This document shows, in pieces, positions 1 to 64,000 of a stretch of 64,000 bases of DNA. Position numbers and translations under genes: made by a program. How positions within the stretch are numbered: the first letter of the stretch is position 1; the number at the start of each line of letters is the position of its first letter. Under the pieces are notes generated by a model, which worked only from the letters and a program-made list of their open reading frames with translations, searched no databases and was not told where the DNA came from. The DNA comes from an uncultured Bacteroidales bacterium (GTDB lineage: Bacteria; Bacteroidota; Bacteroidia; Bacteroidales; P3). The stretch covers positions 21,184-85,183 of the forward strand of contig ONQD01000004.1 in assembly GCA_900319865.1 (NCBI GenBank). The letters run 5' to 3'.

Positions 1-404
1 GCCCACTGCAGGTTCTCCTCCTGCGTCAGCTCCGCCCTGCGGCGGAACACCAGGTGGTAGCCCGCACCCCGGGCACTCAACTCCAGCATCAGCAGCCCAA
101 ACTCCTCTCTCTTCTCCAGTATGCGTTCCCTCACCTTCGCCAGCTCCTCGGGGGCAATATGGTCTATATCCATCCCCACGCTGTTGCTCAGCCTTGTGGC
201 CCCCTTCAGCGACCCGTCCTCGTTGGGCAGGCACGAATAGTTCATCTGCAGCAGGTGCGGCTTCTGAGCCTCGTCGCCCTCGCGCACAGCCTTCACCATA
301 GCCCGTTGCTTTGCGCTTCCGCGCAGCATCCGGTACTGCTCCCCCGACACCACCGCACGCATCATCTTCACCCCGTTCTGGTAGTAAATCACATGCACAC
401 TCAT
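1..404 (-). CDS. BT4734/VirE-N-type mobile-element protein, 3' part missing
   Basis: Only the first 134 codons lie in the window; the gene runs off the left edge. The start ATG overlaps the stop of the upstream gene as ATGA, so the two are translationally coupled. The visible part has a MDIDH segment around residues 78-82 and an ELSARGAGYHLVFRR segment around residues 108-122. This pattern is typical of the BT4734-like N-terminal (VirE-N) domain, found in Bacteroidota proteins of mobile elements, often joined to primase/helicase domains further on. The domain is inferred from remembered family patterns, and the missing C-terminal part would decide whether a DUF3987-type helicase follows. The GC-rich codon use matches the adjacent gene. 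Confidence 0.65.
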   Translation of the reverse strand, partial: MSVHVIYYQNGVKMMRAVVSGEQYRMLRGSAKQRAMVKAVREGDEAQKPHLLQMNYSCLPNEDGSLKGATRLSNSVGMDIDHIAPEELAKVRERILEKREEFGLLMLELSARGAGYHLVFRRRAELTQEENLQW

Positions 405-793
405 TCCGTCGCCTCCTTCCCGTCCATTATCATACGCTCCACCTTCTGGGCTATCGCCAGCGACTGGTGCACCAGCATCTCCGGAAGTGCCTTCACCTGT
501 TCCGCAGGCAACGCAAACACGAAGTAATACCTTCCGTCCCTGCCCAGCGTCAGCGAGCTGTTATCCTCACGGAAAAGGGGCTTGTTGCGCACCCGTCTGG
601 GCAACTCGGTGATATACACATTGCCGTCCCTCATCGCCTGCACCTTGCAGTTTGCCACAAAAGACTCCATCTCCACAGCCTCGAAGCTGCTAAAATCAAG
701 GGCGTTCAGCCCGTTGTCCAACTTTCCGAAAGTCATCATACCATCCAAAGTGGTAGTTTTTTCAATCTTGTTTTTTTGGCTTATTTTTTTCAT
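401..793 (-). CDS. hypothetical protein, coupled to the BT4734-type gene
   Basis: A 130-residue protein without a signal peptide or membrane segment. The frame is open 20 codons further upstream, but the ATG at 793 is preferred: it gives the natural N-terminus MKKISQKNKIEKTTTL, while the upstream extension (MSTARCRALF) has no sign of coding constraint. The middle of the protein (ALDFSSFEAVEMESFVANCK) and the end (QSLAIAQKVERMIMDG) look like a compact soluble fold. I do not recognise the family. The 4-base overlap with the next gene suggests a shared role in the mobile element. Confidence 0.6.
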   Translation of the reverse strand: MKKISQKNKIEKTTTLDGMMTFGKLDNGLNALDFSSFEAVEMESFVANCKVQAMRDGNVYITELPRRVRNKPLFREDNSSLTLGRDGRYYFVFALPAEQVKALPEMLVHQSLAIAQKVERMIMDGKEATE

Positions 794-888
794 AGTAATG
801 AGTTTTTGCGAGAGAAGTTTTGAGAAAAGGGCCCTACACCTTGCGGTGCTCAATTGATTCCCTCACTTCAACTCAAGTTTATAATTTA

Positions 889-1050
889 ATGTTACTTCTA
901 CAAATCACCCCAAAGGGGTGAGACCATTGATAACACGGTACAAGCAATGTACAGTGTCGCGACCGAATGGGAGCAACATCGTATATTGCGCAGTGCCGTG
1001 ATACCCATACATCAGCGACTGCGTCCTGAAGGGACGCGACATGAATACTA
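889..1050 (-). repeat. dispersed intergenic repeat, copy A, with intact 45-codon frame
   Basis: Read on the minus strand this stretch matches the repeat at about 20,415-20,532. Shared blocks are GTCGCG, GGACGCAGT, TCACGGCACTGCGC, CTTGTACCGTGTTAT and GTCTCACC-(spacer)-GGTGATT. The last block is a small hairpin (CACCCCAAAGGGGTG). This copy contains an uninterrupted ATG-to-TGA frame, 1042 down to 905, of 45 residues (starting MSRPFRTQSLMYGYHGTAQ). The frame is broken in copy B, so whether it is ever translated is doubtful. A third, partial copy lies at 56,050-56,090. Confidence 0.75.
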
Positions 1051-1118
1051 TTTTGCGAAACTCAGTCATACTTTATACTAAAGCAAAATACAATCAATTC
1101 GCGTGATACGTGGAATAC

Positions 1119-1397
1119 TTAGTTTAATGGCACTATTTCAGTCGCCAGGATATCCTGGAAGCAACCGCCGTTGGTCTCGTGTACCGAGAAGCGGAGACCT
1201 ACCGCCACCATACTGCCGGGCGTGAACCTCGACAAAGCCATATTGCCCCACAGCGTACATTGGTACTCGTTCTCGTACTCCCCGCCCAGCTCCCGCAGGC
1301 GGATGTAACACTTGGCCACCTGGCCGTTCTCACTCTTTCTCGACTGCACATATACCGTTTCGGTCTGTGCAACAACCTTCAAAATTTTAGTTTTCAT
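1119..1397 (-). CDS. small OB-fold-like protein (possible single-strand DNA binding)
   Basis: A 92-residue protein starting MKTKILKVVAQTETVYVQ. Alternating hydrophobic strands (AKCYIRLRELGG, YQCTLWGNMALSRFTPGSMVAVGLRF, QDILATEIVP) and the W-G turn resemble a short OB-fold of the SSB/DUF3127 kind found in Bacteroidota mobile elements. No catalytic motif is visible. It lies 17 bases downstream of the antirepressor gene on the same strand and is probably co-transcribed with it. The fold call is an inference from the strand pattern only. Confidence 0.5.
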   Translation of the reverse strand: MKTKILKVVAQTETVYVQSRKSENGQVAKCYIRLRELGGEYENEYQCTLWGNMALSRFTPGSMVAVGLRFSVHETNGGCFQDILATEIVPLN

Positions 1398-1414
1398 AAG
1401 ACTATTTTTTTAAG

Positions 1415-2212
1415 TTAAACATTAGGTGAAATAAACTGCGAAATCAGATAAGCCTGTCCCTTGCCCGTCACGCGGGTCGTGTGGTTCACATACTCCATCC
1501 CGTCGACACCGTAGCCCACGTTTGTCTCAATGCGGAACAGTCCCCTTTCCACCCATATCTGATAAGGCGTGTTGAAAAACTGCCCCCTGCGGGTACACAG
1601 GTAGCCGTTGTTGCGCAGCCACTCAAACAGACGTTTCTGCCCCATCGGGCAGCCGTTGGCCTCAATCATCTTCGCCATCTCGGCCACGCTGCAAGTGTCG
1701 TCGCTCTCAGCCACGCAATCGTAGAAAAGAGCCTTCGGCTGCTGCTGCTCGATAGTCTGTTGCTGGCGGTCGATAAGCGACTGCTGCTGTTCTATGGTGC
1801 GCTGGGAAATTTGCAATGCCTTCGCCATAATCTCCTCGTCGCTCAGCTGCCTCCCTTGGCTATCCTTAGTAGGGATATACCCGCCCGTTTTGCGTATCTG
1901 CGGCAGCACCTCCGAAGTCACCCACCTCTTGAAACGCTTCGCCGACTCCAGCTTCGAGGAAAGAATCAAGCTGTAAAGCCCGCTCTCGTTGATAATCACT
2001 GCCTGTGACTTGTAGTTCGAACCACTCCCCTGAATCAGGGTACTGGTTTTGTCCTCTTGGCAAACGTGGGTGGCCACCGCATTCTCCGGTTTTGCGTACC
2101 CCAAAGCCAAAGCCACATCTTTACCGACGAACCAAGGCTCGCCCTTTTTGTCCGTCATAGTCCGGATACTCCCGAACTCATCACTTTTGAAAATTTTGAT
2201 GTTTGATTTCAT
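1415..2212 (-). CDS. phage antirepressor, BRO-N plus KilAC domains
   Basis: A 265-residue protein. Residues 1-110 carry a BRO-family N-terminal domain, with GEPWFVGKDVALALGY, the NESGLYSLILSSKLESAKRFK stretch and WVTSEVLPQIRKTGGY all recognisable. A glutamine-rich linker (around 140-156) follows, then a KilAC-type C-terminal domain (MIEANGCPMGQKRLFEWLRNNGYL and the following lines). Proteins of this architecture are prophage antirepressors that bind DNA or relieve phage repression. It is the best evidence that the left end is prophage-like or ICE-like. A TATTTTTGC element about 45 bases upstream on the minus strand could be its promoter. Confidence 0.85.
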   Translation of the reverse strand: MKSNIKIFKSDEFGSIRTMTDKKGEPWFVGKDVALALGYAKPENAVATHVCQEDKTSTLIQGSGSNYKSQAVIINESGLYSLILSSKLESAKRFKRWVTSEVLPQIRKTGGYIPTKDSQGRQLSDEEIMAKALQISQRTIEQQQSLIDRQQQTIEQQQPKALFYDCVAESDDTCSVAEMAKMIEANGCPMGQKRLFEWLRNNGYLCTRRGQFFNTPYQIWVERGLFRIETNVGYGVDGMEYVNHTTRVTGKGQAYLISQFISPNV

Positions 2213-2276
2213 ATATTATATTTTTACATTTAGATTTTCCCTTTCGGAATCACGATGCAAAAATACCAAAACAAAC

Positions 2277-2314
2277 AACAAAAAAAGCCCCTACCGAGGG
2301 ACTACGGTAGGGGC
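2277..2314 (-). terminator. intrinsic terminator of the 2,358-5,514 operon
   Basis: A perfect 10-bp stem GCCCCTACCG/CGGTAGGGGC (2287-2296 with 2305-2314) and an 8-base loop are followed on the minus strand by a T tract (2277-2286). It lies 43 bases beyond the stop of the gene ending at 2358. Confidence 0.85.
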
Positions 2315-2357
2315 TTGTAGGAAGTGCAACTAACTACAACACTTCACTATACATTTT

Positions 2358-2774
2358 TTATACACCAAAAATTATTTTCAATCTCTCCAATTTTTGAGGT
2401 TGCTTATATTGGATTCTGTTATACTCCTGACGCAGATTTGAGCAATTCCAAAACTGTTCAAAGTCCGCCCAACCTCCATCAAGATTCAGCACCTTGGCGA
2501 AACAATGAGCCGTAAAACCAGCAGCACTTAGGCTCATTTTCTCCGTCCGCTGCCAATGTTCATCCACCCAACCACCATCACGCAACTTTTTCCAATACAC
2601 CATCGCCTTGGGTGTACTGAGTTCATACGGCAATTCCTTAGGTTTACCCGTGCTGTCGTTCTCTCCATCCGATTCCTGCACCGTCACCGTTGCCCTATCG
2701 ATATTAAGATTAACCTCCTTATTGTCGTGGACATCTATATAAGGTCCCTGCACATATACTGTATTCCCTGCCAT
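2358..2774 (-). CDS. hypothetical protein with N-terminal GPYIDVHDN motif
   Basis: A 138-residue soluble protein. The N-terminus contains VYVQGPYIDVHDNKEVNL, which closely resembles the last residues of the upstream gene (NVHGPYNDIHDNGNVDIK). The C-terminal part (KAMVYWKKLRDGGWVDEHWQ, then FAKVLNLDGGWADFEQFWN) is of a kind I recall from many small Bacteroidota proteins of unknown function linked to mobile elements. It begins 9 bases after the upstream stop and is followed by a strong terminator, so it is the last gene of a three-gene operon. Function unknown. Confidence 0.65.
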   Translation of the reverse strand: MAGNTVYVQGPYIDVHDNKEVNLNIDRATVTVQESDGENDSTGKPKELPYELSTPKAMVYWKKLRDGGWVDEHWQRTEKMSLSAAGFTAHCFAKVLNLDGGWADFEQFWNCSNLRQEYNRIQYKQPQKLERLKIIFGV

Positions 2775-2783
2775 AACTACCTC

Positions 2784-3635
2784 CTATTTTATATCAACGT
2801 TTCCATTGTCGTGAATATCGTTATACGGGCCGTGCACATTGACAATTCTCTCGTCGCCCTTATCCTCAGCCAAAGCTTCAATCATATCCTTCACGTCCTG
2901 TGGTAATCCTTCCAACTTCAGCAGATGCTCAAGCCCGTCGTACTCTTTGTCTCGTTTCCTCTGACTCCACTTTTTCGCGTTCTTCAAATACCCCTTAAAC
3001 ATCCTCAGCAAATACTCTTTCCCCACCTCGTCACGAAACTCTTTCGATGCCATTTTCTTTTCATTCTCAGCCAACTTCTTCTCGGCCACGGAGAATAATA
3101 TATTCAACCTTTTCTTATCCTTGTCACACTGCTTCAGTTGCAATACCTTCTCAGCATTGTCTTTCTCTAACAGCGTAATTCTCTCTAACAAATCCTGCTG
3201 CTTTTCTATTATTTCTGGCATCTGTAACAATAATGAAGAACCAACTGTTGTAGGTGACGACAGCCACTTCTTTTGTGCCTCCCACCTCTTTGTTATCCAG
3301 TCATCTATAGACTCTTCGCATCGTTTCAGGTAAGATGCCGCTTTAGGCACAGCAGAAAGGGTGTACTCCAAATCTCGGATATACTTTTTCATCTCTTCAA
3401 TATCGGGCTGAAGTTTCAACAATACCCACAAAAGGGGTAGTGAGACAATCTGATATTTAGTTTTTTTTACTAATACATTCAAATCAAAAGGATAGTCAGG
3501 TACGGCACACAGCGCCTTAACAATGGCAGTGGCCTCATCAAAACCGTCATTGAAGCGCTTTTCTTTACTAAATATTTCGGCCAGTTTCTCATAAATCCCG
3601 TCACCTGGCTGAGGTATATACAATATATTTTTCAT
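2784..3635 (-). CDS. hypothetical coiled-coil protein with C-terminal GPYNDIHDN motif
   Basis: A 283-residue protein. The reading frame is open to 3698, but the ATG at 3635 (MKNILYIPQPGDGIYEKL) is chosen because the 21 upstream codons are phenylalanine-rich and unlike a protein start. The centre (around residues 135-200) is charged with heptad-like spacing (LLERITLLEKDNAEKVLQL), suggesting a coiled coil. The protein ends in NVHGPYNDIHDNGNVDIK, the motif with which the next gene begins. There is no signal peptide or membrane segment. Family not recognised. The shared motif suggests that the two products interact or bind the same partner. Confidence 0.65.
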   Translation of the reverse strand: MKNILYIPQPGDGIYEKLAEIFSKEKRFNDGFDEATAIVKALCAVPDYPFDLNVLVKKTKYQIVSLPLLWVLLKLQPDIEEMKKYIRDLEYTLSAVPKAASYLKRCEESIDDWITKRWEAQKKWLSSPTTVGSSLLLQMPEIIEKQQDLLERITLLEKDNAEKVLQLKQCDKDKKRLNILFSVAEKKLAENEKKMASKEFRDEVGKEYLLRMFKGYLKNAKKWSQRKRDKEYDGLEHLLKLEGLPQDVKDMIEALAEDKGDERIVNVHGPYNDIHDNGNVDIK

Positions 3636-3732
3636 TTGAATCTCTGTTGTCTTGTCATTTGACAGCTCTGGTTGTGTAAAGTAGAAGAAAAAGAACATTG
3701 TTCTATTGGCTGTTTGATGTACTAATTTGAGG

Positions 3733-5514
3733 TCAGTTTATGCCTAATTCAGTTTTTGCCTTTTCTCGTATCATAGAAACAATGGTTTCATTGTCTCGTG
3801 ATTGTAAAAGGGCGGAATACAAGTCATTTGCAATTCTGACCTTTTGTGGGTCGTATGGCGACATAAAATTGTTGGGATTAAGTTTTGTGAGTAGTTCATC
3901 AACACTCTTTTCGTTGCTGCTTGTTTCTGTAGACCTGTTCAGCGATATATCAAGGTTAAACTTATTCTTCAGCGGCTTTTTCTTCCGTTTGAGAACAGTC
4001 ACTACCACCCAATACAGCAGGAATGGGACGATAAGGGCTGCACCGTTGTACAAGACCCTGTAGAACCCAGTTTTGAATATTTTACTACCGACAAAGTAAG
4101 TCTTTATTATTTTCCAATGTGCGAATGCTCTCCCTCCTCCATAGTTTTTCCATCTCTCATATTCATCAATATTACGTTTTCTCGCATTAATTTTGTGGAA
4201 CTTAGAATTCAAATTCTGTAACTTGTCTATTTTATATGCGTTGTTCCGATCTATTACGTCAGTATTTGTCCAACTGTAATAAAAATATTCAAATAGACTT
4301 TCAGGGGAATCCCAATTTTCGTGGAACAGACCGACGGCATACGGTGTAATAGATTGTTCTATAATACTGTCGCCCATATTCTCGAAGTACCTAATTTCCC
4401 ATCCTCCTGTCGCCTTATAGTAGGCCACTATTCTTCCATATTGCTGTTCATACGCGGTCGTGTCGGTTGAGGTGTTTTTCGGCAATGCGGCTCGTTCATA
4501 CCCTACAATCGTGTAGCTGTCGCCACATGTGCCGAAATACTTTTTGCTTTCAAAGATGTCTTCGTTTATCTGGTTTTTGATATCATTCAAGCTTGCGTCT
4601 ATTTTGTCATTAAGGCGGATATTGGCCACAATGACGAAAATGGCTGCTGTAATTACGTAGCCCAGCAAATAATATTTCTTCTGTTTTATCCAAGACCAGA
4701 CTTTTGTTAGTTTCTCCTTCATGATTTCTTTATTATTTGATTGTTTCTGTGGAGTCATGTTATTCAATTCATCTTGCACACTATCTTCCATTCGTTTCTT
4801 TCTCTTCCTGTTGATAACTGACATAGTGATTACAGCACTCAACATTATAATGGTTAATATCGAAAAACACCATACATGGATATTTGTTATGTTATCTCTT
4901 ATCTTATATCGTATAACATCAAGTGCACTAGCGTATGGGTTAGGGCCGTCATATCCGACATAATACAATTCAGCCAAAGTCGAAGAATCAGCTGAATTAA
5001 TATCATCTGGGAAACTGGTGCCTTGTTTATTTAATTCTCTTGCAATATAAGCATTACGAACCAAGTCTTTCGACCAATTGCGGCTTTCGTATTTAGCTCT
5101 ATTTTTTTCCCAATATTCCTCAAAATTCTGAGGTGATATTTTATTATATTTTGGTGTGTGCCTTTTCGTTTGTTCTTGCCGGGCGTATGGGTTAGGGCCG
5201 TCGAAGCCCTCGTCATAGAGGCGGCGTAATGTATTATTGTCAAAAGTTGTAGGATTGTCTCCAAAGTCAGCTCCTTGTTCACGTAATTTTTTTGTGATGT
5301 AAAGCTGTTCTGCCAATTCTTTTGAATAACCATTTGATTCAGCCCATGAACGGTTTCTGTTATACCAGTCGTCCAATTGTGAGGGCGTAATTTTTGTGTA
5401 TTTAGACGTGTTGGAATTAGAATTGGTTATTGCGTTAACAAGAAACCACGCACCAACCATGCTTATAAGCCATGCGACAATGATGATGGGGATAATATAC
5501 TTTCTATTCTTCAT
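3733..5514 (-). CDS. four-pass membrane protein with two tandem ~73-residue repeats
   Basis: A 593-residue protein. The first membrane segment is at about 7-28. Two related repeats follow at about 41-113 and 125-196, each with a K-I-(T/S)-P start, a W/Y..NR..WES-type helix, a LYITKKLREQG or AYIARELNKQG helix, and an ending of (F/Y)DGPNPYA. Further membrane segments lie at about 211-234, 281-300 and 486-506. The 301-485 region is a probable external domain with two cysteines absent elsewhere. The C-terminal tail (around 513-593) is soluble and polar. Family not recognised. It is the first gene of the operon with the two GPY-DHDN proteins. Codon use is more AT-rich than in the housekeeping blocks, consistent with acquisition. 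Confidence 0.7.
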   Translation of the reverse strand: MKNRKYIIPIIIVAWLISMVGAWFLVNAITNSNSNTSKYTKITPSQLDDWYNRNRSWAESNGYSKELAEQLYITKKLREQGADFGDNPTTFDNNTLRRLYDEGFDGPNPYARQEQTKRHTPKYNKISPQNFEEYWEKNRAKYESRNWSKDLVRNAYIARELNKQGTSFPDDINSADSSTLAELYYVGYDGPNPYASALDVIRYKIRDNITNIHVWCFSILTIIMLSAVITMSVINRKRKKRMEDSVQDELNNMTPQKQSNNKEIMKEKLTKVWSWIKQKKYYLLGYVITAAIFVIVANIRLNDKIDASLNDIKNQINEDIFESKKYFGTCGDSYTIVGYERAALPKNTSTDTTAYEQQYGRIVAYYKATGGWEIRYFENMGDSIIEQSITPYAVGLFHENWDSPESLFEYFYYSWTNTDVIDRNNAYKIDKLQNLNSKFHKINARKRNIDEYERWKNYGGGRAFAHWKIIKTYFVGSKIFKTGFYRVLYNGAALIVPFLLYWVVVTVLKRKKKPLKNKFNLDISLNRSTETSSNEKSVDELLTKLNPNNFMSPYDPQKVRIANDLYSALLQSRDNETIVSMIREKAKTELGIN

Positions 5515-6000
5515 GATTCATTATTTCTCATATGCATACCGCTAGGTAAGTCAGACTATTTCTGACCAAAACATTTTAAGACTCACGGACATATTGAAGA
5601 GGTGGGATATTGGTTTTGTCAAATATGCAATCCTGGTATCTCGAAGACTCACTCCTATGCGTCAGTGTGTTATGTTGTTCGTTTTGCATGTTTGTATCTT
5701 GCTGTTGTCTTTGTCTGTCGATGGTGTATAGCCTATCATGGGAACACCCCAACGACGTTGCAAAGATACGAATTTTTTACCAATCGGCAGGGATTTTTCA
5801 TAAATATTTGACAAAGCCGGAGTATCGGGAGTTGTGTGTCGGCGAATGTTTTTTCTTAAAAAACGTGAAATCCGCGACGGACAGATTTATTTTTGTTATT
5901 TGTATTAGGAGAGCCAACCAATTTCTTTTGAAAAAAAACTCCCATCCCTTTAAACCTTGTTGAATTTAGATATATAAGAATATAAATAAACGATTAATAT
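5515..6000. other. intergenic, promoter only
   Basis: Apart from the -7 element at 5760-5768 I see no supported gene. The overlapping frames on the plus strand are cysteine- and phenylalanine-rich without family likeness. AT content rises sharply after about 5,880. Confidence 0.5.
5760..5768 (-). promoter_or_regulatory. -7 element TATCTTTGC for the 3,733-5,514 operon
   Basis: The minus strand reads TATCTTTGC, the Bacteroidota primary-sigma -7 box. No convincing TTG is seen at the usual distance upstream. It would give a leader of about 240 bases ahead of the ATG at 5514. Confidence 0.45.
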
Positions 6001-6174
6001 ATGGATAAAATGTTTAAAATTATTATTTTAATTGTAAAAATGATGTTGTTTGTAGTAGCAATTATTGAGCATGCTACAAATAATGCCACATTATTTGTTT
6101 TTGCAATCGTTTTTCATTTTGCTATTGTATGCTATGAATGTTACGAATGTTATCAATTTTTTCGACGCGAATGA
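6001..6174 (+). CDS. putative 57-residue two-pass membrane peptide
   Basis: A very AT-rich frame encoding 57 residues: MDKMFKIIILIVKMMLFVVA, a short polar turn (EHATNNAT), a second hydrophobic segment (LFVFAIVFHFAIVCYECYEC) and a basic end (FRRE). It could form a membrane hairpin. It is followed 14 bases later by a strong inverted repeat that would serve as a terminator, which supports a real transcription unit. It resembles small type I toxin-like or regulatory membrane peptides in shape only, and no homologue is recognised. Confidence 0.4.
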   Translation: MDKMFKIIILIVKMMLFVVAIIEHATNNATLFVFAIVFHFAIVCYECYECYQFFRRE

Positions 6175-6188
6175 ATGTCGACCGTAAC

Positions 6189-6230
6189 CGATAAATGATT
6201 ATGTGTCAATACGACACATAATCATTATCG
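6189..6230 (+). terminator. long inverted repeat behind the small membrane peptide
   Basis: CGATAAATGATTATGTGTC, loop AATAC, then GACACATAATCATTATCG: an 18-19 bp stem with one bulged base. No long T tract follows, so it may be a bidirectional terminator or an RNA-stabilising hairpin. Confidence 0.55.
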
Positions 6231-6295
6231 TATGTTTATCCTGATGTGCGGGTCCGCAGTGGGTGCCGACCGGCTAATGTGAAAGCTAAAAATGA

Positions 6296-6666
6296 ACTGT
6301 AGCACTGTAGCAACTGCAACGCTGGCGGATTGATTAATGCTGGCTCCGCCAGCGGGATACAAACCCCACCACTCGCGTGGCACCCCATTGAAAAGCGGAC
6401 GCCGCCGGCGCGCAGGGGATGGAGGCGGCGGCTGAGGGCGACAACTGCTTGGGTGTGAATGGTGTGCACGGGAATAGGGGTGCATTGAGGATGAGGGCGG
6501 GGTTGTTGCGGCGTTGCAGTGCTACAGTTGCTACAGTTGTTAGGAGGACTATACAGGGTCCGAGTTATACTTTATATTATATATTATATATATAATATAT
6601 AATATAAAAATATTTTTGGGCATGGGAATGGGGGATTATGAACTGTAGCAACTGTAGCGGTGTAGC
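6296..6666. repeat. ACTGTAGCA nonamer arrays in both orientations
   Basis: Plus orientation: 6296-6312 (ACTGTAGC ACTGTAGCA) and 6642-6666 (ACTGTAGCA ACTGTAGCG GTGTAGCA). Inverted: 6521-6539 (GCTACAGTT GCTACAGTT). The 17-mers at 6521-6537 and 6642-6658 are exact reverse complements and are placed symmetrically about position 6589.5. The same inverted pair occurs at 37,184-37,286. Confidence 0.85.
6572..6607. repeat. perfect 36-bp AT palindrome
   Basis: Two 18-base arms of only A and T (TTATATTATATATTATAT and its reverse complement) with no loop. The centre (6589.5) is exactly the centre of the flanking 17-mer inverted repeat. Possible roles are a duplex-unwinding element, a recombination site or a cruciform. 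Confidence 0.9.
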
Positions 6667-6881
6667 ATTTTTTTTTGGGGGGGGTGGTCGGACTTGTCCG
6701 ACGAAAGGGGGGTGTGAGGGTTGTGTGTAGGGTCGGTGGGGGGTCGGTGCGGGTTTGGTTGCTTGGCGAAGGCTGGGTGAGGGCACAGGGCGGTGTCGGG
6801 GGTGGTGCGGCTGGTTTTTGGGTTGGGGGGTGGGCGCTGGGGTTGGCAAAAGTTTTTTTGATTTTTTTTTTGGGCGGGGCT

Positions 6882-6912
6882 TTAGACCGCAACGGGAGGG
6901 GTGTATTTTTGC
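6882..6912 (+). promoter_or_regulatory. promoter of the DUF6266-like gene
   Basis: TATTTTTGC at 6904-6912 matches the -7 consensus, with a weak TTA in the -33 region about 19 bases upstream. It gives a leader of roughly 45 bases ahead of the ATG at 6966. Confidence 0.55.
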
Positions 6913-6965
6913 AGCGTGTTTCGAAACCACAAGAACTGAGTTATTAACCTAAAACAAAACGAATT

Positions 6966-7841
6966 ATGGCAATTTTCAATGGAATCGGGAGCAATCTCCG
7001 CGGCAGTGCCGGCAACTGGACTTTCACACGCCTGGCAGGCCAAACGATTGCAAAACAGAAGGTGAACACCAAGGGTACGAGTCCGCGTACTTTCGCCCAG
7101 ATGGTGCGCCGCGTGGCGTGGGCCAACATCGTGAACATGTGGCGCGCTTTCGAGGGGCTGGACCGCCCCAGTTTCGAGGGACGCGACCCACGTCACAGCG
7201 ACTTCAACGAGTTTATGGGTGCCAATCTGGATGTGGTGCCTGTGTTCCTGGACAAGGAGGAGGCGCGCGCTGGCGGCTGTGTGGCGGCTCCCTACCAGGT
7301 GACCCGCGGCAGCCTGCCCAGCATAGGGCTGGAGAGCGGCGACGGCGGAGTGGTGAAGACCTCGGTGCAGCTAGGCGACCTGGTGATTGGCAGCAACACC
7401 ACCGTGGCCGAGTTCAGCACCGCCGTGTTGACCAACAACCGCGATTTCGCGGCAGGCGACAATATCACGGTGTTTGTGGTGCACCAGCTGTTGGACGCCG
7501 CAACTGGGGTGCCCCGCGTGGAGGTGAGCGAGAGCAATGTGACCCTTGACCCTGAGGATTCGGTGACGCTGCTTTACGACACCGCGATGCAAGAGGCATT
7601 CAGCACGGTGGACGGGGTGCTGGGCATGAGCGGCAGCATGGACGGCGCAGTGGTGTACATCCACAGCCGCAAGACGGCAAGCGGCACCGCGGTGAGCACT
7701 CAGCGACTGCTGGCAAAGAACGCCATCCTGGCTTCTTATCAGACGGCCACCAAACGCGACGAGGCCATCGCCTCGTATGGCGGAAAGACCCAGCCGCTGT
7801 ATCTCACCCCCAACGGCAACGATGTGGAGGTGCAGCACTAG
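6966..7841 (+). CDS. DUF6266-like protein
   Basis: A 291-residue protein without a signal peptide. The N-terminus (MAIFNGIGSNLRGSAGNWTF, then QTIAKQKV and RTFAQMVRRVAWANIVNMWRAF) follows the pattern of Bacteroidota DUF6266-type proteins, in which a glycine-rich start is followed by a tryptophan-bearing helix. The remainder is beta-rich (VTLDPEDSVTLLYDTAM, GAVVYIHSRKT). The function of the family is unknown. It stands alone with its own promoter and a strong terminator, next to the repeat-rich stretch at 6,296-6,900. High GC codon use contrasts with the AT-rich genes to its left. Confidence 0.6.
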   Translation: MAIFNGIGSNLRGSAGNWTFTRLAGQTIAKQKVNTKGTSPRTFAQMVRRVAWANIVNMWRAFEGLDRPSFEGRDPRHSDFNEFMGANLDVVPVFLDKEEARAGGCVAAPYQVTRGSLPSIGLESGDGGVVKTSVQLGDLVIGSNTTVAEFSTAVLTNNRDFAAGDNITVFVVHQLLDAATGVPRVEVSESNVTLDPEDSVTLLYDTAMQEAFSTVDGVLGMSGSMDGAVVYIHSRKTASGTAVSTQRLLAKNAILASYQTATKRDEAIASYGGKTQPLYLTPNGNDVEVQH

Positions 7842-7866
7842 GGTGCCGGAGGGTGGACTGGTGTTG

Positions 7867-7895
7867 GGGCAGCCGAGAACGGCTGCCCTTTTTTT
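7867..7895 (+). terminator. intrinsic terminator of the DUF6266-like gene
   Basis: GGGCAGCCG-AGAA-CGGCTGCCC followed by seven T: a perfect 9-bp stem with a tetraloop. Confidence 0.95.
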
Positions 7896-7922
7896 GTCGG
7901 ACGGGTCGGACGGGTCGGACGG
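7896..7922. repeat. three units of the 9-nt GTCGGACGG minisatellite, intergenic
   Basis: GTCGGACGG three times, immediately after the T tract of the terminator and ending 15 bases from the 3' end of the protease gene. It belongs to the same family as the arrays at 9,906-9,959 and 27,219-27,270. A solitary inverted pair, GTCGGACTTGTCCGAC, is at 6687-6702. Confidence 0.85.
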
Positions 7923-7937
7923 CGGGGGCTGCGGGGC

Positions 7938-10319
7938 TTAGAGGCAGAGCTGGATGCCGGCTTCGAAGCGGGGGAGGTTCAGCTTGAAGGCTGTGGGGCT
8001 GGTGGGGTCGGAAGTGTAGCTGGTGGTCAGGCCGGTGAGGCGGTAGCGGCAGTAGATGCCGATGGCATCGTAGGAGAAGCGGGTGGTGACGCCGAAGTTG
8101 AACTTGTAGTTGTCCTGATATTCGGGATTGTAGACGGTGCTGTTGGCACTTTCGGCATGACTGTAGAGTTTGCCCTCACGGACATAATGGTATCCGCCGT
8201 AGGAGACATAGGCTCCGAGATCCCAGTGGACTCCCTTGCCGAGCATTCCGCCACCAACAAAGCGTACACGCTGGAACAGCTCGAGGCTGCCCTCGTCGAA
8301 GATGTAGTATTTCTTGCTGGGGTTGTTCGCTAAAGCGAAGAGGTTGTCGAGGCGGTTAGGTTTGTCGGGGGCGAAATTGAACCGTGTGGTGGCATATTCA
8401 AGTCCGATGCCGATGCTGTAGGCCTTGGCCACGCGGTCGAGCATACGGATGCCGATATGCATAGCGGGCGAGAAGAATTTGCATTCCTGCTCCTGCGAAC
8501 TGAGGCTGAACATGTTTCCTGCCATGAGGTAGAAGTCCCAATAGATGTTGCTGACATCCCAGCCGTCCTTATACGATTTCTGCACAAGGGTGAGGTCGTT
8601 ACCGGTGATTCTCTGTACTATATCGTCGTTGTTCTGTATGATATAACCGGGGCGGGAGAAACTGCACTTGGTGTCGAACCCCGAGACGGCGAGGAGTTGG
8701 TTCTGCTTGTCGGTGAGGCGGAAAGAGGCGGTGTAGCCGTTGTACCACACGTTGAGTGTGCGGCGGTAGAGCTGGTTCTTGGGGAAGCTGATGGCGCTGG
8801 CGGTGTCGATAGTATCGATAGTGATGTGGATGTAGGCATCGAGTGTGCCCTCCTCGTTTTGCCAATTGAAGAAGATGGGGCGGCTGAGGTCTTTAGAGCC
8901 GATACTGTTGAGCAGGTGCACCTCTATGGAGTCGGCCTTCTCGACAAAGCGGAAGGTGGGGCGGGCAACGGTGTGCTGCCGCTTGTTGCAGAAATAGGAG
9001 GCTTGCGGCACGCCGTAGCCGAAGGCATAGTCGAAATAGGGGTAGAGGTCGGCGGACTTTTCGATTTCATGGAAGAGCTGCATGCCAGTGAGTCCTGGAC
9101 AGGCCTGCAAGGCGCAGGCGGCAAAACCCGCCACCAGGGGGCACGAGAAGGATGTGCCGTCGACATAACTGACCGACTTGTTGGTAGAGGGGCTGGCGGC
9201 CAAGGCATGGCCGAAGGCGGAGACGTTGGGTTTGAGTGTGCCTGTGGCGCTGGGGCCGAAGGAGCTGAAAGAAATGTGTTTATAATTCTTGAGGTTGGCC
9301 TCGATACCACCCACGCAGAGCGCGCTGTCGGCATCGGCGGGGGTGATGATGGTGCGCCAATGGTTGTCGGTTGCCTCGTTGCCGGCCGAGTTGCAGACCA
9401 GAATGCCTTTACGGGCAGCCATGTTGGCGGCTTTGGCCACATAGGAAGTGCCGTTCATCTCCTGCACGTTGTAGCGTTCCTTGCCGTAGCCGAGCGAGCT
9501 GCTGATGATTTGAGCGCCGTTCTTGTCGGCCCATTCCATAGCCTGCATCCACCATACTTCCTCTTTGAAAGGCTCCATTTCCACCTCGGTGCGAGCCAGG
9601 AGGAACTCGGCACCGGTGGCCAGACCGAGGTGCCGTCCGTCGGGGGCAATGCCGGCGATGCAGCTGAGGGTCATGGTGCCGTGACTGTTCCAGCCGTAGA
9701 CATCCTCCTTATTGTTGCAGAAGTTCCAGGTCTTGATGATTTGATGGTTGTCGAACAGGTGCTTGAAAGCCTGATGGGTGTTCACCTTGGGGAAACCGCC
9801 GTCGAAGACAGCAATGCGGACACCCTTGCCGTTGATGCCGAGTTGGCTGAACTGGTGGCCACCCATGCGGACCAGCTGGTCGGTGAGATTGGGGAGGGGG
9901 GAGTTGTCGGACTGGTCAGACTGGTCAGACTGGTCGGACTGGTCGGACGGGTCGGACTTGGCTAGCTGCATGTCACCGCCGATGCGGTGGGTGCCTTTGA
10001 CGAAGGGCAGCTGCTGGATGCGGCTCATCTGCTCGGGTGTGGCCATCACGGCGACGGCGTTGAGCCAGCGGGAGGTGCCCACCTCCTCGGTAGCGATAGC
10101 GTCGATTTGCGACACGTAGCCGCTGTTGAGCGGGTAGTTGCTGATGTCGTAGAGGTCGGCACCGCATTGGTTGTAACGCTCGATGGCTTTGGCGTCGAAA
10201 TAAGTGTAGGGGTTGAACGTGGTGCCCTGCTTGTCGGTGAGGAACACCCAATAGCACGACTGGCTGAAAGCCGGAAGTGCCACCATGAGAGTGAATAAGG
10301 CTAAAAGGATTTTTTTCAT
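7938..10319 (-). CDS. subtilisin-like (S8) serine protease with extra C-terminal domain
   Basis: A 793-residue exported protein. The signal peptide (MKKILLALFTLMVALPAFSQ) ends near residue 20. A propeptide-like region follows to about 115. The S8 domain spans about 155-450: Asp173 in AVFDGG, His213 in GWNSHGTM, oxyanion Asn314 in NSAGNE and Ser390 in GTSFSCPLVAGF are all present, so it should be active. Between propeptide and catalytic domain lies a SDQ tripeptide tract (about 122-138). From about 560 to the end, alternating aromatic strands (YWDFYLMAGNMFSL, HWDLGAYVSYGGYHYV, YDAIGIYCRYRLTGL) suggest an outer-membrane barrel or a large beta domain instead of a T9SS sorting domain. It lies 70 bases after recO in the same direction. 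Confidence 0.85.
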   Translation of the reverse strand: MKKILLALFTLMVALPAFSQSCYWVFLTDKQGTTFNPYTYFDAKAIERYNQCGADLYDISNYPLNSGYVSQIDAIATEEVGTSRWLNAVAVMATPEQMSRIQQLPFVKGTHRIGGDMQLAKSDPSDQSDQSDQSDQSDNSPLPNLTDQLVRMGGHQFSQLGINGKGVRIAVFDGGFPKVNTHQAFKHLFDNHQIIKTWNFCNNKEDVYGWNSHGTMTLSCIAGIAPDGRHLGLATGAEFLLARTEVEMEPFKEEVWWMQAMEWADKNGAQIISSSLGYGKERYNVQEMNGTSYVAKAANMAARKGILVCNSAGNEATDNHWRTIITPADADSALCVGGIEANLKNYKHISFSSFGPSATGTLKPNVSAFGHALAASPSTNKSVSYVDGTSFSCPLVAGFAACALQACPGLTGMQLFHEIEKSADLYPYFDYAFGYGVPQASYFCNKRQHTVARPTFRFVEKADSIEVHLLNSIGSKDLSRPIFFNWQNEEGTLDAYIHITIDTIDTASAISFPKNQLYRRTLNVWYNGYTASFRLTDKQNQLLAVSGFDTKCSFSRPGYIIQNNDDIVQRITGNDLTLVQKSYKDGWDVSNIYWDFYLMAGNMFSLSSQEQECKFFSPAMHIGIRMLDRVAKAYSIGIGLEYATTRFNFAPDKPNRLDNLFALANNPSKKYYIFDEGSLELFQRVRFVGGGMLGKGVHWDLGAYVSYGGYHYVREGKLYSHAESANSTVYNPEYQDNYKFNFGVTTRFSYDAIGIYCRYRLTGLTTSYTSDPTSPTAFKLNLPRFEAGIQLCL
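9906..9959. repeat. six units of the 9-nt GTCGGACTG minisatellite inside the protease gene
   Basis: Units GTCGGACTG, GTCAGACTG (twice), GTCGGACTG, GTCGGACGG and GTCGGACTT. Read on the minus strand they encode a Ser-Asp-Gln/Pro tract in frame. The period of 9 keeps any change in copy number in frame. Confidence 0.95.
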
Positions 10320-10389
10320 GTTATTATTGTTCTAATGTTTTGCTTTCATACAATTTGAGGACTAGGGGATAGATGGATAGAGTTCATCA

Positions 10390-11121
10390 CTATTGCAAGA
10401 CGGAATGTAGTATCTCATGCGATTTGAAGTTACGAAATTCGGCCAAATGCATTTGGAAGTATTCTATGAGGCGGTTAATCAGTTCCGTGCGCTGCGAGAG
10501 TGAGGCCAACGGTAGGGGAGCCCCGCTGTTCACCGACTGCAAGTAGCAGTGCAGCAACTGCGAGGAGGAGGCGTCGAGGGTTTGTTCGCCCGAATATTGA
10601 AACCGGCCGCCCACCATATCGAAGAGCGGTTCGCGGAGGCTGTAGTTGTCCAAGGGCTCAATGCCCAGATGGCGCGACACCGAAAGCATGAACGTAATGG
10701 GCAGTTGGCTGCTGTTTCCCGCCCCCTTCCTGGCGATGGTATCCACCACATAGTCGAACAATTCGGGCATGGGCTCCTCCTCGCGGAGGGTCTTGTAGAG
10801 CACTTCAGTCATAAAAAAGCGCAGGGCGTGCCTCGTCATCTCGTCGGCGGGGCTGGCCGCCACCCACACATCGCTCCCCCTGTGGGGCGCCACCTCTTTC
10901 ATGTAATTAATCTGGTTCTTGGGATTGTTGTAGACCACCAAGTCCAGATAGCTCAACGGCTGGAGCAGATTCTGTTTCACCTTTCCCCCACCCTTCCGGA
11001 CACCTTTCAGCATATAGGAACGCACCCCCAGCTGGCGGGTGAATATCTTGGCTATCACCGAAGTCTCCGAATAGTTTGTGGTGTGCAGCACCAAAGCCTC
11101 TGTGGAAAGCGTGGGTATCAT
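10390..11121 (-). CDS. recO: DNA repair protein RecO
   Basis: A 243-residue RecO homologue of normal length. The N-terminal OB-fold is recognisable in EALVLHTTNYSETSVIAKIF and in GVRSYMLKGVRKGGGK. The helical C-terminal domain continues through LRFFMTEVLYKTLREEEP and SRHLGIEPLDNYSLREPLFD. RecO anneals single strands and helps RecR load RecA onto SSB-coated DNA in the RecFOR gap-repair pathway. The zinc-binding cysteines of some RecO proteins are absent, as is common in Bacteroidota. Its start codon nearly touches the stop of porZ, so the two genes are co-transcribed. Confidence 0.93.
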   Translation of the reverse strand: MIPTLSTEALVLHTTNYSETSVIAKIFTRQLGVRSYMLKGVRKGGGKVKQNLLQPLSYLDLVVYNNPKNQINYMKEVAPHRGSDVWVAASPADEMTRHALRFFMTEVLYKTLREEEPMPELFDYVVDTIARKGAGNSSQLPITFMLSVSRHLGIEPLDNYSLREPLFDMVGGRFQYSGEQTLDASSSQLLHCYLQSVNSGAPLPLASLSQRTELINRLIEYFQMHLAEFRNFKSHEILHSVLQ

Positions 11122-11122
11122 G

Positions 11123-13447
11123 TCATCTTATTATCAACACCTTGGTCACCGATTTCATTTTTCCCAGCTCGTCGGAGGCAAACACAAAGTAGGTGCCGCT
11201 TGCCACCCTCTCGCCCGCCAAGGTGCGTCCATTCCAGATGGCCTGACCCCCATGGGCGGTGGTGGAGAAAACCACATGTCCGCGTGCATCGGTAATATGC
11301 ACCAACGCATCGCGGGTAAACCCCTTGATGGCTATGGGGCCGTCGTAATCGGGCCGCACGGGATTGGGGAAAGCATGCACATCGGCCAGCGGGACGCTAT
11401 ATCCCACTGTGGCTGTAGACCTATAGGACTGCAGCCCGTTGTCGGTTCCCACATACACCACACCACTCTCGGGATGCACCGCGAGAGCCACAATCTTGTC
11501 CGAAGCCAGAGGGCTGTTGGCTGTGGTGAAATGATGCAACTGTTCCAACCCGTTTGCCGAGATGAGGTAGAGCCCGTTGTTGGCGGTACCCACCCATTTG
11601 CGGTTGGCCCCGTCGACCGCTATGCAGCTGATGCTCTCGTAGGCCATAAGGTATTCGGTAATACCATCCTCGTTGAACAAAATGTTGCTGCAGTTGACCG
11701 GCGACACCTCACCGTTGCCTCCGTTGGCGAACGCTTTGTAGCCGTCGTATATCACTTTCAGTCCCTTGTCGGTACCGAACCAGATGTCGCCCGAGCGGTC
11801 CTGAACCAAACAGGACACCCGGTGGGTTTCCAGTTTGCTGCCGTTGTTGGGGTTTACGATGGCCAGCCGTTTCTCGCCATCGTGCACATAAATACGGTTG
11901 CTGCGACCGGCAAACCACTTGTAGCCCGTCACGCTGTCCCAAACCAGTTTGTCTATCTCGCGCTGTTCCTGACTCAGTCCCTGCAGCAAGGCACTGATGT
12001 CGAACGATTTCCACGACCCGTCGCGATACCTCACCACCAACCCGTTGTTGACCAGCGAATTGGTAATCCACAAATTGCCCTGATCGTCATAAGCCAGTCC
12101 GGACACGCGCAAATGCTCGAACGAGCCGCTTTGATAGGGAGTCAGCGCATTGTCGGAGTTGTTCTTGTTATATATTCTCTGCAACACATTATCCTCAATG
12201 TCCAGCACCCCGTAGCCCCACGAAGTGGCGCTGAGATGCTTCTTGTTCTTGGGGTCGACGGCCATATAAAGCACATCCTGGAACTCGTCGCGCACCTCTC
12301 CCCTGCTCATCGAGAGCCAGTGCTCACCGTCGAACACCGAAATACCGCCTTGAATATAAGAGCTTTGATAAGTGGGTTCCTTACCGCCTGGGCAGACATA
12401 CACGTTGTCGTATGTGGCCACGATGCTATATACATAATCGTCGGTTTGCGGACCCGATGGCGAATGTGCGTCGGCGGAGGCATAGCCCGCAGGCATACTC
12501 ACCATTCCCGCCCAGGGATGACCCAACCAGAGGGTGCCGTCGGCATCGATATCGGCATCGCGCGCAGGCATACCGTAAACGGGCACATGGTCCACAACGC
12601 GTACCACGCGGTAGTCTTCATCATAGAGCAACACGCTGTCCTGCATATTCAAAACGATATAGCCGTTGTGGTTACGCAGCGATTGCACCCTGCCTGTGGT
12701 CCATTCCTCCCAACCTCCATCCGTCCGTTGGGCAAACACCGTCATACTGTCCGGATTGTTGGTGCAAGCCGCCGCCAGCAAGCGTCCGCGGCTCTCGTCC
12801 AGCATCCTCACGGACATTCCTTTCAGCACAGAAGTCGAGTCCAAAGTCCAAGTCTCAAAAATATGCAGTCTCGGACTGCTCTTGGGGGCGGACATCAATC
12901 CGCGGTCGGTGCCGGCCACAATCCTGTCGCCCACAAAAGCAACATCGTACACAATGCCGTAGTCGCCGTTCTCACCGATATACCAAGTCTCCTCAATCTC
13001 ATGTTTGTCCACATTCACCACCACGATGCCGAAACCTGTGGCGAGAAACGCCCTGCGTCCGTCAAAGCGGATGCTGTATATTTTCTTGTCGCCGCTGATA
13101 GAGCTGTAGCGGATGTCGGCGATGTGGTACACTTTGTCTTCAATCTTCAAGTCGAGGCCCGAATTATTGTAGGCCACCGCGAGGCATTTGGTCCCCTCGT
13201 CGTAGGCGAAGGTGCTCACCCCCACATCCGACAGCCCACTGGATTTGGGCATCGCCTCCACAGCCCGTTTTGCTTTGTCGTAATAGAACATGGTCAAGCG
13301 TGTGGAGGCATACACCCGCTCGGGCGTAACACACACTTTGCGTGCCGACACAAACGAGTTGTTGTCCCTCCATTCACCCACACCTATCTGGGCACAAGCC
13401 GCACCCCCCAGCAGACACAACACCGCTATTGTCCATATCCGTTTCAT
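11123..13447 (-). CDS. porZ: PorZ-like type IX secretion surface component (beta-propeller protein)
   Basis: A 774-residue exported protein. The ATG at 13447 is chosen because it directly begins a good signal peptide (MKRIWTIAVLCLLGGAACAQ); the frame is open 18 codons upstream without constraint. The body consists of repeated propeller blades with phrases such as YDDQGNLWITNSLV, DRSGDIWFGTDKGL and NRKWVGTANNGLYLI, of the two-component-regulator-propeller type. The end (FPNPVRPDYDGPIAIKGF to SVTKVLIIR) is a type A T9SS sorting domain. In Porphyromonas, PorZ belongs to the surface attachment complex that processes T9SS cargo. Length, propellers, retained sorting domain and the recO neighbour all fit. 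It overlaps mreD by 4 bases. Confidence 0.8.
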   Translation of the reverse strand: MKRIWTIAVLCLLGGAACAQIGVGEWRDNNSFVSARKVCVTPERVYASTRLTMFYYDKAKRAVEAMPKSSGLSDVGVSTFAYDEGTKCLAVAYNNSGLDLKIEDKVYHIADIRYSSISGDKKIYSIRFDGRRAFLATGFGIVVVNVDKHEIEETWYIGENGDYGIVYDVAFVGDRIVAGTDRGLMSAPKSSPRLHIFETWTLDSTSVLKGMSVRMLDESRGRLLAAACTNNPDSMTVFAQRTDGGWEEWTTGRVQSLRNHNGYIVLNMQDSVLLYDEDYRVVRVVDHVPVYGMPARDADIDADGTLWLGHPWAGMVSMPAGYASADAHSPSGPQTDDYVYSIVATYDNVYVCPGGKEPTYQSSYIQGGISVFDGEHWLSMSRGEVRDEFQDVLYMAVDPKNKKHLSATSWGYGVLDIEDNVLQRIYNKNNSDNALTPYQSGSFEHLRVSGLAYDDQGNLWITNSLVNNGLVVRYRDGSWKSFDISALLQGLSQEQREIDKLVWDSVTGYKWFAGRSNRIYVHDGEKRLAIVNPNNGSKLETHRVSCLVQDRSGDIWFGTDKGLKVIYDGYKAFANGGNGEVSPVNCSNILFNEDGITEYLMAYESISCIAVDGANRKWVGTANNGLYLISANGLEQLHHFTTANSPLASDKIVALAVHPESGVVYVGTDNGLQSYRSTATVGYSVPLADVHAFPNPVRPDYDGPIAIKGFTRDALVHITDARGHVVFSTTAHGGQAIWNGRTLAGERVASGTYFVFASDELGKMKSVTKVLIIR

Positions 13448-13968
13448 ACAGTGCTGATTTTTTTTGTCAAAAACAGTTGGAACAGCATCATCAACACCCA
13501 AGTAACGGCAGCATCGAGCAACGCCGAGAGCATCGTGATGCCGAAATTGCCGAAACTGAATGCCTCCAGCAGACTGTAGGTGAGGCTGTACACCACCGCC
13601 ATCACTATCAGGTAGGCCATATACGACTGGGTCGGGACGGTGTAGATGCTTGGCACATCGATATCGGCCTCAGCCTGGTCGTCGCGGGTCAGCATCCTAT
13701 TGCCCAATATGATGCGGAAAAACGCCATCATTGTGCAACTGAAGGTGTGGAAACCGGGGATGTTGCAGAAAAGGTCGACAATCAAGCCTGCGCCGAAAGC
13801 CACCAGCAGCATCGGGATACGTCCCATGCGGGTGGGCAGCATCAACACGGCCAGAATATAGATAAACGGAATCATGTAGCCGCCAAAATTCACATAGTTC
13901 AGAAACAATATCTGCACCACAATCAAGGCCAGAAATCTGAAAATATTGGAAAATACCAGTTTGGTCAT
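13444..13968 (-). CDS. mreD: rod-shape-determining membrane protein MreD
   Basis: A 174-residue hydrophobic protein with about five membrane segments (IFRFLALIVVQILFLNYV, MIPFIYILAVLMLPTRM, MLLVAFGAGLIVDLFCNIPG, YMAYLIVMAVVYSLTYSLLEA and a C-terminal one). The IYILAVLMLP and GLIVDLF region is typical of Bacteroidota MreD. MreD works with MreC in the elongasome that guides peptidoglycan synthesis. Its last codons overlap the porZ start, which couples cell-shape and secretion genes in one transcript. Confidence 0.9.
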   Translation of the reverse strand: MTKLVFSNIFRFLALIVVQILFLNYVNFGGYMIPFIYILAVLMLPTRMGRIPMLLVAFGAGLIVDLFCNIPGFHTFSCTMMAFFRIILGNRMLTRDDQAEADIDVPSIYTVPTQSYMAYLIVMAVVYSLTYSLLEAFSFGNFGITMLSALLDAAVTWVLMMLFQLFLTKKISTV

Positions 13969-14028
13969 CTCTTCAAATATTAATTGTTAGTCCTTTAGCT
14001 TTCGTCGTTTTGGGGATTCTACGGCTGG

Positions 14029-14871
14029 TCAATTCTGTTCATCCATAACATGGGTGCGGGCCATCAGCGAATCCTGTTCGGCCTTAAAGTAGTTCTCGAT
14101 AATATACACGTGGTCCAGTTTGGTGAACTCGGTAGCCAAACGCACCTTGATAGTATAGAAGCCGCTGCCGCGCTCGCTTGTGGTCTGTTCCACAAATCCC
14201 ACCATCACACCTTCGGGGAAGTCGTTCGCCATACCGCTGGTGACGATGGTGTCGTTTTGATGCAGCTTGTAGGTTGTGGGGATATCGATAAGTGTGGCAT
14301 AGCGGAAATCGCCGCCCGTCCACACCAGAGAGCCGTTGGTATTGATGCGGCTTATCTTCACGCTGTTGCGGCTGTTGGAGTGCAGCACAGGCATGATGGT
14401 GGCGAAGTTGTCGGTGGTGTTGACCACCACGCCTACAATGCCCTGGGGCGAAATCACCGCCTGGTCGTTATGTATTCCTTGACGGCGGCCCTTGTTTATC
14501 ATAATGTAGTTGTTGCGCTGGTTCCAAGAGTTTTTCACCACTTGGGCCTCAGTGTAGCTGTAGCGTTGCTTATACACCGTGTCCTGATGCACGAACTCGC
14601 GCATGTTGTAGCTTATGTACGAAGACTCCAGTTGCGCGCGCAGCTGTGCATTCTCGGCTGCCAGCAACTCGTTCTCGTGTCTCAACCCGAAATAGTCGCC
14701 AACCTTTGCTATGGTGCCATAGCAGCGTCCGGCAACCACGTTGCCCACTCCCACGATTTTCGAACCCTGATAATTGCTGTTCTGCGATATGAAAATTATA
14801 GCCAGTATCTCCAACAACAGGAAGACGAACACATAATTATTCCTCTTTATAAATGCCAGTAACGATTCCAT
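14029..14871 (-). CDS. mreC: rod-shape-determining protein MreC
   Basis: A 280-residue protein of normal length. It has an N-terminal membrane anchor (YVFVFLLLEILAIIFISQ, about 13-30), a coiled coil (HENELLAAENAQLRAQLES, about 65-83) and the periplasmic double beta-barrel with the characteristic GRRQGIHNDQAVISPQGIVG and LDHVYIIENYF segments. MreC is a periplasmic scaffold of the elongasome. mreB is not in the window. It begins 69 bases after gmk on the same strand; that gap holds a small GC-rich hairpin but no gene. Confidence 0.93.
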   Translation of the reverse strand: MESLLAFIKRNNYVFVFLLLEILAIIFISQNSNYQGSKIVGVGNVVAGRCYGTIAKVGDYFGLRHENELLAAENAQLRAQLESSYISYNMREFVHQDTVYKQRYSYTEAQVVKNSWNQRNNYIMINKGRRQGIHNDQAVISPQGIVGVVVNTTDNFATIMPVLHSNSRNSVKISRINTNGSLVWTGGDFRYATLIDIPTTYKLHQNDTIVTSGMANDFPEGVMVGFVEQTTSERGSGFYTIKVRLATEFTKLDHVYIIENYFKAEQDSLMARTHVMDEQN

Positions 14872-14940
14872 CTATTCTCAATTAATAATGTTGTTTTTCT
14901 GTCCTTTCGGTTACCTCGCGGAGCCGCACAAAGCTGCGGG

Positions 14941-15510
14941 TCATCTCAACAGGTAGTTGTTTATCACCTTCTGTGTCTCGTCCACAGCACGGTCCAGCTG
15001 GTCGTTGATAATGGTCACGTCGAAGCGGTCGGCCATCTTCAACTCGGCCTCGCTGCGCGCGAGGCGTTTCACAATCGAGTCCTCGCTCTCGGTGCCCCGG
15101 TTGCGCAGCCGCATTTCGAGCACTTCGATGCTGGGGGGCATCACAAACAACGCCAGCGCATCGGGGCCGAAATACTTTTTGATGTTCATGCCGCCGTTCA
15201 CGTCCACATCGAAAATAATCACATGCCCGTTGTCCCAAATGCGGTCTATCTCCGATTTCAGGGTTCCGTAGCGTGTGCCGGCATACACCTCCTCCCATTC
15301 CAGAAAGTCACCTTTCTGCACCCGCTGCTCGAACACCTCGGGCGAGAGGAAATAATAGTCCACCCCGTCCTGCTCCCCCTCGCGTGCTTTGCGGCTGGTG
15401 GCTGATATGGAGAACTCGAAACAATCGAAACGTTTCAAAATCTCGCGTATAATGGTGGTCTTACCGCTGCCCGAAGGGGCAGAGAACAATATAGCTTTGC
15501 GGTTGTTCAT
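14941..15510 (-). CDS. gmk: guanylate kinase
   Basis: A 189-residue enzyme of normal size that phosphorylates GMP to GDP with ATP. The P-loop SAPSGSGKTT is at residues 10-19. The GMP-binding residues are in SATSRKAREGEQDGVDYYF (about 37-55) and EWEEVYAGTRYGTLKSEI (about 71-88). The lid region RLRNRGTESEDSIVKRL is intact. The stop at 14941 is followed by mreC, and the coiled-coil repeat gene ends 83 bases upstream, so it sits mid-operon. Confidence 0.96.
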   Translation of the reverse strand: MNNRKAILFSAPSGSGKTTIIREILKRFDCFEFSISATSRKAREGEQDGVDYYFLSPEVFEQRVQKGDFLEWEEVYAGTRYGTLKSEIDRIWDNGHVIIFDVDVNGGMNIKKYFGPDALALFVMPPSIEVLEMRLRNRGTESEDSIVKRLARSEAELKMADRFDVTIINDQLDRAVDETQKVINNYLLR

Positions 15511-15593
15511 ATCGTTATAAGTTAGTGTTGTAGAGCTGTTCTTTGCATTGTTCCGCCAATAGACCGGAGTATTCTCCAGCCAACAGGTGAGGA

Positions 15594-16757
15594 TTAAAAC
15601 TTGTGGTCGAAAACCTTGTAGAAATTCTTCACAACAAGCGAGTTATTGTTCCACATGTATTGTGCCGCCACTTCGTCCACATAGGCCAGAGCCTCCTCGC
15701 GGTCGGTAAAGGCATTGAGACGCAGGATAAAGTCGTTGTATGCCTTCATGTTGTTGTGGAACAGTTCGCTCATGAAACTGAATTTGTCGTTGATGTTGAT
15801 AATGGTTCTCAAGTCGTCCACCTTCTTCGACTTCACACGGGTTTCCAGCTGGTCCTCCACCGTGCGGCCGCCCTGATTCAGAGTGTCGGCCAATGTGCGT
15901 TTGGGTTTATTCTCGCCATTATCCTGGTTGAGGTAGTCGAACAGCGACGACTCGCGTTTTTTGCTTCCGGCTGCTGCCGCGGGCTTTTGGGACTCTTCGG
16001 TAAAGAGGTCATCGTTCGGATTGCCTTCCAGCGACTCCATCACCGGTTCGGCTATGGGAGCTTCCTCCTCGGCTGCTGTGGGAGGGGCAAATATCGGGCG
16101 GAATTCTTCGTCGTTGGCGGCAGCCTCTTCGGCTTTGCGTTTCTCCTCAGCTGCTTTCTTTGCGGCAGCTTCTTCGGCTTTGCGCTTCTCCTCGGCCAAC
16201 TTTCTTGCGGCGGCCTCTTCAGCCTTGCGTTTCTCTTCCGCAGCCTTCTTGGCGGCAGCTTCCTCAGCTTGGCGTTTCTCCTCGGCTGCCTTCCTTGCGG
16301 CTGCTTCCTCTGCTTGGCGTTTTTCCTCTGCTGCTTTCCTTGCGGCTGCTTCCTCTGCTTGGCGGTTCTCCTCTGCATCCTTCCTTGCGGCGGCTTCCTC
16401 TGCCTGGCGTTTCTCTTCCGCTGCCTTCTTGGCGGCGGCTTCCTCTGCTTGGCGTTTCTCCTCGGCTGCCTTCCTTGCGGCGGCCTCTTCGGCTTGGCGT
16501 TTCTCCTCAGCTGCCTTACGTGCTGCGGCCTCCTCGGCCAAACGCTTCACCTCGGCCGCATTCAAATCGGGATCCACTATCTTCGGCTTTAACTCCTCAG
16601 CCTCCAACTGAAGAGCAACCATATAGAGATTGCGGAGTTCCTCCAATATGATATCAATTTCAATTTTGGGGGCAGCGCCCTGATTTTGGCGGATACGCGA
16701 GGCTATCAACCCAAGCCTTTCCATACCCTCAAGAAGCAAGTTTCTTGTATTCTTCAT
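15594..16757 (-). CDS. Ala/Glu-rich 15-residue-repeat coiled-coil protein
   Basis: A 387-residue protein. The ATG at 16757 (MKNTRNLLLEGMERLGL) is preferred to the upstream ATG at 16817, because it lies downstream of a good promoter whereas 16817 would lie too close to the -7 box. About 1-62 is a helical N-terminal domain. About 63-215 is an array of roughly ten 15-residue units of the form AEEAAARKAAEEKRQ. A linker and a conserved C-terminal domain follow (SLFDYLNQ; then IININDKFSFMSELFHNNM to FYKVFDHKF). That C-terminal domain is common in Bacteroidota proteins of unknown function. The highly charged single-helix region could act as a spacer. The rigid repeat DNA makes copy-number variation likely. 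Confidence 0.8.
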   Translation of the reverse strand: MKNTRNLLLEGMERLGLIASRIRQNQGAAPKIEIDIILEELRNLYMVALQLEAEELKPKIVDPDLNAAEVKRLAEEAAARKAAEEKRQAEEAAARKAAEEKRQAEEAAAKKAAEEKRQAEEAAARKDAEENRQAEEAAARKAAEEKRQAEEAAARKAAEEKRQAEEAAAKKAAEEKRKAEEAAARKLAEEKRKAEEAAAKKAAEEKRKAEEAAANDEEFRPIFAPPTAAEEEAPIAEPVMESLEGNPNDDLFTEESQKPAAAAGSKKRESSLFDYLNQDNGENKPKRTLADTLNQGGRTVEDQLETRVKSKKVDDLRTIININDKFSFMSELFHNNMKAYNDFILRLNAFTDREEALAYVDEVAAQYMWNNNSLVVKNFYKVFDHKF

Positions 16758-16825
16758 AACGATGTGCTTTATTATTTCATTGATAACAAAAATCTTGCGC
16801 CAAATTACTCGACACAAAACATTTT

Positions 16826-16857
16826 GTAAAGATACAACTTAAAATGCAATTACGCAA
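16826..16857 (-). promoter_or_regulatory. promoter of the coiled-coil/gmk/mre/porZ operon
   Basis: On the minus strand TTG (16857-16855) and TATCTTTAC (16834-16826) are separated by 20 bases, close to the Bacteroidota consensus. Confidence 0.7.
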
Positions 16858-17316
16858 AAAAAATCGCTTCTACCGCCGCCCGCTTCATCCTAAAGTCTTC
16901 ATTGAATAATCATTATCCATTGCCCGCTCTACCGCAACCCACCATTCCATTGTACCCCACGTTTCCCTTTCTCTGGTTTCGGTTCTCATGCCGCCTCAAT
17001 ACGCCAACACCCCAGCCCCGTTCCATTTCTTTTCCCACGCGCCTCCCCTCACCCGTCACTTCGAGCTGAGTTCTGCGAAAACTTTTCTCCCCCCTACAGC
17101 TTAAGAATAGGTGACTAAGGGCTTACGGAGAGGTGAATAAGGAGCGAAAGCGGAGGGAAGGGAAAGCGGAGGGAGAGCGAAGGGGAGAAAGGCAAAGAGG
17201 AATTTGCGATTGGGTTGAAGCCATGCGGGTATTGACTAGGGGGAAAGATGGGTGTTATAGAATGCGGGCAAACATTGGGATACTGGAAAATGGAAATAGT
17301 TTATGTGGTGAAACTA
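16858..17316. other. intergenic, no gene seen
   Basis: A pyrimidine-rich left half (CCCC and CCTC runs on the plus strand) and a purine-rich right half (GGAGGGAAAG-type runs). I see no ORF with family likeness and no RNA gene. It separates two divergent promoters. Confidence 0.5.
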
Positions 17317-17346
17317 TTGATAAAATGATTTTTTTTTGTATCTTTG
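17317..17346 (+). promoter_or_regulatory. promoter of the M16 protease gene
   Basis: TTG (17317-17319), 19 bases, then TATCTTTG (17339-17346): a near-perfect Bacteroidota promoter. The leader is about 50 bases to the ATG at 17403. Confidence 0.85.
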
Positions 17347-17402
17347 ACACTTGGTAACAATCTACACGATTGCAATAAAATTATTAACATACAATTAGTT
17401 AT

Positions 17403-20327
17403 ATGAAAAAAATCCGTTTTGTTTTATGCATTGTTGTGCTTGCGGTGCTGAGTTGCGGCACCTTGATGGCCCAAAAGACTTATGAGTACAAAACCTATCC
17501 CAACGACCCGCTGGGAGTGCGCGAGTACACGCTCGACAATGGGTTGAAGGTGTTTATGAGTGTCTATAAGGACGCGCCCAAGATTCAGACCTACATTGCC
17601 GTGCGTGCGGGTTCGAGAAACGACCCCCACGAGACCACCGGTCTGGCCCACTATCTGGAACACATGATGTTCAAGGGCACCCAGAAGCTTGGCACCACCA
17701 ACTGGGAGAAGGAGAAAGTGCTCATCCAGAAGATTGAAGACCTGTTTGAGGCCTACCGCATGTTCGACGACCCGCAGACCCGCGCCGCCATCTATCACAA
17801 GATTGACAGCCTGAGCTACGAGGCCTCGAAGATTGCCGTTGCCAACGAGTATGACAAGGCGATGACCGCCATCGGCTCGACAGGTACTAACGCTTTCACC
17901 AGCAACGACTACACCATGTATGTGGAGAACATCCCCAACAACCAGTTGGAGACCTGGTGCGAGATTCAGGCCGACCGCTTCCAGCACCTGGTACTGCGCT
18001 TGTTCCACACCGAGCTGGAGACCATCTACGAAGAGAAAAACATGAGCCTCACCAAGGACAACCGCAAGGTGAACGACGCAATGTTTGCAGCCCTCTTCCC
18101 CCATCACCCCTATGGCAACCAGACCACCCTGGGCAGCCAGGAGCACCTGAAGAACCCCTCGATGCGCAATATCCGCAATTTCGTGGCCACCTACTATGTG
18201 CCCAACAACATCTGCATCAGTATGGCCGGCGATTTCGACCCGGACGAGGCAATCAAGATTATCGACAAGTACTGGGGCGATATGAAGCCCGGCATCGTGC
18301 CCGAGCTGAAGTTTGAGCGCGAGCAGCCCATCACCAGCGTTATCACCAAGAATGTGTCGGGTCTCGATGCCGAGAACACCGTGCGCGCCTACCGTCTGGA
18401 CAGCGGTAACGGCAGCCACGACGCCATGCTGGCCGACCTTCTGGAGAGCGTGCTGAACAACGGCAAGTGCGGTCTCATCGACCTCAACATCAATCAGCAG
18501 CAGCGCTGCATGGGTGCCTATGCTGGTACCTACACCCTGAACGACTACGGTGCCTTTATGTTCGGCGGCCAGCCCATGCAGGGTCAGACGCTGGAGCAGG
18601 TGCAAGCCCTCTTCGACGAACAGATTGCCCTCGTGAAACAAGGCAAGTTTGACGACTGGATGCTGGAAGCTGCCATCAACAACATGAAACTGGCCATCAT
18701 GAAACGCGCCGAGAGCAACAACAGCCGCGCCAGCCAGATGGCCTACGCCTATGTGGAACACCGCAACTGGGGCGATGTGTGCAACGAAATTAACGAGCTT
18801 TCGCGCGTCACCAAGGGCGAGATTGTGGCTTTTGCCAACCGCCTGTTCAAGGACAACAACTACGTTATCATCAACAAGCTGAAAGGTGAGCCCGAGCCTA
18901 TTTTGAAAGTCTCCAAGCCTCCTATCACCCCCATCGAGGTGGGCCGCGACAACGAGAGCGCATTCCTGAAGGAGATCAAAGCCCGTCAGGTGAAACCTAT
19001 CGAGCCCGTGTTTGTTGATTTCAGCAAAGACCTCAAGAAGTCGAAACTCAAGAACGGCGCTGAAGTGCTGTATGTGCAGAACGTGGAGAACAAGACTTTC
19101 AACCTGGTTTACCGCTTCGACTTCGGCTACCGCGCCGGCCAGTTGGGCAAGACCATCGATTTGGCCGCCGACGTGCTTGAATACCTCGGAACCGCCAAGT
19201 ACACCCCCGAACAGCTGCAGCAAGAGTTCTACAAACTGGCTTGCAACTATAGCGTCAATGTGGGACAGGAGAACATCAACATCAGCATCAGCGGTTTGAG
19301 CGAGAATATGGACAAAGCTATGGCTTTGGTGGACGAAATCATCACCGGTGTGCAGCCCAACGAACAGGCACTGCAGATGCTTGTGGCCCGCATCCTGAAA
19401 GGCCGCGAGAACGCCAAGCACAACCAGCAGCGCTGCTTCTCGGCTCTGGGCAACTACGGCATTTATGGTTCCGACTCGCCCACTCTGGACCAGCTGAGCG
19501 AAGCACAGTTGAAGGGATATACCTGCCAGCAGCTCACCGACGCAATGCACGACCTGATGAACTACAAGCACCGTGTGCTCTACTACGGTCCCGAGAGCCT
19601 CGAGAGCTTCAAGGCACTTGCCAACAACCACACCTACAAGATGAACAAAAAGGCTCCCGCCAACAAGAAAATCACCCCCAAGGCTGTTAGCGAGAACACT
19701 GTATACTTTGTTGACTACAACGCCAACCAGACCTATATGCGCGAGCATTTCCGCGGCGAGAAGTTCAACACCAAAAACACGCCCGTCATGAACATCTTCA
19801 ACGAGTACTTTGGCGGCTCGATGAACGCCATCGTGTTCCAAGAGATGCGCGAGAAACGCAGCCTTGCCTACAGCGCCCAGAGCTACTACGCCACCCCGGG
19901 CGACAAGGACGGATATTTCACCAACGCCGCCATTATCGCCACACAGAACGACAAGCTTATCGACGCTATGAACGCTTTCAACGAGCTGTTTGACCAGATG
20001 CCCGAATCCGAGGCCAACTTCCAGATGGCCAAGGACGCCATGATAAGCGGCATCCGCACCGCCCGCACCACCAAGATGGGCATCATCAACAGCTACCTCA
20101 ACTACGAAAAGATGGGCTACGACATGAAGAAGAGCCGCGCCCAGATACTCTTCGAAGCCTACCCCAAGGTGACCATGCAGGACATTGTGAACTTCAACCA
20201 CAAGTACATCAAAGGCCAGAAGAAGGTCTATATGTGCCTTGGTAAAGAAGCCGATATGGACTTCAACGCCCTCGCCAAATTCGGCAAGGTGAAGAAACTG
20301 AAACTCGAAGATATCTTCGGATACTAA
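17403..20327 (+). CDS. M16 family zinc metalloprotease, two-domain
   Basis: A 974-residue exported peptidase. The signal region is MKKIRFVLCIVVLAVLSCGTLMAQ; cleavage after MAQ is likely, though Cys18 in VLSCG leaves a lipoprotein possible. The first M16 domain (about 36-300) carries the zinc motif HYLEH (83-87), and the downstream Glu lies in TELETIYEEKNMS. A second, catalytically inactive M16 half runs from about 530 to the end (KLKNGAEVLYVQN, FNEYFGGSMNAIVFQEMREKRSLAYS). Proteins of this kind degrade peptides in the periplasm. The gene is alone, with its own promoter and terminator. The strongly biased GC-ending codon use suggests high expression. Confidence 0.93.
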   Translation: MKKIRFVLCIVVLAVLSCGTLMAQKTYEYKTYPNDPLGVREYTLDNGLKVFMSVYKDAPKIQTYIAVRAGSRNDPHETTGLAHYLEHMMFKGTQKLGTTNWEKEKVLIQKIEDLFEAYRMFDDPQTRAAIYHKIDSLSYEASKIAVANEYDKAMTAIGSTGTNAFTSNDYTMYVENIPNNQLETWCEIQADRFQHLVLRLFHTELETIYEEKNMSLTKDNRKVNDAMFAALFPHHPYGNQTTLGSQEHLKNPSMRNIRNFVATYYVPNNICISMAGDFDPDEAIKIIDKYWGDMKPGIVPELKFEREQPITSVITKNVSGLDAENTVRAYRLDSGNGSHDAMLADLLESVLNNGKCGLIDLNINQQQRCMGAYAGTYTLNDYGAFMFGGQPMQGQTLEQVQALFDEQIALVKQGKFDDWMLEAAINNMKLAIMKRAESNNSRASQMAYAYVEHRNWGDVCNEINELSRVTKGEIVAFANRLFKDNNYVIINKLKGEPEPILKVSKPPITPIEVGRDNESAFLKEIKARQVKPIEPVFVDFSKDLKKSKLKNGAEVLYVQNVENKTFNLVYRFDFGYRAGQLGKTIDLAADVLEYLGTAKYTPEQLQQEFYKLACNYSVNVGQENINISISGLSENMDKAMALVDEIITGVQPNEQALQMLVARILKGRENAKHNQQRCFSALGNYGIYGSDSPTLDQLSEAQLKGYTCQQLTDAMHDLMNYKHRVLYYGPESLESFKALANNHTYKMNKKAPANKKITPKAVSENTVYFVDYNANQTYMREHFRGEKFNTKNTPVMNIFNEYFGGSMNAIVFQEMREKRSLAYSAQSYYATPGDKDGYFTNAAIIATQNDKLIDAMNAFNELFDQMPESEANFQMAKDAMISGIRTARTTKMGIINSYLNYEKMGYDMKKSRAQILFEAYPKVTMQDIVNFNHKYIKGQKKVYMCLGKEADMDFNALAKFGKVKKLKLEDIFGY

Positions 20328-20349
20328 TCCATTGTTAGTATCGACCGAA

Positions 20350-20387
20350 GGAGGGTGTCCCAATTATCACGGGACGCCCTCCTTTCC
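20350..20387 (+). terminator. terminator of the M16 protease gene
   Basis: GGAGGGTGTCCC (20350-20361) pairs with GGGACGCCCTCC (20371-20382) with one wobble pair, followed by TTTCCTTT. Confidence 0.85.
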
Positions 20388-20414
20388 TTTATGGTGGGTT
20401 CTATAAATTCTGAA

Positions 20415-20532
20415 TATATGTCGCGGCACTTTGGGACGCAGTTCTCAGATATCTGAATGTCACGGCACTGCGCCTTCGGCTTGTACCGTGTTATGAATAG
20501 TCTCACCTCTCCGAGGTGATTAATAGAAGTCC
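20415..20532 (+). repeat. dispersed intergenic repeat, copy B (frame broken)
   Basis: Shares GTCGCG, GGGACGCAGT, TCACGGCACTGCGC, CTTGTACCGTGTTAT and GTCTCACC-GGTGATTAATAG with copy A at 889-1050, but is shorter by about 30 bases in the middle and has a stop 12 codons after its ATG. The 170 bases between this repeat and 20,703 hold nothing I can identify. Confidence 0.75.
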
Positions 20533-20702
20533 CCTTATCCCAAATCGATCATTAGGGAATACCTCTCGAGGGAAGTACTGCATGTTTGACGTGCCCCAGT
20601 CAACGGAGGAATGGGCGCGAAGGGGAAAAGAAATCTATGGGGTGAGGTACAAGCCTGGGGTAGAGACGCATGTATCGTTGGCAGTCAGGATGGTTTACGC
20701 TG

Positions 20703-21212
20703 CTATGTGGTTTTCCGGGATGGGTGTGAATTGGAATACTTGTGCCAGAAGGCTTTTAGTTTCCGCTCAAGGAAGAAGACATCGTAGAGGTCGGAATCGA
20801 TAGAGTAAAGGATGCCGCCCTTAAGACGGATTATCACCTCTTTTTGAATACTCAAGTGGTTGGTGACAGACACATCGAATTGCGAAGAGATGTCTCTGAT
20901 ATCATTCCAAGGGATGACTGCTTTGCCCACCTCGCCCCACTCGCCGTTGCGTGTTTTCTTAGCGACATGGGGAATGGAAAGATGGGCCGGGGACACGATA
21001 ATGCGGTCGTTCCAGTAGCGCAGAAGGTGGACCGCAACCCAGAGGAGGAATGCAATGACAACTCCGCACAATATCTTGACCCAAAGAACATCTGAATAGA
21101 TGATGGGGAGAACGAATACTGCAATACCCGGCCCATAAAGCAGTAGTTGGATCAGGATGCTGACGTGGGTTTTGTAGATGGCAGCGGGACGGATATGAGT
21201 TTTTTGAGCCAC
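20703..21212 (-). CDS. small membrane protein with PH-like C-terminal half
   Basis: About 169 residues from a GTG start at 21212. The frame is open up to an ATG at 21260, but that ATG lies inside the ferritin terminator hairpin and its first codons are built from it, so the GTG is preferred with reservation; there is no other ATG in the frame. Two membrane segments (HVSILIQLLLYGPGIAVFVL and VKILCGVVIAFLLWVAVHLL) are followed by a beta-rich domain (RIIVSPAHLSIPHV, GKAVIPWNDIRDISSQ, EVIIRLKGGILYSI) like the PH-type domains of small bacterial membrane proteins. Function unknown. Confidence 0.6.
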   Translation of the reverse strand: MAQKTHIRPAAIYKTHVSILIQLLLYGPGIAVFVLPIIYSDVLWVKILCGVVIAFLLWVAVHLLRYWNDRIIVSPAHLSIPHVAKKTRNGEWGEVGKAVIPWNDIRDISSQFDVSVTNHLSIQKEVIIRLKGGILYSIDSDLYDVFFLERKLKAFWHKYSNSHPSRKTT

Positions 21213-21225
21213 AAAGGAACAGGGT

Positions 21226-21261
21226 TTAAAAAAAGGTGTGCAGGAACAATTCTTGCACACC
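21226..21261 (-). terminator. terminator of the ferritin gene
   Basis: On the minus strand GGTGTGCA (21261-21254), an 11-base loop, TGCACACC (21242-21235), then seven T. Confidence 0.9.
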
Positions 21262-21280
21262 TTCTATTGATGGATTGAAA

Positions 21281-21796
21281 TTAGTCGAGTACCAAGCTGG
21301 GGGCATTGTAGGTGCGGCCGGCCAACTCCTGATTGAGCATGTAGAGGCTGCGGGCATCAGCACCAAAGAGTTCCATCTTGGAAATCATGTCGCGGGCATT
21401 GGTTTCCTCCTCGCCCTGCTCTTTTACGAACCAGTCGAGGAACTGCATGGTGCGGAAATCCTTCACCTTGCTGGCGGCATCGTAGATAGTGTGGATGCTG
21501 GCTGTGACATATTCTTCGTGTTCCAGACCGGCTTTGAGCACGTCCATATCGGTTTTGAACACTTTGTCGGGCATGGCGATGGCTTCGAGTTTGATGGGGC
21601 AGTCGTTGTTCTGCATATACTTGTAGATAAGCATAGCGTGGTCACGCTCTTCCTGTGCCTGAATCATGTACCAGTTGGCAAAGCCGTTGAGGCCTCGTTT
21701 GTCAAAATAGTTGTTCATGTCGAGATACAGATAGGCGGAGTAAAGCTCTTTGTTGATTTGCTCGTTGAGCAAATCGGATACTTTTTTGTTAAGCAT
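21281..21796 (-). CDS. ftnA: ferritin (non-haem iron storage)
   Basis: A 171-residue bacterial ferritin of normal size. The ferroxidase ligands are in NKELYSAYLYLDM (Glu17), IQAQEERDHAMLIYKYM (Glu49/Glu50 and His53), LEHEEYVT (Glu92-95 region) and KEQGEEETNARDM (Glu127-131 region). It oxidises Fe2+ and stores ferric mineral in a 24-mer cage in the cytoplasm. It starts 18 bases after the rubredoxin stop and is followed by its own terminator, so it is the last gene of the stress block. Confidence 0.95.
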   Translation of the reverse strand: MLNKKVSDLLNEQINKELYSAYLYLDMNNYFDKRGLNGFANWYMIQAQEERDHAMLIYKYMQNNDCPIKLEAIAMPDKVFKTDMDVLKAGLEHEEYVTASIHTIYDAASKVKDFRTMQFLDWFVKEQGEEETNARDMISKMELFGADARSLYMLNQELAGRTYNAPSLVLD

Positions 21797-21814
21797 AATA
21801 AAAATATTTTAGGG

Positions 21815-21973
21815 TTATTGTTTCTCAAAATGGGTTTTATCGACCGAGCAGAGAGGGCAGACCCAGTCGGCGGGGAGGTCTTCGAATTTGGTGCCGGGGG
21901 CGATACCGTTGTCGGGGTCACCAACTGCGGGGTCATAGACATAACCGCAGACATTGCAAACATACTTTTCCAT
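21815..21973 (-). CDS. rubredoxin
   Basis: A 52-residue protein, shorter than most automated gene-finding cut-offs. It starts [15 protein letters not shown] and has the second metal-binding knuckle [12 protein letters not shown]. Four cysteines in two CxxC pairs (6, 9, 39, 42) bind a single iron, and the length is canonical. Rubredoxins pass electrons to oxygen- or NO-reducing partners, and its neighbours (FprA, Hrb-type reductase, ferritin) fit that role. The gene lies 18 bases upstream of ferritin on the same strand. Confidence 0.97.
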
Positions 21974-22123
21974 AACAATTCTTTTTATATGATGATTAAA
22001 CTATTCACTCTAAAAGGCAACAGGGTTTATTGCGTAGCCTGTAGGCGCTTTGGCGGAGATTTACAACCGCTACAATGCTGGCGGAAATGAGCGGGCGAAA
22101 GTAGACGGTTGTGAGATGGCTCT

Positions 22124-22756
22124 CTATTCCACCTTAACAAAGTCCACTTTGCCATGTTTGCACCATGGGCAGACGAAATCGTCAGGGACCTCGTCGCCTT
22201 CATACACATAGCCGCAAGTCTGGCATACCCAGCGGGTAGTTCCGGTGGAGCCGGACTGGGCGGGAATAGCGGGCTTGGGCTTGATATGCTGGTGGTAGTA
22301 GGCATAGGTAAGCGACGGGTCGTTGCGCAGCATCACAGCCTCGCTAATCTGGGCAATAAAGAGGGTGTGGGTGCCCAGGTCAACAGTCTGGTTCACCTTG
22401 CCACTGATATAGGCATTGGTGTAGTTGGGGATGTACAAGAGGCCATTGGCAGAACGCATTTCCACCTCGCACTGCTCAAACTTGTTGACATCGCGCCCAC
22501 TCTGGAAGCCAAAATGCTCTATCACCTTCATGGGGGTGTGTTCGGTGAGCATTGAGACATTGAAGAGGCCGGTATGCAATATCATGTCGTGGGTCAAGTT
22601 TTGCTTGTTGACCGAAATCATCATCTGCAACGGTGTGTCGGTCAGCTGATTTGCCACATTCACAATACATCCGTTGTCTTTATCGCCCTCGCGGGCGGTG
22701 AGCACATACAGCCCATAGCTTATCTTGGCCAAAGCGTCGGGGTTCAAGGTGTTCAT
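22124..22756 (-). CDS. hrb: flavin reductase-rubredoxin fusion (high-molecular-weight rubredoxin, Hrb type)
   Basis: A 210-residue fusion. Residues 1-155 form a flavin-reductase-like FMN-binding domain (KISYGLYVLTAREGDKDNGC, NQLTDTPLQMMISVNKQNLT, FEQCEVEMRSANGLLYIPN). Residues 173-210 are a rubredoxin-like domain with CQTCGYVYEG and CPWCKHG, the short rubrerythrin-type version. In Moorella, Hrb takes electrons from NADH and hands them to FprA for NO or O2 reduction. Here fprA lies directly upstream (46-base gap, same strand), so the pair is very likely co-transcribed and works together. Confidence 0.88.
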   Translation of the reverse strand: MNTLNPDALAKISYGLYVLTAREGDKDNGCIVNVANQLTDTPLQMMISVNKQNLTHDMILHTGLFNVSMLTEHTPMKVIEHFGFQSGRDVNKFEQCEVEMRSANGLLYIPNYTNAYISGKVNQTVDLGTHTLFIAQISEAVMLRNDPSLTYAYYHQHIKPKPAIPAQSGSTGTTRWVCQTCGYVYEGDEVPDDFVCPWCKHGKVDFVKVE

Positions 22757-22802
22757 GGTAATTGGGTATTTGTGTTTTACTCTATGTGTTGACTATTGGG
22801 GA

Positions 22803-24014
22803 TTATAGTTCCTCCTTCAATTCGGCCAAAAGCAGATCGGCAAGAGTGTTCATGTCGGCAAGTTGGTCGGGTTTCATGGCCGACTTTAGACTGAGGTTCT
22901 CGCCCACTACCGAAATATCTTTCATCTGTTCCAGGATAGCACGAATCTGCTTGCCGCTTTGGGCCGCCCAAGTGCCGTTTTCGATAATGGCCACAGTGCG
23001 GTTTTGCCAATTGTGGGCTTTGAGGTCCAGCAAGAGGTTCTCCATCGGGGTGAAGATGCCGGCATTGTAGGTGGAGGAGGCCAACACCACATGGCTGAAG
23101 CGGAATGCCTCGCTCACTAGCTGGCTTACATGGGTGTGGCTTGCATCGTACATGGCGATATTGCGAACGCCGCGTTCGGCCATCAGACTGGCCATCTTCT
23201 CGGCAGCAGAAGCCGTGTGGCCGTATACGCTGGCATAAACTATCAGTAGGCCACGTTCTTCAGGCAGGTATTTGCTCCATGTGTCGTATTTGCCGATAAA
23301 ATAGCCCAGCTCTTTGCGCCAGATGGGGCCATGAAGCGGGCAAATCATCTGGATGTCGATGGTGGCGGCTTTCTTCAAAGCGGACTGCACCTGGACTCCA
23401 TATTTGCCGACAATGTTGATAAAGTAACGACGAGCATCGTCCAACCAGTCGCGGTCGAAATTCACTTCGTCGGCATAGATGTTGCCGTTGAGCGCACCAA
23501 AAGTGCCGAAGGCATCGGCCGAGAAGAGTATTTTGTCAACAGTGTCGTAGGTCATCATCACCTCGGGCCAGTGCACCATGGGTGTCATCACAAATGTCAA
23601 AGTGTGGCGGCCGGTATTGAGAGTGCCGCCTTCGGCAACGGTCTGTAGACGGCTGTCGATGTCGAACGAAAAGAACTGGCGTATCATGGCCGCCGCTTTG
23701 TTATTGGTCACCACCGTAACCGTAGGATACCGCAACACAATATCCTCAATCAGAGCACAGTGGTCTGGCTCCATGTGGTTCACCACAAGATAGTCGAGCG
23801 GACGGCCGTCGAGGGCAGCAGCCACATTCTCAAAAAACTGGCCCGACACAGCAGCATCGGCGGTATCGAGCAATACAGTTTTCTCATCCAAGAGCAGATA
23901 ACTGTTATAGGAAACCCCGCGGGGGATGGGATATACATTCTCGAAAAGGGCCAACTTGCGGTCGCTGGCTCCCACATAGTACAAATCGGATGTTAATTGA
24001 CGATAGTTGTGCAT
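22803..24014 (-). CDS. fprA: FprA-type A flavoprotein (flavodiiron O2/NO reductase)
   Basis: A 403-residue flavodiiron protein of standard length. The metallo-beta-lactamase domain holds the diiron ligands His80, Glu82, Asp84 and His85 (VNHMEPDHCALIED), His148 (MVHWPEVM), Asp167 (SADAFG) and His228 (CPLHGPIW), all present. The flavodoxin domain starts at about 255 with IVYASVYGHTASAAEKMA and includes LASSTYNAG. It reduces O2 to water or NO to N2O in the cytoplasm with electrons from rubredoxin-type donors, two of which are encoded just downstream. A consensus promoter precedes it, divergent from lpxK. Confidence 0.95.
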   Translation of the reverse strand: MHNYRQLTSDLYYVGASDRKLALFENVYPIPRGVSYNSYLLLDEKTVLLDTADAAVSGQFFENVAAALDGRPLDYLVVNHMEPDHCALIEDIVLRYPTVTVVTNNKAAAMIRQFFSFDIDSRLQTVAEGGTLNTGRHTLTFVMTPMVHWPEVMMTYDTVDKILFSADAFGTFGALNGNIYADEVNFDRDWLDDARRYFINIVGKYGVQVQSALKKAATIDIQMICPLHGPIWRKELGYFIGKYDTWSKYLPEERGLLIVYASVYGHTASAAEKMASLMAERGVRNIAMYDASHTHVSQLVSEAFRFSHVVLASSTYNAGIFTPMENLLLDLKAHNWQNRTVAIIENGTWAAQSGKQIRAILEQMKDISVVGENLSLKSAMKPDQLADMNTLADLLLAELKEEL

Positions 24015-24036
24015 AATTAATTATTTTAATGAGACT

Positions 24037-24066
24037 GCAAAGATACAACTTTTTTCAGACATACAA
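24037..24066 (-). promoter_or_regulatory. promoter of the fprA-hrb unit
   Basis: Minus strand TTG (24066-24064), 18 bases, TATCTTTGC (24045-24037). The leader is about 15-20 bases. Confidence 0.85.
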
Positions 24067-24118
24067 CGTCTTTTTCTCATCATAAAACAAATTTAATAAT
24101 TAAATCGGTTTTTTTATG

Positions 24119-24127
24119 TATCTTTGC
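24119..24127 (+). promoter_or_regulatory. -7 element of the lpxK operon
   Basis: TATCTTTGC on the plus strand, diverging from the fprA promoter about 75 bases away. No clear TTG lies upstream. The leader to the ATG at 24289 would be about 155 bases. Confidence 0.6.
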
Positions 24128-24288
24128 AGCGGAATATCGATACGGGGACCACAGGGGTCAAGACTGGTATAGTGTTCTTTCAGCTTGCTTTTTGGCAAGA
24201 CAAAACAGATAGAGCGGCCGCATGTGCGGAGTGCAAAGACCTTGTGTGGGTATCCAATTCGAGTCAAACAATAAAGTAACACTTCATC

Positions 24289-25389
24289 ATGTCGTTCAGA
24301 AACACAATATCCTGGATTCTTTTCCCGCTCACGATGTGGTATGCCATCGGTGTGTGGTTTCGTAATTTCCTCTTCTCGGTTGGAATAAAAAAACAGTCCA
24401 CCCCACAGGTCACCACCGTTGGAGTGGGCAACCTGTGTGCCGGCGGTGCGGGGAAGACCCCTTTTGTGGAATACCTGTTGCGTCTGTTCTCCGAACAATA
24501 TTCCACCGCTCTTCTGAGCCGTGGGTATGCCCGCAAGACCAAAGGTTACATGCTTGACGACGGAAACCACGACCCCTCGCTACTGGGCGACGAACCCGCC
24601 ATGATAGCCCGCAAATACCCAAAAGTCACCGTAGCAGTGTGCGAAAAAAGGGTTGAGGGAACCGAGAAACTCCTGGCATCCGGCAACCCTCCACAACTAA
24701 TTGTGCTCGACGATGTGTTCCAGCACCGCTACATCAAACCCACCGTCAACATTCTCCTTACCGAATACCACCGACCATTCTACAAAGACTTCATCCTCCC
24801 CTTCGGTAATCTGCGCGAAGGACGAGCCGCCCGGTTCCGTGCCAATATCGTCATCGTAACGAAATCGCCCGAACAGCTCAAACCCCTCGAAAAACACACT
24901 ATCATCACACACCTCAAACTGAGACCCTATCAGAAAGTGTTTTTCAGCTATATCCACTATTGCGACCCGCTGCCCCTCCTAGGATTCTCCCCGTTGCCGC
25001 TCAACACCCTCGACTCGGTCCTTATTGTCACAGGCATTGCCCATCCCGAGACCATGCACCAGTATGTTCGCGGCATCTGCCCCACAGTCACTACCATCAA
25101 ATACAGCGACCACCACAAATACACGCTCTCCGATATCAAGCGTATACGCAAGACCTTCGACCACCTGAGTGGCGACCGCAAAATCATCCTCACCACCGAA
25201 AAGGATGCAGCCCGCCTGCGTGAGCTTGCCGCCAAAAATGCATTGATTGGACTCCCGGTATACTATATGCCAATCGAGGTGCGTATCCACCAGAACGAAG
25301 AAGACAATTTTGACCAAACCATTCAGACCATCGTCAAAGAGAATATTCTTTTCCTCAATAGAGTACAAAAAGCCAAGTTTAACTTTTAA
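24289..25389 (+). CDS. lpxK: tetraacyldisaccharide 4'-kinase
   Basis: A 366-residue enzyme of lipid A synthesis that phosphorylates the 4' position of the disaccharide precursor at the inner membrane. It has an N-terminal hydrophobic anchor (ISWILFPLTMWYAIGVWF), a P-loop GNLCAGGAGKTPF (about 48-60), the LLSRGYARKTKGYML motif and LIVLDDVFQHRYIKP (Walker B and DDxFQH), all characteristic of LpxK. First gene of a three-gene operon; cutC follows after 10 bases. The neighbours have no obvious link to lipid A. Confidence 0.95.
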   Translation: MSFRNTISWILFPLTMWYAIGVWFRNFLFSVGIKKQSTPQVTTVGVGNLCAGGAGKTPFVEYLLRLFSEQYSTALLSRGYARKTKGYMLDDGNHDPSLLGDEPAMIARKYPKVTVAVCEKRVEGTEKLLASGNPPQLIVLDDVFQHRYIKPTVNILLTEYHRPFYKDFILPFGNLREGRAARFRANIVIVTKSPEQLKPLEKHTIITHLKLRPYQKVFFSYIHYCDPLPLLGFSPLPLNTLDSVLIVTGIAHPETMHQYVRGICPTVTTIKYSDHHKYTLSDIKRIRKTFDHLSGDRKIILTTEKDAARLRELAAKNALIGLPVYYMPIEVRIHQNEEDNFDQTIQTIVKENILFLNRVQKAKFNF

Positions 25390-25399
25390 CTCCTCTACC

Positions 25400-26080
25400 A
25401 TGAATATTGAAATCTGTGCCAATTCCATACAATCCGCCTCCAATGCTTGCCTGCCTGGTGTTACACGCATTGAGCTGTGCAGCCATCTGGACGTGGGCGG
25501 ACTCACCCCATCGTATCATGATATAGACTACTGTGTGCATCAACTTCACCTACGCACCCATGTGCTCATTCGTCCCAGGGAGGGCAATTTTGTATACAGC
25601 ACCGACGAGATAGAATTGATGCTCAAACAAGTGGAACAATGCCGCAGTCTTGGCGCACATGCCATCGTAGTAGGATTCCTGACCGATAAAGGTGCCGTTG
25701 ACACTGCTCTCACCCGCAGATTTGTCGAACTTGCCCACCCCATGGAGGTCACCTTCCACCGAGCCTTCGACGAACTGAAACAAAACCCTCTCGAAGCCCT
25801 CGAAGACATCATAGGTTGCGGCTGCGACAGGATACTTACATCCGGGCTCCAACCCACGGCCGAACTGGGTATGGAAACCATCCACGAACTGGTGGAACAT
25901 GCTGCTGGCCGCATCTCGATTATGCCCGGAGGCGGCATCACTCCGACCAACGTGGCACGAATCGTCGAGGCCACCGGTGTAAACGAAGTGCACGGTTCGT
26001 GTAAAACCACTCTCACTGACGGCACAGTACAAACCGACCCCAAAATTGTCAATCAACTTATAAATGCATTATCCCGATGA
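25400..26080 (+). CDS. cutC: CutC family protein
   Basis: A 226-residue TIM-barrel protein of standard length. The ATG at 25400 (MNIEICANSIQSASNA) is chosen over a much longer open frame that overlaps lpxK. Family features are RIELCSHLDVGGLTPSY, HVLIRPREGNFVYS, GAHAIVVGFL, EVTFHRAFDE and IMPGGGITPTNV. CutC is named for copper homeostasis in E. coli, but its biochemical role is still uncertain. Its stop overlaps the next start as ATGA, so translation is coupled to the lipoprotein gene. Confidence 0.92.
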   Translation: MNIEICANSIQSASNACLPGVTRIELCSHLDVGGLTPSYHDIDYCVHQLHLRTHVLIRPREGNFVYSTDEIELMLKQVEQCRSLGAHAIVVGFLTDKGAVDTALTRRFVELAHPMEVTFHRAFDELKQNPLEALEDIIGCGCDRILTSGLQPTAELGMETIHELVEHAAGRISIMPGGGITPTNVARIVEATGVNEVHGSCKTTLTDGTVQTDPKIVNQLINALSR

Positions 26081-28866
26081 AAACAAAGCCCATCTCATTT
26101 CGCATCCGTGCTACCCTCATTCCCATTCTTTCACTGCTCCTGCTCTTCCCCTCCTGCAACCGCAACCCCCATTTCATTACAAACAAAGAATACCGCCAAC
26201 AGGTTGAATCCGACTTTGCAACACGCAGTGCCGACCTCAACTTCGGGGCTCTCTCCCTGTGCCTCGACACCCTCAACCGTGCCGAGCGCGAGGCCATGCA
26301 GTTCCTCTATGCCTACATGCCTTATAGCGACCTTGCCGACTATACTCCCGACTTCTACCTCGACCAGGTGCGCTATGCCTTTGCCGCACGTGAGCAGATG
26401 CCTTGGGGAAAAACCGTTCCCGAAGATATATTCCGACATTTCGTGTTGGTATATCGTGTGAACAACGAAAACCTCGACACAGCCCGCATGGCATTCTACC
26501 ACGCACTGAAAGACCGTGTGCAGGGCATGACGATGGAGGAGGCTGCCTTGGAAGTGAACCACTGGTGCCACGAGCATGTGGCCTACCGTGCAGCCGACAG
26601 CCGCACCTCCGCACCCCTCGCCACCATGCGCACCTCCCTGGGCCGTTGCGGAGAGGAGAGCACCTTTGCCGTCACCGCCCTCCGCTCGGTGGGGATCCCT
26701 GCCCGGCAGTGCTACACCCCCCGCTGGGCACACTGCGACGACAACCACGCATGGGTTGAGGTGTGGATTGCAAACCCCGACGGCAAGAGCGGCGAATGGA
26801 AGTTCCTCGGTGCCTGCGAGCCCGACCCCGAACTCAACATGGGATGGTTTGCTGTGCCCAGCACCCGCTGCCTCATGGTGCACAGCAAGGCTTTTGGCCG
26901 CTACCACGGCGATGAGGAGGTAGTCAAGCAGACCGCCCTCTACAGCGAGCTGAACCTCCTTAGCCACTATGCCCCCACACGCCGTGTCACCGCTACCGTC
27001 TGCGGTCCCGACGGCAAGCCCCTGCCCAGTGCCCACGTAAAATTCAAAATGTACAACTACGCAGAATACTACACATTGGCCGACTATGAGACCGACAAAC
27101 AAGGCCAGGCGAGCCTCACCACAGGTCTCGGCGACATATTGGTGTGGGCCACCGACGGCACGCGCTACACCTTCAGCAAATTAGATGTAAGAAAAGACAG
27201 CACTATAACATTAACCCTGTCCGACAAGTCGGACTTGTCGGACCAGTCTGACCAGTCTGACCAGTCCGACATAGTACTCTTAGATATAGTTCCTCCCGCG
27301 CCCGGCACAGCCAAGGTGACTCCTTCCGACGAGGCCGTTGCACGCAACGCCCGCCGTCTCGCCTACGAGGACTCCCTACGAAATGCCTATACAGCCACCT
27401 TCCCCACCAAGGACAACTTCAAGAGCTACCTACCCAAAGACTGGCTCTGGAATCAGGATTTGTTCTCTGATGCTCAAGTGTGGGAAATCGTCCACAAGTC
27501 CGAAGGCAATTACGCCGAGATATACAAATACTTTGAGCACTGGCCAGCCCAATACCGTTCAGGCGAGCATATCTACGACTACCTCAAGTCCTATTCCGAC
27601 AAAGACCTGCGCGACATCACCGCCGATGTGCTCCAAGCCCAAGAAACAGGCTTCGACTGGGTGAACCGCATCCAAGGCACCTGCACCAACGCCCTCTATA
27701 CCTACGACGTGTATAAGAAGGGCATCCTCCCTGCCCGCATCAGCAACGAGCTTGTGCGCGACTGGCGGCAGCCGTTGTTAAAAGAAATGACAGATTTTGC
27801 AAACTGGGTTGATTTGTCCGATAATGGGAGGACGTATCTAAAGCAGAGAATGCAGCCAGAGGCGTATAAGCAAGATTATGAGGCATTGAGAAATTGGACG
27901 ATTGAGAATATTGCCGTGGACGACACAGGCAACTACTACAATTGCCCCATCTCGCCCATGGGTGTGCTCCGACTGCGCCATGCCGATGCCCACAGTCGCG
28001 ACATCTTCTTTGTGGCAGCCTGCCGGGCATTCGACATCCCCGCCTACCTCGACAACGCCACCAACACCATCTACGTCTGGGATGGCACCGATTGGCAAAA
28101 AACCAGCCTAGCTAGTAATGCTAGTACTACTAGCATTACTAGAACTACTAGTTCTTCTAGCCTCACCCTCACCTATCATGGCAAAGAGCCCGCCACCCCC
28201 ATCTACTACCCCCACTTCACCCTCCAGAAACTCGAGAACGGTGATTTCCGCACCTTCGACTTCGAGGACGACCCCCGCATGGCCTCCTTCCCCGCCACCA
28301 TCGAGCTGGAGCCCGGCACCTACTGCCTCAGCACCGGCAACCGCTACCCCGAAGGCGACGTGCTCAACCGCATGGAGTTCTTCTCAGTTGGTGAGGGGCA
28401 GCATGTCACCAAGGAAATCATATTGCGTCCCTTGGTAGACCGCAATAAGCAGAACCTCCCCTGCCTCTCCCCCACCCTCTCGGTGATGGAAGGGGTCACC
28501 CTTGCCGACTATGCCGGCACCACCGGGTGCATTCTGGCCTTCCTGGGACCTCATCGCGAACCCGCCAAACATCTGATAAAAGAGATGCTACAGAACCAAA
28601 AAGCTTTCCAACAATGGGATGGAATGTGCTACATCACCACCACCGACCCCGGCAATGCCGATCTTCTGCAATTGCGTAACACCGATATTGCTAACCTTGC
28701 ACCCAACCACCGCGACCCCATTGAGAAAACTGTGGCCAAGGCACTAAACCTCACAGAATACGAATATCCCCTGGTAGCCGTTGTTGACAACGAAGGGCAT
28801 ATACTTTTCCACAATGCCGGCTACAGCATCGGACTTGCCGAACAGTTGCTCAAACACTGTCGATAG
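26077..28866 (+). CDS. transglutaminase-like lipoprotein with a degenerate second copy and thioredoxin-like end
   Basis: A 929-residue protein. It has a lipoprotein signal with Cys27 in LLLFPSCN. The transglutaminase core shows Cys191 (GRCGEES), His224 (DDNHAWVEVW) and Asp250 (CEPDPELN), a plausible Cys-His-Asp triad. A CarboxypepD_reg-like beta domain spans about 310-380 (ATVCGPDGKPLPSAHVKFKM). A SDQ/SDK tract sits at about 381-398. A second fold resembling the first (LRLRHADAHSRDIFFVAACR, about 630-670) lacks the cysteine. A CTAG-encoded Ser/Thr tract is at about 677-697. The end (AFLGPHREPAKHLIKEM; LVAVVDNEGHILFHNAGY) looks like a thioredoxin fold without CxxC. Surface peptide processing is a guess. 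Confidence 0.8.
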   Translation: MKTKPISFRIRATLIPILSLLLLFPSCNRNPHFITNKEYRQQVESDFATRSADLNFGALSLCLDTLNRAEREAMQFLYAYMPYSDLADYTPDFYLDQVRYAFAAREQMPWGKTVPEDIFRHFVLVYRVNNENLDTARMAFYHALKDRVQGMTMEEAALEVNHWCHEHVAYRAADSRTSAPLATMRTSLGRCGEESTFAVTALRSVGIPARQCYTPRWAHCDDNHAWVEVWIANPDGKSGEWKFLGACEPDPELNMGWFAVPSTRCLMVHSKAFGRYHGDEEVVKQTALYSELNLLSHYAPTRRVTATVCGPDGKPLPSAHVKFKMYNYAEYYTLADYETDKQGQASLTTGLGDILVWATDGTRYTFSKLDVRKDSTITLTLSDKSDLSDQSDQSDQSDIVLLDIVPPAPGTAKVTPSDEAVARNARRLAYEDSLRNAYTATFPTKDNFKSYLPKDWLWNQDLFSDAQVWEIVHKSEGNYAEIYKYFEHWPAQYRSGEHIYDYLKSYSDKDLRDITADVLQAQETGFDWVNRIQGTCTNALYTYDVYKKGILPARISNELVRDWRQPLLKEMTDFANWVDLSDNGRTYLKQRMQPEAYKQDYEALRNWTIENIAVDDTGNYYNCPISPMGVLRLRHADAHSRDIFFVAACRAFDIPAYLDNATNTIYVWDGTDWQKTSLASNASTTSITRTTSSSSLTLTYHGKEPATPIYYPHFTLQKLENGDFRTFDFEDDPRMASFPATIELEPGTYCLSTGNRYPEGDVLNRMEFFSVGEGQHVTKEIILRPLVDRNKQNLPCLSPTLSVMEGVTLADYAGTTGCILAFLGPHREPAKHLIKEMLQNQKAFQQWDGMCYITTTDPGNADLLQLRNTDIANLAPNHRDPIEKTVAKALNLTEYEYPLVAVVDNEGHILFHNAGYSIGLAEQLLKHCR
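27219..27270. repeat. GTCGGAC-type 9-nt minisatellite inside the lipoprotein gene
   Basis: Units GTCCGACAA, GTCGGACTT, GTCGGACCA, GTCTGACCA (twice) and GTCCGAC, encoding SDKSDLSDQSDQSDQSD in frame. The first two units form a small palindrome. Same family as 7,896-7,922 and 9,906-9,959. Confidence 0.95.
28108..28160. repeat. CTAG tract with exact 9-bp period
   Basis: CTAG occurs at 28108, 28112, 28121, 28130, 28139, 28148 and 28157; the last six are spaced by exactly 9. The five bases between are variable but form nested palindromes (CTAGTAATGCTAGTA facing TACTAGCATTACTAG). It encodes a Ser/Thr/Ala-rich linker in frame. Confidence 0.95.
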
Positions 28867-28867
28867 G

Positions 28868-31267
28868 CTATTTCTCGTGGAGCACTTCGATAACACCGAA
28901 GTGTTGTGTCCAGATATTCACGCCATGGGCTTTGAAGTAGAAGAAGTAGGTGCCCGAGGGGGCATGTTGTCCGGCAGGGTCCCACCAGTCACTCTCTGAT
29001 GCGATATTGTGCTTGTGGTAAATGCAGCGCCCCGTGCGGTCGTAGATAAGCAGTTCGTTATACTTAAAGCAGTTATGCTCTAATAGCCCACCGATAACAA
29101 AACGGTCGTTCATGCCGTCGCCGTTGGGTGTTACCACATTGGGGTATGTAAGAGAGGTATCGCAATGATCTCCGTCCCAGAAGATGAAGAGGTTGTAGTG
29201 GACGAGACTATCGCAGCCCTCTGCACTGATGGTGCGGAATATATAGTCCGCCACCGTATCGTTGAACACTGTGTCAAGAACAAACCAAGGCAACTGGTTC
29301 TCCAGAATGGTGTCGTATAATATTGTGTCGCGATTGGGTATGACATGGAGTATGAACGTGACTATGCTGTCCTCTCCATGGCTTCCTGGGTACAGGAACT
29401 GCCCTTCCTCTCCATCATCACTGAACCAAGCGGTATCATATTGCACAGGCAAATCCCCCTCACATGCGTAGTAGTGTACCGTATCGTAGATATCATGATA
29501 TACAAAGAGATGGTAATAAATAATGCTATCACACCGTGACGTAGTGTCCGGCCGCCTGATGGTTGTATCGGTTTCGGCATAGAAGAATAGGTCGAAACGG
29601 CTCCACGGCAGCTGCCTTTGGACAATAGTATCATACCATTCGGCACTGTTGGCTGCGTAAACCATTATATCGATAGAGTCCACAACAATAGGATCATCCC
29701 CCTGATTGCGATACCCATATAGCCAATAACGACCGCTCATGGAAGTGTCTGCTACAATAGCCGAATCTGGCACCTCTCGGGTCATTCCGTCGGGGCCTCT
29801 CATCATTACGTGAGTGATATTATGGGTAGTATAGGAAAATCTTATACTGTCGCCTTCACAATACTCGAAATCCATATTAAAGCTTACAGATGCTGGTGGA
29901 GCATAGTCAGTCAGGATGGTGTAGGAGAGTCCTGAAACCGAGTCATACTCTATCACCCCCAGCACAAAAAGGCTGCTGTCGCAACGTATGTTCATCACTC
30001 CACCTATCGGGAGATAGTCTGTTACCTTTTTACAGCACCACGAATGGGACGGGTCACCCACCAAAGGTTGGAAGTCGGCAGCAGTAAGCACCGTGGAATC
30101 CCCGTTGAAGAGAATATGATTGACCCCCTCACTGCCTACCACCATCTGTATCTTCACTTCTAAGCTGTCTGTACACAAGTAAGATATTTGGTGCGAGCCC
30201 GAAAAATCTATATCCGGCAACACTGAGAAACCCACTCCTGTGGACGAATCATCCCATCGCTGCAATACACCCACAGGATACCCAAACTCGAAAAGCCGTG
30301 CTGTATCGTATGCCGGTAAATCAAAAGTGGGATAGAGAAGAGAACTCCCGTAATTAGTCCATTCCGACCCACCCGTCAAAGTCCCCTTTACAACACCGCC
30401 TATTGAATACTGGTATGTCCCACTGTCAACACAGTCTATGACCCGATAATTGTCAATACCGCTTGGCCAGTCTTGGAATAAGACATATTTTTTGCCCCAG
30501 AAATCTATAGGCAGAAGCTGTTCTCCAACACGGTACATATGTTGCATCCTCCATGCCTCAGGATCATGGGTGGCGTTAACGGCTATGGGTTTGGTGGAAT
30601 GGATGACAGTCTTTATCAAATCGGTTAGGCAATTATATGACTGTGCTGCGTAGCACTGCCCCCTGTTCAGAATCACTTTAACAGTATCGGCGCTTGTAAT
30701 GCCCCCATCCAATACGATGGAGTTATTCCCCGGCCATGATGGTGGTATTATCCAAACCTCTGTGCTGTCTTCTGTGGCTACAATTTCTATGTTTTCATGT
30801 CCTCCTCTTCCATTTCCCCAACATATAATCCAATGCGGTATTAACACTTGGAAGTCTGTCCCCAAGGCGTTGCGGCCTTTCAGGGTGTATGTCTCACGGT
30901 TGACCGAGGTGTTCTGGTAATAGCACGAAATGGGTGCAGTGGAATGGATGTATAAACCTCTATCCAGAACGGTATTGATTGGTGTGGTCTCGACCATACT
31001 CACCATATCCGAAAGGTCGTAGACGGCCACCCCATTTGCCGGAAGCACTACAGTCGAAGTAGGAAAAAAACTGTTGGCGGGCTGCTCCACTGTAACGGTG
31101 GCTGGCTGATCGTAGGAGTGAAAGACAAACCGTATCGGGATTTCATCAAAATAATCTGACTGATGGAAATCAGGTGCTGCAAACCAGAATGCAGTATCGG
31201 TCTGCGCATGACACACTGTCGCCATTAGTATAATGAATATCAGAATATTATACCTAATTTTCCCCAT
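28868..31267 (-). CDS. T9SS type B (gliding-motility C-terminal) surface protein with IgGFc-binding-like domain
   Basis: A 799-residue exported protein. ATGs at 31324, 31282 and 31267 are possible; the last is preferred because the -7 box at 31291-31299 puts transcription start at about 31284, which rules out the first and leaves no leader for the second. The signal peptide is MGKIRYNILIFIILMATVCHAQ. The region at about 120-420 has the look of an IgGFc-binding N-terminal domain (LIPHWIICWGNGRGGHENIE, IVATEDSTEVWIIP). The C-terminus (VVTPNGDGMNDRFVIGG to IWTQHFGVIEVLHEK) is the CHU_C / type B sorting domain. It is a surface or secreted cargo of T9SS. It converges with the lipoprotein gene, with one base between the stops. 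Confidence 0.88.
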   Translation of the reverse strand: MGKIRYNILIFIILMATVCHAQTDTAFWFAAPDFHQSDYFDEIPIRFVFHSYDQPATVTVEQPANSFFPTSTVVLPANGVAVYDLSDMVSMVETTPINTVLDRGLYIHSTAPISCYYQNTSVNRETYTLKGRNALGTDFQVLIPHWIICWGNGRGGHENIEIVATEDSTEVWIIPPSWPGNNSIVLDGGITSADTVKVILNRGQCYAAQSYNCLTDLIKTVIHSTKPIAVNATHDPEAWRMQHMYRVGEQLLPIDFWGKKYVLFQDWPSGIDNYRVIDCVDSGTYQYSIGGVVKGTLTGGSEWTNYGSSLLYPTFDLPAYDTARLFEFGYPVGVLQRWDDSSTGVGFSVLPDIDFSGSHQISYLCTDSLEVKIQMVVGSEGVNHILFNGDSTVLTAADFQPLVGDPSHSWCCKKVTDYLPIGGVMNIRCDSSLFVLGVIEYDSVSGLSYTILTDYAPPASVSFNMDFEYCEGDSIRFSYTTHNITHVMMRGPDGMTREVPDSAIVADTSMSGRYWLYGYRNQGDDPIVVDSIDIMVYAANSAEWYDTIVQRQLPWSRFDLFFYAETDTTIRRPDTTSRCDSIIYYHLFVYHDIYDTVHYYACEGDLPVQYDTAWFSDDGEEGQFLYPGSHGEDSIVTFILHVIPNRDTILYDTILENQLPWFVLDTVFNDTVADYIFRTISAEGCDSLVHYNLFIFWDGDHCDTSLTYPNVVTPNGDGMNDRFVIGGLLEHNCFKYNELLIYDRTGRCIYHKHNIASESDWWDPAGQHAPSGTYFFYFKAHGVNIWTQHFGVIEVLHEK

Positions 31268-31290
31268 TGACTTTTGTCTCATATTAAAAA

Positions 31291-31299
31291 GCAAAAGTA
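31291..31299 (-). promoter_or_regulatory. -7 element TACTTTTGC of the type B surface protein gene
   Basis: Minus strand TACTTTTGC, with a TTTG about 22 bases upstream. It decides the translation start at 31267. Confidence 0.6.
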
Positions 31300-31407
31300 C
31301 AAAAAAAATTCCATTCTCTCTCAAAAAAACAAAGGTCGTCCTGCTTTTCTCTAAAGTAAAACAACCGTTGCTATAGCAGCGATGGTTTAATAACGGAATC
31401 GCATACG

Positions 31408-32373
31408 CTACTTTTTGATGTAGGAGAGGAAGTCCAGATCAATGCTTAAAGCCAGGAATGGCTTCATAAGCCACGACTTGGCAGTTACGTCGTCGATGGT
31501 CTGAGTGGCTCCAATCACATCGCCTTCCTTATAGCCGGACACAAGCACATTATATTCCGCAATGTTCACTCCCACCGTAAAGTAGAAGAAATCCACAAAG
31601 CGGAACGAGGGTCCCACATAGAAGTTCTTGAAAAGGTTGCTACCGCCAAAGCCCACATAGATCCCCAAATCATAGGCAAAGTCTTGGTCGAACTTTCGCA
31701 CTTCGGGTGTCTTGATTTTGGTATCTCCAATAGTACGCGACTTGTGGTCTTTGTTAAAATACTGGGTGAAATCCCAAAGCATGACCGAGGCACCGGTGAC
31801 AAAGTCGAATTCTATGTTGCCCGCATTGCGGTTGCGGAGCACCTTGTCATACTTTCCGGCCTCGGCTGCGGGTTGCAGGCGCACCTCCCAGTTGGGGGTA
31901 CGGTAAAACCGCATGGCTATGCCCTGTATGGCACGCACTTTCTTCTTGCGGTTGGTGGCCTCGCTCACCCGGGCCTCTGCGTCCTTGGCGCGTTGCAGCA
32001 GGTATTTGTTTGCTTCCTCCTTGCGCACATTCTCCAACTCGGCGGTACGTACCAGTCTGTTGAGCGAGTCGACCAAATGACGGTAATGGTCCCGGTCGGC
32101 CTCTATCTTGTTCTGGTCCACACCCGACTTGGTGAAAATTTCCTTATAGAATTTCTCCTTTTCGGCCATCAGGGCTTCCCGTTCCTGCATATTTCTGAGC
32201 ATGGAGCTGTCAATGACCTTCATCACCACAGTGTCGGTGTGGAGAAGCACCACAGTGTCGTGCACCAACAGCCTGATGGTGTCCTGCCGCGGATAGGGCA
32301 CAGTGTCCTGTCCCCGCAACTGCAAGGCCGCAAGCAGGCTAAATGCCAAGAGGATGATATATCTGTATTTCAT
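31408..32373 (-). CDS. exported coiled-coil protein with C-terminal barrel-like domain
   Basis: A 321-residue protein with a signal peptide (MKYRYIILLAFSLLAALQLRGQ). It has a threonine/valine-rich strand repeat (DTIRLLVHDTVVLLHTDTVV, about 31-50), a charged coiled coil (about 60-150; MQEREALMAEKEKFYKEI, ANKYLLQRAKDAEARVSEA) and an aromatic, alternating C-terminal half (AGNIEFDFVTGASVMLWDFT, GIYVGFGGSNLFKNFYVGP, FFYFTVGVNIAEYNVLV) that could be a small outer-membrane barrel. Family not recognised. It starts 47 bases after hisS and is probably co-transcribed with it. Confidence 0.7.
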   Translation of the reverse strand: MKYRYIILLAFSLLAALQLRGQDTVPYPRQDTIRLLVHDTVVLLHTDTVVMKVIDSSMLRNMQEREALMAEKEKFYKEIFTKSGVDQNKIEADRDHYRHLVDSLNRLVRTAELENVRKEEANKYLLQRAKDAEARVSEATNRKKKVRAIQGIAMRFYRTPNWEVRLQPAAEAGKYDKVLRNRNAGNIEFDFVTGASVMLWDFTQYFNKDHKSRTIGDTKIKTPEVRKFDQDFAYDLGIYVGFGGSNLFKNFYVGPSFRFVDFFYFTVGVNIAEYNVLVSGYKEGDVIGATQTIDDVTAKSWLMKPFLALSIDLDFLSYIKK

Positions 32374-32420
32374 ACCACAATAGGATTACGATACGCTGAA
32401 GCTCTCGGATTGGCAGGGCA

Positions 32421-33767
32421 TCAATGTTTCAGACGGTCGGCCAACTCGTCGAGGGTAAAAGTATTCTGTGTGCCTGTAGCCATATCTTTCACCGTGAGGT
32501 TCTGCGCGGCTATCTCGTTCTCACCCACAAATACCACGTATGGCACACGGCTGCGGTTGGCAAAATCCATCTGTTTCTTCATCTTGGCATTGTCGGGATA
32601 GACCAACGTGCTGATGCCGAGAGAGCGCAAACGGGCGGCACATTTGATGCAGTACGGCATACTCTCTGCACCGAAATTGATGAAGAGCACCTGGGCCGAC
32701 TGTCCCAAGTCGGGAGGGAATTTGTCCAGTTCTGTAAGTACATCGTAAATGCGGTCGGCACCAAACGAGATACCCACACCCGACACATCGGGCATACCGA
32801 AAATACCAGTCAGATTGTCGTAGCGGCCACCGCCACAAATACTTCCAATACTGACGTTATGAGCCTTGACTTCGAATATAGCCCCGGTATAGTAGTTCAG
32901 TCCACGGGCCAGAGTAAGGTCGAGCTCCACATGGCAGGCAGGCTGCACAAGGTCGATATAGCCGAACAGCTCTTTCAACTCCTCCACGCCTTTGGTGCCC
33001 ACAGCATTGCCGTTGAAAAGCACTTCCAGCTGCTGCAACTTGTCGTTAGCCGAACCAGACAGCTCGAAAACGGGGTTGAGGGCCGTGATTTGCTCCTGGT
33101 TGAGGCCACGCTCGGACAACTCGGCACGCACGTTGTCAATGCCTATTTTGTCCAGCTTGTCAATAGCCACAGTGATGTCCACCAACTTGTCGGGTGCACC
33201 GATAAGGTCGGCTATACCGGCCAGCACTTTCCGGTTGTTGATTTTCACCGTCACCTCTATCCCGAGCTTCTGGAACACCGCATCTATCATCTGAACCAGT
33301 TCCAACTCGTTAAGGAGCGAAGTGCTTCCTATCATGTCGGCATCACACTGGTAGAACTCACGGTAGCGTCCTTTCTGAGGACGGTCGGCACGCCACACGG
33401 GCTGAAGCTGATAGCGGCGGAAAGGAAAAGTAATCTGATCACGGTGCTGGACTACAAAACGGGCAAACGGCACCGTAAGGTCGTAACGTAGGCCTCGGTC
33501 GCAGATGCGGGGCGCCACCTTGTGGTAGTCCTGCGTAAAATCCACATCCTCCATAAAGTTGCCCGAATTGAGCACTTTGAACAGGAGTTTATCGCCCTCT
33601 TCGCCATATTTCCCCATGAGGGTGGAGAGGTTCTCGAGCGAAGGGGTTTCAATAGGCTCGAAGGCGAAGGCTTTGAACACTTCGCGTATGGTATCGAATA
33701 TATAGTTGCGACGCGCCATTTCGGCTGGCAGAAAGTCGCGCGTGCCTTTAGGAATGCTGCACTTCAT
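32421..33767 (-). CDS. hisS: histidyl-tRNA synthetase
   Basis: A 448-residue class II synthetase. Motif 1 region KGTRDFLPAEMARRNYIF; motif 2 RYQLQPVWRADRPQKGRYREF; histidine-specific LARGLNYYTGAIFE and GGGRYDNLTGIFG; motif 3 GVGISFGADRIYDVL; and an anticodon-binding domain from about 360. It charges tRNA-His with histidine in the cytoplasm. The length is normal and all motifs are intact. Confidence 0.97.
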   Translation of the reverse strand: MKCSIPKGTRDFLPAEMARRNYIFDTIREVFKAFAFEPIETPSLENLSTLMGKYGEEGDKLLFKVLNSGNFMEDVDFTQDYHKVAPRICDRGLRYDLTVPFARFVVQHRDQITFPFRRYQLQPVWRADRPQKGRYREFYQCDADMIGSTSLLNELELVQMIDAVFQKLGIEVTVKINNRKVLAGIADLIGAPDKLVDITVAIDKLDKIGIDNVRAELSERGLNQEQITALNPVFELSGSANDKLQQLEVLFNGNAVGTKGVEELKELFGYIDLVQPACHVELDLTLARGLNYYTGAIFEVKAHNVSIGSICGGGRYDNLTGIFGMPDVSGVGISFGADRIYDVLTELDKFPPDLGQSAQVLFINFGAESMPYCIKCAARLRSLGISTLVYPDNAKMKKQMDFANRSRVPYVVFVGENEIAAQNLTVKDMATGTQNTFTLDELADRLKH

Positions 33768-33865
33768 AATCTTTCAGTTTAAACTTTGAGATTATATATA
33801 ACACCAAACAGGCCTTTTTATTGTATTGCCAGCGTAAAAAATATACAATAAACGGCAACTCTCCC

Positions 33866-34266
33866 CTATTTCGCCAAGATTTCCATCATTTCTGACGGAG
33901 TCACCACAATGGGTGCCTTAGGGAAATGCTTCTTATTGCCCGTGACCAGGTATGAACCTTCTTTCGACAAAGCCACCCCATAGAACACGGCGTCCGACAC
34001 ATCTGGGAAGACCTCGCCACTGAAGATACGCTCCATCATGAGCCTTTGTCCATCAATGTCCTTATCAGTCTTGCAACACTTAGGTGCAAAAAACCGAACT
34101 TCGCACGGCCCAGCACATCGTTGTATTCTGTAATGATTTCCTCATTATACAGTGGCACCAACTCTCCTTTGCCGATAGCCTCTACCACCTTCACTGTCGG
34201 GGATGCCGCGTTGTGAGAAATCATTGCCGACACCAAAACATTGGTGTCAATTACAGCATACTTCAT
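33866..34266 (-). pseudogene. PIN-domain toxin, frameshifted
   Basis: The first 76 codons (MKYAVIDTNVLVSAMISHNA, catalytic Asp7) read in one frame and stop at 34036. The remaining C-terminal part continues in the -1 frame (MMERIFSGEVFPDVSDAVFYG, then LVTGNKKHFPKAPIVVTPSE) to a TAG at 33866-33868. The total of 401 bases is one short of a full 133-residue PIN-family toxin, so a single base was lost near 34034-34040. The start overlaps the antitoxin stop as ATGA. Either the toxin is dead or the base is an assembly error. Family members are RNases neutralised by the antitoxin. Confidence 0.8.
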
Positions 34267-34559
34267 TTTGTAGCCTGTTTTCTGCGTTCTGCACGTGCCT
34301 GTCTGATTTCTTCGTCAATCTCCTCCATCGTCATATCTGGGGTAAGACCAGCGTCCGCACGAGCTCTCATCTCCTTAAAGGCATCGAGGAAGTCATCCTT
34401 CCCCGATTTGATAATAAAGGGGATACAACGCTGCTGCACTACAGCGTTGGCAAATACATTCATTGCCGTGTTGGCACTCATGCCAAACTCTGCACATAGC
34501 GCGTCGAACCTTGCTTTCAGTTGTGAGTCCATCCTCACGGTCATTGATACCTGTGCCAT
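34263..34559 (-). CDS. RelB/DinJ family antitoxin
   Basis: A 98-residue protein. The ribbon-helix-helix start (MAQVSMTVRMDSQLKARFD, then FGMSANTAMNVFANAVVQQRCIPF) is the DinJ signature. The C-terminal part (DMTMEEIDEEIRQARAERRK) is the charged toxin-binding tail. It sits directly upstream of and overlaps the PIN toxin gene, as expected for a type II module whose promoter the antitoxin represses. It is intact, so the cell may retain an orphan antitoxin. Confidence 0.88.
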   Translation of the reverse strand: MAQVSMTVRMDSQLKARFDALCAEFGMSANTAMNVFANAVVQQRCIPFIIKSGKDDFLDAFKEMRARADAGLTPDMTMEEIDEEIRQARAERRKQATK

Positions 34560-34596
34560 ATTCTTATTGTTATTGCATCATGGCGTAAATTTATTT

Positions 34597-34788
34597 CTAA
34601 TAGATTTCAAATTGCCTCTTATTCAGAAAATGAGGGCCCATGTCATCATCAAAATCAAAGTCTGGTTTAACTATGACTCGCGTAATGTCTTCATCATATA
34701 ATTTGTCATTAAAAAGAGACGTATCAAAAAAAGATGCCTTTATGGTACCCCGACGAATGATTACATTTCTTCCACGTTTCTTAAACAT
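34597..34788 (-). CDS. hypothetical 63-residue acidic protein
   Basis: AT-rich frame starting MFKKRGRNVIIRRGTIKASF and ending with an aspartate-rich segment (VKPDFDFDDDMGPHFLNK). It lies 29 bases after the stop of the 346-residue gene and 37 bases before the antitoxin, on the same strand, so it may belong to the same transcript. No family recognised; a real gene is only moderately likely. Confidence 0.4.
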   Translation of the reverse strand: MFKKRGRNVIIRRGTIKASFFDTSLFNDKLYDEDITRVIVKPDFDFDDDMGPHFLNKRQFEIY

Positions 34789-34817
34789 TTTCCTGCAAAT
34801 TATAAAAGTAATCCTTC

Positions 34818-35858
34818 CTATTGGTTTGGATGATTGTAATCTTTACGATATTTGGCATAACGTTTTAAATAATGAGGCTTGTCGTCACGTAAAAGATCTT
34901 CTCCATGGGATGGATAAGAATCACCTAAATATAAAGCAGCACATGAATCTCTAGAAAAATTTAATCCTATTGAATTAATTGTTTTTTCTTTCCTTTCGTG
35001 AAATCTATCATATTTATAATATTGATGACAAAATGCAGGAAGATTTGACTCGTCAACTTTGTTGATTTTTAAATTAGGCACTTCATTCCCCTCAAAAGCT
35101 TTTTGATATGGAGAATACTCAGAATTATATAACTCATCAAATAATTGTTCAATAGATACTCTATCTTTTTCAAACCAAGGACGACTATACCCTTTACATG
35201 AAAAAAGTAAAATGTTTATTTCACCCTTTTTGTAATGTAAATTAACATCACAATCTAGTTTATTGCCATATAGCTCGGGGAACTCATTTTCGATGAGTGA
35301 TTCTATCCAATTAAAATCTATTGCTTTTATTGTTACTCGGTAAGGAAATCCATAGATGGTTAACAAAAGATAATCTTTTATATTGTCATCTAGTAGTTCT
35401 GGACTTTCATAATAGTAATGATAATCCGTGCAGGCCCAATATTCTTTATCTTTTTTCTCATATTGGTAATGTCTCTCTTCCATCAAATGAACCATTCCAC
35501 AATATTCAGTAGTTATCCATGGCTTGACAGGATACTCTATTTCCTCAATTGTTTTTACAGGCTTTAGTAGTTGCCAAGCAATTTCCATAACGTTTTCAGC
35601 ATGAGCTTTATTGCAATTAGCATTTATTACTGATTCACTTTTTTCATAACTGACTATAACACGGTCAGAATTACTAATGATATTGTGCAACGAATCTAAA
35701 CGGTTGATGTACTCGATTCCATTTTGCATACAATAATTTTCCAACACAGTGTATGAATTAATTCCATCACAAATAATCTCTGTCGGGTGTAAGTCATTTA
35801 TTATTATAAAAACTTTATCCCAATTAACATAACCATATGAAAAGATTGCTAACTTCAT
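34818..35858 (-). CDS. unknown AT-rich gene, SLOG-like N-terminus
   Basis: A 346-residue soluble protein. Residues 1-75 show a Rossmann-like pattern (MKLAIFSYGYVNWDKVFIII, IICDGINSYTVLENYC, NGIEYINRLDSLHNIISNSD) that recalls DUF2493/SLOG nucleotide-sensing folds, where a G-(A/S)-D loop precedes a helix and ends in SDRVIV. The rest is rich in Tyr, Trp and acidic residues and is unlike any family I know. Codons are strikingly AT-rich compared with hisS 1 kb away, a sign of recent transfer. It is surrounded by a toxin-antitoxin remnant and an ORF6N gene, typical of a defence or mobile island. The SLOG call is an inference. Confidence 0.6.
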   Translation of the reverse strand: MKLAIFSYGYVNWDKVFIIINDLHPTEIICDGINSYTVLENYCMQNGIEYINRLDSLHNIISNSDRVIVSYEKSESVINANCNKAHAENVMEIAWQLLKPVKTIEEIEYPVKPWITTEYCGMVHLMEERHYQYEKKDKEYWACTDYHYYYESPELLDDNIKDYLLLTIYGFPYRVTIKAIDFNWIESLIENEFPELYGNKLDCDVNLHYKKGEINILLFSCKGYSRPWFEKDRVSIEQLFDELYNSEYSPYQKAFEGNEVPNLKINKVDESNLPAFCHQYYKYDRFHERKEKTINSIGLNFSRDSCAALYLGDSYPSHGEDLLRDDKPHYLKRYAKYRKDYNHPNQ

Positions 35859-35915
35859 GTTTTATATTTTATTAGAATCCGAGTTACCCAAACTGGCTGC
35901 CCAGCTTGGCGGTGC

Positions 35916-36569
35916 TCATTTTTTGTTGGTTTTAAATCCTATTGGTTTACGTGGTTTGGACTTTTCGTCTCGCAGTTGGTCGAGGGCGTCGTTGATAGCT
36001 TCTATCTGTAGTGCCACTTCGTTGTTGGTCTGCTCTTGTTGCTCATTAATGTCGTTTTGGTCGTGCAGTAGCTCTTCGACGTATGCATTCAGTTGGTCAA
36101 CTTTATGGGATAGCTGCTCATAACGTAGGTCGGCAGTTTGCATGGCGGCCACAGCCCGACGGATGGCAATAAAGGCTCTCATGATATTTATGTTCACCTG
36201 TATTGCTATGTCAGAACGCAGTACTGAGCTAAGCATCGCTATGCCATACTCTGTAAAAGCATAAGGTCTGTAACGAGTGCCACCGCGCTTTGAGGTCGCA
36301 GATTGTGACCTCAAAGAATTCTCATCCATGTTTGAGGTCGCAAATTGCGACCTCAAACGAAGCCACTCTTCTTCAGTAAGCACAAACATAAAGTCTTCCG
36401 GGAAACGGTTAATATTGCGTTTTACGGCCTCGTTCAGCCTTTTGGTCTCTACACCATAAAGTTCAGCAAGGTCACGGTCGAGCATTACCCGCTGCCCTCT
36501 TATTTCAAGTATCCGGTCTTTGATGACCTCGATATTCGAGTCTTTTATTGTTACCAGCTCATTGCTCAT
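35916..36569 (-). CDS. ORF6N domain protein with internal LRSQ-ATS duplication
   Basis: A 217-residue protein. The ORF6N domain spans about 15-110: [40 protein letters not shown] and [20 protein letters not shown]. Within it LRSQFATSN and LRSQSATSK are a duplication with a 14-codon period, created by two palindromic DNA repeats. The C-terminal half is a coiled coil ([20 protein letters not shown]) with a basic end. ORF6N proteins are phage- or mobile-element-associated DNA-binding proteins of uncertain role. A consensus promoter precedes it. Confidence 0.88.
36289..36357. repeat. two palindromic direct repeats inside the ORF6N gene
   Basis: Copy 2 (36331-36357) is a perfect palindrome TTTGAGGTCGCAA-A-TTGCGACCTCAAA. 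Copy 1 (36289-36315) has the same arms with two mismatches. The spacing is 42 bases, in frame. Confidence 0.95.
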
Positions 36570-36672
36570 AATATGCTGTATTATGTTTCATTATTTTCAC
36601 TTCTATGCCATCCAAACAGACAGAGCTCATTAATCTGCCAGAGGGTCGTGATTTGACTATTCGTTTGCGTTT

Positions 36673-36703
36673 GCAAAGATACGATTATTTTCTCATTTGA
36701 CAA
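36673..36703 (-). promoter_or_regulatory. promoter of the ORF6N gene
   Basis: Minus strand TTG (36703-36701), 19 bases, TATCTTTGC (36681-36673). Confidence 0.85.
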
Positions 36704-37177
36704 TGAATGATTCGCCGTATCTTTTACAGAATTGAGTAATCATTTATTATTTTGTTTTTTACATCAAGATTGTTTTTGTCTAGTGTTTTCGAATCTGCTC
36801 AGGTGTTAGTCCATATTTGTAAACTTGCCTTTTTCCGCATCATTCACATGACCAATAAAGACACCCTCAACGGCTACTTTTTGGCGGTTATCTTACGTCG
36901 TTGTGAATCCATCATTTATCTTACATATATTTTACCTTTCTTTTAGTTTTATTTTACCTTTTATTTAGCTTAGGTAAACAAAGAAGAAAAGAAAAATAGA
37001 CAAAAAGAAAAGTAACTAGAAAATACATAAGGTAGCTACTTGTTTACTGCACAATCATGAAACATGTTGAAAAACGTACCGCTGTAGGTTCGCTCTACCT
37101 TCTCTGTAGGTTCGCCCACCAGAGCGAACCTAAGGCGACCCCCAAAGGGAGCTTCAACGGGATTGGAAACGCTCCGC
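36704..37177. other. intergenic, probably decayed DNA
   Basis: AT-rich. No supported gene. A short stretch (about 37,080-37,130) has two CTGTAGGTTCGC units and an inverted GCGAACCTA. Confidence 0.5.
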
Positions 37178-37290
37178 GCTACAGCTACAGTTGCTACAGT
37201 TCCATACACCACTAATCGGTCATTTGGGGGTTCCTCCTATTGCAGCTCTCCAAAAAAGAAGGTTTTCAAACTGTAGCAACTGTAGCGTAG
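37178..37290. repeat. second inverted ACTGTAGCA nonamer pair
   Basis: GCTACA GCTACAGTT GCTACAGTT at 37178-37201 and ACTGTAGCA ACTGTAGCG at 37270-37287. The 17-mers at 37184-37200 and 37270-37286 are exact reverse complements, 69 bases apart. Same unit as at 6,296-6,666. The remaining 160 bases to the next gene are G-rich and hold no recognised feature. Confidence 0.9.
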
Positions 37291-37452
37291 CACCCGCCAC
37301 GTCGAGCTATCCACTGAATCAGAGAAGGCGGGGAGGGAGGCGGTGAGGAGAATTGAGAGGAGGAGAAGATGTTTAAAAGGGGATGCTTGTTTCTTGGTGT
37401 TGTTTTTTGAGGGTTAATGGGAATTGAAAATTGATATAGGGGGGGGTATTGT

Positions 37453-38649
37453 TCAGGGTGTTTTGAGCATCCAATCGACAGCGTTTACCTTGCGGATGCC
37501 ATTGATGTCGGTCACGAGGTCGCGGTCGAGGGTGATGAGGTAGCGGCTATAATGGTCGCCAAGGCTTCCGAAGGGGCGAATCTCGCGGACAAGGGTTTCG
37601 GGTGAGTTGTTCACGGTGTAGGACACCTGGTAATACTCTATCGTGTCCTGCCGTCGGGCGATGAAGTCTATGTCGGTGTCGTTCAACTTGCCGATATCCA
37701 CCTTGTAGCCTCGGCGCAGCAATTCAAGATAGACGATATTCTCCAATGCGTGGGTTGCCTCAATCTGGCGGTAGCCGAGGACATTGTTGCGCAACCCCAT
37801 GTCGGTGACATAGTATTTGTTCAGTGTCTTGAGATAGGCTTTGCCTTTGATGTCGTAGCGCACCGCCTTGTTGAGGATAAAGGCATTACAGAACATCTCC
37901 AAGTAACGTTCCACCGTCTCGTTGCTCACCTGACGGCCTTCTGCGCGAAGGCTTTTTGCAATGGATGCCGGTGACACCACACTGCCTATGGCCGACAGCA
38001 CCATCTTCAGCACATTCTCCAGCAAGGTGATGTCGCGGATGTCGTTTCGTTTGATGATGTCCTTTAGCACCACGGTGTTATAAATGCCGTCAAGGTAGCT
38101 GTTGATTACATTTTCATCTTTGATGCCTGCCAGGAATGGGAATCCCCCATACTTCATGTACTGTAAGAATAATTGGTCGGGGTTTTCGTTAGGCCATGCG
38201 GATTGGTATTCGGCAAACGACAAGGGCAGCATCGCCACCTCCACATAGCGTCCGGAGAGCAGCGTGGCAAGTTCGGACGAAAGCATGTAAGCGTTGGAAC
38301 CCGTGATGTAGATGTCCACGTTGTGGTCGATGGAAAGGCTCTCCACCGCACGTTCAAATTCGGCTACATTCTGCACCTCATCCAGTAGGACATAGTACTT
38401 CTCATCCGTCCGAATCTTCGATACCACCTCGTCATATAGCGTCTTGTAGTCCTTGACGTTGTCGTAACGAGCCGATTCGAGGTTGATGCTGATAATCTGT
38501 TTTGACTCCACGCCGTTCTTTTTGAGCCAGTCGGCATATAGCATCAGCAGTGTGGACTTGCCACATCGGCGGATACCCGTGATAACCTTTACCACAGGCT
38601 TGTCCTTGAATGCGATTAGATGCTTCAGGTATTCATCTCTTGCTATCAT
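37453..38649 (-). CDS. AAA_14/DUF4143 P-loop ATPase
   Basis: A 398-residue protein. Walker A TGIRRCGKSTLL (about 24-35), Walker B YYVLLDEVQNV (about 85-95), a sensor-like DIYITGSNAYMLSSELATLLSGR, and the DUF4143 C-terminal nuclease-like domain (EATHALENIVYLELLRRGY, DTDIDFIARRQDTIEYYQVS). The Glu/Asp/Gln arrangement there resembles a PD-(D/E)XK fold. This family is abundant in Bacteroidota and archaea, its role is unclear, and it is often found in accessory DNA. It stands alone, between repeat DNA and a T9SS cargo gene. Confidence 0.9.
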   Translation of the reverse strand: MIARDEYLKHLIAFKDKPVVKVITGIRRCGKSTLLMLYADWLKKNGVESKQIISINLESARYDNVKDYKTLYDEVVSKIRTDEKYYVLLDEVQNVAEFERAVESLSIDHNVDIYITGSNAYMLSSELATLLSGRYVEVAMLPLSFAEYQSAWPNENPDQLFLQYMKYGGFPFLAGIKDENVINSYLDGIYNTVVLKDIIKRNDIRDITLLENVLKMVLSAIGSVVSPASIAKSLRAEGRQVSNETVERYLEMFCNAFILNKAVRYDIKGKAYLKTLNKYYVTDMGLRNNVLGYRQIEATHALENIVYLELLRRGYKVDIGKLNDTDIDFIARRQDTIEYYQVSYTVNNSPETLVREIRPFGSLGDHYSRYLITLDRDLVTDINGIRKVNAVDWMLKTP

Positions 38650-38715
38650 ATTCTTGTCTTTTTTGCGGACATAAACGCAGAAAATGATTTTTTATTGTAC
38701 TTTTACATCTATAGC

Positions 38716-38960
38716 CGTAAAATTATTGTCCGAAGATGTCGCTTTGTTTCAGCAGGCGCTGTGGCGGTTTCTATTTTCGGCCGTACTGCTTCATGAGGCG
38801 GAAGGTGAGTTCGCGGCCGTCGGTGGTGGTGATGGTGAGGAGGTAGGCGGCCGGGGGACGTGAGGTGAGGTCGAGGGTATAGCGGTCGGGGCCCGTGGGG
38901 GTGAGCACCACCTCTTCGCGGCGACCCTGCATGTCGGTGAGCCAGGCGGTGACCACGCCG
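38716..38960. repeat. direct repeat with 42,495-42,740 (3' ends of two T9SS genes)
   Basis: The last about 190 coding bases and the 50 bases behind the stop codon are highly similar to 42,495-42,740. The two copies are in the same orientation on either side of the ATPase gene at 41,356-42,405. Confidence 0.85.
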
Positions 38961-41227
38961 TTGTGCGACAGCAATGGGCTGCCGCTCACCTTCATGTTGT
39001 AGCGTTGGTGGTAGGGATAGTTACAGCATTCGTATTGCGAGAAGGGTACCCCCGGGCTGGTGTAGAGCACCATGTCCACGTCGCTGGTGTCGCTCGGGCG
39101 CGGGCGATGGTACGGCAGTGGCGCTACGGGCTGTGTCTTGGCGAGGTCGATGGTCACCCTGCCGCTGGTGGGGTTGGGGTATGCCTTGGCCTGTCCGTCC
39201 GCGCCGACGGTGGCGATGCCGACATTACCCACGGTGAGGAGGCGTTGTACAGGCTCGGCGGGGAAATACTGGTAGTCGCCATCCTGCGTGGCGGTGAGCC
39301 ATGCGTGGCCGTCAGCCACAAGGTGCAGCCTGTCGCCCTCGACATAGGCGATGGTGCTGTCGCTACTGGTGTATGACACGGGCAGCCCGCTGGTGGCTGT
39401 GGCGGTGAGCGTCACGGGACTGTCAGCCAAGGTGAACACCAAGTCCTGCTGCCATTCAATCGTCTGCTCCTGCCTGTCAGAGGGATGCACGTAAGGCTGA
39501 GCAAAAGCGGGGTCAACGTACTTGGCTATAAATGCTTGGCTATTGCCATGATTCTGAGTTGTAATGTCGCCAAACGAAATATCCTCGTACGCACTTCCTG
39601 TTAGGTACAAGATGCTGTCTTTGATAATTGGAGAATTAAATATATTTTCTGGACTACGAACATTGAAATGTATAGGGAGGTCTATCGCACAACCACTATA
39701 ATCCCAAATGGCGAGCCATCTGTCCCAATCACCACTATTGGATGTAGAATATAACATATCACCAAAGTACATACCATTCATAAACTTTGCTTGGGCAAAA
39801 ACTCTGTTGTTGTAAGCCGCCAAGAGGGGGACAGCACACCTTCCGTTTTCAACAGATCGTGCCTGTCCATAGGATAGAAGGCTGAGGTTGTCTTTGTCCA
39901 AGCGAAGCCAAAATGCTGTCATATTAGCAAAATTAAGGGTATCATCGTTATAGAAAACATGTTCCATCGTCTCTGTCCAATCAACCATTCCTGGAACGAA
40001 TAAGGAATTTGTGTTGTTATCAATATACGGATACATTAATAATATCCCTACCGATGAAGGATTATTGGAGCGAGATTCATATGACAACTGAACTAATCCT
40101 GTTGCTTCCAGTTGAGAATTGTATTTAAGGATCCATGTCGGCCTTATAGTGGAATCGCCTAAATAAAGGGAATTGGAGTTTGCAATTCTGAGACCACTCA
40201 GTACAGAATGCGCTTCCATATTAAAATACAAATTGTTTTGAGAATCCATTTCGAATGAATAGACTTCTGAGGTGGGGACATTGTAGTACAGGGTAGAGTC
40301 GAACATATATACGGCATCCAACAAACTGTCGAAATGGGGAGAGAACTTCAGAATCTGCTGATTACACAAGGAAGTCGGATGAGGTATTTCATATTTTAGG
40401 AAATGGGTACCGTCAACCGCTATCCTCATGGCTCCTATTGTACCGTCGTCAACTCTCCACATTCGGTAATCATTAGTACTGGCATCGTATGGACCAATAA
40501 AATAGTCCGCATGGACGCTACGGATGACATAGATGTTGCCATCAGTATCAATATTGAAACTTTCTGCTGACAAGAGATTAGTTGACATTCGATCAAGGCC
40601 TTCTCCCCGCATGAACCTTGGGGTCAGAACATTTCCTATTGAGTCTGTATATCCGACACAAACAAAATGCTGCTCGGTAACATTCCCATCAAAGTCGAAC
40701 GTAATAAACCCGTTTTGTCGTCTACCCACACTGTCTCTGGGCATCAGGTAGTCGCTGTTGCCAGTTATCAACGTGTCCAAATAATACAAGTCATAGCTTT
40801 CTGAATAACTCCAGAAATATGGGTTATCGAAATGCACCATCGCCATAATACTGCTGTCACCCACCATCCGAAGCGCATACGCGTAGCATGAAACCTTGCC
40901 ATTGTATATGGCCTTGTGCCATAGAAGTTCACCTGACTGGGAGAGCTTGGCAATCACGACGGCACGCTGGATTGGCGTAGTGATTATGTCAAAAGGCAGG
41001 AGCCTTTCGTCGCCAAAAAAAGCTTGCGGTGAGAACTCACCGAGGATGTATATGTTTCCAGACGAGTCGACACACGAACCGATTATACGATTGGTCGGGT
41101 CGTCACTGTTGCGAATCTCCGGCCCCGTGTAGGTGCTTACCCACTCGAAGCCCTGAGCCCTTAATGAATTGAGAATTAAGAATTGAGAATTGAGAATTAA
41201 GATGGCTAAGAATAATACTTTTTTCAT
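38771..41227 (-). CDS. T9SS type A cargo protein, paralogue 1
   Basis: An 818-residue exported protein. Signal peptide MKKVLFLAILILNSQFLILN ends near residue 25; its second half is encoded by a heptamer DNA repeat. The body has repeated phrases of the SBBP/propeller-like kind (VDSSGNIYILGEFS, SGELLWHKAIYN, DTDGNIYVIRSV). A Big-like module follows at about 590-680 (ADSPVTLTATATSGLPVSYT), then the sorting domain starting YPNPTSGRVTIDLA. That domain is interrupted by about 50 residues (PLPYHRPRP to GSPLLSHNG) before resuming at VTAWLTDMQGRREEVVL and ending RLMKQYGRK. Paralogous to the gene at 42,544-44,934. Cell-surface or secreted; function unknown. Confidence 0.85.
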   Translation of the reverse strand: MKKVLFLAILILNSQFLILNSLRAQGFEWVSTYTGPEIRNSDDPTNRIIGSCVDSSGNIYILGEFSPQAFFGDERLLPFDIITTPIQRAVVIAKLSQSGELLWHKAIYNGKVSCYAYALRMVGDSSIMAMVHFDNPYFWSYSESYDLYYLDTLITGNSDYLMPRDSVGRRQNGFITFDFDGNVTEQHFVCVGYTDSIGNVLTPRFMRGEGLDRMSTNLLSAESFNIDTDGNIYVIRSVHADYFIGPYDASTNDYRMWRVDDGTIGAMRIAVDGTHFLKYEIPHPTSLCNQQILKFSPHFDSLLDAVYMFDSTLYYNVPTSEVYSFEMDSQNNLYFNMEAHSVLSGLRIANSNSLYLGDSTIRPTWILKYNSQLEATGLVQLSYESRSNNPSSVGILLMYPYIDNNTNSLFVPGMVDWTETMEHVFYNDDTLNFANMTAFWLRLDKDNLSLLSYGQARSVENGRCAVPLLAAYNNRVFAQAKFMNGMYFGDMLYSTSNSGDWDRWLAIWDYSGCAIDLPIHFNVRSPENIFNSPIIKDSILYLTGSAYEDISFGDITTQNHGNSQAFIAKYVDPAFAQPYVHPSDRQEQTIEWQQDLVFTLADSPVTLTATATSGLPVSYTSSDSTIAYVEGDRLHLVADGHAWLTATQDGDYQYFPAEPVQRLLTVGNVGIATVGADGQAKAYPNPTSGRVTIDLAKTQPVAPLPYHRPRPSDTSDVDMVLYTSPGVPFSQYECCNYPYHQRYNMKVSGSPLLSHNGVVTAWLTDMQGRREEVVLTPTGPDRYTLDLTSRPPAAYLLTITTTDGRELTFRLMKQYGRK
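41166..41200. repeat. GAATTGA/GAATTAA heptamer array
   Basis: Five 7-base units: GAATTGA, GAATTAA, GAATTGA, GAATTGA, GAATTAA. On the minus strand three units make a 7-codon period and encode ILNSQF-type residues of the signal peptide. Confidence 0.95.
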
Positions 41228-41355
41228 TGTTTGAGGGTTTTGTTGGTCGGTATGTCTCTATTTTGTATTTTTCATTGTTTTGAGCCGTCACCGCCGAGGT
41301 GGAGAAGTGGGAGTGAATGGGAATGGTGCATACAACCCTTCTAAATAGGGGTCTA

Positions 41356-42405
41356 TCACTGCACGTTCTTCAATATCCACCGTCGGAAGAAGGGGTCTTC
41401 TATCTCGTATTTCGGTGCACGAACCACATAGCCCGCCTTCATCAGTCGCAAAAGGGAGCTATAAGACGTGCTGGAGGCCTGACTGCGGTTCTGCATGGGC
41501 ATCTGCGAGAGTGCCAGCAGCTTCAAGGTGTAACGGTCGGTGCGGTTCATGTTCTGCCACAGCCGTTCATAGTCCAGGTCGTGCATCTCCACCAATGCAA
41601 CCACAGCCTTCTCCACAATACCGTCGTGGGTAACCTGCCAGCGCGTCATCTCCCACACCTGCGATGCCAGCTGCTGCGTGTAGTAGGGATGGCAGGCCGT
41701 GAACTGCAGAATCTCGTCTGCCACACCTTCGGCATCAATCCTGTCGGTGATATATTTGTGGAAATCGTCGTAGGGTATCTTGCCCATGCGAATCATCTGT
41801 CCGAAATGGTAGAACGGCGAGCCCTTCTTTTCAAAGATGGCCTCCATCATCGACTCCTGGCTTCCCAGCAGAATATAGTTCAGATTATGCTGCCGTTGCA
41901 TCAAGGAGCGGAGCTGTCGGTCCAACCCTTTCTGTATCTTCACCACCTCCTGGAATTCGTCAAGCACCACGATGAAACGGTTCTCCGCCGTGGTCACCTT
42001 CTCCAGCACAGCCATAGCATCCTCCAACAGCACACTTGCGTTGGCCGTAGGCTGGAAGCTCACCTCCATAGCCCCTGTCACGGCATTCATCGAGAGGGTC
42101 GGAGCTATGCGGAAATGCGTCATCGCGTGGCGCACCTTCTCCATAGGGAATATCCTGAAGATAGCTTTCAGCAATTGCGCTGCAAAATCATCCACACTCA
42201 TCACATATTGCAGGTCAATCCTAATCTGTGGCCTGTCCACTTGCGAGAGCACTTTCTGCACCAGACTACTCTTGCCAAAACGGCGCGGACTGATGAGAAC
42301 AATATGGTTCTCGCTGTCCAACTTCTGAAGCAGCACTGCTGTTTCCTCCACCCTGTCGGTGAAGAAATCTCCTTCTACAATCGTTCCAAACTTAAAAGGA
42401 TTCAT
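41356..42405 (-). CDS. P-loop ATPase of the AAA/STAND type
   Basis: A 349-residue protein. N-terminal MNPFKFGTIVEGDFFTDRV, Walker A ISPRRFGKSSLV (about 38-49), Walker B FIVVLDEFQEVV (about 144-155), sensor LNYILLGSQESMM, and a winged-helix end (SSLLRLMKAGYVVRAPKYEI, DPFFRRWILKNV). It matches the ATP-binding protein family that starts with an NPF..G.. motif and is widespread in Bacteroidota and archaea; the role is unknown. It has its own consensus promoter and lies between two T9SS paralogues. Confidence 0.88.
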   Translation of the reverse strand: MNPFKFGTIVEGDFFTDRVEETAVLLQKLDSENHIVLISPRRFGKSSLVQKVLSQVDRPQIRIDLQYVMSVDDFAAQLLKAIFRIFPMEKVRHAMTHFRIAPTLSMNAVTGAMEVSFQPTANASVLLEDAMAVLEKVTTAENRFIVVLDEFQEVVKIQKGLDRQLRSLMQRQHNLNYILLGSQESMMEAIFEKKGSPFYHFGQMIRMGKIPYDDFHKYITDRIDAEGVADEILQFTACHPYYTQQLASQVWEMTRWQVTHDGIVEKAVVALVEMHDLDYERLWQNMNRTDRYTLKLLALSQMPMQNRSQASSTSYSSLLRLMKAGYVVRAPKYEIEDPFFRRWILKNVQ

Positions 42406-42452
42406 ATAATTAGTCTTTTATGATTGCGAAAATCTTCGCAACGAAATTTTTC

Positions 42453-42483
42453 GCAAAGATACAACAATTATTTCACATGGCAA
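42453..42483 (-). promoter_or_regulatory. promoter of the AAA/STAND ATPase gene
   Basis: Minus strand TTG (42483-42481), 19 bases, TATCTTTGC (42461-42453). It lies just behind the stop of the upstream T9SS gene. Confidence 0.85.
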
Positions 42484-42543
42484 AATATTCTTCCATTATC
42501 GGCTGAAGATATCGCTCTGTTTCAGTAGGCGCTGTGGTGGTTT

Positions 42544-44934
42544 CTATTTTCGGCCGTACTGTTTCATGAGGCGGAAGGTGAGTTCGCGGCCGTCGGCGGT
42601 GGTGACGGTGAGGAGGTAGGCGGCAGGGGGACGGTTGGTAAGGTCGAGGGTGTATTGGTCAGGACCCGTTGGGGTGAGCACCACCTCTTCGCGGCGGCCT
42701 TGCATGTCGGTGAGGTAGGCGGAAACAATCTTGTTCGAGCCACAATACACCTCTACATGGTCAGTAAAGGGATTAGGATATGCACGGATTCCTCCGTCTT
42801 CATCTGCCGAAAGGATACCCTCAGTGTCTTGACGTACTATTACTGTACGGGTGATTGGTGGGGCAGGCAGATAGTCGGCATCGCCCTCTTGTGTGGCAGT
42901 GATTTGCACCTCGCCCACCCGATGCAAGCAAAGGGTACTGCCATCGACAGTGGCCACCGTGCTATCGCCGCTCGTATAGCTGACGGGCAGCCCACTGGTG
43001 GCGGTGGCAGTGAGTGCAACGGGGCTGTCGGCAAGGGTAAAACGCAAGTCCTGCTCCCAGTTGATGAACTGCTCCAGCATCGTGTGGGGTCTGTCCTCGC
43101 GGAACATGCCGAATGCTGCTGCGCTGCCGCTGGCGCGGGCATTGGTGAAGTAGAAGGTGTCGAGGGTGATGTCATGGTAGCGCAAGGTGAAGTCGAACAG
43201 CACCCCATTGCCCAGACGGGGGTAGAAATGATAGTCCCACAAGCCCAAGCAATGTATGCGCATGGTGTCTGCCACACGCTGGTCGGTCTGCCAAATGGCC
43301 ATAAAGGGGATGCTTTCCGATTGGTTGATTTGATAGGATATAGTGGAGTAGACGCGGTTGTCCTTTACAAAATGACGCTTCCACACTCCACCGCCGCTCA
43401 TGCCAGCCGCGGGCGACACTCCGTCGTCGTTCCACCACCCCGGGCAGTAATGCGTACCGTAGTTAATACAATTGCCTGTTGCCTTGTCCAACCGCAGGAA
43501 GAGCGGATAGCGGTGGTGCCTTTCCGCGTCACCTCCGCGCTCAAACCACTGCCCGTTGCCAAAGAAGATGGTGTCCTCGTCAAAAAGTGTGCTAATGTTC
43601 CCAAGAACATACAGCGAACTGTCGCTCACCGTCACACCCGAATAACCGACAGAGTTCCATGTTTGGTGATTATGCCGCTCGGTATAGATGAAATGTGGCT
43701 CGTGCACCCACTGCACGGTACCCGATGTGTCGAACTTGACAACAAACGGATGGTTGAGATTCATGGCCTCGGCAAAGTGGTTCATCTGTACATAATGGGT
43801 GCTGTCGAAATATATGCGGCAGGGGTATTCATACTCTATTCCCTCATAGCTGTACCAGGGTGTCGGCGGATTCAAACCGCCGAAGTTGCCCGAAAGATAC
43901 ATGTTATCATCCTCGTCGGCATCAAATCCGTTAAATTTCATATACCACTCAGCCTGCACGGCGCAAGTGTCCCAGATGCCGAATTGAGATAGAAAGCGGA
44001 GGTTAATGGCTGGAATGCCTTCCGACTCGAAGGCAACGAATTTGTGCCACAGCAGCCGCCCATGGGCATCGAACTTGTACATCATGGGCCGTGAACAGCC
44101 GCCTACCCCGCCCGAGTCGCCTATGATAAAGTTGTACGGCAACAAGAAGTCGCTGCGATAGGTGCTGTCGCCATTGTAGGTGATGATGGAATAGACGCTG
44201 TCCTCCACGCCCGTCCAAGCGCAGTTGAGCACCAAGTAAAGGCAACCCGTCTTATCGACATGCATCGCCACGGGGCCTTTGCCAAACAGGGTTTCCCTGG
44301 GATGTCGGCTATAATACCATGTGTTGTTGTAGGTGTTGTGGTGGTAGCCTGCGCGGTCTTGACACTGCATATAGATTGTGTTCAGCACGTTGCCGTTCAA
44401 GTCCATCTTGGTGAAGAAATTGAACCGGCTGTCATAAGGAGGTCGCCAACCAGCGGCAGGGGTGCTGAGGAAATCCCTTGCACGTATCATCGTGTCGAAG
44501 AGCCACAGCCAACTGGCGTTACCATACATTCCACATGTACCCAGCAGATAAAGGGTGTCGCCGTGCAACTCCATCCACCCCGGGCGCGCCTGATAGTCGG
44601 AGCTCACCTCGCGCATCCAGAGGCGGTTGCCCAGCGTGTCGTACTTGGCAATAAACACATTATACTTACCTTGCCGGTACATCTCTTCTGTGAGGGTGGT
44701 GTCAAACCGCCCCTCCAAGCCGTAGAGCCCCTGCGTACAGACGTCGCCAAAGCTGCCGTAATAATACACATACCCCGAGTCGTCCACCTCGGTGCAATAG
44801 ATTCCCTGCGAGGGATAGTAGTCGCGCTCATATCCGGCGAAGAACTTCACCCAGTCGTAATGTCCTGTAACAGCTTGCCCTTCGGCAATCAATGATGCAG
44901 TAATAAGAATTGATAGTAATAATATTCTCTTCAT
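42544..44934 (-). CDS. T9SS type A cargo protein, paralogue 2
   Basis: A 796-residue exported protein with signal peptide MKRILLLSILITASLIAEGQ. The body resembles paralogue 1: VDDSGYVYYYGSFG, YDTLGNRLWMREV, FDADEDDNMYLSGNFG, then a Big-like module ADSPVALTATATSGLPVSYT (about 645-720). The sorting domain (AYPNPFTDHVEVYCGSNK to RLMKQYGRK) is uninterrupted here. The repeated pairs of a trip narrative (location, then value) suggest a propeller of the delayed-beta-repeat type, but this is not proven. The surface role is unknown. Behind its TAG stop, 13 codons are conserved with paralogue 1. Confidence 0.85.
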   Translation of the reverse strand: MKRILLLSILITASLIAEGQAVTGHYDWVKFFAGYERDYYPSQGIYCTEVDDSGYVYYYGSFGDVCTQGLYGLEGRFDTTLTEEMYRQGKYNVFIAKYDTLGNRLWMREVSSDYQARPGWMELHGDTLYLLGTCGMYGNASWLWLFDTMIRARDFLSTPAAGWRPPYDSRFNFFTKMDLNGNVLNTIYMQCQDRAGYHHNTYNNTWYYSRHPRETLFGKGPVAMHVDKTGCLYLVLNCAWTGVEDSVYSIITYNGDSTYRSDFLLPYNFIIGDSGGVGGCSRPMMYKFDAHGRLLWHKFVAFESEGIPAINLRFLSQFGIWDTCAVQAEWYMKFNGFDADEDDNMYLSGNFGGLNPPTPWYSYEGIEYEYPCRIYFDSTHYVQMNHFAEAMNLNHPFVVKFDTSGTVQWVHEPHFIYTERHNHQTWNSVGYSGVTVSDSSLYVLGNISTLFDEDTIFFGNGQWFERGGDAERHHRYPLFLRLDKATGNCINYGTHYCPGWWNDDGVSPAAGMSGGGVWKRHFVKDNRVYSTISYQINQSESIPFMAIWQTDQRVADTMRIHCLGLWDYHFYPRLGNGVLFDFTLRYHDITLDTFYFTNARASGSAAAFGMFREDRPHTMLEQFINWEQDLRFTLADSPVALTATATSGLPVSYTSGDSTVATVDGSTLCLHRVGEVQITATQEGDADYLPAPPITRTVIVRQDTEGILSADEDGGIRAYPNPFTDHVEVYCGSNKIVSAYLTDMQGRREEVVLTPTGPDQYTLDLTNRPPAAYLLTVTTADGRELTFRLMKQYGRK

Positions 44935-45383
44935 GTCACATCGCTATTTGTTGAACAACATTGTTTATTCTGTCGCTAATATGACACATAAAAACGTTAT
45001 TTGTTGCAACAACAAAGACATTTAACATTTTTGTATCCAGTCGGGGCATCTTAGATTCACCACAAATCGGTCATCAGGGTTTAATGCCAACACCAATAAG
45101 TATCAGCACTTTTTATCCCATTCCGTTTCCCCATTTTGCTTCATCCACCCTCTTTCCCGCTCCCTTTCTTCTTCACCTCTTCATGACATCTTAGTAAGCT
45201 TATCTTAACCTCTATACTGAAGAAGAATTAAAGATGTGTTGGAAGAATAGTGAACTGTAAGCGGAGTTGGAGCCCAAATCGGTCATTAGTAGAGGAAAAA
45301 CGCAATACTCACATTGTAAGAAACAAATAATCAACAAACTGTATTGCATGTCTTCTAAATGATTATCCACAATTCAACGAAAC
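44935..45383. other. intergenic, no gene seen
   Basis: AT-rich with no supported frame. It contains two copies of the CAAATCGGTCAT(T/C)AG motif, at about 45,063 and 45,275. Confidence 0.5.
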
Positions 45384-45652
45384 GCCCCAACGGGGCAACG
45401 AGATAATAGCCCAAGGCAACGTTGCGCATAGCGAGAACAAAGAAAGCCCGTTTTCTTTTCCGAGCCAAAGCAACGTCACGTAGTAACGCCTTGGGTAAAT
45501 GAGATGCAGACCAATCGCCCTGAAAGCATTAAGGGAGTTCGGTGGACTTACGTCAGAAACAGGGATTGTGCTTTTGCCCTTTCAGGGCGATATCTTATGT
45601 TCCCAAGACCTACGGCGTTGCCGTAGGCTATCTGCTTTTGGCCTTTCAGGCC
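45384..45652. repeat. palindrome-rich intergenic element
   Basis: Series of short hairpins: GCCCC-AAC-GGGGC (45384-45396), GCCCT-TTC-AGGGC (45576-45588), CCTACGGC-GTT-GCCGTAGG (45609-45627) and GGCCT-TTC-AGGCC (45640-45652). CGCCCTGAAAG near 45,520 is the inverted partner of the second. It resembles composite non-coding repeats found in many Bacteroidota genomes. From 45,653 to 45,844 there are only motif copies (GGCCGATTGGG) and no gene. Confidence 0.7.
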
Positions 45653-45844
45653 GTCTATCGGATACAAGCGGATATTCATTTTTCTAATGACGGCCATTAG
45701 AAAAATGACATCGCAAAGCATTGTATTCTTATGTAATAGTCCATTTGCATCATAGCTATTGACCGATTGGGATTGAAATGTCGGCCTAATGGCCGATTGG
45801 GGATTATTTGCCACAAATCCTGTCGAGCGCTTTGGGAGAAAGGA

Positions 45845-45881
45845 GATAATAAAAGTCGGGCGGCCCTGTGGGCCGCCCGAC
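45845..45881 (-). terminator. terminator of the 3,114-residue adhesin gene
   Basis: Perfect 12-bp stem GTCGGGCGGCCC/GGGCCGCCCGAC (45855-45866 with 45870-45881), 3-base loop, then TTTTATT on the minus strand. Confidence 0.95.
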
Positions 45882-45945
45882 GGTAGTGTGTATTCCCGAT
45901 AGTCAAAAGGCTTGTGCCAAACCGGCTATCGGAGTATTAGACAGA

Positions 45946-48900
45946 TTAGCGTACCACGAGTTTTTTCACCATGTTGACGTCGTCGCCGGTGATGCGCACA
46001 AAGTAGGCACCCTGGGCGAGGTGGTCAACATCCATAGTCTTGGCGCAGTCGCTGCTGCATTCGAGGGTCTCGCTTGCAACCGTGCGGCCGTTCATGTCGA
46101 CTACGGTGATGCGTACCTTGCCGTTCACTCCGGTCACGGTGATGGTGGCAGAACTGCTGGCGGGGTTCGGGTAGATGGTGCATACTGCATCGCTGACATC
46201 GTTGATGCCGACATTCTGAGTGGTGAAGGTGGCCACAGTCGACCAGTTGCTGTAGGTGCTCTGGTCGCAGAGTCCGCGCACATACAAGTCATACTGGGTG
46301 TTGGGCTCAAGACCGTTGATGTCGACAGTGGTGTTCTGGGATTCAACTATTGCGCCGGAGCCGTGGCTGAATCCACGCACACCATATTCAACCTCGAAGC
46401 TGTTGTTGCCTTCGCCGGCGGTCCAGCTAACGGTAGCTGTAGTGGCGGCGGCGTTGACGGTAACGCTGGTAGGAGCGTTGCAGGTCACATCGTTGTGCAG
46501 CGTGGTGGCGGAGACGTTGACCCAGTGTTCGCTGGTCCAGTCGGTGCCGCAGATGGCCTTGATATGGAAGTCGTATTCGGTCTCTTCCTCCAGACCGTTA
46601 ACCACATAGCTGTTGGTGGTGACGTCCACCTGGGTACCTTGACCCTGGATGAAACCGGCATAGCCGTACTCGATAGTCCAGCCCTGTGCCGTAGGATCGG
46701 CGGCCCAGTTGAGGGTCACGCTGCTGGCGGTAACGTCGCTAGCCGCAGCATCAGTAACATCGGGGCAAGTGGCGGTGGTGAATGTGAGGGTATCGCTCCA
46801 GTCGCCAGGTATCAGGCTGGTGCCACAGAGGGGCTGAATGCTGGCGTTGTAGGTCACACCGGCAGTGAGGCCGCCCAGGGTTACAGGATGGGTGGTGCAG
46901 AGATAGAGGCTATCCAAGCTTGCGCTGTTCCAAATGTGGATGTTCCAGTTAGTTTCCTCGCCAATGGTGGTCCAGTCAAACTGTGCTGTGGCATTGGTGA
47001 TATTGGAAACACTGAAGTTTTCGGGAGCGACGCAACCCAAACTGTCGGTGAATACGACAGCGGTGGCCCAAATGGAGTTAACACCATCGGTGCAGTGCTG
47101 ACGCACACCGACCACATAGCGGGTGGCGGGAGTCAGACCGGTGAAGGAGTAAGCACGCGAAGTGACAGTAGCCAACGGCGTAATGTTGTCGGTCCAAGTG
47201 CCGGTAGTGATGGCCACATCGAAAGTGTCGGCAGCGGCAAGCCACGAGATATCGATGCTCTCATAGGTGTTGCTGGTGCCAAGCAGAACCGGTGCGGGGC
47301 ACGAAACGCTGGAGGTAAGTTCAATATTGTCGAGCGCCACAGAATAGAATGTTGCGTTGTGATACCAACGGAAGGCCACATACATGGCATTGGCGGGAAC
47401 GGTGTCGAACTGGACGGTGTCGTAGATACCACGGTTGTCCTGGAGACCATTACCGCTGTGCTGTGTGGTAGTAGAGGCAGGTATATCTTTGATTGCGACA
47501 AAGTCGTTCTCAAAGTCATCGCCCGTCATGTAACCAACAGAGAGAGTGCCCTGGCTGTTGCCCTCGGTGCACATCCAGTAGGTGAGCGTGAGGGTGTTGA
47601 CCGGTTCGGAAGTCAAGGGGAGTCGCAGTATCTTGGTGTTGCCCACGGAAGCAGAGCTGCCGGAGGTCAAGGTGACACTGTTGGTGCCCTCTACAGTATA
47701 CCAGTAGGAACCACTTCCAACCACATGGGGGATATAGTTCGCGCTAGTTCCGTTGGAGTAGCCCTCCCAGCAGTCGGGCAGAATGCCATCGGTACCACTA
47801 TAGGTGGTTGCCTGAAGTCCCTCGAAACCTTCGCGGATAGTGTCGAAGGCGGGGAAATGGCCACAGATGGTGCGGAAGCTGAGTCCCGACGAATAGCTGC
47901 TGCTGTGTTCGGCATCGCAGATGCGGCGCACCCAGCAATGGTACTCAGTGTTGGCGCTAAGGCCATAGATGGTAGCGTGGTTGGTGTTGACGGTGTCATA
48001 GCGGTTGGCGCTGGCGGGGTCACCGGCCTGACGGAAGGCTAAGACATAAGTGGTGCCGGAGACAGGAGCATTCCATGTGAGGTCGGCCGAGTTCTCCGAG
48101 ACTGCAGTAACGTCGAGGTCGAAGGGACGTACACAAGGCTGGTCGTAAACCATGATGCTGTCGATGGCGGGAGGTTCACCCACAAAGTCGGCAGCACCCG
48201 TCGACTGGTTGAACCAATAGAATACGAGACGCTGAACACCGCTCACGTTGTCGAGCGACACGTTGTGGGTCTGCCAGCCATTGGAACGGCGGACAATATC
48301 CAAATAGAGGTCGTTGACGTGACCCCAAGGAGTGGTGAGGCGCGTGTCGGACGATTCGACATAGGTGGAGGGGTTGGTCAAGAAGACTGCCACACCGTCG
48401 TAGTTGGCAGCCTGGCTGCCGCCCACGTTGATGCGGAACGACACGTTGCAGCTGCGGGGCACGGAACCGAAGTCGATGTCGCGGTAGGCACAGGCATTGA
48501 CTATGGCATTCATGTTGGTGCTGCGGGTAGCGCCACTATCGGCAGAGATATAGATGGCATGACGGTTGTCGCTATAGGGAGCGCTGCCGCGATACCAACC
48601 AATAGTGCTGTTGCTGGTGGTTTGCCATGCAGCCCACTGGGCGGGATCCTCGAAGTCGTAGAGCACGGGGACGGTGTCAGGAATCTGACTGGTGGAGAAA
48701 TGGCCTTCATTGAGCGAGACATCGCTAAGCGAAACGCCGTCCGAGCAGTATGCTTTGACGCGGAAACTGTAGGCAGTTGCGGGTGTGAGGCCCGTGAGTG
48801 TGGCCGGATTGGTGACAACGTCGGCATAGGAATCGGTAGTAGCACCCAAAGGTCTGTAGGTGATTTGCCACTGGCTGGAACCAATAGTGTCAGTCCAGGC

Positions 48901-51900
48901 GAGGGTGGCGGTGGTAGCAGTGGAGGTGACTGCCTGCAAGCCAAACGGACGCGGGCAGGCAGAGAGCTGTGCGATGGTCACATCGTCGATGTAGGCATAG
49001 CCAAGGGTACTGGCGCGGTTCTTGCGGAAAGCAGGATAGGAACCGTGTCCGGTAAGGCCGGCAAAGGAGACGTGGTATTCCTGATAGGTGTTGTCCATTG
49101 TGATGGTCTGCACAGGAACGAAAGTGGTCTGGTCCTCGGGGTCGGACATGATGCCCACGATGATGGAGTTATCGTACGAGGAGGAACTGCCTTTGCCCCA
49201 GAAGGAGACCTCGAGGGTGTTGGCAGGATAGGTAAGGGTGTCGATTTCGGGCAACACTGCAAGCGCATAGTCGCCATAGGTGGTAGTAGTTGTGGCCGTG
49301 TAGAAATAGAGGTAGTTGGTTCCGCCATGCGCATTGGTGGTAGAGGAATTGACATAGGGGTAGTAGTTATAGGTAGTACCATTGTTGATGCGGTTCCAGC
49401 AGATGGGGAATTGGGCGTTGGTGCCGGTGGGAAGTCCTTCGAAGTCGTAACTGACGGGGAGGAAATCCATCGGTTCGCAAAGAGTCACGAAAGTGACGCC
49501 CTGCGACCAGCTGCCCGTGTCGGAGCCACTGCAGATAGCACGTATATATGCATCATATACCATACCCGAGGTGAGACCTGTGAGGGTGGTGCTGGTGGTG
49601 GTGGAGTAGACCAACGAACCCGTGCCGTGAGCAAAGCCCTCGGGACCGTACTCTATCTGGTAACCAATGGCGGACGAGGCGCGGTTGGTCCAGCTGAGCT
49701 GAGCCGAGTGGGTGGTTATGGTGGAGTCGACCACTGTGATGTTCACCGGTGAGGGGCAGCTAGGAATGTAGTCCACATAGATGTCGTCAACATAGACATA
49801 GCTGTATGCCGATGTGCTGCCGGGATAGAAAGGCGGAATCTCATTGTAGAGGGCTATATACTGGCCATTATTAGTGTATCCGGCAAAGGGCACCTCAACC
49901 CAAGCCACCGACAGAGGAGCGGCATCGTGGAGGTCGATAGTGTCGACCGGAGTGAAGGTGGCAATATCGGACGGGTCGGTCATCAGACCCACAACCAAAC
50001 GGGAAGTATAGGTGGTAGTTGTGCTGCTGTAGCGACGCATGTTGAAGGTGAGCTGCAAACTGTCGACAGGTGCTGCCATGAGGGGCAACGCTGCATAGCT
50101 GTAGATGCCGGCCGACGAAGTGTGGCTGGCAAAGAAATAAAGGCTGATGTTGCCACTGATAGCGTTGGTGGAATAAGGATAGGGATATGCTGTAGTGCTG
50201 TTTGTTCCCTTGGTCCAGCAGGAGCTGATGGGATTGGCCGAGCCGGAAGAGTAGGATTCAAAGCCTTCGGTGTAGGGCAGCGATGAAGCCGTGCAGGGAG
50301 TGCGGAATGAATAGACATACGACCATTCGCTGGTGTCGCCTGTGGAGCAGTAGGAACGTACATAGAAGTCGTAATTGCTGTTGCTGTTCAGGCCAGCATA
50401 GGTGATGGAGGTGCTTGTGGTGGTCTGGTGGATACCGGCAAGCGAGGCTACGGTATCGGGATTGAATCCCGGTTCGCCAAGGGCTGTTTCGTAGCCAATG
50501 CCGCTGCCCTGCCACGAGAATGTGGCGGAAGTGGGCTGCAGGTCAGCCAGCGCGATGTCGACGGGCCACTCGCACGAAGGAACCTCGGAGCAGATATTGA
50601 AAATCATGTCCGAACGGTTGTAGGTGCGGGTGCATGTAAGGTTGGCGGTAGCCGAGCTACGGTAGCCATAGACGCTGAGGTAGTTAGGTGAGGTAGAGGA
50701 ATAGTAGAAATTGACCGATGCAGAGGCATAGTCTTGACGTGCAAGAAGCACCATGAGGTTGCTCGAACCATCGAAGGTGAAGGCGGTGTCGAAAGGAATA
50801 TCAACCCACTGGCCAGCCGCGCAACTGAGGTTACCCTGATAGACAAGGGTCATATCGGTACGCGAAATGGTATCGTTTGCTGCAGGAGAGCCGAACCCTT
50901 CAAGGTCGGTTTCGGCCATATAGATACGCACGTCGTTAATCGTACCACCCGTGCTGCCGCAATGCAGCGAGATGCCGTTGATGAGGTTGTTGCTGTAAAT
51001 GCCCATCTCGGCCAGCTCCTGGGCTGTAAAGATATTGCGGGAGTAGCCGTTGGGGTATGAAGTAGAGGAATAGAAAGCATAGTAGGCGCTGGTCGATGTG
51101 CCGTGGCCTATGGTATCGATTATGTTGACATAGTTGGTGCCGCAATCCAGCAAGGTGCGGAACATCTCGATGTCGGACCACTCACTGCTGTCACCCGAGC
51201 AGAGCGCACGCACTGCCCAGTAATAGGTGGTGTAGTTGCTGAGTCCGGTCAAGGTGAGAGCGCTGTCGGTAACAGTGATGTATTGTGCATTGGAGTCGGG
51301 ATTAAAATCCGAATCCGTGCCGTAGGCAACAACAAAGCCTGAAATCGAGCCGCTGCTGTTGTTCCAAGAAAGGTCGGCGGTAGTGGTGGTTACATTCGAA
51401 GCCATCATGCCCGAGCTGCGACGGCAGGTGGGCAACAAGGAGACAACCACATTGTCGAGGTGTGCGTAGTTGGTGCTGTCGTTGACTGCAAGGAAGGCGA
51501 TGTGGCCGTCAGTGCCCTCGTAACTGTCGAAGGGAACTTCGAACGAGACTGGCTGACTGACTGGCACATTGCCGGGATAGCATGTGGTGATGGGGGTAAA
51601 GGTATTGATATTGTGCGTGTTTGTCATAACACCCACAGTAATCTTGCCCGTATATGAAGTGCTGTAGCGCACAAGGTCGAAGTTGACACGTAGGTTGTGT
51701 ATATCAGACTCGAACAAGGGCAGGACGGCATAGCTGTAGTAAGTAGTTGTGCTGTAAAAGCGCAGGGAGTTGGGAGTAGAGGAGCTGTAGTTGCTATAGA
51801 GGAAGGGATACTTGGAAGTGCTGTTAGTACCTTTGTTCCAGCAAGGATTCATGTTCTGACCGTCATTGATCGCGGTGCCGGCAGGATAGCTGTCGAAATT

Positions 51901-54900
51901 CTCCACATACGGGAGGCTGGCGGTCGCTATCGGCATGCACTCTGTTCTGAAAGTGACAGGATACGTGAGATTGCTGTGCTCGCTGCCGCACAAGGCCGCC
52001 ACCATAACCTGATACTCCGTCTGGGGCTGCAGGCCAGTGATGGTATAAGAGTTCGTGGAAGTGATGTCGGTCTGGGCAGTGTCGATGCTGAATCCGGGAG
52101 CGCCATAGTATACTGTCCACGAGGTGACGGTGCTGTCGTTGTCCCAAGTCAAGGTGGCGCTTGTCGAAGCCGCTGTGACTACCTCGACATTGAGCGGAGT
52201 GGGACATGAAGAGAGGGGGTTGACCGAAATGTCGTCCAACTGGGCATAAGCCGTGATGGAGTCGGGCAACAGGAAAGCAAAGTAACGCCCAGTACCCTCA
52301 TAGTCGGGGAACGAGAGGACGAAACGCTGCCATACATTAATCTCGTCGGGCTGCACATCGGCAAGGGTATGGAAGGTGCTGATGTCAGTGGGAATATCCA
52401 TCACGCCCACACGTATGCGGCCATAGTTGGCAGAGGTTTTGAGCAGCTCGAACGAGAGCTCCAACTGGTTGATGTCCGATTCAAATGCCGGAAGTGCCAA
52501 GTATGAATAGTAGTTGGCAGTAGCATAGAAGTACATGGCATTGGGCGCGGAGTGGTGGTTGGTAGTGTAGACATAGGGATACAGCGTGGTGTAGTTGGTT
52601 CCCTTATACCAGCAGGAATTATATGTCTGACCATCGCTAACAGAGCTGCCGGCAGGATAGCTGTCGAAATCCTCCGTATAAGGCAGACTGTCGTTGGGGA
52701 TATAGGCGCAGGCAGTTCTGAAGGTTATCGTGGTGGGGTCGGACTGGGCGTCGCCGCAATCGGCCACGATGTTGACCTCGTATGTAGTGGCGGGGTCAAG
52801 GCCGGTAAGCTGAACTGTGGTGTCCGAAGTGAAGACGGTGGTGCCGGTACCCTCAGCGTATCCCACGGGGCCATACTCAACGGTGAAGCCCGCTGTGGGG
52901 GCAGGAGTGCGCGGGTCGGGAGTCCACAGTATTGTGGCCGAGTCGGCACCCAGCGCGGTCAGCACTGCCGTGGTGGGACGGAAGCACGAGGGGATAAAGC
53001 GCAACTGCACATCGTCAATATAGATACTGTTGTAGTGGGCAGAGTCTGGAGTGGGAGAATAGAGCACAATGTAACGGCCCGTATCGCTGTAAGAGGCAAA
53101 AGGCACCTCGAACGAGTGGACAGAACCGGTAGCTTCGCCGGTGATGTCGATGGTGTCGACAGGTGTGAACTGGGCAATGCTGTCCAAACTGGTGGCAACA
53201 CCCACCACAAGTTTCGAGTAGTAGCTTGACGTGGTGTTACGTTTGGCCAGAAGCTCAAGCATCAACGTGTTGACGGGCAAGTCATGCGATACAGCAGGCA
53301 GTGTGGCATAGCAATACGTCCGGCCAGAGGAAGAGAAGTAGGAGTAGAAATAGAGTCCCCTCAGGCCGTTGATAGCGGCAGTGGAGTAGGGATAGGGGTA
53401 GGCAACCGAAGTGCTGGAAAACTTATTCCAGCAAGGGCTAATGGGGCTGGAGGAACCTGTACCATAGGCCTCGAAAGTCTCTACATAGGGCAGGTCTGTG
53501 GCCTCAAGCTCCTTGCAGGTGGTTGTGAAGCGGAGCATTGCCCAGCTGCTGGTATCATCGCCACAAATGCCGCGCACATACACGTCATAAGTGGTACCCA
53601 TGGTGAGACCGGTAAGCTGCAACAGGGTGTCGTACACAGTGGTGACGATGCCCGTGCCCTGGGTGAATCCGGTCAAGCCGTATTCAGCTTCATATTCATA
53701 GGGCGAACCCATGAGCCAGGTGATGTCGGCCGTAGTCGGGGTGACATTGGTGGCTGCCAAGCCCTCGGGGCGCATGCAGGAGGGCAATACATCGAGCGAG
53801 AAGTCGTCGACATAGGCCGTCCACGTGGTCGCAGGACGGAGAGCACGGACAGCTATAAAGGCACCTTGGCCAGTATAGGAAGTCAAAGGAGCCTCGAACT
53901 CTGTCCAGTTGGTGAATCCTGCCACATTGACGGTCTGCACCAGCGTAAAAGTACCTGTGTCGTTCGGATTGGTCATCACACCCACCTCAAACACAGGCGA
54001 TGTGGAGGCACTGGTAGACTTGGCCCAAAACTTAAGCATGAGGGTGTTTATGGGATACATGTCGACATCCACCATCGGTAACACCACATACATGTAGTCT
54101 CCATAAGTGGCACCCGTAGAGGCCAACCAGTAAAGGCCTTTCAAGCCAGAATGTGCATAGGTGGAAGAACCCACATAGGGGTAGCCGAAATAGGTAGTAC
54201 CGTTATTCAAACGCATCCAGCAGTCAACGAAATTAGCGTTCGTGCCGCTGCCTGTGGGGCTGTCTTCAAAGCCGCAGAAATACGGCAGCGAGTCTATCGG
54301 GTTGCACGGAGTGCGGAACGAGGAGCTCAGGAATCTACTGGTGTCGCCTGCATCGCAAATGCCGGCCACGCTTACAGTATAGTCAGTGTTGGGTAAGAGG
54401 TCGGTGAAATAAACCGGCGAAACATACTCCATATTATCGTAAATCAACGAGTCGCCCGCAGCAAGACGCACAATCCATGCAGAGACGCTGCTGGTGTCGA
54501 CCCAGCTGAAGGTGAACGAGGATGTAGTGAGGTCGCTGATAGAAATAGAATATGGCCGCGGGCAGGACATGACCGGAGCCTGGAAACTGTAGTATCGGCC
54601 AGCCGAAGGCCATGTGCGGGTGGGAATGGTGGTACTCAGACCCGAAGTGAAATGGGTGGCAACATCCGACGCATTCACTATCCATCCGTCGGACGAACTG
54701 ACGCAGAGACCCTGCTGTCTAGTCACATTTGGCGTTTCGTTGGGGGCGGGTCCGTACACTATCACAATGTTGCCATTATGATAGAGCTGCACCTGCCATC
54801 TATACAAATTGCTGCGCGTAGTGGAGTTATAGGTGCCAGTGCAGAACTCCACCACTCCCACCGAGTCGTTATTGGCATCGACGGTGTGGATGTAGCGCAC

Positions 54901-55290
54901 ATAATGGTCGTTGGTGCAAAAGCCATCGCAACCAAAGAAATTAATCTTCGGGTTGTTGATGTTTGCATTCGACGAGCTGAAAGGTGTAGTGTAGTTGGCG
55001 GTTCCCGTCACCGTGGGACCCAAACGCAGGTTGCCGTCGGCATTGACGGAAAACTGGGTGTAACGATCCTCACCGAACGGGAAACTGAATCCCAAATTCT
55101 GTACGGTGGAAACACCGAAGTCGCCCGCACCGGGTGAGATGAGGGAAGTGAGAGATGTGGGGACATCAATCCACTTAGTGGTGTCGGTCCCCGTCGCAAA
55201 GGTGTATTCCCCAAGCGACTGTCCTTGTGTCACCAGTGGCATGACAAGTGTCATGGCCAACAGCAACAGTTTACATAAGTGTTTTCTCAT
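45946..55290 (-). CDS. giant T9SS adhesin with jelly-roll and fibronectin type III modules (3,114 aa)
   Basis: Signal peptide MRKHLCKLLLLAMTLVMPLV, then an N-terminal beta domain to about 235. Eight or nine units of 250-280 residues follow, each a jelly-roll of the cleaved-adhesin/MAM kind (consensus LPY-E-F, CW, PY, VGVMT-P-D, Y(I/V)DD) and an FN3 domain (CP-P--L----TSA-LSW). Units start near residues 333, 600, 868, 1127, 1397 (a different anchor-like module with IFTAQELAEMGIYSNNLI), 1672, 1945, 2208 and 2480. Four more FN3 domains lie between about 2663 and 3030. The sorting domain (CTIYPNPASSS, about 3037, to MVKKLVVR) ends the protein. It is exported by T9SS and anchored at the surface. 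It likely binds carbohydrate or protein partners. The last ~280 residues nearly match the next gene. Confidence 0.9.
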   Translation of the reverse strand: MRKHLCKLLLLAMTLVMPLVTQGQSLGEYTFATGTDTTKWIDVPTSLTSLISPGAGDFGVSTVQNLGFSFPFGEDRYTQFSVNADGNLRLGPTVTGTANYTTPFSSSNANINNPKINFFGCDGFCTNDHYVRYIHTVDANNDSVGVVEFCTGTYNSTTRSNLYRWQVQLYHNGNIVIVYGPAPNETPNVTRQQGLCVSSSDGWIVNASDVATHFTSGLSTTIPTRTWPSAGRYYSFQAPVMSCPRPYSISISDLTTSSFTFSWVDTSSVSAWIVRLAAGDSLIYDNMEYVSPVYFTDLLPNTDYTVSVAGICDAGDTSRFLSSSFRTPCNPIDSLPYFCGFEDSPTGSGTNANFVDCWMRLNNGTTYFGYPYVGSSTYAHSGLKGLYWLASTGATYGDYMYVVLPMVDVDMYPINTLMLKFWAKSTSASTSPVFEVGVMTNPNDTGTFTLVQTVNVAGFTNWTEFEAPLTSYTGQGAFIAVRALRPATTWTAYVDDFSLDVLPSCMRPEGLAATNVTPTTADITWLMGSPYEYEAEYGLTGFTQGTGIVTTVYDTLLQLTGLTMGTTYDVYVRGICGDDTSSWAMLRFTTTCKELEATDLPYVETFEAYGTGSSSPISPCWNKFSSTSVAYPYPYSTAAINGLRGLYFYSYFSSSGRTYCYATLPAVSHDLPVNTLMLELLAKRNTTSSYYSKLVVGVATSLDSIAQFTPVDTIDITGEATGSVHSFEVPFASYSDTGRYIVLYSPTPDSAHYNSIYIDDVQLRFIPSCFRPTTAVLTALGADSATILWTPDPRTPAPTAGFTVEYGPVGYAEGTGTTVFTSDTTVQLTGLDPATTYEVNIVADCGDAQSDPTTITFRTACAYIPNDSLPYTEDFDSYPAGSSVSDGQTYNSCWYKGTNYTTLYPYVYTTNHHSAPNAMYFYATANYYSYLALPAFESDINQLELSFELLKTSANYGRIRVGVMDIPTDISTFHTLADVQPDEINVWQRFVLSFPDYEGTGRYFAFLLPDSITAYAQLDDISVNPLSSCPTPLNVEVVTAASTSATLTWDNDSTVTSWTVYYGAPGFSIDTAQTDITSTNSYTITGLQPQTEYQVMVAALCGSEHSNLTYPVTFRTECMPIATASLPYVENFDSYPAGTAINDGQNMNPCWNKGTNSTSKYPFLYSNYSSSTPNSLRFYSTTTYYSYAVLPLFESDIHNLRVNFDLVRYSTSYTGKITVGVMTNTHNINTFTPITTCYPGNVPVSQPVSFEVPFDSYEGTDGHIAFLAVNDSTNYAHLDNVVVSLLPTCRRSSGMMASNVTTTTADLSWNNSSGSISGFVVAYGTDSDFNPDSNAQYITVTDSALTLTGLSNYTTYYWAVRALCSGDSSEWSDIEMFRTLLDCGTNYVNIIDTIGHGTSTSAYYAFYSSTSYPNGYSRNIFTAQELAEMGIYSNNLINGISLHCGSTGGTINDVRIYMAETDLEGFGSPAANDTISRTDMTLVYQGNLSCAAGQWVDIPFDTAFTFDGSSNLMVLLARQDYASASVNFYYSSTSPNYLSVYGYRSSATANLTCTRTYNRSDMIFNICSEVPSCEWPVDIALADLQPTSATFSWQGSGIGYETALGEPGFNPDTVASLAGIHQTTTSTSITYAGLNSNSNYDFYVRSYCSTGDTSEWSYVYSFRTPCTASSLPYTEGFESYSSGSANPISSCWTKGTNSTTAYPYPYSTNAISGNISLYFFASHTSSAGIYSYAALPLMAAPVDSLQLTFNMRRYSSTTTTYTSRLVVGLMTDPSDIATFTPVDTIDLHDAAPLSVAWVEVPFAGYTNNGQYIALYNEIPPFYPGSTSAYSYVYVDDIYVDYIPSCPSPVNITVVDSTITTHSAQLSWTNRASSAIGYQIEYGPEGFAHGTGSLVYSTTTSTTLTGLTSGMVYDAYIRAICSGSDTGSWSQGVTFVTLCEPMDFLPVSYDFEGLPTGTNAQFPICWNRINNGTTYNYYPYVNSSTTNAHGGTNYLYFYTATTTTTYGDYALAVLPEIDTLTYPANTLEVSFWGKGSSSSYDNSIIVGIMSDPEDQTTFVPVQTITMDNTYQEYHVSFAGLTGHGSYPAFRKNRASTLGYAYIDDVTIAQLSACPRPFGLQAVTSTATTATLAWTDTIGSSQWQITYRPLGATTDSYADVVTNPATLTGLTPATAYSFRVKAYCSDGVSLSDVSLNEGHFSTSQIPDTVPVLYDFEDPAQWAAWQTTSNSTIGWYRGSAPYSDNRHAIYISADSGATRSTNMNAIVNACAYRDIDFGSVPRSCNVSFRINVGGSQAANYDGVAVFLTNPSTYVESSDTRLTTPWGHVNDLYLDIVRRSNGWQTHNVSLDNVSGVQRLVFYWFNQSTGAADFVGEPPAIDSIMVYDQPCVRPFDLDVTAVSENSADLTWNAPVSGTTYVLAFRQAGDPASANRYDTVNTNHATIYGLSANTEYHCWVRRICDAEHSSSYSSGLSFRTICGHFPAFDTIREGFEGLQATTYSGTDGILPDCWEGYSNGTSANYIPHVVGSGSYWYTVEGTNSVTLTSGSSASVGNTKILRLPLTSEPVNTLTLTYWMCTEGNSQGTLSVGYMTGDDFENDFVAIKDIPASTTTQHSGNGLQDNRGIYDTVQFDTVPANAMYVAFRWYHNATFYSVALDNIELTSSVSCPAPVLLGTSNTYESIDISWLAAADTFDVAITTGTWTDNITPLATVTSRAYSFTGLTPATRYVVGVRQHCTDGVNSIWATAVVFTDSLGCVAPENFSVSNITNATAQFDWTTIGEETNWNIHIWNSASLDSLYLCTTHPVTLGGLTAGVTYNASIQPLCGTSLIPGDWSDTLTFTTATCPDVTDAAASDVTASSVTLNWAADPTAQGWTIEYGYAGFIQGQGTQVDVTTNSYVVNGLEEETEYDFHIKAICGTDWTSEHWVNVSATTLHNDVTCNAPTSVTVNAAATTATVSWTAGEGNNSFEVEYGVRGFSHGSGAIVESQNTTVDINGLEPNTQYDLYVRGLCDQSTYSNWSTVATFTTQNVGINDVSDAVCTIYPNPASSSATITVTGVNGKVRITVVDMNGRTVASETLECSSDCAKTMDVDHLAQGAYFVRITGDDVNMVKKLVVR

Positions 55291-55441
55291 GATTTGAATA
55301 TTGTATTACTTATAATATTGTTTTTTCTCTTCAAACTAAAATATCACGTCAAAAAAGGATGCCCAAAGGAAGCTGTTCAATTACCATTAATAGCTGAAAA
55401 TAGTAGTATTTATGCATATTTCAGGACAATCTAAACGCGTA

Positions 55442-55469
55442 CAAAAATACAAAAAAAAACACACTACAA
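55442..55469 (-). promoter_or_regulatory. probable promoter of the 3,114-residue adhesin gene
   Basis: Minus strand TTG (55469-55467), 17 bases, TATTTTTG (55449-55442). The leader is about 145 bases. Confidence 0.55.
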
Positions 55470-55499
55470 TGTTAATCAATCTATAAAAAATAGTGAAAT

Positions 55500-56049
55500 A
55501 GCCCAACTCTACTGCGATGCCACATCTAGAGAACATAAAAACATCAACCACTTTCGCCCAATCCTCAATCCTCCTTATCGGCCCTATCCCCCACCCCACC
55601 CTCCAACAAATGAGCCTATTGGCCCTCGCCAGTCAAGTCGCCGCAACCCGCCTCTACTCAACCCCAACCGAGCAAATTCCTTATACCGCTCTCGGCTCCC
55701 GACTGCCCCGCAGCCGGCTACACACCGACACTTTCCAATGCCTCCCGCCAATACATCCCAATCGGTTTCAGGTAAACAGAAGGTTCGCCAAAGGTTCGCT
55801 TTTTCAACGCTACTTCAACGGTATTTCAACGCTTTTGAAGTGTCGAAATAGCGTTAATTGAGTGTGGATCATGCGATAGCGTATCGGACTCATGGCGAAT
55901 TGGAGGCTAAGTTACACTGTGGATGACTTGATTGGACGGCGGGGGAAAAACGAGGGGAACGGGGTAAAGTCTGTTGATGACTGATAATCCAAAAGTGTAC
56001 CTGAAAAAGCGGGAAAGAAGGTAAAAGTCGTCCTAATGGCAAAGTTGGG
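55500..56049. other. intergenic, no gene seen
   Basis: A plus-strand open frame (55,517-55,861) is low-complexity and shows no family likeness. A cluster of TTCAACG(G/C)-type words (about 55,790-55,850) is the only visible pattern. Confidence 0.5.
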
Positions 56050-56090
56050 TTAATAGTCTCACCTCTCAGGGGTGATTAATAGCAGTCCCC
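56050..56090 (+). repeat. dispersed intergenic repeat, 3'-end fragment (copy C)
   Basis: TTAATAGTCTCACCTCTCAG and GGGTGATTAATAGCAGTCCCC match the end of copy B at 20,492-20,535 almost exactly, including the small CACC...GGTG hairpin. Confidence 0.8.
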
Positions 56091-56091
56091 A

Positions 56092-56127
56092 TAAAAACAT
56101 TCGGGCGGCCGCAGGGGCCGCCCGAAT
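56092..56127 (-). terminator. terminator of the 2,418-residue adhesin gene
   Basis: Stem ATTCGGGCGGCC/GGCCGCCCGAAT (56099-56110 with 56116-56127), then TGTTTTTAT on the minus strand. The core GGGCGGCC is shared with the terminators at 45,845 and 63,743. Confidence 0.92.
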
Positions 56128-56182
56128 GGGGATGATATTCCGTGTTCCCCTCTCAGAGAGGGAGGGGAAACGGTGTGGGGAA

Positions 56183-59100
56183 TTAGCGAACCACAAGTTT
56201 TCTCACCATGTTGACTTCGTCGCCTGTGATGCGTACAAAGTAGGCACCCTGGGCGAGGTGGTCAACATCCATAGTCTTGGTGCAGTCGCTGTTGCATTCG
56301 AGGGTTTCGGCAGCAACGGTGCGGCCGTTCATATCGACAACAGAGATGCGGACCTTGCCGTTCACTCCGCTCACGCTGATGGTGGTAGAGCTGCTGGTGG
56401 GGTTCGGGTAGATGGTGCAGACTGCACCGCTGATGTTGTCGATGCCGACGTTGGCAGTGGTGAAGGTGGTTACAGTAGACCAGCTGCTGTAGGTGCTCTG
56501 GTCGCAGAGACCGCGCACATAGACATCATACTGGGTGTTGGGGGTGAGACCGTTGATGTCGGCAGAGGTGTTCTGTGCAGTGAGGACCGAACCGGAGCCG
56601 TGACTGAATCCAGTGGCGCCATACTCGAGTTCGAAGCTGGTGTTGCCTTCGCCGGCAGTCCAACTGACGGTGGCGGTGGTGGCGGTGGCATTCACTGTGA
56701 CACCGGTGGGAGCGTTGCAGGTGACGCCGCCGCTCAGGGTGGTGGCGGAGACATTGACCCAGTGTTCGCTGTTCCAGTCGGTACCGCAGATGGCTTTGAT
56801 GTGGAAGTCGTAGTCGGTTTCGTCCTCAAGACCGTTGACCACGTAGGTGTTGGTGTTGGCGGTCACCGTATAGCCCTGACCCTGGATGAATCCGGCATAG
56901 CCGTACTCGATGGTCCAGCCTTGGGCGGCGGGATCGGGGTTCCAGTTGAGGGTTACGCTGTTGGCGGTGACGTTGCTGGCGGTGAAGCCAGTGACGTCGG
57001 GGCAGGTGGCGGTGGTGAAGGTGGTAGTGTCGCTCCAGTCGCCTTCGAGCATGATGGCACCGCAAACGGGACGGACGGCGACATTGTAGGTGAGGCCGGC
57101 CGAGAAGCCGCTCAGCGTGGCGGGATGAGTGGTGACGCGGTAGATGCTGTCGAGTCCGCCGGTGAACCATACGTGGACATCCCACATACTCTCATTGCCG
57201 TTGACGGTCCAATCAAACACTGCAGAGGCGTTGGTGATTGCGGAAACGGTGACATTGTCGGGAGTGAGGCAAGGCAGGCTGTCGGTGGTGAAACCGCTGT
57301 ATGCCCACTCGCTGTAGCCGTTGCTGTCGGCGTTGCAGTCCTGACGCACACGGATGGAGTAGTTGGTGGAGGGCATGAGTCCAGTGAAGGTGTAGCTGTT
57401 GCCTACGACGGGGATGTCGGTGGCGGGCCAATCGGTGGCGTTAGCTTCCTTGATGTTGACTTCGTAGGAGGAGCCTGTGCCGGTCCAGTTGACGGTGGCC
57501 GACTGGTAGTCGTTGGTGATGCCGGTGATGGTGGGCTGCATGCAGGTGATAGGATTGCAGGTGAAGAGGCGGATGTCGCCTGTAGCGGTAAGGGTGTAGC
57601 CGCCGCTTACAGTGTTGATGTTGTAAGGATTGTTGTCATTATAAGCATAGCGGCCTTTGGGTAAAGAAGTATTGTGAGCGCAGAAATAGGGGGAGGAAGC
57701 CCATGAACCGTGATTGCGGTTTACTGCAAACAGCACATTGCTGTGGCCGTCCCATGTGAACGACGTATCGAAACTATGGAGCTGCCACTCGGTATCGGTA
57801 AAGTTGAAAGTACCATTGGATATCACCTGGACGAACTGATGGTTCGTGTCGGGCAAGATGAATCCGGCACTGAGGTCGCTCTCGCTGACATTGGCGAGGT
57901 ATACATCCATACCGGTGAAGTAGGTGGAACCGGTAGCGGTGGAGTAGGGATGGAAAGCAAAGGCGGTGATTTCGCCGAGGAGACCTGCCATCTGAGCCGA
58001 GTCGATGATGGTCTGCACATAGCTATAATTGTAGGTGGAGTATCCGACAGGCAAATAGTAGGAAGTGGTGGAAGTAGCAGTGGGTTCAATGTTCTCTACG
58101 TAACTCATGCCGTCGCAGAAAGCGGTCTGGAAGGTATTCATGACCCACACTCCGGTATCGCCCACGCCACAGATGCAACGTACATAGACATCGTATCTAC
58201 CCAAGGGCGAGAGGCCCGTGAGGACAGCGTTGGGGGTGAGAGTGGTGATGGTGGTGCCAGTGCCGCGGGGGAAGCCGACAGTGTCGTATTCCACTTCGTA
58301 GGAGATGGCGTCGGTGTTGTCCCAAACCACATTGAGCTGAGTTGAAAACTCAGGCACATCGGGATTGAGGCGGATGTTGAGCGGACGGCAGTAGAGCGGG
58401 ATGCAGTCGACATGGATTTCGAAACCGGAATACATAACCGAACCGTCGGTATGGAATGTTACTGTGATGGGGCCGATGGATGAGGTGAAGGGGCCGAAGG
58501 TGGTGGTTGAAGAAATGCCATAGTCGGTCCACAACTGGGTACCACTGGTGCCTACACCGTCATAGATGGTGATATAGTCGAAGGTGCCCTCAGTATAGGA
58601 TAGGCCACTGACCGAGACCAGAGAGGTGGGGTCGGTGGGCATGATGATAACGGTACTGTTCTGGTTGGCTGAATAGTTACCATCGGGACCGCCATCGTCA
58701 TAGATGACACCGCCGCACAGACGAACGGTATCTGTGGAGTTAGCAACCATCACATAGCTGTTGGGGGCAACCCGGATGGGGCCTTCCCACGCGGAGGTGT
58801 CGCCAGCACCGCAAACAGCACGAACCCAGAAGAAGTAGTCCTGTCCGCTGGTGAGACCACCAATAACGGCATAGGCGGAATCGATGACCGTAGTGTCGGC
58901 CACGGGGGTTGCATTGACGTTGGTGTCGACAGCAATTTGCCACTGGGTGGCTTCGCCGCGCTCGGTCCAAGCAAGAGAGACAGAGGTGGGTGTGTTGCCA
59001 GTGGAGACCAAATCTCCGACATGGGGGCAGGTGGGGATAGGCTCATAGCCTATTTCGTCCAACAAACCATACCAAGAACCATTGGGAGCGGACTGACCTG

Positions 59101-62100
59101 CTTTGATGGCAATATAGTTGCCGGGCAGATTATGACCAGCCAAAGGTATTTCGTAGAGTCGCCATTCATACAAGGTCACAAGAACGGTGTCTATGGCCTG
59201 GAATGTGGCGGGAACCGACGGGTCGGTCATGAGGCCGACATAAAGGGTGACGGGATCGCTGTAGCTGCCACCATTGTTATAGCCCCAGAAACGAACCTGT
59301 AAGCTGTCGATGGGGACAACCGTGGTGTCGATAGCGGGGAGGGTGATGATGGGGTCGAAGTTATCGTAAGAGTACCATGACCAATAGATACAATTGGCTC
59401 CATGATGGGCATCATAGTTATAGATATAGGGATAGTAATAGCTGTCATAGGGATTGTTCTCGCGGGTCCAGCAAGGATAGAATTTGGTGGAACTGCTGGA
59501 GCCCCATCCGAAGGGTACATTCTCAAAGCTCTCGGTAAAGTACATAGTGTCGAGCAAGAGGCATTCGGTGCGGAAGGTGAAGGCATTGGACCATCCGGAG
59601 GTGTCGCCAGAGGGGCATAATGCACGTACATAGAAGTCGTATCCGGTGTTGGGGGTGAGAGAGGTGAGGAGGATAGAATCGGCGTGGAGGTCTTGGGGCA
59701 CAAGGGTGTCGGGGTTGAAACCTTCAGGACCAAAGACGTACTGATAGTCGGTGACGCCGAGAGCACTCCAGCGCAGCATGGCAGAATCGGAAGTGATGTA
59801 TGAAAGCGATACATTTTCGATGCGGGCACATGGACGGATGTAGTCGACACGGATGTCATCGATATAAGGATAGCAATAGGAGCCTACGGGAGAAACGATA
59901 GTGATGTATCTTCCCGAGCCGGTATATTGGTTGAAACGTACACTCATGGCTTCCCAAACGTTGGTTGCTGTAGGAGCGACGGTGGCCACAGAGGTAAAGG
60001 TGGAGAAGTCTTCCGGATCGGTCATGACACCAACCATCAATTCATGAGAATAGGAGTTGTTTTCCTTGTACATCCAGAAGGTGAGCTCGAGCGTATCGAC
60101 AGGAGCATTGAAAACAGGAAGAGCGGCATAAGTGTAGCTGCTGTTGTCGGAATACATGTAGAGGCTGTTCATGCCGGAATGGGCATAGTAGGTTACGGGA
60201 TAAGGATAGGAGCCGTAGGAATAGGAAGTGCCCGAGTGCCAACATGCAGGTGTACCCGAAGAGGGGAAGGATTCAATATTATCGAGGAAGGGGAGGGAGT
60301 CGGGGACACAGGTGGTTTTGGCACTGAACAAGGCTGCGATAGCGGTGTCGCCACAGAGTGAGGTGATGCGGAAGGTATAGCGTGTGTTGGTAGCGAGGGG
60401 AGTGAAGATGTAGAAGTCATTGGTAGTGACGCCTTCACTGGTCCAAGCAGTGTCGGTTTCACCCTTATATTCTACCATCCAGGAGGTTTCCTGATAGCCC
60501 GGGGTCCACGAGAGGGAAATCATATTGTATGAGGAAGAATCGAACATCACTGTAGGACGGGCACAGGCCAGTTCCTCAGCACAGCCGGCAATATGGAAAC
60601 GCATGTTGCAACGGGTGTTATCCATGTTACCCAAAGAGGGGTTGGTGATATCGTAGGGAGAACCATCATTGTATATGATTCTGGACTTGCCTTCGGCGTA
60701 GTGTACATTGAAGGTATAGGAAGAGCCGTCGTAGGAGCCGGAGTTGTCGAGAACAACAACCAGAAGGTTGTCACCCGTATAGAGGAAAGAGTTGGTGAAA
60801 TCGAAGTGGTTCCAACCGGTGGTGGTGCAAACCAGCGGACCGGCATAAACCATGACGAAATTGGAAGAGTCGTAAGGCACATAGCCGTCGCTCAAATCGC
60901 TGACGGTGACATTGGCAAGATAGATGCTGCAGTTGGAGGCAGCCGAGTTGGGAGAGGTGTAGGCATAGTCGAAATCGATGCCGGAGATGATGGTTTGGCC
61001 TGTCATCTCTTCAGCAAGTACCAACTGCTGGGTGTAGCCGTAATTGTAGTAGTTGTTGTTGGGCAACTGCCAAGAGGTAGAGATATTGCTACCGGTGAGG
61101 GTAACGAGGTCGGAGATAGTGGTATCGAAAGCAAGGCAGGGAAGATGGGCAGTGGTGAAGAGAACACTATCGTATTCACCATAACTGCCACCGTCACAGG
61201 CTGAACGGACAAGAGCCTTGTAGGTAGTGTTGGCTGTGAGGCCGGTGAGAAGGACACCGGGGGTGGAGGAGGTGAAAGTCAGAGAGGCATCGGTAGCAGT
61301 GTCGATGCACAGGATTTCGTATTCGGTGGGAACGCCAAAATTGGTGCCCGAAATATTCCATGAGAGTGCTGCAGAACTGGTACCCACGCTGGAGGCCGTC
61401 AAGTTGGTGACAAAAGCACACTCGGCACCGGGGGCGCAGAGGGTGAAGAGTTCGAATCCTTCATAACCGCCTTGATAGCTACCGCCGGTGAAACGGACAG
61501 TGATGGGCCCTTGGTTGGAGCGCAGGTGGGGGATGACATCGGTGTAGTTGTTTGTTGTGGACTGCCAAAGCAAAGTGCCGTTGGTCCCCACACCTTCGTA
61601 GATGCGCAGTTGGGCATAGTAGGCATAGAGGTCGGTACTGCCCCAGAAGGTGATAACAGAGTCCTCGCTGCCGGGATAGATTACCACAGTATAGTCGGAA
61701 TAGGTGGAATATATGGCATCAGGACCGCCATTGTCGTAAATCACATAACCGCAGCCACGGAGAGTGTCGGAGCCAGATGTGCCCATAACATACTGTCCGG
61801 GGATGAAAGTGAGGGGACCCGTCCAGGGGCTGGATTCGGAGCAAATGGAACGGACATAGGCGTTATAGATATGGCCACCCAAAAGGTCGGTCAACACAGC
61901 AGAAGTGTCGTAGACAGAGATGACGTTGTTGGAGGTATCGGGGTTGAAGTTCGTAGTGTCGTAGGCCACTTCCCAAGAGGTAGCGGAACCCACTTCGCGC
62001 CAACCGAGAGCAGCCCAGTTGGTGCCAGTGCTGTCAACTCTCAGTCTCTGGGGTGCCAGACACGAAGGCATGGTTTCGACCGTTAAGTCATCGAGCATAA

Positions 62101-63439
62101 GGGTGTACTGGCCACCGGTGCCCGTGGTGCGCATGGCCATGCGGTTGCCCGTGCCACTGTATTCGTTGAAAAGTATAGTGTAGAGATGGTATGAATTGCC
62201 CCAGTTGTTGCCGCTTCCAAGAATGAGGTCGACGGTATCGACAGGAACGAAAACGGTGTCTTCCATAACACCCACCTCAAACACGAAGTTATTGCTCATG
62301 ACAGAGGCATAGAAGGACATCTGGAGGGTATTGATGTCGTCCATGACGGGGAGAGCAATGATTTCGGTTTCGGCAGTAGCGCTCTCAAATTCGAAATAGA
62401 CATTGCTGTTACGGGCATTGGACGAGTACTCGTAGGCGGCAGGGAAAGTGGAGGCAGAGCTGCTGCCCTGAGCCACAGATTGCCAGCAGTTGGGAATCTC
62501 GCCAGTGGCCAAATCCTCAAAGCCGGTGGAATAAGGTACAGTAGTGGCACCCATGCAAGCGGAGCGGAAATTCGCAACGTTGGTCCAAGTGCTGTTGGTC
62601 GAAGCATCGCAAAGGGCACGGACATAGACATAGTACAGAATATTAGAGCCAAGGCCTGTAACAGTGTATGTGGTGTCGGTGGCCATAAGGCCGCTGGCAG
62701 AAGTAAAATCGGTAATGGCAGAGTCGGAGACTATCACCTCCCACGAGGTGGCACCACCGTTTTCCGACCAAGTGATGGTGGCCTGGTCGTGAGTGATGTT
62801 AGACACAGCCACATTGGAAGGAGTAGCACAATAGGTGGAAAAAGAGTTGATGCCCAAACGGATATTCGGCAAGAAAGACCCCGAATATGCATCGGTGGGA
62901 GGAGTTACGAGCGAATAGGGATTATCGTCATTGTACTTATAGATGGAACGGTTTCCACCCGACATGGATGTACCCTTATAGTAGGGGTAACCAGAGTTGT
63001 AGGAGCCTGTGCCATCAACAAAAGCAATCACCAAATCGGCAGTGTCCTGATAGGAGAAGGCACTGTCGAGAGTGATGGTGACCCAGCCAGAGCTGAAGGA
63101 AACGGTTCCTTGGAACACTTGCTGGAAGTTCGATGCAGCAACGGCATCAGCACCGTCGGAGAAAGAACTCTTGTGCAGCTCAGCCATGTAGATGGTGAGT
63201 GTGCGGTTAGCCGAACCATTGTCCACCTCGAAACCAATTTGGTCTATGTCACCATCGATGCCAATCTCGCTGGCATGATAGATAAACTGGGTGAACGAAT
63301 AGTTGAAGAAGGTGTAGGTCGGGACATACGGACTCGTTTGTAGCCCAGACCCTACAAACACATTGTAATGTGTTTGTGCCTGTGTCGCCATTGGCACTAG
63401 CAGAAAAGCCAACAGCAATGAAATAAGGAATTTTTTCAT
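56183..63439 (-). CDS. giant T9SS adhesin with FN3, jelly-roll, anchor and CUB-like modules (2,418 aa)
   Basis: Signal peptide MKKFLISLLLAFLLVPMATQ. An anchor-like module spans about 28-195 (FIYHASEIGIDGDIDQIGFE), and two more start near 790 and 1793. Jelly-roll units start near 298 (VPYSTGFEDL), 1050 and 1298. Two CUB-like modules sit near 560 (GYVIYDNGGPDAIYSTYSDY) and 1570 (GGVIYDDGGPDGNYSANQNS). FN3 domains separate them (CATPSNVAVSNITHDQATIT, and others) and fill the last 400 residues. The sorting domain starts near 2340 (CTIYPNPTSSS). It is surface-anchored through T9SS. Compared with its larger neighbour it is more mosaic, but the C-terminal FN3 pair and sorting domain are nearly identical. 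The gene has its own promoter and terminator. Confidence 0.9.
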   Translation of the reverse strand: MKKFLISLLLAFLLVPMATQAQTHYNVFVGSGLQTSPYVPTYTFFNYSFTQFIYHASEIGIDGDIDQIGFEVDNGSANRTLTIYMAELHKSSFSDGADAVAASNFQQVFQGTVSFSSGWVTITLDSAFSYQDTADLVIAFVDGTGSYNSGYPYYKGTSMSGGNRSIYKYNDDNPYSLVTPPTDAYSGSFLPNIRLGINSFSTYCATPSNVAVSNITHDQATITWSENGGATSWEVIVSDSAITDFTSASGLMATDTTYTVTGLGSNILYYVYVRALCDASTNSTWTNVANFRSACMGATTVPYSTGFEDLATGEIPNCWQSVAQGSSSASTFPAAYEYSSNARNSNVYFEFESATAETEIIALPVMDDINTLQMSFYASVMSNNFVFEVGVMEDTVFVPVDTVDLILGSGNNWGNSYHLYTILFNEYSGTGNRMAMRTTGTGGQYTLMLDDLTVETMPSCLAPQRLRVDSTGTNWAALGWREVGSATSWEVAYDTTNFNPDTSNNVISVYDTSAVLTDLLGGHIYNAYVRSICSESSPWTGPLTFIPGQYVMGTSGSDTLRGCGYVIYDNGGPDAIYSTYSDYTVVIYPGSEDSVITFWGSTDLYAYYAQLRIYEGVGTNGTLLWQSTTNNYTDVIPHLRSNQGPITVRFTGGSYQGGYEGFELFTLCAPGAECAFVTNLTASSVGTSSAALSWNISGTNFGVPTEYEILCIDTATDASLTFTSSTPGVLLTGLTANTTYKALVRSACDGGSYGEYDSVLFTTAHLPCLAFDTTISDLVTLTGSNISTSWQLPNNNYYNYGYTQQLVLAEEMTGQTIISGIDFDYAYTSPNSAASNCSIYLANVTVSDLSDGYVPYDSSNFVMVYAGPLVCTTTGWNHFDFTNSFLYTGDNLLVVVLDNSGSYDGSSYTFNVHYAEGKSRIIYNDGSPYDITNPSLGNMDNTRCNMRFHIAGCAEELACARPTVMFDSSSYNMISLSWTPGYQETSWMVEYKGETDTAWTSEGVTTNDFYIFTPLATNTRYTFRITSLCGDTAIAALFSAKTTCVPDSLPFLDNIESFPSSGTPACWHSGTSYSYGSYPYPVTYYAHSGMNSLYMYSDNSSYTYAALPVFNAPVDTLELTFWMYKENNSYSHELMVGVMTDPEDFSTFTSVATVAPTATNVWEAMSVRFNQYTGSGRYITIVSPVGSYCYPYIDDIRVDYIRPCARIENVSLSYITSDSAMLRWSALGVTDYQYVFGPEGFNPDTLVPQDLHADSILLTSLTPNTGYDFYVRALCPSGDTSGWSNAFTFRTECLLLDTMYFTESFENVPFGWGSSSSTKFYPCWTRENNPYDSYYYPYIYNYDAHHGANCIYWSWYSYDNFDPIITLPAIDTTVVPIDSLQVRFWGYNNGGSYSDPVTLYVGLMTDPSVPATFQAIDTVLVTLYEWRLYEIPLAGHNLPGNYIAIKAGQSAPNGSWYGLLDEIGYEPIPTCPHVGDLVSTGNTPTSVSLAWTERGEATQWQIAVDTNVNATPVADTTVIDSAYAVIGGLTSGQDYFFWVRAVCGAGDTSAWEGPIRVAPNSYVMVANSTDTVRLCGGVIYDDGGPDGNYSANQNSTVIIMPTDPTSLVSVSGLSYTEGTFDYITIYDGVGTSGTQLWTDYGISSTTTFGPFTSSIGPITVTFHTDGSVMYSGFEIHVDCIPLYCRPLNIRLNPDVPEFSTQLNVVWDNTDAISYEVEYDTVGFPRGTGTTITTLTPNAVLTGLSPLGRYDVYVRCICGVGDTGVWVMNTFQTAFCDGMSYVENIEPTATSTTSYYLPVGYSTYNYSYVQTIIDSAQMAGLLGEITAFAFHPYSTATGSTYFTGMDVYLANVSESDLSAGFILPDTNHQFVQVISNGTFNFTDTEWQLHSFDTSFTWDGHSNVLFAVNRNHGSWASSPYFCAHNTSLPKGRYAYNDNNPYNINTVSGGYTLTATGDIRLFTCNPITCMQPTITGITNDYQSATVNWTGTGSSYEVNIKEANATDWPATDIPVVGNSYTFTGLMPSTNYSIRVRQDCNADSNGYSEWAYSGFTTDSLPCLTPDNVTVSAITNASAVFDWTVNGNESMWDVHVWFTGGLDSIYRVTTHPATLSGFSAGLTYNVAVRPVCGAIMLEGDWSDTTTFTTATCPDVTGFTASNVTANSVTLNWNPDPAAQGWTIEYGYAGFIQGQGYTVTANTNTYVVNGLEDETDYDFHIKAICGTDWNSEHWVNVSATTLSGGVTCNAPTGVTVNATATTATVSWTAGEGNTSFELEYGATGFSHGSGSVLTAQNTSADINGLTPNTQYDVYVRGLCDQSTYSSWSTVTTFTTANVGIDNISGAVCTIYPNPTSSSTTISVSGVNGKVRISVVDMNGRTVAAETLECNSDCTKTMDVDHLAQGAYFVRITGDEVNMVRKLVVR

Positions 63440-63562
63440 GTGTACACTTATTTGTTAATAAAAAAGAATTACGTTAGTACATACACTCCTGACCTTTCTT
63501 CCTCTGGAACAGGGCAAAACCTCGATGCCCAATAAACAGAAAATTAATAGTCAAAGAGTTTG

Positions 63563-63590
63563 CAAAAGTAGTCATTTTTTATGAACCAAT
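63563..63590 (-). promoter_or_regulatory. probable promoter of the 2,418-residue adhesin gene
   Basis: Minus strand TACTTTTGC (63571-63563), with TTG 16 bases upstream (63590-63588). The leader is about 115 bases. Apart from this and the terminator at 63,743, the stretch 63,440-63,828 shows nothing. Confidence 0.5.
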
Positions 63591-63742
63591 AAGGTTTTGT
63601 GAAAAAAACTTGAGGAAAAGTACAACCGTTAACATAATATTTGAGAAACAAACGGCTTGCCACCCCTTAAAAAGTCAATTAAATACAATGAGAGGAATAT
63701 ATATTATAAAAAAAGTTAAACACACGAAGTGGTAACAATATA

Positions 63743-63777
63743 AAATACATACGGGCGGCCTGTTCGACCGCCCGTAT
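63743..63777 (-). terminator. terminator of the adhesin gene entering from the right edge
   Basis: Stem ATACGGGCGG/CCGCCCGTAT (63749-63758 with 63768-63777) with a 9-base loop; a T-rich tract follows on the minus strand. Confidence 0.8.
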
Positions 63778-63828
63778 TGAGATTTAATACCAATTACACC
63801 CTAAAAAGGATGGAAACGGTTAAGAAGT

Positions 63829-64000
63829 TTAGCGTACCACGAGTTTCTTCACCATGTTGACTTCGTCGCCGGTGATGCGTACAAAGTAGGCACCCTGGGC
63901 AAGGTGGTCAACATCCATGGTCTTGGTACAGTCGTTGCTGCATTCGAGGGTCTCGGCTGCTACGGTGCGGCCGTTCATGTCGATTACTGCAATGCGTACC
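63829..64000 (-). CDS. third T9SS adhesin paralogue, C-terminal end only
   Basis: The last 56 codons are visible: VIDMNGRTVAAETLECSN through MDVDHLAQGAYFVRITGDE to MVKKLVVR. This is the same type A sorting domain as in the two complete adhesins, differing at only a few positions. The gene continues beyond the right edge, so its modules are unknown. It shows that the array has at least three members in the same orientation. Confidence 0.93.
   Translation of the reverse strand, partial: VRIAVIDMNGRTVAAETLECSNDCTKTMDVDHLAQGAYFVRITGDEVNMVKKLVVR

Follow-up and report, generated by a model that had tools for sequence, protein, structure and literature searches.

What kind of element is a nine-base tandem repeat that stands, in one bacterial genome, between genes and inside two unrelated genes for exported proteins, and what keeps it there? 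The question is raised by a 64-kb stretch of DNA, here called the window, from the genome G000 of a rumen Bacteroidales bacterium, and we have followed it from the arrays of the window to their counterparts across the genus and to the protein family with which they are associated.

A dispersed nine-base repeat tolerated within genes

All four places at which the preliminary description had located the repeat were recovered. An inverted pair of units (GTCGGACTTGTCCGAC, GTCGGAC-TT-GTCCGAC; no strand assigned) with a 7-bp stem and a 2-nt loop lies between predicted genes at 6687-6702, corresponding to G000:C37:27870-27885 in the genome-wide match list, and three units (GTCGGACGG) occupy intergenic DNA at 7896-7922 on the plus strand, directly behind what by eye is a hairpin with a T-run, downstream of the gene at 6966-7841. 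Six units, reading SDPSDQSDQSDQSDQSDN, are found at 9906-9959 on the minus strand within the S8 protease gene (7938-10319, minus), in the linker preceding the Peptidase_S8 domain (residues 164-436), and six more, reading SDKSDLSDQSDQSDQSDI, at 27219-27270 on the plus strand within the transglutaminase lipoprotein gene (26077-28866). The same lipoprotein gene holds in a second hypervariable linker an array that the earlier account lacks, six CTAG cores at period 9 (28112-28160, plus), a second dialect as seen at the flank of a gene on contig C47 that is treated below. The linkers of the protease and the lipoprotein are hypervariable regardless of arrays.

The repeat itself is real, but its sequence is not the fixed GTCGGACTG first proposed: the unit is GTC-N-GAC, an odd palindrome, followed by two variable bases (NN), at a strict spacing of 9 bp. 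The window contains 13 pairs of consecutive units (GTC.GAC..GTC.GAC), while each of the 63 other three-base palindromes reaches at most 2 in the same test. With up to one mismatch GTCGGACTG is present 28 times, against a mean of 13.0 in shuffled sequence (sd 3.7, largest 26), and single GTC.GAC 27 times against 13.9 (sd 3.4). The genome-wide count that had been proposed as a check gave 28 occurrences of GTCSGACNNGTCSGAC in the whole genome and none of the reversed control, and three-unit TCNGA matches number 55 in G000, again against 0. Arrays run from 2 to 10 units, and among 39 typed by place 22 lie within predicted genes and 17 are intergenic.

Comparison with orthologues, likewise proposed, revealed that the protease and lipoprotein tracts vary in presence, length and sequence. 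At the first lipoprotein site (27219-27270) there are 8 units in G081, 4 in G118, 8 of another linker type in G064 and none in G021, where a period-7 CTCAATT tract takes the place of the array; at the second site G064 has nine TCNGA units, read in a frame that differs from its first site according to an approximate gene model. Neither outcome that the preliminary description had set against its own reading, no other genomic copies or uniform orthologous tracts, was encountered. Of its mobile or templated repeat, the dispersed, gene-tolerant DNA repeat holds, but movement itself was not observed, and no array gain with clean flanks was caught: at the C42 site, where gaps between genes do not align and the tenth sister (G030) ends at its contig, no array was present within 500 bp in nine of nine readable sisters. 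The nine-base repeat is a dispersed DNA-level family, tolerated within genes and with many further copies in the genome.

Period-9 arrays flank genes of the 4HS family

The gene associated with the arrays belongs to the NCBIfam family TIGR04258, 'four helix bundle suffix' (4HS), scoring 81.9 bits for the C25 gene of G000 and 78.3 for the 4HS gene of G027 (cut-off 40), and the family is above cut-off in 86 of the 119 genomes of the genus. G000 has a GTCNGAC-type 4HS gene at C25:36994-37560 and a CTAG-type gene at C47:32602-33252, and both dialects are present in the window.

Across the genus a period-9 array adjoins 119 of 150 4HS genes and 6 of 176 background genes (Fisher 6e-51; this and the following p-values are too small because species are not independent), the background stemming from our own gene prediction with stricter thresholds and with genes too near an end dropped. 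The six background matches are three arrays, each scored for both neighbouring genes, and with 7 of 176 at lag 11 and 5 at lag 7 the background rate at period 9 is unremarkable. At the 4HS genes of the genus other lags gave 0-9 of 150 (lags 6-8 and 10-14); outside the genus, period-9 arrays were found at 12 of 28 4HS genes, and lags 5-8 and 10-17 yielded 0-1 among these 28. As a rule, a 4HS gene has period-9 arrays at its flanks. In a Prevotella nigrescens record, in which one 4HS gene was found, the 300 kb covered hold four CTAG period-9 arrays, one of them adjoining the gene. Against a role of 4HS speak the 31 of 150 genus genes that have no period-9 array, and GC-rich viral contigs with period-9 arrays and no 4HS gene in the stretches examined. 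Part of the viral-contig matches is explained by collagen-like Gly-X-Y repeats (constant N and a GPT reading, by eye) and was set aside.

The dialect of the array follows the protein clade

Clades of 4HS differ in the dialect of their nine-base units, GTCNGAC (TCNGA) in clade H, CTAG in clade F and ATGGG in clade D, most cores being palindromic by eye (TCNGA, CTAG, CTTAAG). From 151 loci one (L466) was dropped for having no gene at threshold, and of the 150 genes left 66 fall outside all three dialect rules; 84 were classified, 83 with a usable neighbour. For each of these, the dialect at the flanks was correctly predicted by the nearest protein in another genome (83 of 83, leave-genome-out; shuffled mean 27, maximum 42), and the TCNGA sub-dialect was predicted in 25 of 25. 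Moreover, 4HS paralogues are flanked by different dialects within 16 genomes. At the flanks, dialect goes with protein clade. Counting against the 4HS explanation, the nearest protein is of another or unclear dialect at four of the 12 flanked loci outside the genus (L520, L525, L536 and L542).

For TCNGA, genomes with the matching clade also carry many unlinked arrays; the genome-wide counts of CTAG and ATGGG follow their clades weakly. After removal of matches within 1 kb of covered 4HS genes (150 of 182 4HS matches were covered), the median TCNGA count is 52 in genomes with clade H (n=34, all above 0) and 3 in those without (n=85; p 2e-11). The weak specificity of the other two dialects argues against the 4HS explanation: CTAG is associated not with clade F alone (p 1e-3) but with H (p 6e-3) and D (p 9e-3) too, and ATGGG with clade D at p 0.02. 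In the 92 genomes in which all 4HS copies are covered or none was found, the three clade-dialect associations were kept (p 2e-8, 2e-3 and 5e-3) with cis matches still included. Further discordance comes from 17 of 119 genomes with at least 15 TCNGA matches and no H-clade gene found, from 11 with at least 8 CTAG matches and no F-clade gene found, and from 20 that are predicted to have clade F and show fewer than 4 CTAG matches.

4HS resembles bundle proteins of intervening sequences

By profile scores, 4HS and the 23S rRNA intervening-sequence protein (PF05635) are related members of one bundle family. The C25 protein is above the cut-off of TIGR02436 (29.5 vs 24) and the G027 protein below it (19.6), PF05635 was hit at 1e-6 but under its gathering score in the 4HS protein scan, and the best solved relative is XCC0516 (2gsc, E 0.011). 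Avd proteins of diversity-generating retroelements, which are encoded next to a reverse transcriptase and a template/variable repeat, are four-helix bundles as well, presumably akin to 4HS; no reverse transcriptase was noticed by eye among the predicted neighbours of the C25 4HS gene in five genomes with this locus. Unlike a 23S rRNA intervening sequence, the C25 gene lies between protein genes, and loci L283, L465 and L349 have no Rfam match; unlike the intervening-sequence protein and Avd, 4HS has an extra C-terminal 'suffix' domain and flanking nine-base arrays.

When two 4HS proteins were scanned against Pfam and NCBIfam, only four-helix-bundle families scored above noise; there was no catalytic domain to suggest a route of copying, which counts against the 4HS explanation. 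A PADLOC scan of three 4HS proteins gave no defence family, a PHROGs search nothing above noise, and relatives of TIGR04258 were found in none of the viral contigs or phages searched.

Cognate proteins or other causes

Taken with the association in cis, which is observed directly, the clade-specific dialects make it probable that the repeats of the window are dispersed arrays of nine-base families, each family with a cognate 4HS protein that recognises its unit and maintains or spreads it; recognition and spreading are the most likely reading of the data. The reading is also favoured by the presence of one motif in two frames and between genes, by the P. nigrescens arrays and by the purifying selection on 4HS given below. 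Acting probably in dimeric or higher-order bundle form, the 4HS protein would recognise the core, palindromic in most cases, at steps of 9 bp, and it would promote expansion, copying or retention of its arrays via host replication or recombination, and these might then persist where they harm least, in protein linkers and short intergenic gaps.

That the arrays are ordinary minisatellites, in which replication slippage and unequal recombination expand chance 9-mers in unconstrained DNA, gene conversion homogenises arrays within a genome and the flanks of 4HS genes are merely tolerant, appears unlikely to us. It would suit the hypervariable linkers and short gaps that the arrays occupy, the slight likeness of adjacent units at N (163 vs 151 permuted, p 0.036), the period-7 tract of G021 and the many arrays in genomes in which no matching clade was found. 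Slippage, however, gives no reason for the preference for 4HS over other genes, by which array location is not independent of a particular gene, nor for favouring period 9 there, and it leaves unexplained both the dialect shared by related proteins in different genomes and the different dialects of paralogues in one genome.

We are similarly sceptical of operator or binding-site arrays, with 4HS as a nucleoid or regulatory DNA-binding protein and sites held by selection rather than by selfish spread. Fixed spacing and mostly palindromic cores are in line with such sites, as are the strong purifying selection on 4HS (dN/dS 0.075-0.109 in seven of eight pairs, the eighth being saturated) and the C-terminal end of the CTAG clade, which by eye looks like a coiled coil; yet array positions show little conservation from species to species, match counts among these range from 0 to 155, and the arrays occupy protein linkers in more than a single reading frame.

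Selection for RNA hairpins in transcripts, as terminators, operon spacers or an excised stem like that of an intervening sequence, has little probability. The units are palindromic, inverted ATGGG/CCCAT arms stand behind clade D 4HS genes, P. nigrescens arrays contain long inverted repeats by eye, and TCNGA linker pairs comprise 66 reverse complements, self-complementary linkers included, against 3 reversed-only pairs (357 are identical). Compared with shuffled unit order, however, folding is not clearly better (TCNGA p 0.12, 118 arrays; CTAG p 0.055, 54; ATGGG p 0.15, 19), complementary N bases in adjacent units are not favoured (39 vs 47 expected), and the Rfam result above also speaks against it; we rejected this reading.

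A protein-level repeat, with Ser-Asp/Glu-x linkers under selection in exported proteins, is next to impossible: the protease and lipoprotein arrays do read Ser-Asp-x, as first claimed, or Ser-Glu-x in frame, but 7 of the 39 arrays are in another frame (TSQ, NQS, STP), 17 are intergenic, several of the latter with CTAG linkers, in which both strands have a stop when read in the Ser-Asp frame, and within one G064 gene two arrays are read in different frames (approximate gene model), and therefore the same DNA in two gene frames and between genes is not a protein-level repeat. Two further readings were considered and set aside, namely a restriction site, TCNGA being that of Hpy188I, and 9-bp target duplications of transposons, as with Tn10-like targets; both leave the several dialects, the variable inter-unit bases and the link to 4HS unexplained.

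Relation to known repeat systems

Dispersed repeats with a partner protein have a precedent in the REP/REPIN-RAYT 'REPtrons', each a small gene bordered by its own type of short palindromic repeat, with non-coding copies in trans, several protein-repeat pairs per genome and co-evolution of protein and repeat (PMC8266576, PMC3116915). The 4HS gene is likewise flanked by its own repeats, with copies elsewhere that are strong for TCNGA and weaker for CTAG and ATGGG, and the pair probably works like REP and RAYT with no recognised transposase. Unlike RAYT (TnpA-REP tyrosine, HuH/Y1 transposase), 4HS is a four-helix-bundle-suffix protein and, by the scans of two such proteins, not an HuH transposase; unlike REP and REPIN, extragenic palindromes of 20-40 bp in inverted pairs or doublets, its arrays consist of nine-base tandem units with variable positions, 22 of 39 in predicted genes, where they reach into protein linkers.

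The palindromic elements of Rickettsia, to which the repeat had been likened, and those of Wolbachia are single long palindromes per insertion that stand in genes and gaps, in frame and in unrelated proteins, and we know of no cognate protein. The nine-base arrays share these settings, but the analogy fails in build, the arrays being tandem, spaced at a constant 9 bp and variable at some positions, rather than one long palindrome, and having an associated protein. The short tandemly repeated repetitive (STRR) heptamers of cyanobacteria are also dispersed short tandem arrays, with a unit of 7 instead of 9 and, to our knowledge, no cognate protein, whereas the present arrays have a matching one.

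In the literature searched, which covers few subscription journals, no paper naming the TIGR04258 family was found. Searches with repeat strings gave nothing on the nine-base repeat, judged by title and abstract start, and those for nonamers, minisatellites in Bacteroidetes, four-helix proteins with tandem repeats, and Avd or IVP nothing fitting among the matches listed; 4HS names combined with PF05635 or IVP led, in one case, to a figure legend in which 23S rRNA IVP is one of the abbreviations. This suggests that 4HS and the nine-base repeat are an as yet undescribed kind of repeat-and-protein pair.

Implications

A seeming minisatellite becomes a testable one-gene, one-repeat system in which the clade of a 4HS protein predicts, from sequence, the 9-mer at its flanks, and a family known only as 'four helix bundle suffix' gains a lead on its function. 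The arrays also offer a natural comparison case for the persistence of bacterial repeats, next to REPINs. If 4HS recognises the 9-mer, it would represent a new class of proteins that bind nucleic acids in a sequence-specific manner, its natural specificities being numerous, and if it makes the arrays, a new route to repeat growth and to disordered protein linkers in bacteria. Going further, and more tentatively, 4HS proteins could be small, sequence-specific, non-transposase writers or keepers of tandem DNA, each imposing its own nine-base dialect on the genome by building or expanding arrays where genes and gaps permit, the gene being an array-core-array element whose dialect evolves together with the protein; were this true, they would constitute a protein-repeat replicator that has no recombinase of the classical kind, and they would supply proteins with new linkers.

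The nine-nucleotide repeat and its sites

All four repeat places named in the preliminary description (6687-6702, 7896-7922, 9906-9959 and 27219-27270) are present in the sequence as it stated, and two of the analyses it proposed, a genome-wide count and an orthologue comparison, were performed. The unit is GTC-N-GAC with two variable bases, at a step of 9 bp; GTC.GAC..GTC.GAC occurs 13 times in the window, every other 3-base palindrome of equal layout at most twice. For the window's own genome, G000 (assembly of 2.9 Mb, 84 contigs, 92% complete), we counted GTCSGACNNGTCSGAC 28 times versus 0 for the reversed pattern, and three units at period 9 gave 55 matches for TCNGA and 51 for GTCNGAC, each versus 0 reversed. 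The outer G and C are kept in 51 of the 55 TCNGA matches, though the search did not require them; the invariance of TC and GA is partly by construction, since detection requires both. The central base is near-even over 464 units (G 122, A 118, C 118, T 106) from 98 distinct TCNGA arrays, mostly of the genus. Of the 119 genus genomes, 88 hold TCNGA arrays; the number of matches in a genome ranges from 0 to 155, and the reversed control gives 0-3, except in G075 (21) and G094 (10). The triple GTCNGAC pattern is absent from all 295 other genomes sampled across the phylum.

The repeat is a feature of the DNA and not of the protein. Placing 39 arrays with an approximate gene model, we found 15 in a Ser-Asp/Glu-x frame, seven in another frame (TSQ, NQS, STP) and 17 in intergenic DNA; by the same approximate model, a single lipoprotein gene of the related genome G064 carries two arrays in two different frames.

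In relatives of the S8 protease (7938-10319, minus strand), the corresponding linker either lacks a tract or has a different one. The reading there is SDQ in G000, whereas two species of 86% identity have SAPSALSDQSDLS and SPEQSDMSTLS, and further orthologues have SENSEYSE. Analogously, the first site of the transglutaminase lipoprotein (27219-27270) holds six units in G000, eight in G081, eight in G064 (with another linker type) and four in G118, and in G021 a tract of period 7 takes their place; the second (28112-28160) consists of CTAG units in G000 and TCNGA units in G064. For the intergenic arrays on contig C42 of G000, no array was found within 500 bp of the same place in nine of ten sister species, the gaps themselves being unalignable; the tenth, G030, was unreadable as its contig ends there.

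Several further repeats were observed. Period-7 tracts of GAATTGA/CTCAATT, possibly a separate 7-nt family, lie at 41161-41202 and at the lipoprotein sites of G021 and G081, in places that elsewhere hold period-9 arrays. At 6521-6658 and 37184-37286, two copies of GCTACAGTT face two of AACTGTAGC around 102 and 67 bp, which looks like a small inverted-repeat element of 9-nt units, perhaps of another type; this 9-mer has nine copies in the window versus 0.3 expected. A 45-bp tandem repeat of 9.3 copies (16117-16535) lies inside the open reading frame 15594-16817, and just behind a conserved gene (loci L336/L337) G027 has three copies of a roughly 41-bp unit (gagccgtcgcgaccggatgggagcaacgtctcgcc...), of which G021 has one.

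A four helix bundle gene beside the arrays

On contig C25 of G000, one small gene (36994-37560) is flanked by a GTCNGAC array on each side, an order shared by G081, G017, G118 and G126. Its 188-residue protein matches NCBIfam TIGR04258 (four helix bundle suffix domain, hereafter 4HS) at 81.9 bits, with a cut-off of 40, and also TIGR02436; Pfam returned 23S_rRNA_IVP at 1e-6, below the gathering score. The sole solved relative of the family profile at E up to 1 is XCC0516 (2gsc, E 0.011). G000 has two more 4HS genes, one with a CTAG array upstream (C47, 32602-33252) and one with a GGAATNAAT-like array at the gene end (C42, 75202-75813). The window arrays at 6687, 7896, 9906 and 27219 carry the dialect, or 9-mer type, of the C25 gene, and that at 28112-28160 carries the dialect of the C47 gene.

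The gene behind the C25 slot is presumably transketolase-like, as named from its sequence. In G027, G021 and G103 a diverged 4HS homologue occupies the same slot, with ATGGG/CCCAT nine-mers at the gene end and in downstream DNA instead, and the cassette looks as if it had been exchanged in place. Across the C25 slot and its orthologous loci (L346-L355), five species hold a 4HS gene of clade H (TCNGA/GTCNGAC dialect) and three one of clade D (ATGGG dialect), and none was recognised there in G064, G119 and G018.

TIGR04258 is found in 88 of the 119 genus genomes, above the cut-off in 86. Scoring period-9 arrays at most 250 bp upstream or -60 to +200 bp downstream, we found 119 of 150 4HS genes (fetched from 182 matches) to be flanked, with lags 6-8 and 10-14 yielding 0-9 of 150. 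Background genes had such an array in 6 of 176 cases (Fisher 6e-51 for 4HS versus background), a rate that does not stand out from those at lag 11 (7) and lag 7 (5). Of 393 genomes sampled from the order, 49 hold TIGR04258, including two from the genus; outside the genus a period-9 array lies at 12 of 28 4HS loci versus 0-1 at lags 5-8 and 10-17, and five at the harmonic lag 18.

The array motif varies with protein clade, by eye along the tree, among TCNGA/GTCNGAC, CTAG, ATGGG, CTTAAGGAC, ATTAGTC/ATAGGACC and TCTAGA/CTATAG types. Three of the dialects were classified by rule; for these, the closest protein from another genome has a matching dialect in 83 of 83 tests, compared with a mean of 27 and a maximum of 42 over 500 shuffles, and the two TCNGA sub-dialects agree in 25 of 25, although these agreements are non-independent because orthologues inherit flanks by descent. 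Genome composition as the cause of dialect is ruled out, since 16 genomes hold paralogues with differing flank dialects. Outside the genus, dialect agrees with protein clade at eight of the 12 flanked loci: L541 (GTCNGAC), L540 (an ACTAG array, closest to the CTAG clade), L516, L526 and L527 (ATAGGCC/ATTAGAC types) and L518, L521 and L535 (CTTAAGG types), the single best match of L527 being G031, rule-classed as ATGGG; no clear agreement was seen at L520, L525, L536 and L542.

Array abundance away from the gene

We then related array counts to 4HS clade, assigned by proteins of other genomes only (identity threshold 0.45 for raw counts). Raw counts, which take in arrays adjoining 4HS genes, associate TCNGA with clade H (p 8e-13), CTAG with clade F (8e-5) and ATGGG with clade D (6e-6); off the diagonal, the values are 1e-2 (TCNGA-F), 0.08 (TCNGA-D), 1e-3 (CTAG-H), 1.5e-2 (CTAG-D), 0.7 (ATGGG-H) and 0.8 (ATGGG-F). 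Once every match lying no more than 1 kb from a fetched 4HS gene is excluded (329 of 3100 TCNGA, 135 of 1136 CTAG, 84 of 352 ATGGG), the TCNGA median is 52 with clade H (34 genomes, none zero) versus 3 without (85; p 2e-11), CTAG gives 1e-3 for F, 6e-3 for H and 9e-3 for D, and ATGGG-D gives 0.02. Grouping by the genome's own 4HS flank dialect yields 6e-9 (TCNGA), 3e-5 (CTAG) and 6e-3 (ATGGG). On these values the link in trans is strong for TCNGA and only suggestive for CTAG and ATGGG, all p-values being optimistic because species share ancestry. There are exceptions: no H-clade gene was found in 17 genomes that have 15 or more TCNGA matches, and no F-clade gene in 11 that have eight or more CTAG matches, and fewer than four CTAG matches were counted in 20 genomes for which clade F is predicted; incomplete bins, unfetched copies, gene loss and lumped sub-dialects may explain part of these.

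A long period-9 run of ACTAG units was also seen in G034 (contig C80, about 23230-23486), where the only 4HS gene found belongs to another clade. Several period-9 GTCNGAC arrays in which N varies are also present on GC-rich viral contigs (0.59-0.70; L143/L182, L153, L158/L186, L174, L180, L196, L232, L241, L260), and some of them are in frame, such as SDRSDPSDQSDK in L232 (genes inspected in L182 and L232); the viral stretches examined yielded no 4HS gene.

In the Prevotella nigrescens isolate FDAARGOS_1486 (a 568 kb record from a plasmid collection, one of its replicons), one 4HS gene was found, followed at a distance of 41 bp by a CTAG array of period 9. A scan of the first 300 kb detected four such arrays, whereas periods 6-8 and 10-15 gave none; one of the four adjoins the 4HS gene and the others lie about 33, 59 and 224 kb off, all within stretches without a listed gene in the collection's incomplete gene table.

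Relation to known systems

A selected RNA hairpin is an unlikely cause of the arrays, because unit order within them has no clear folding signal. The 4HS protein is under purifying selection (dN/dS 0.075-0.109 in seven of eight pairs, the eighth saturated), and in the literature searched no mention was found of TIGR04258 or its name. According to one account, P. fluorescens SBW25 has three REPIN types, each adjoining its own RAYT (PMC3116915), and another describes TnpA-REP groups as co-evolved with their REPs (PMC8266576). 4HS genes and arrays follow the same logic of a repeat type beside its own protein gene, but the defining transposase of REP systems was not found with them; the pair thus appears to work like a REP system without being classed as one. 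The 4HS protein would recognise its own 9-mer directly, and would help make, expand or keep the arrays; the cores, mostly palindromic, are in keeping with a symmetric binder.
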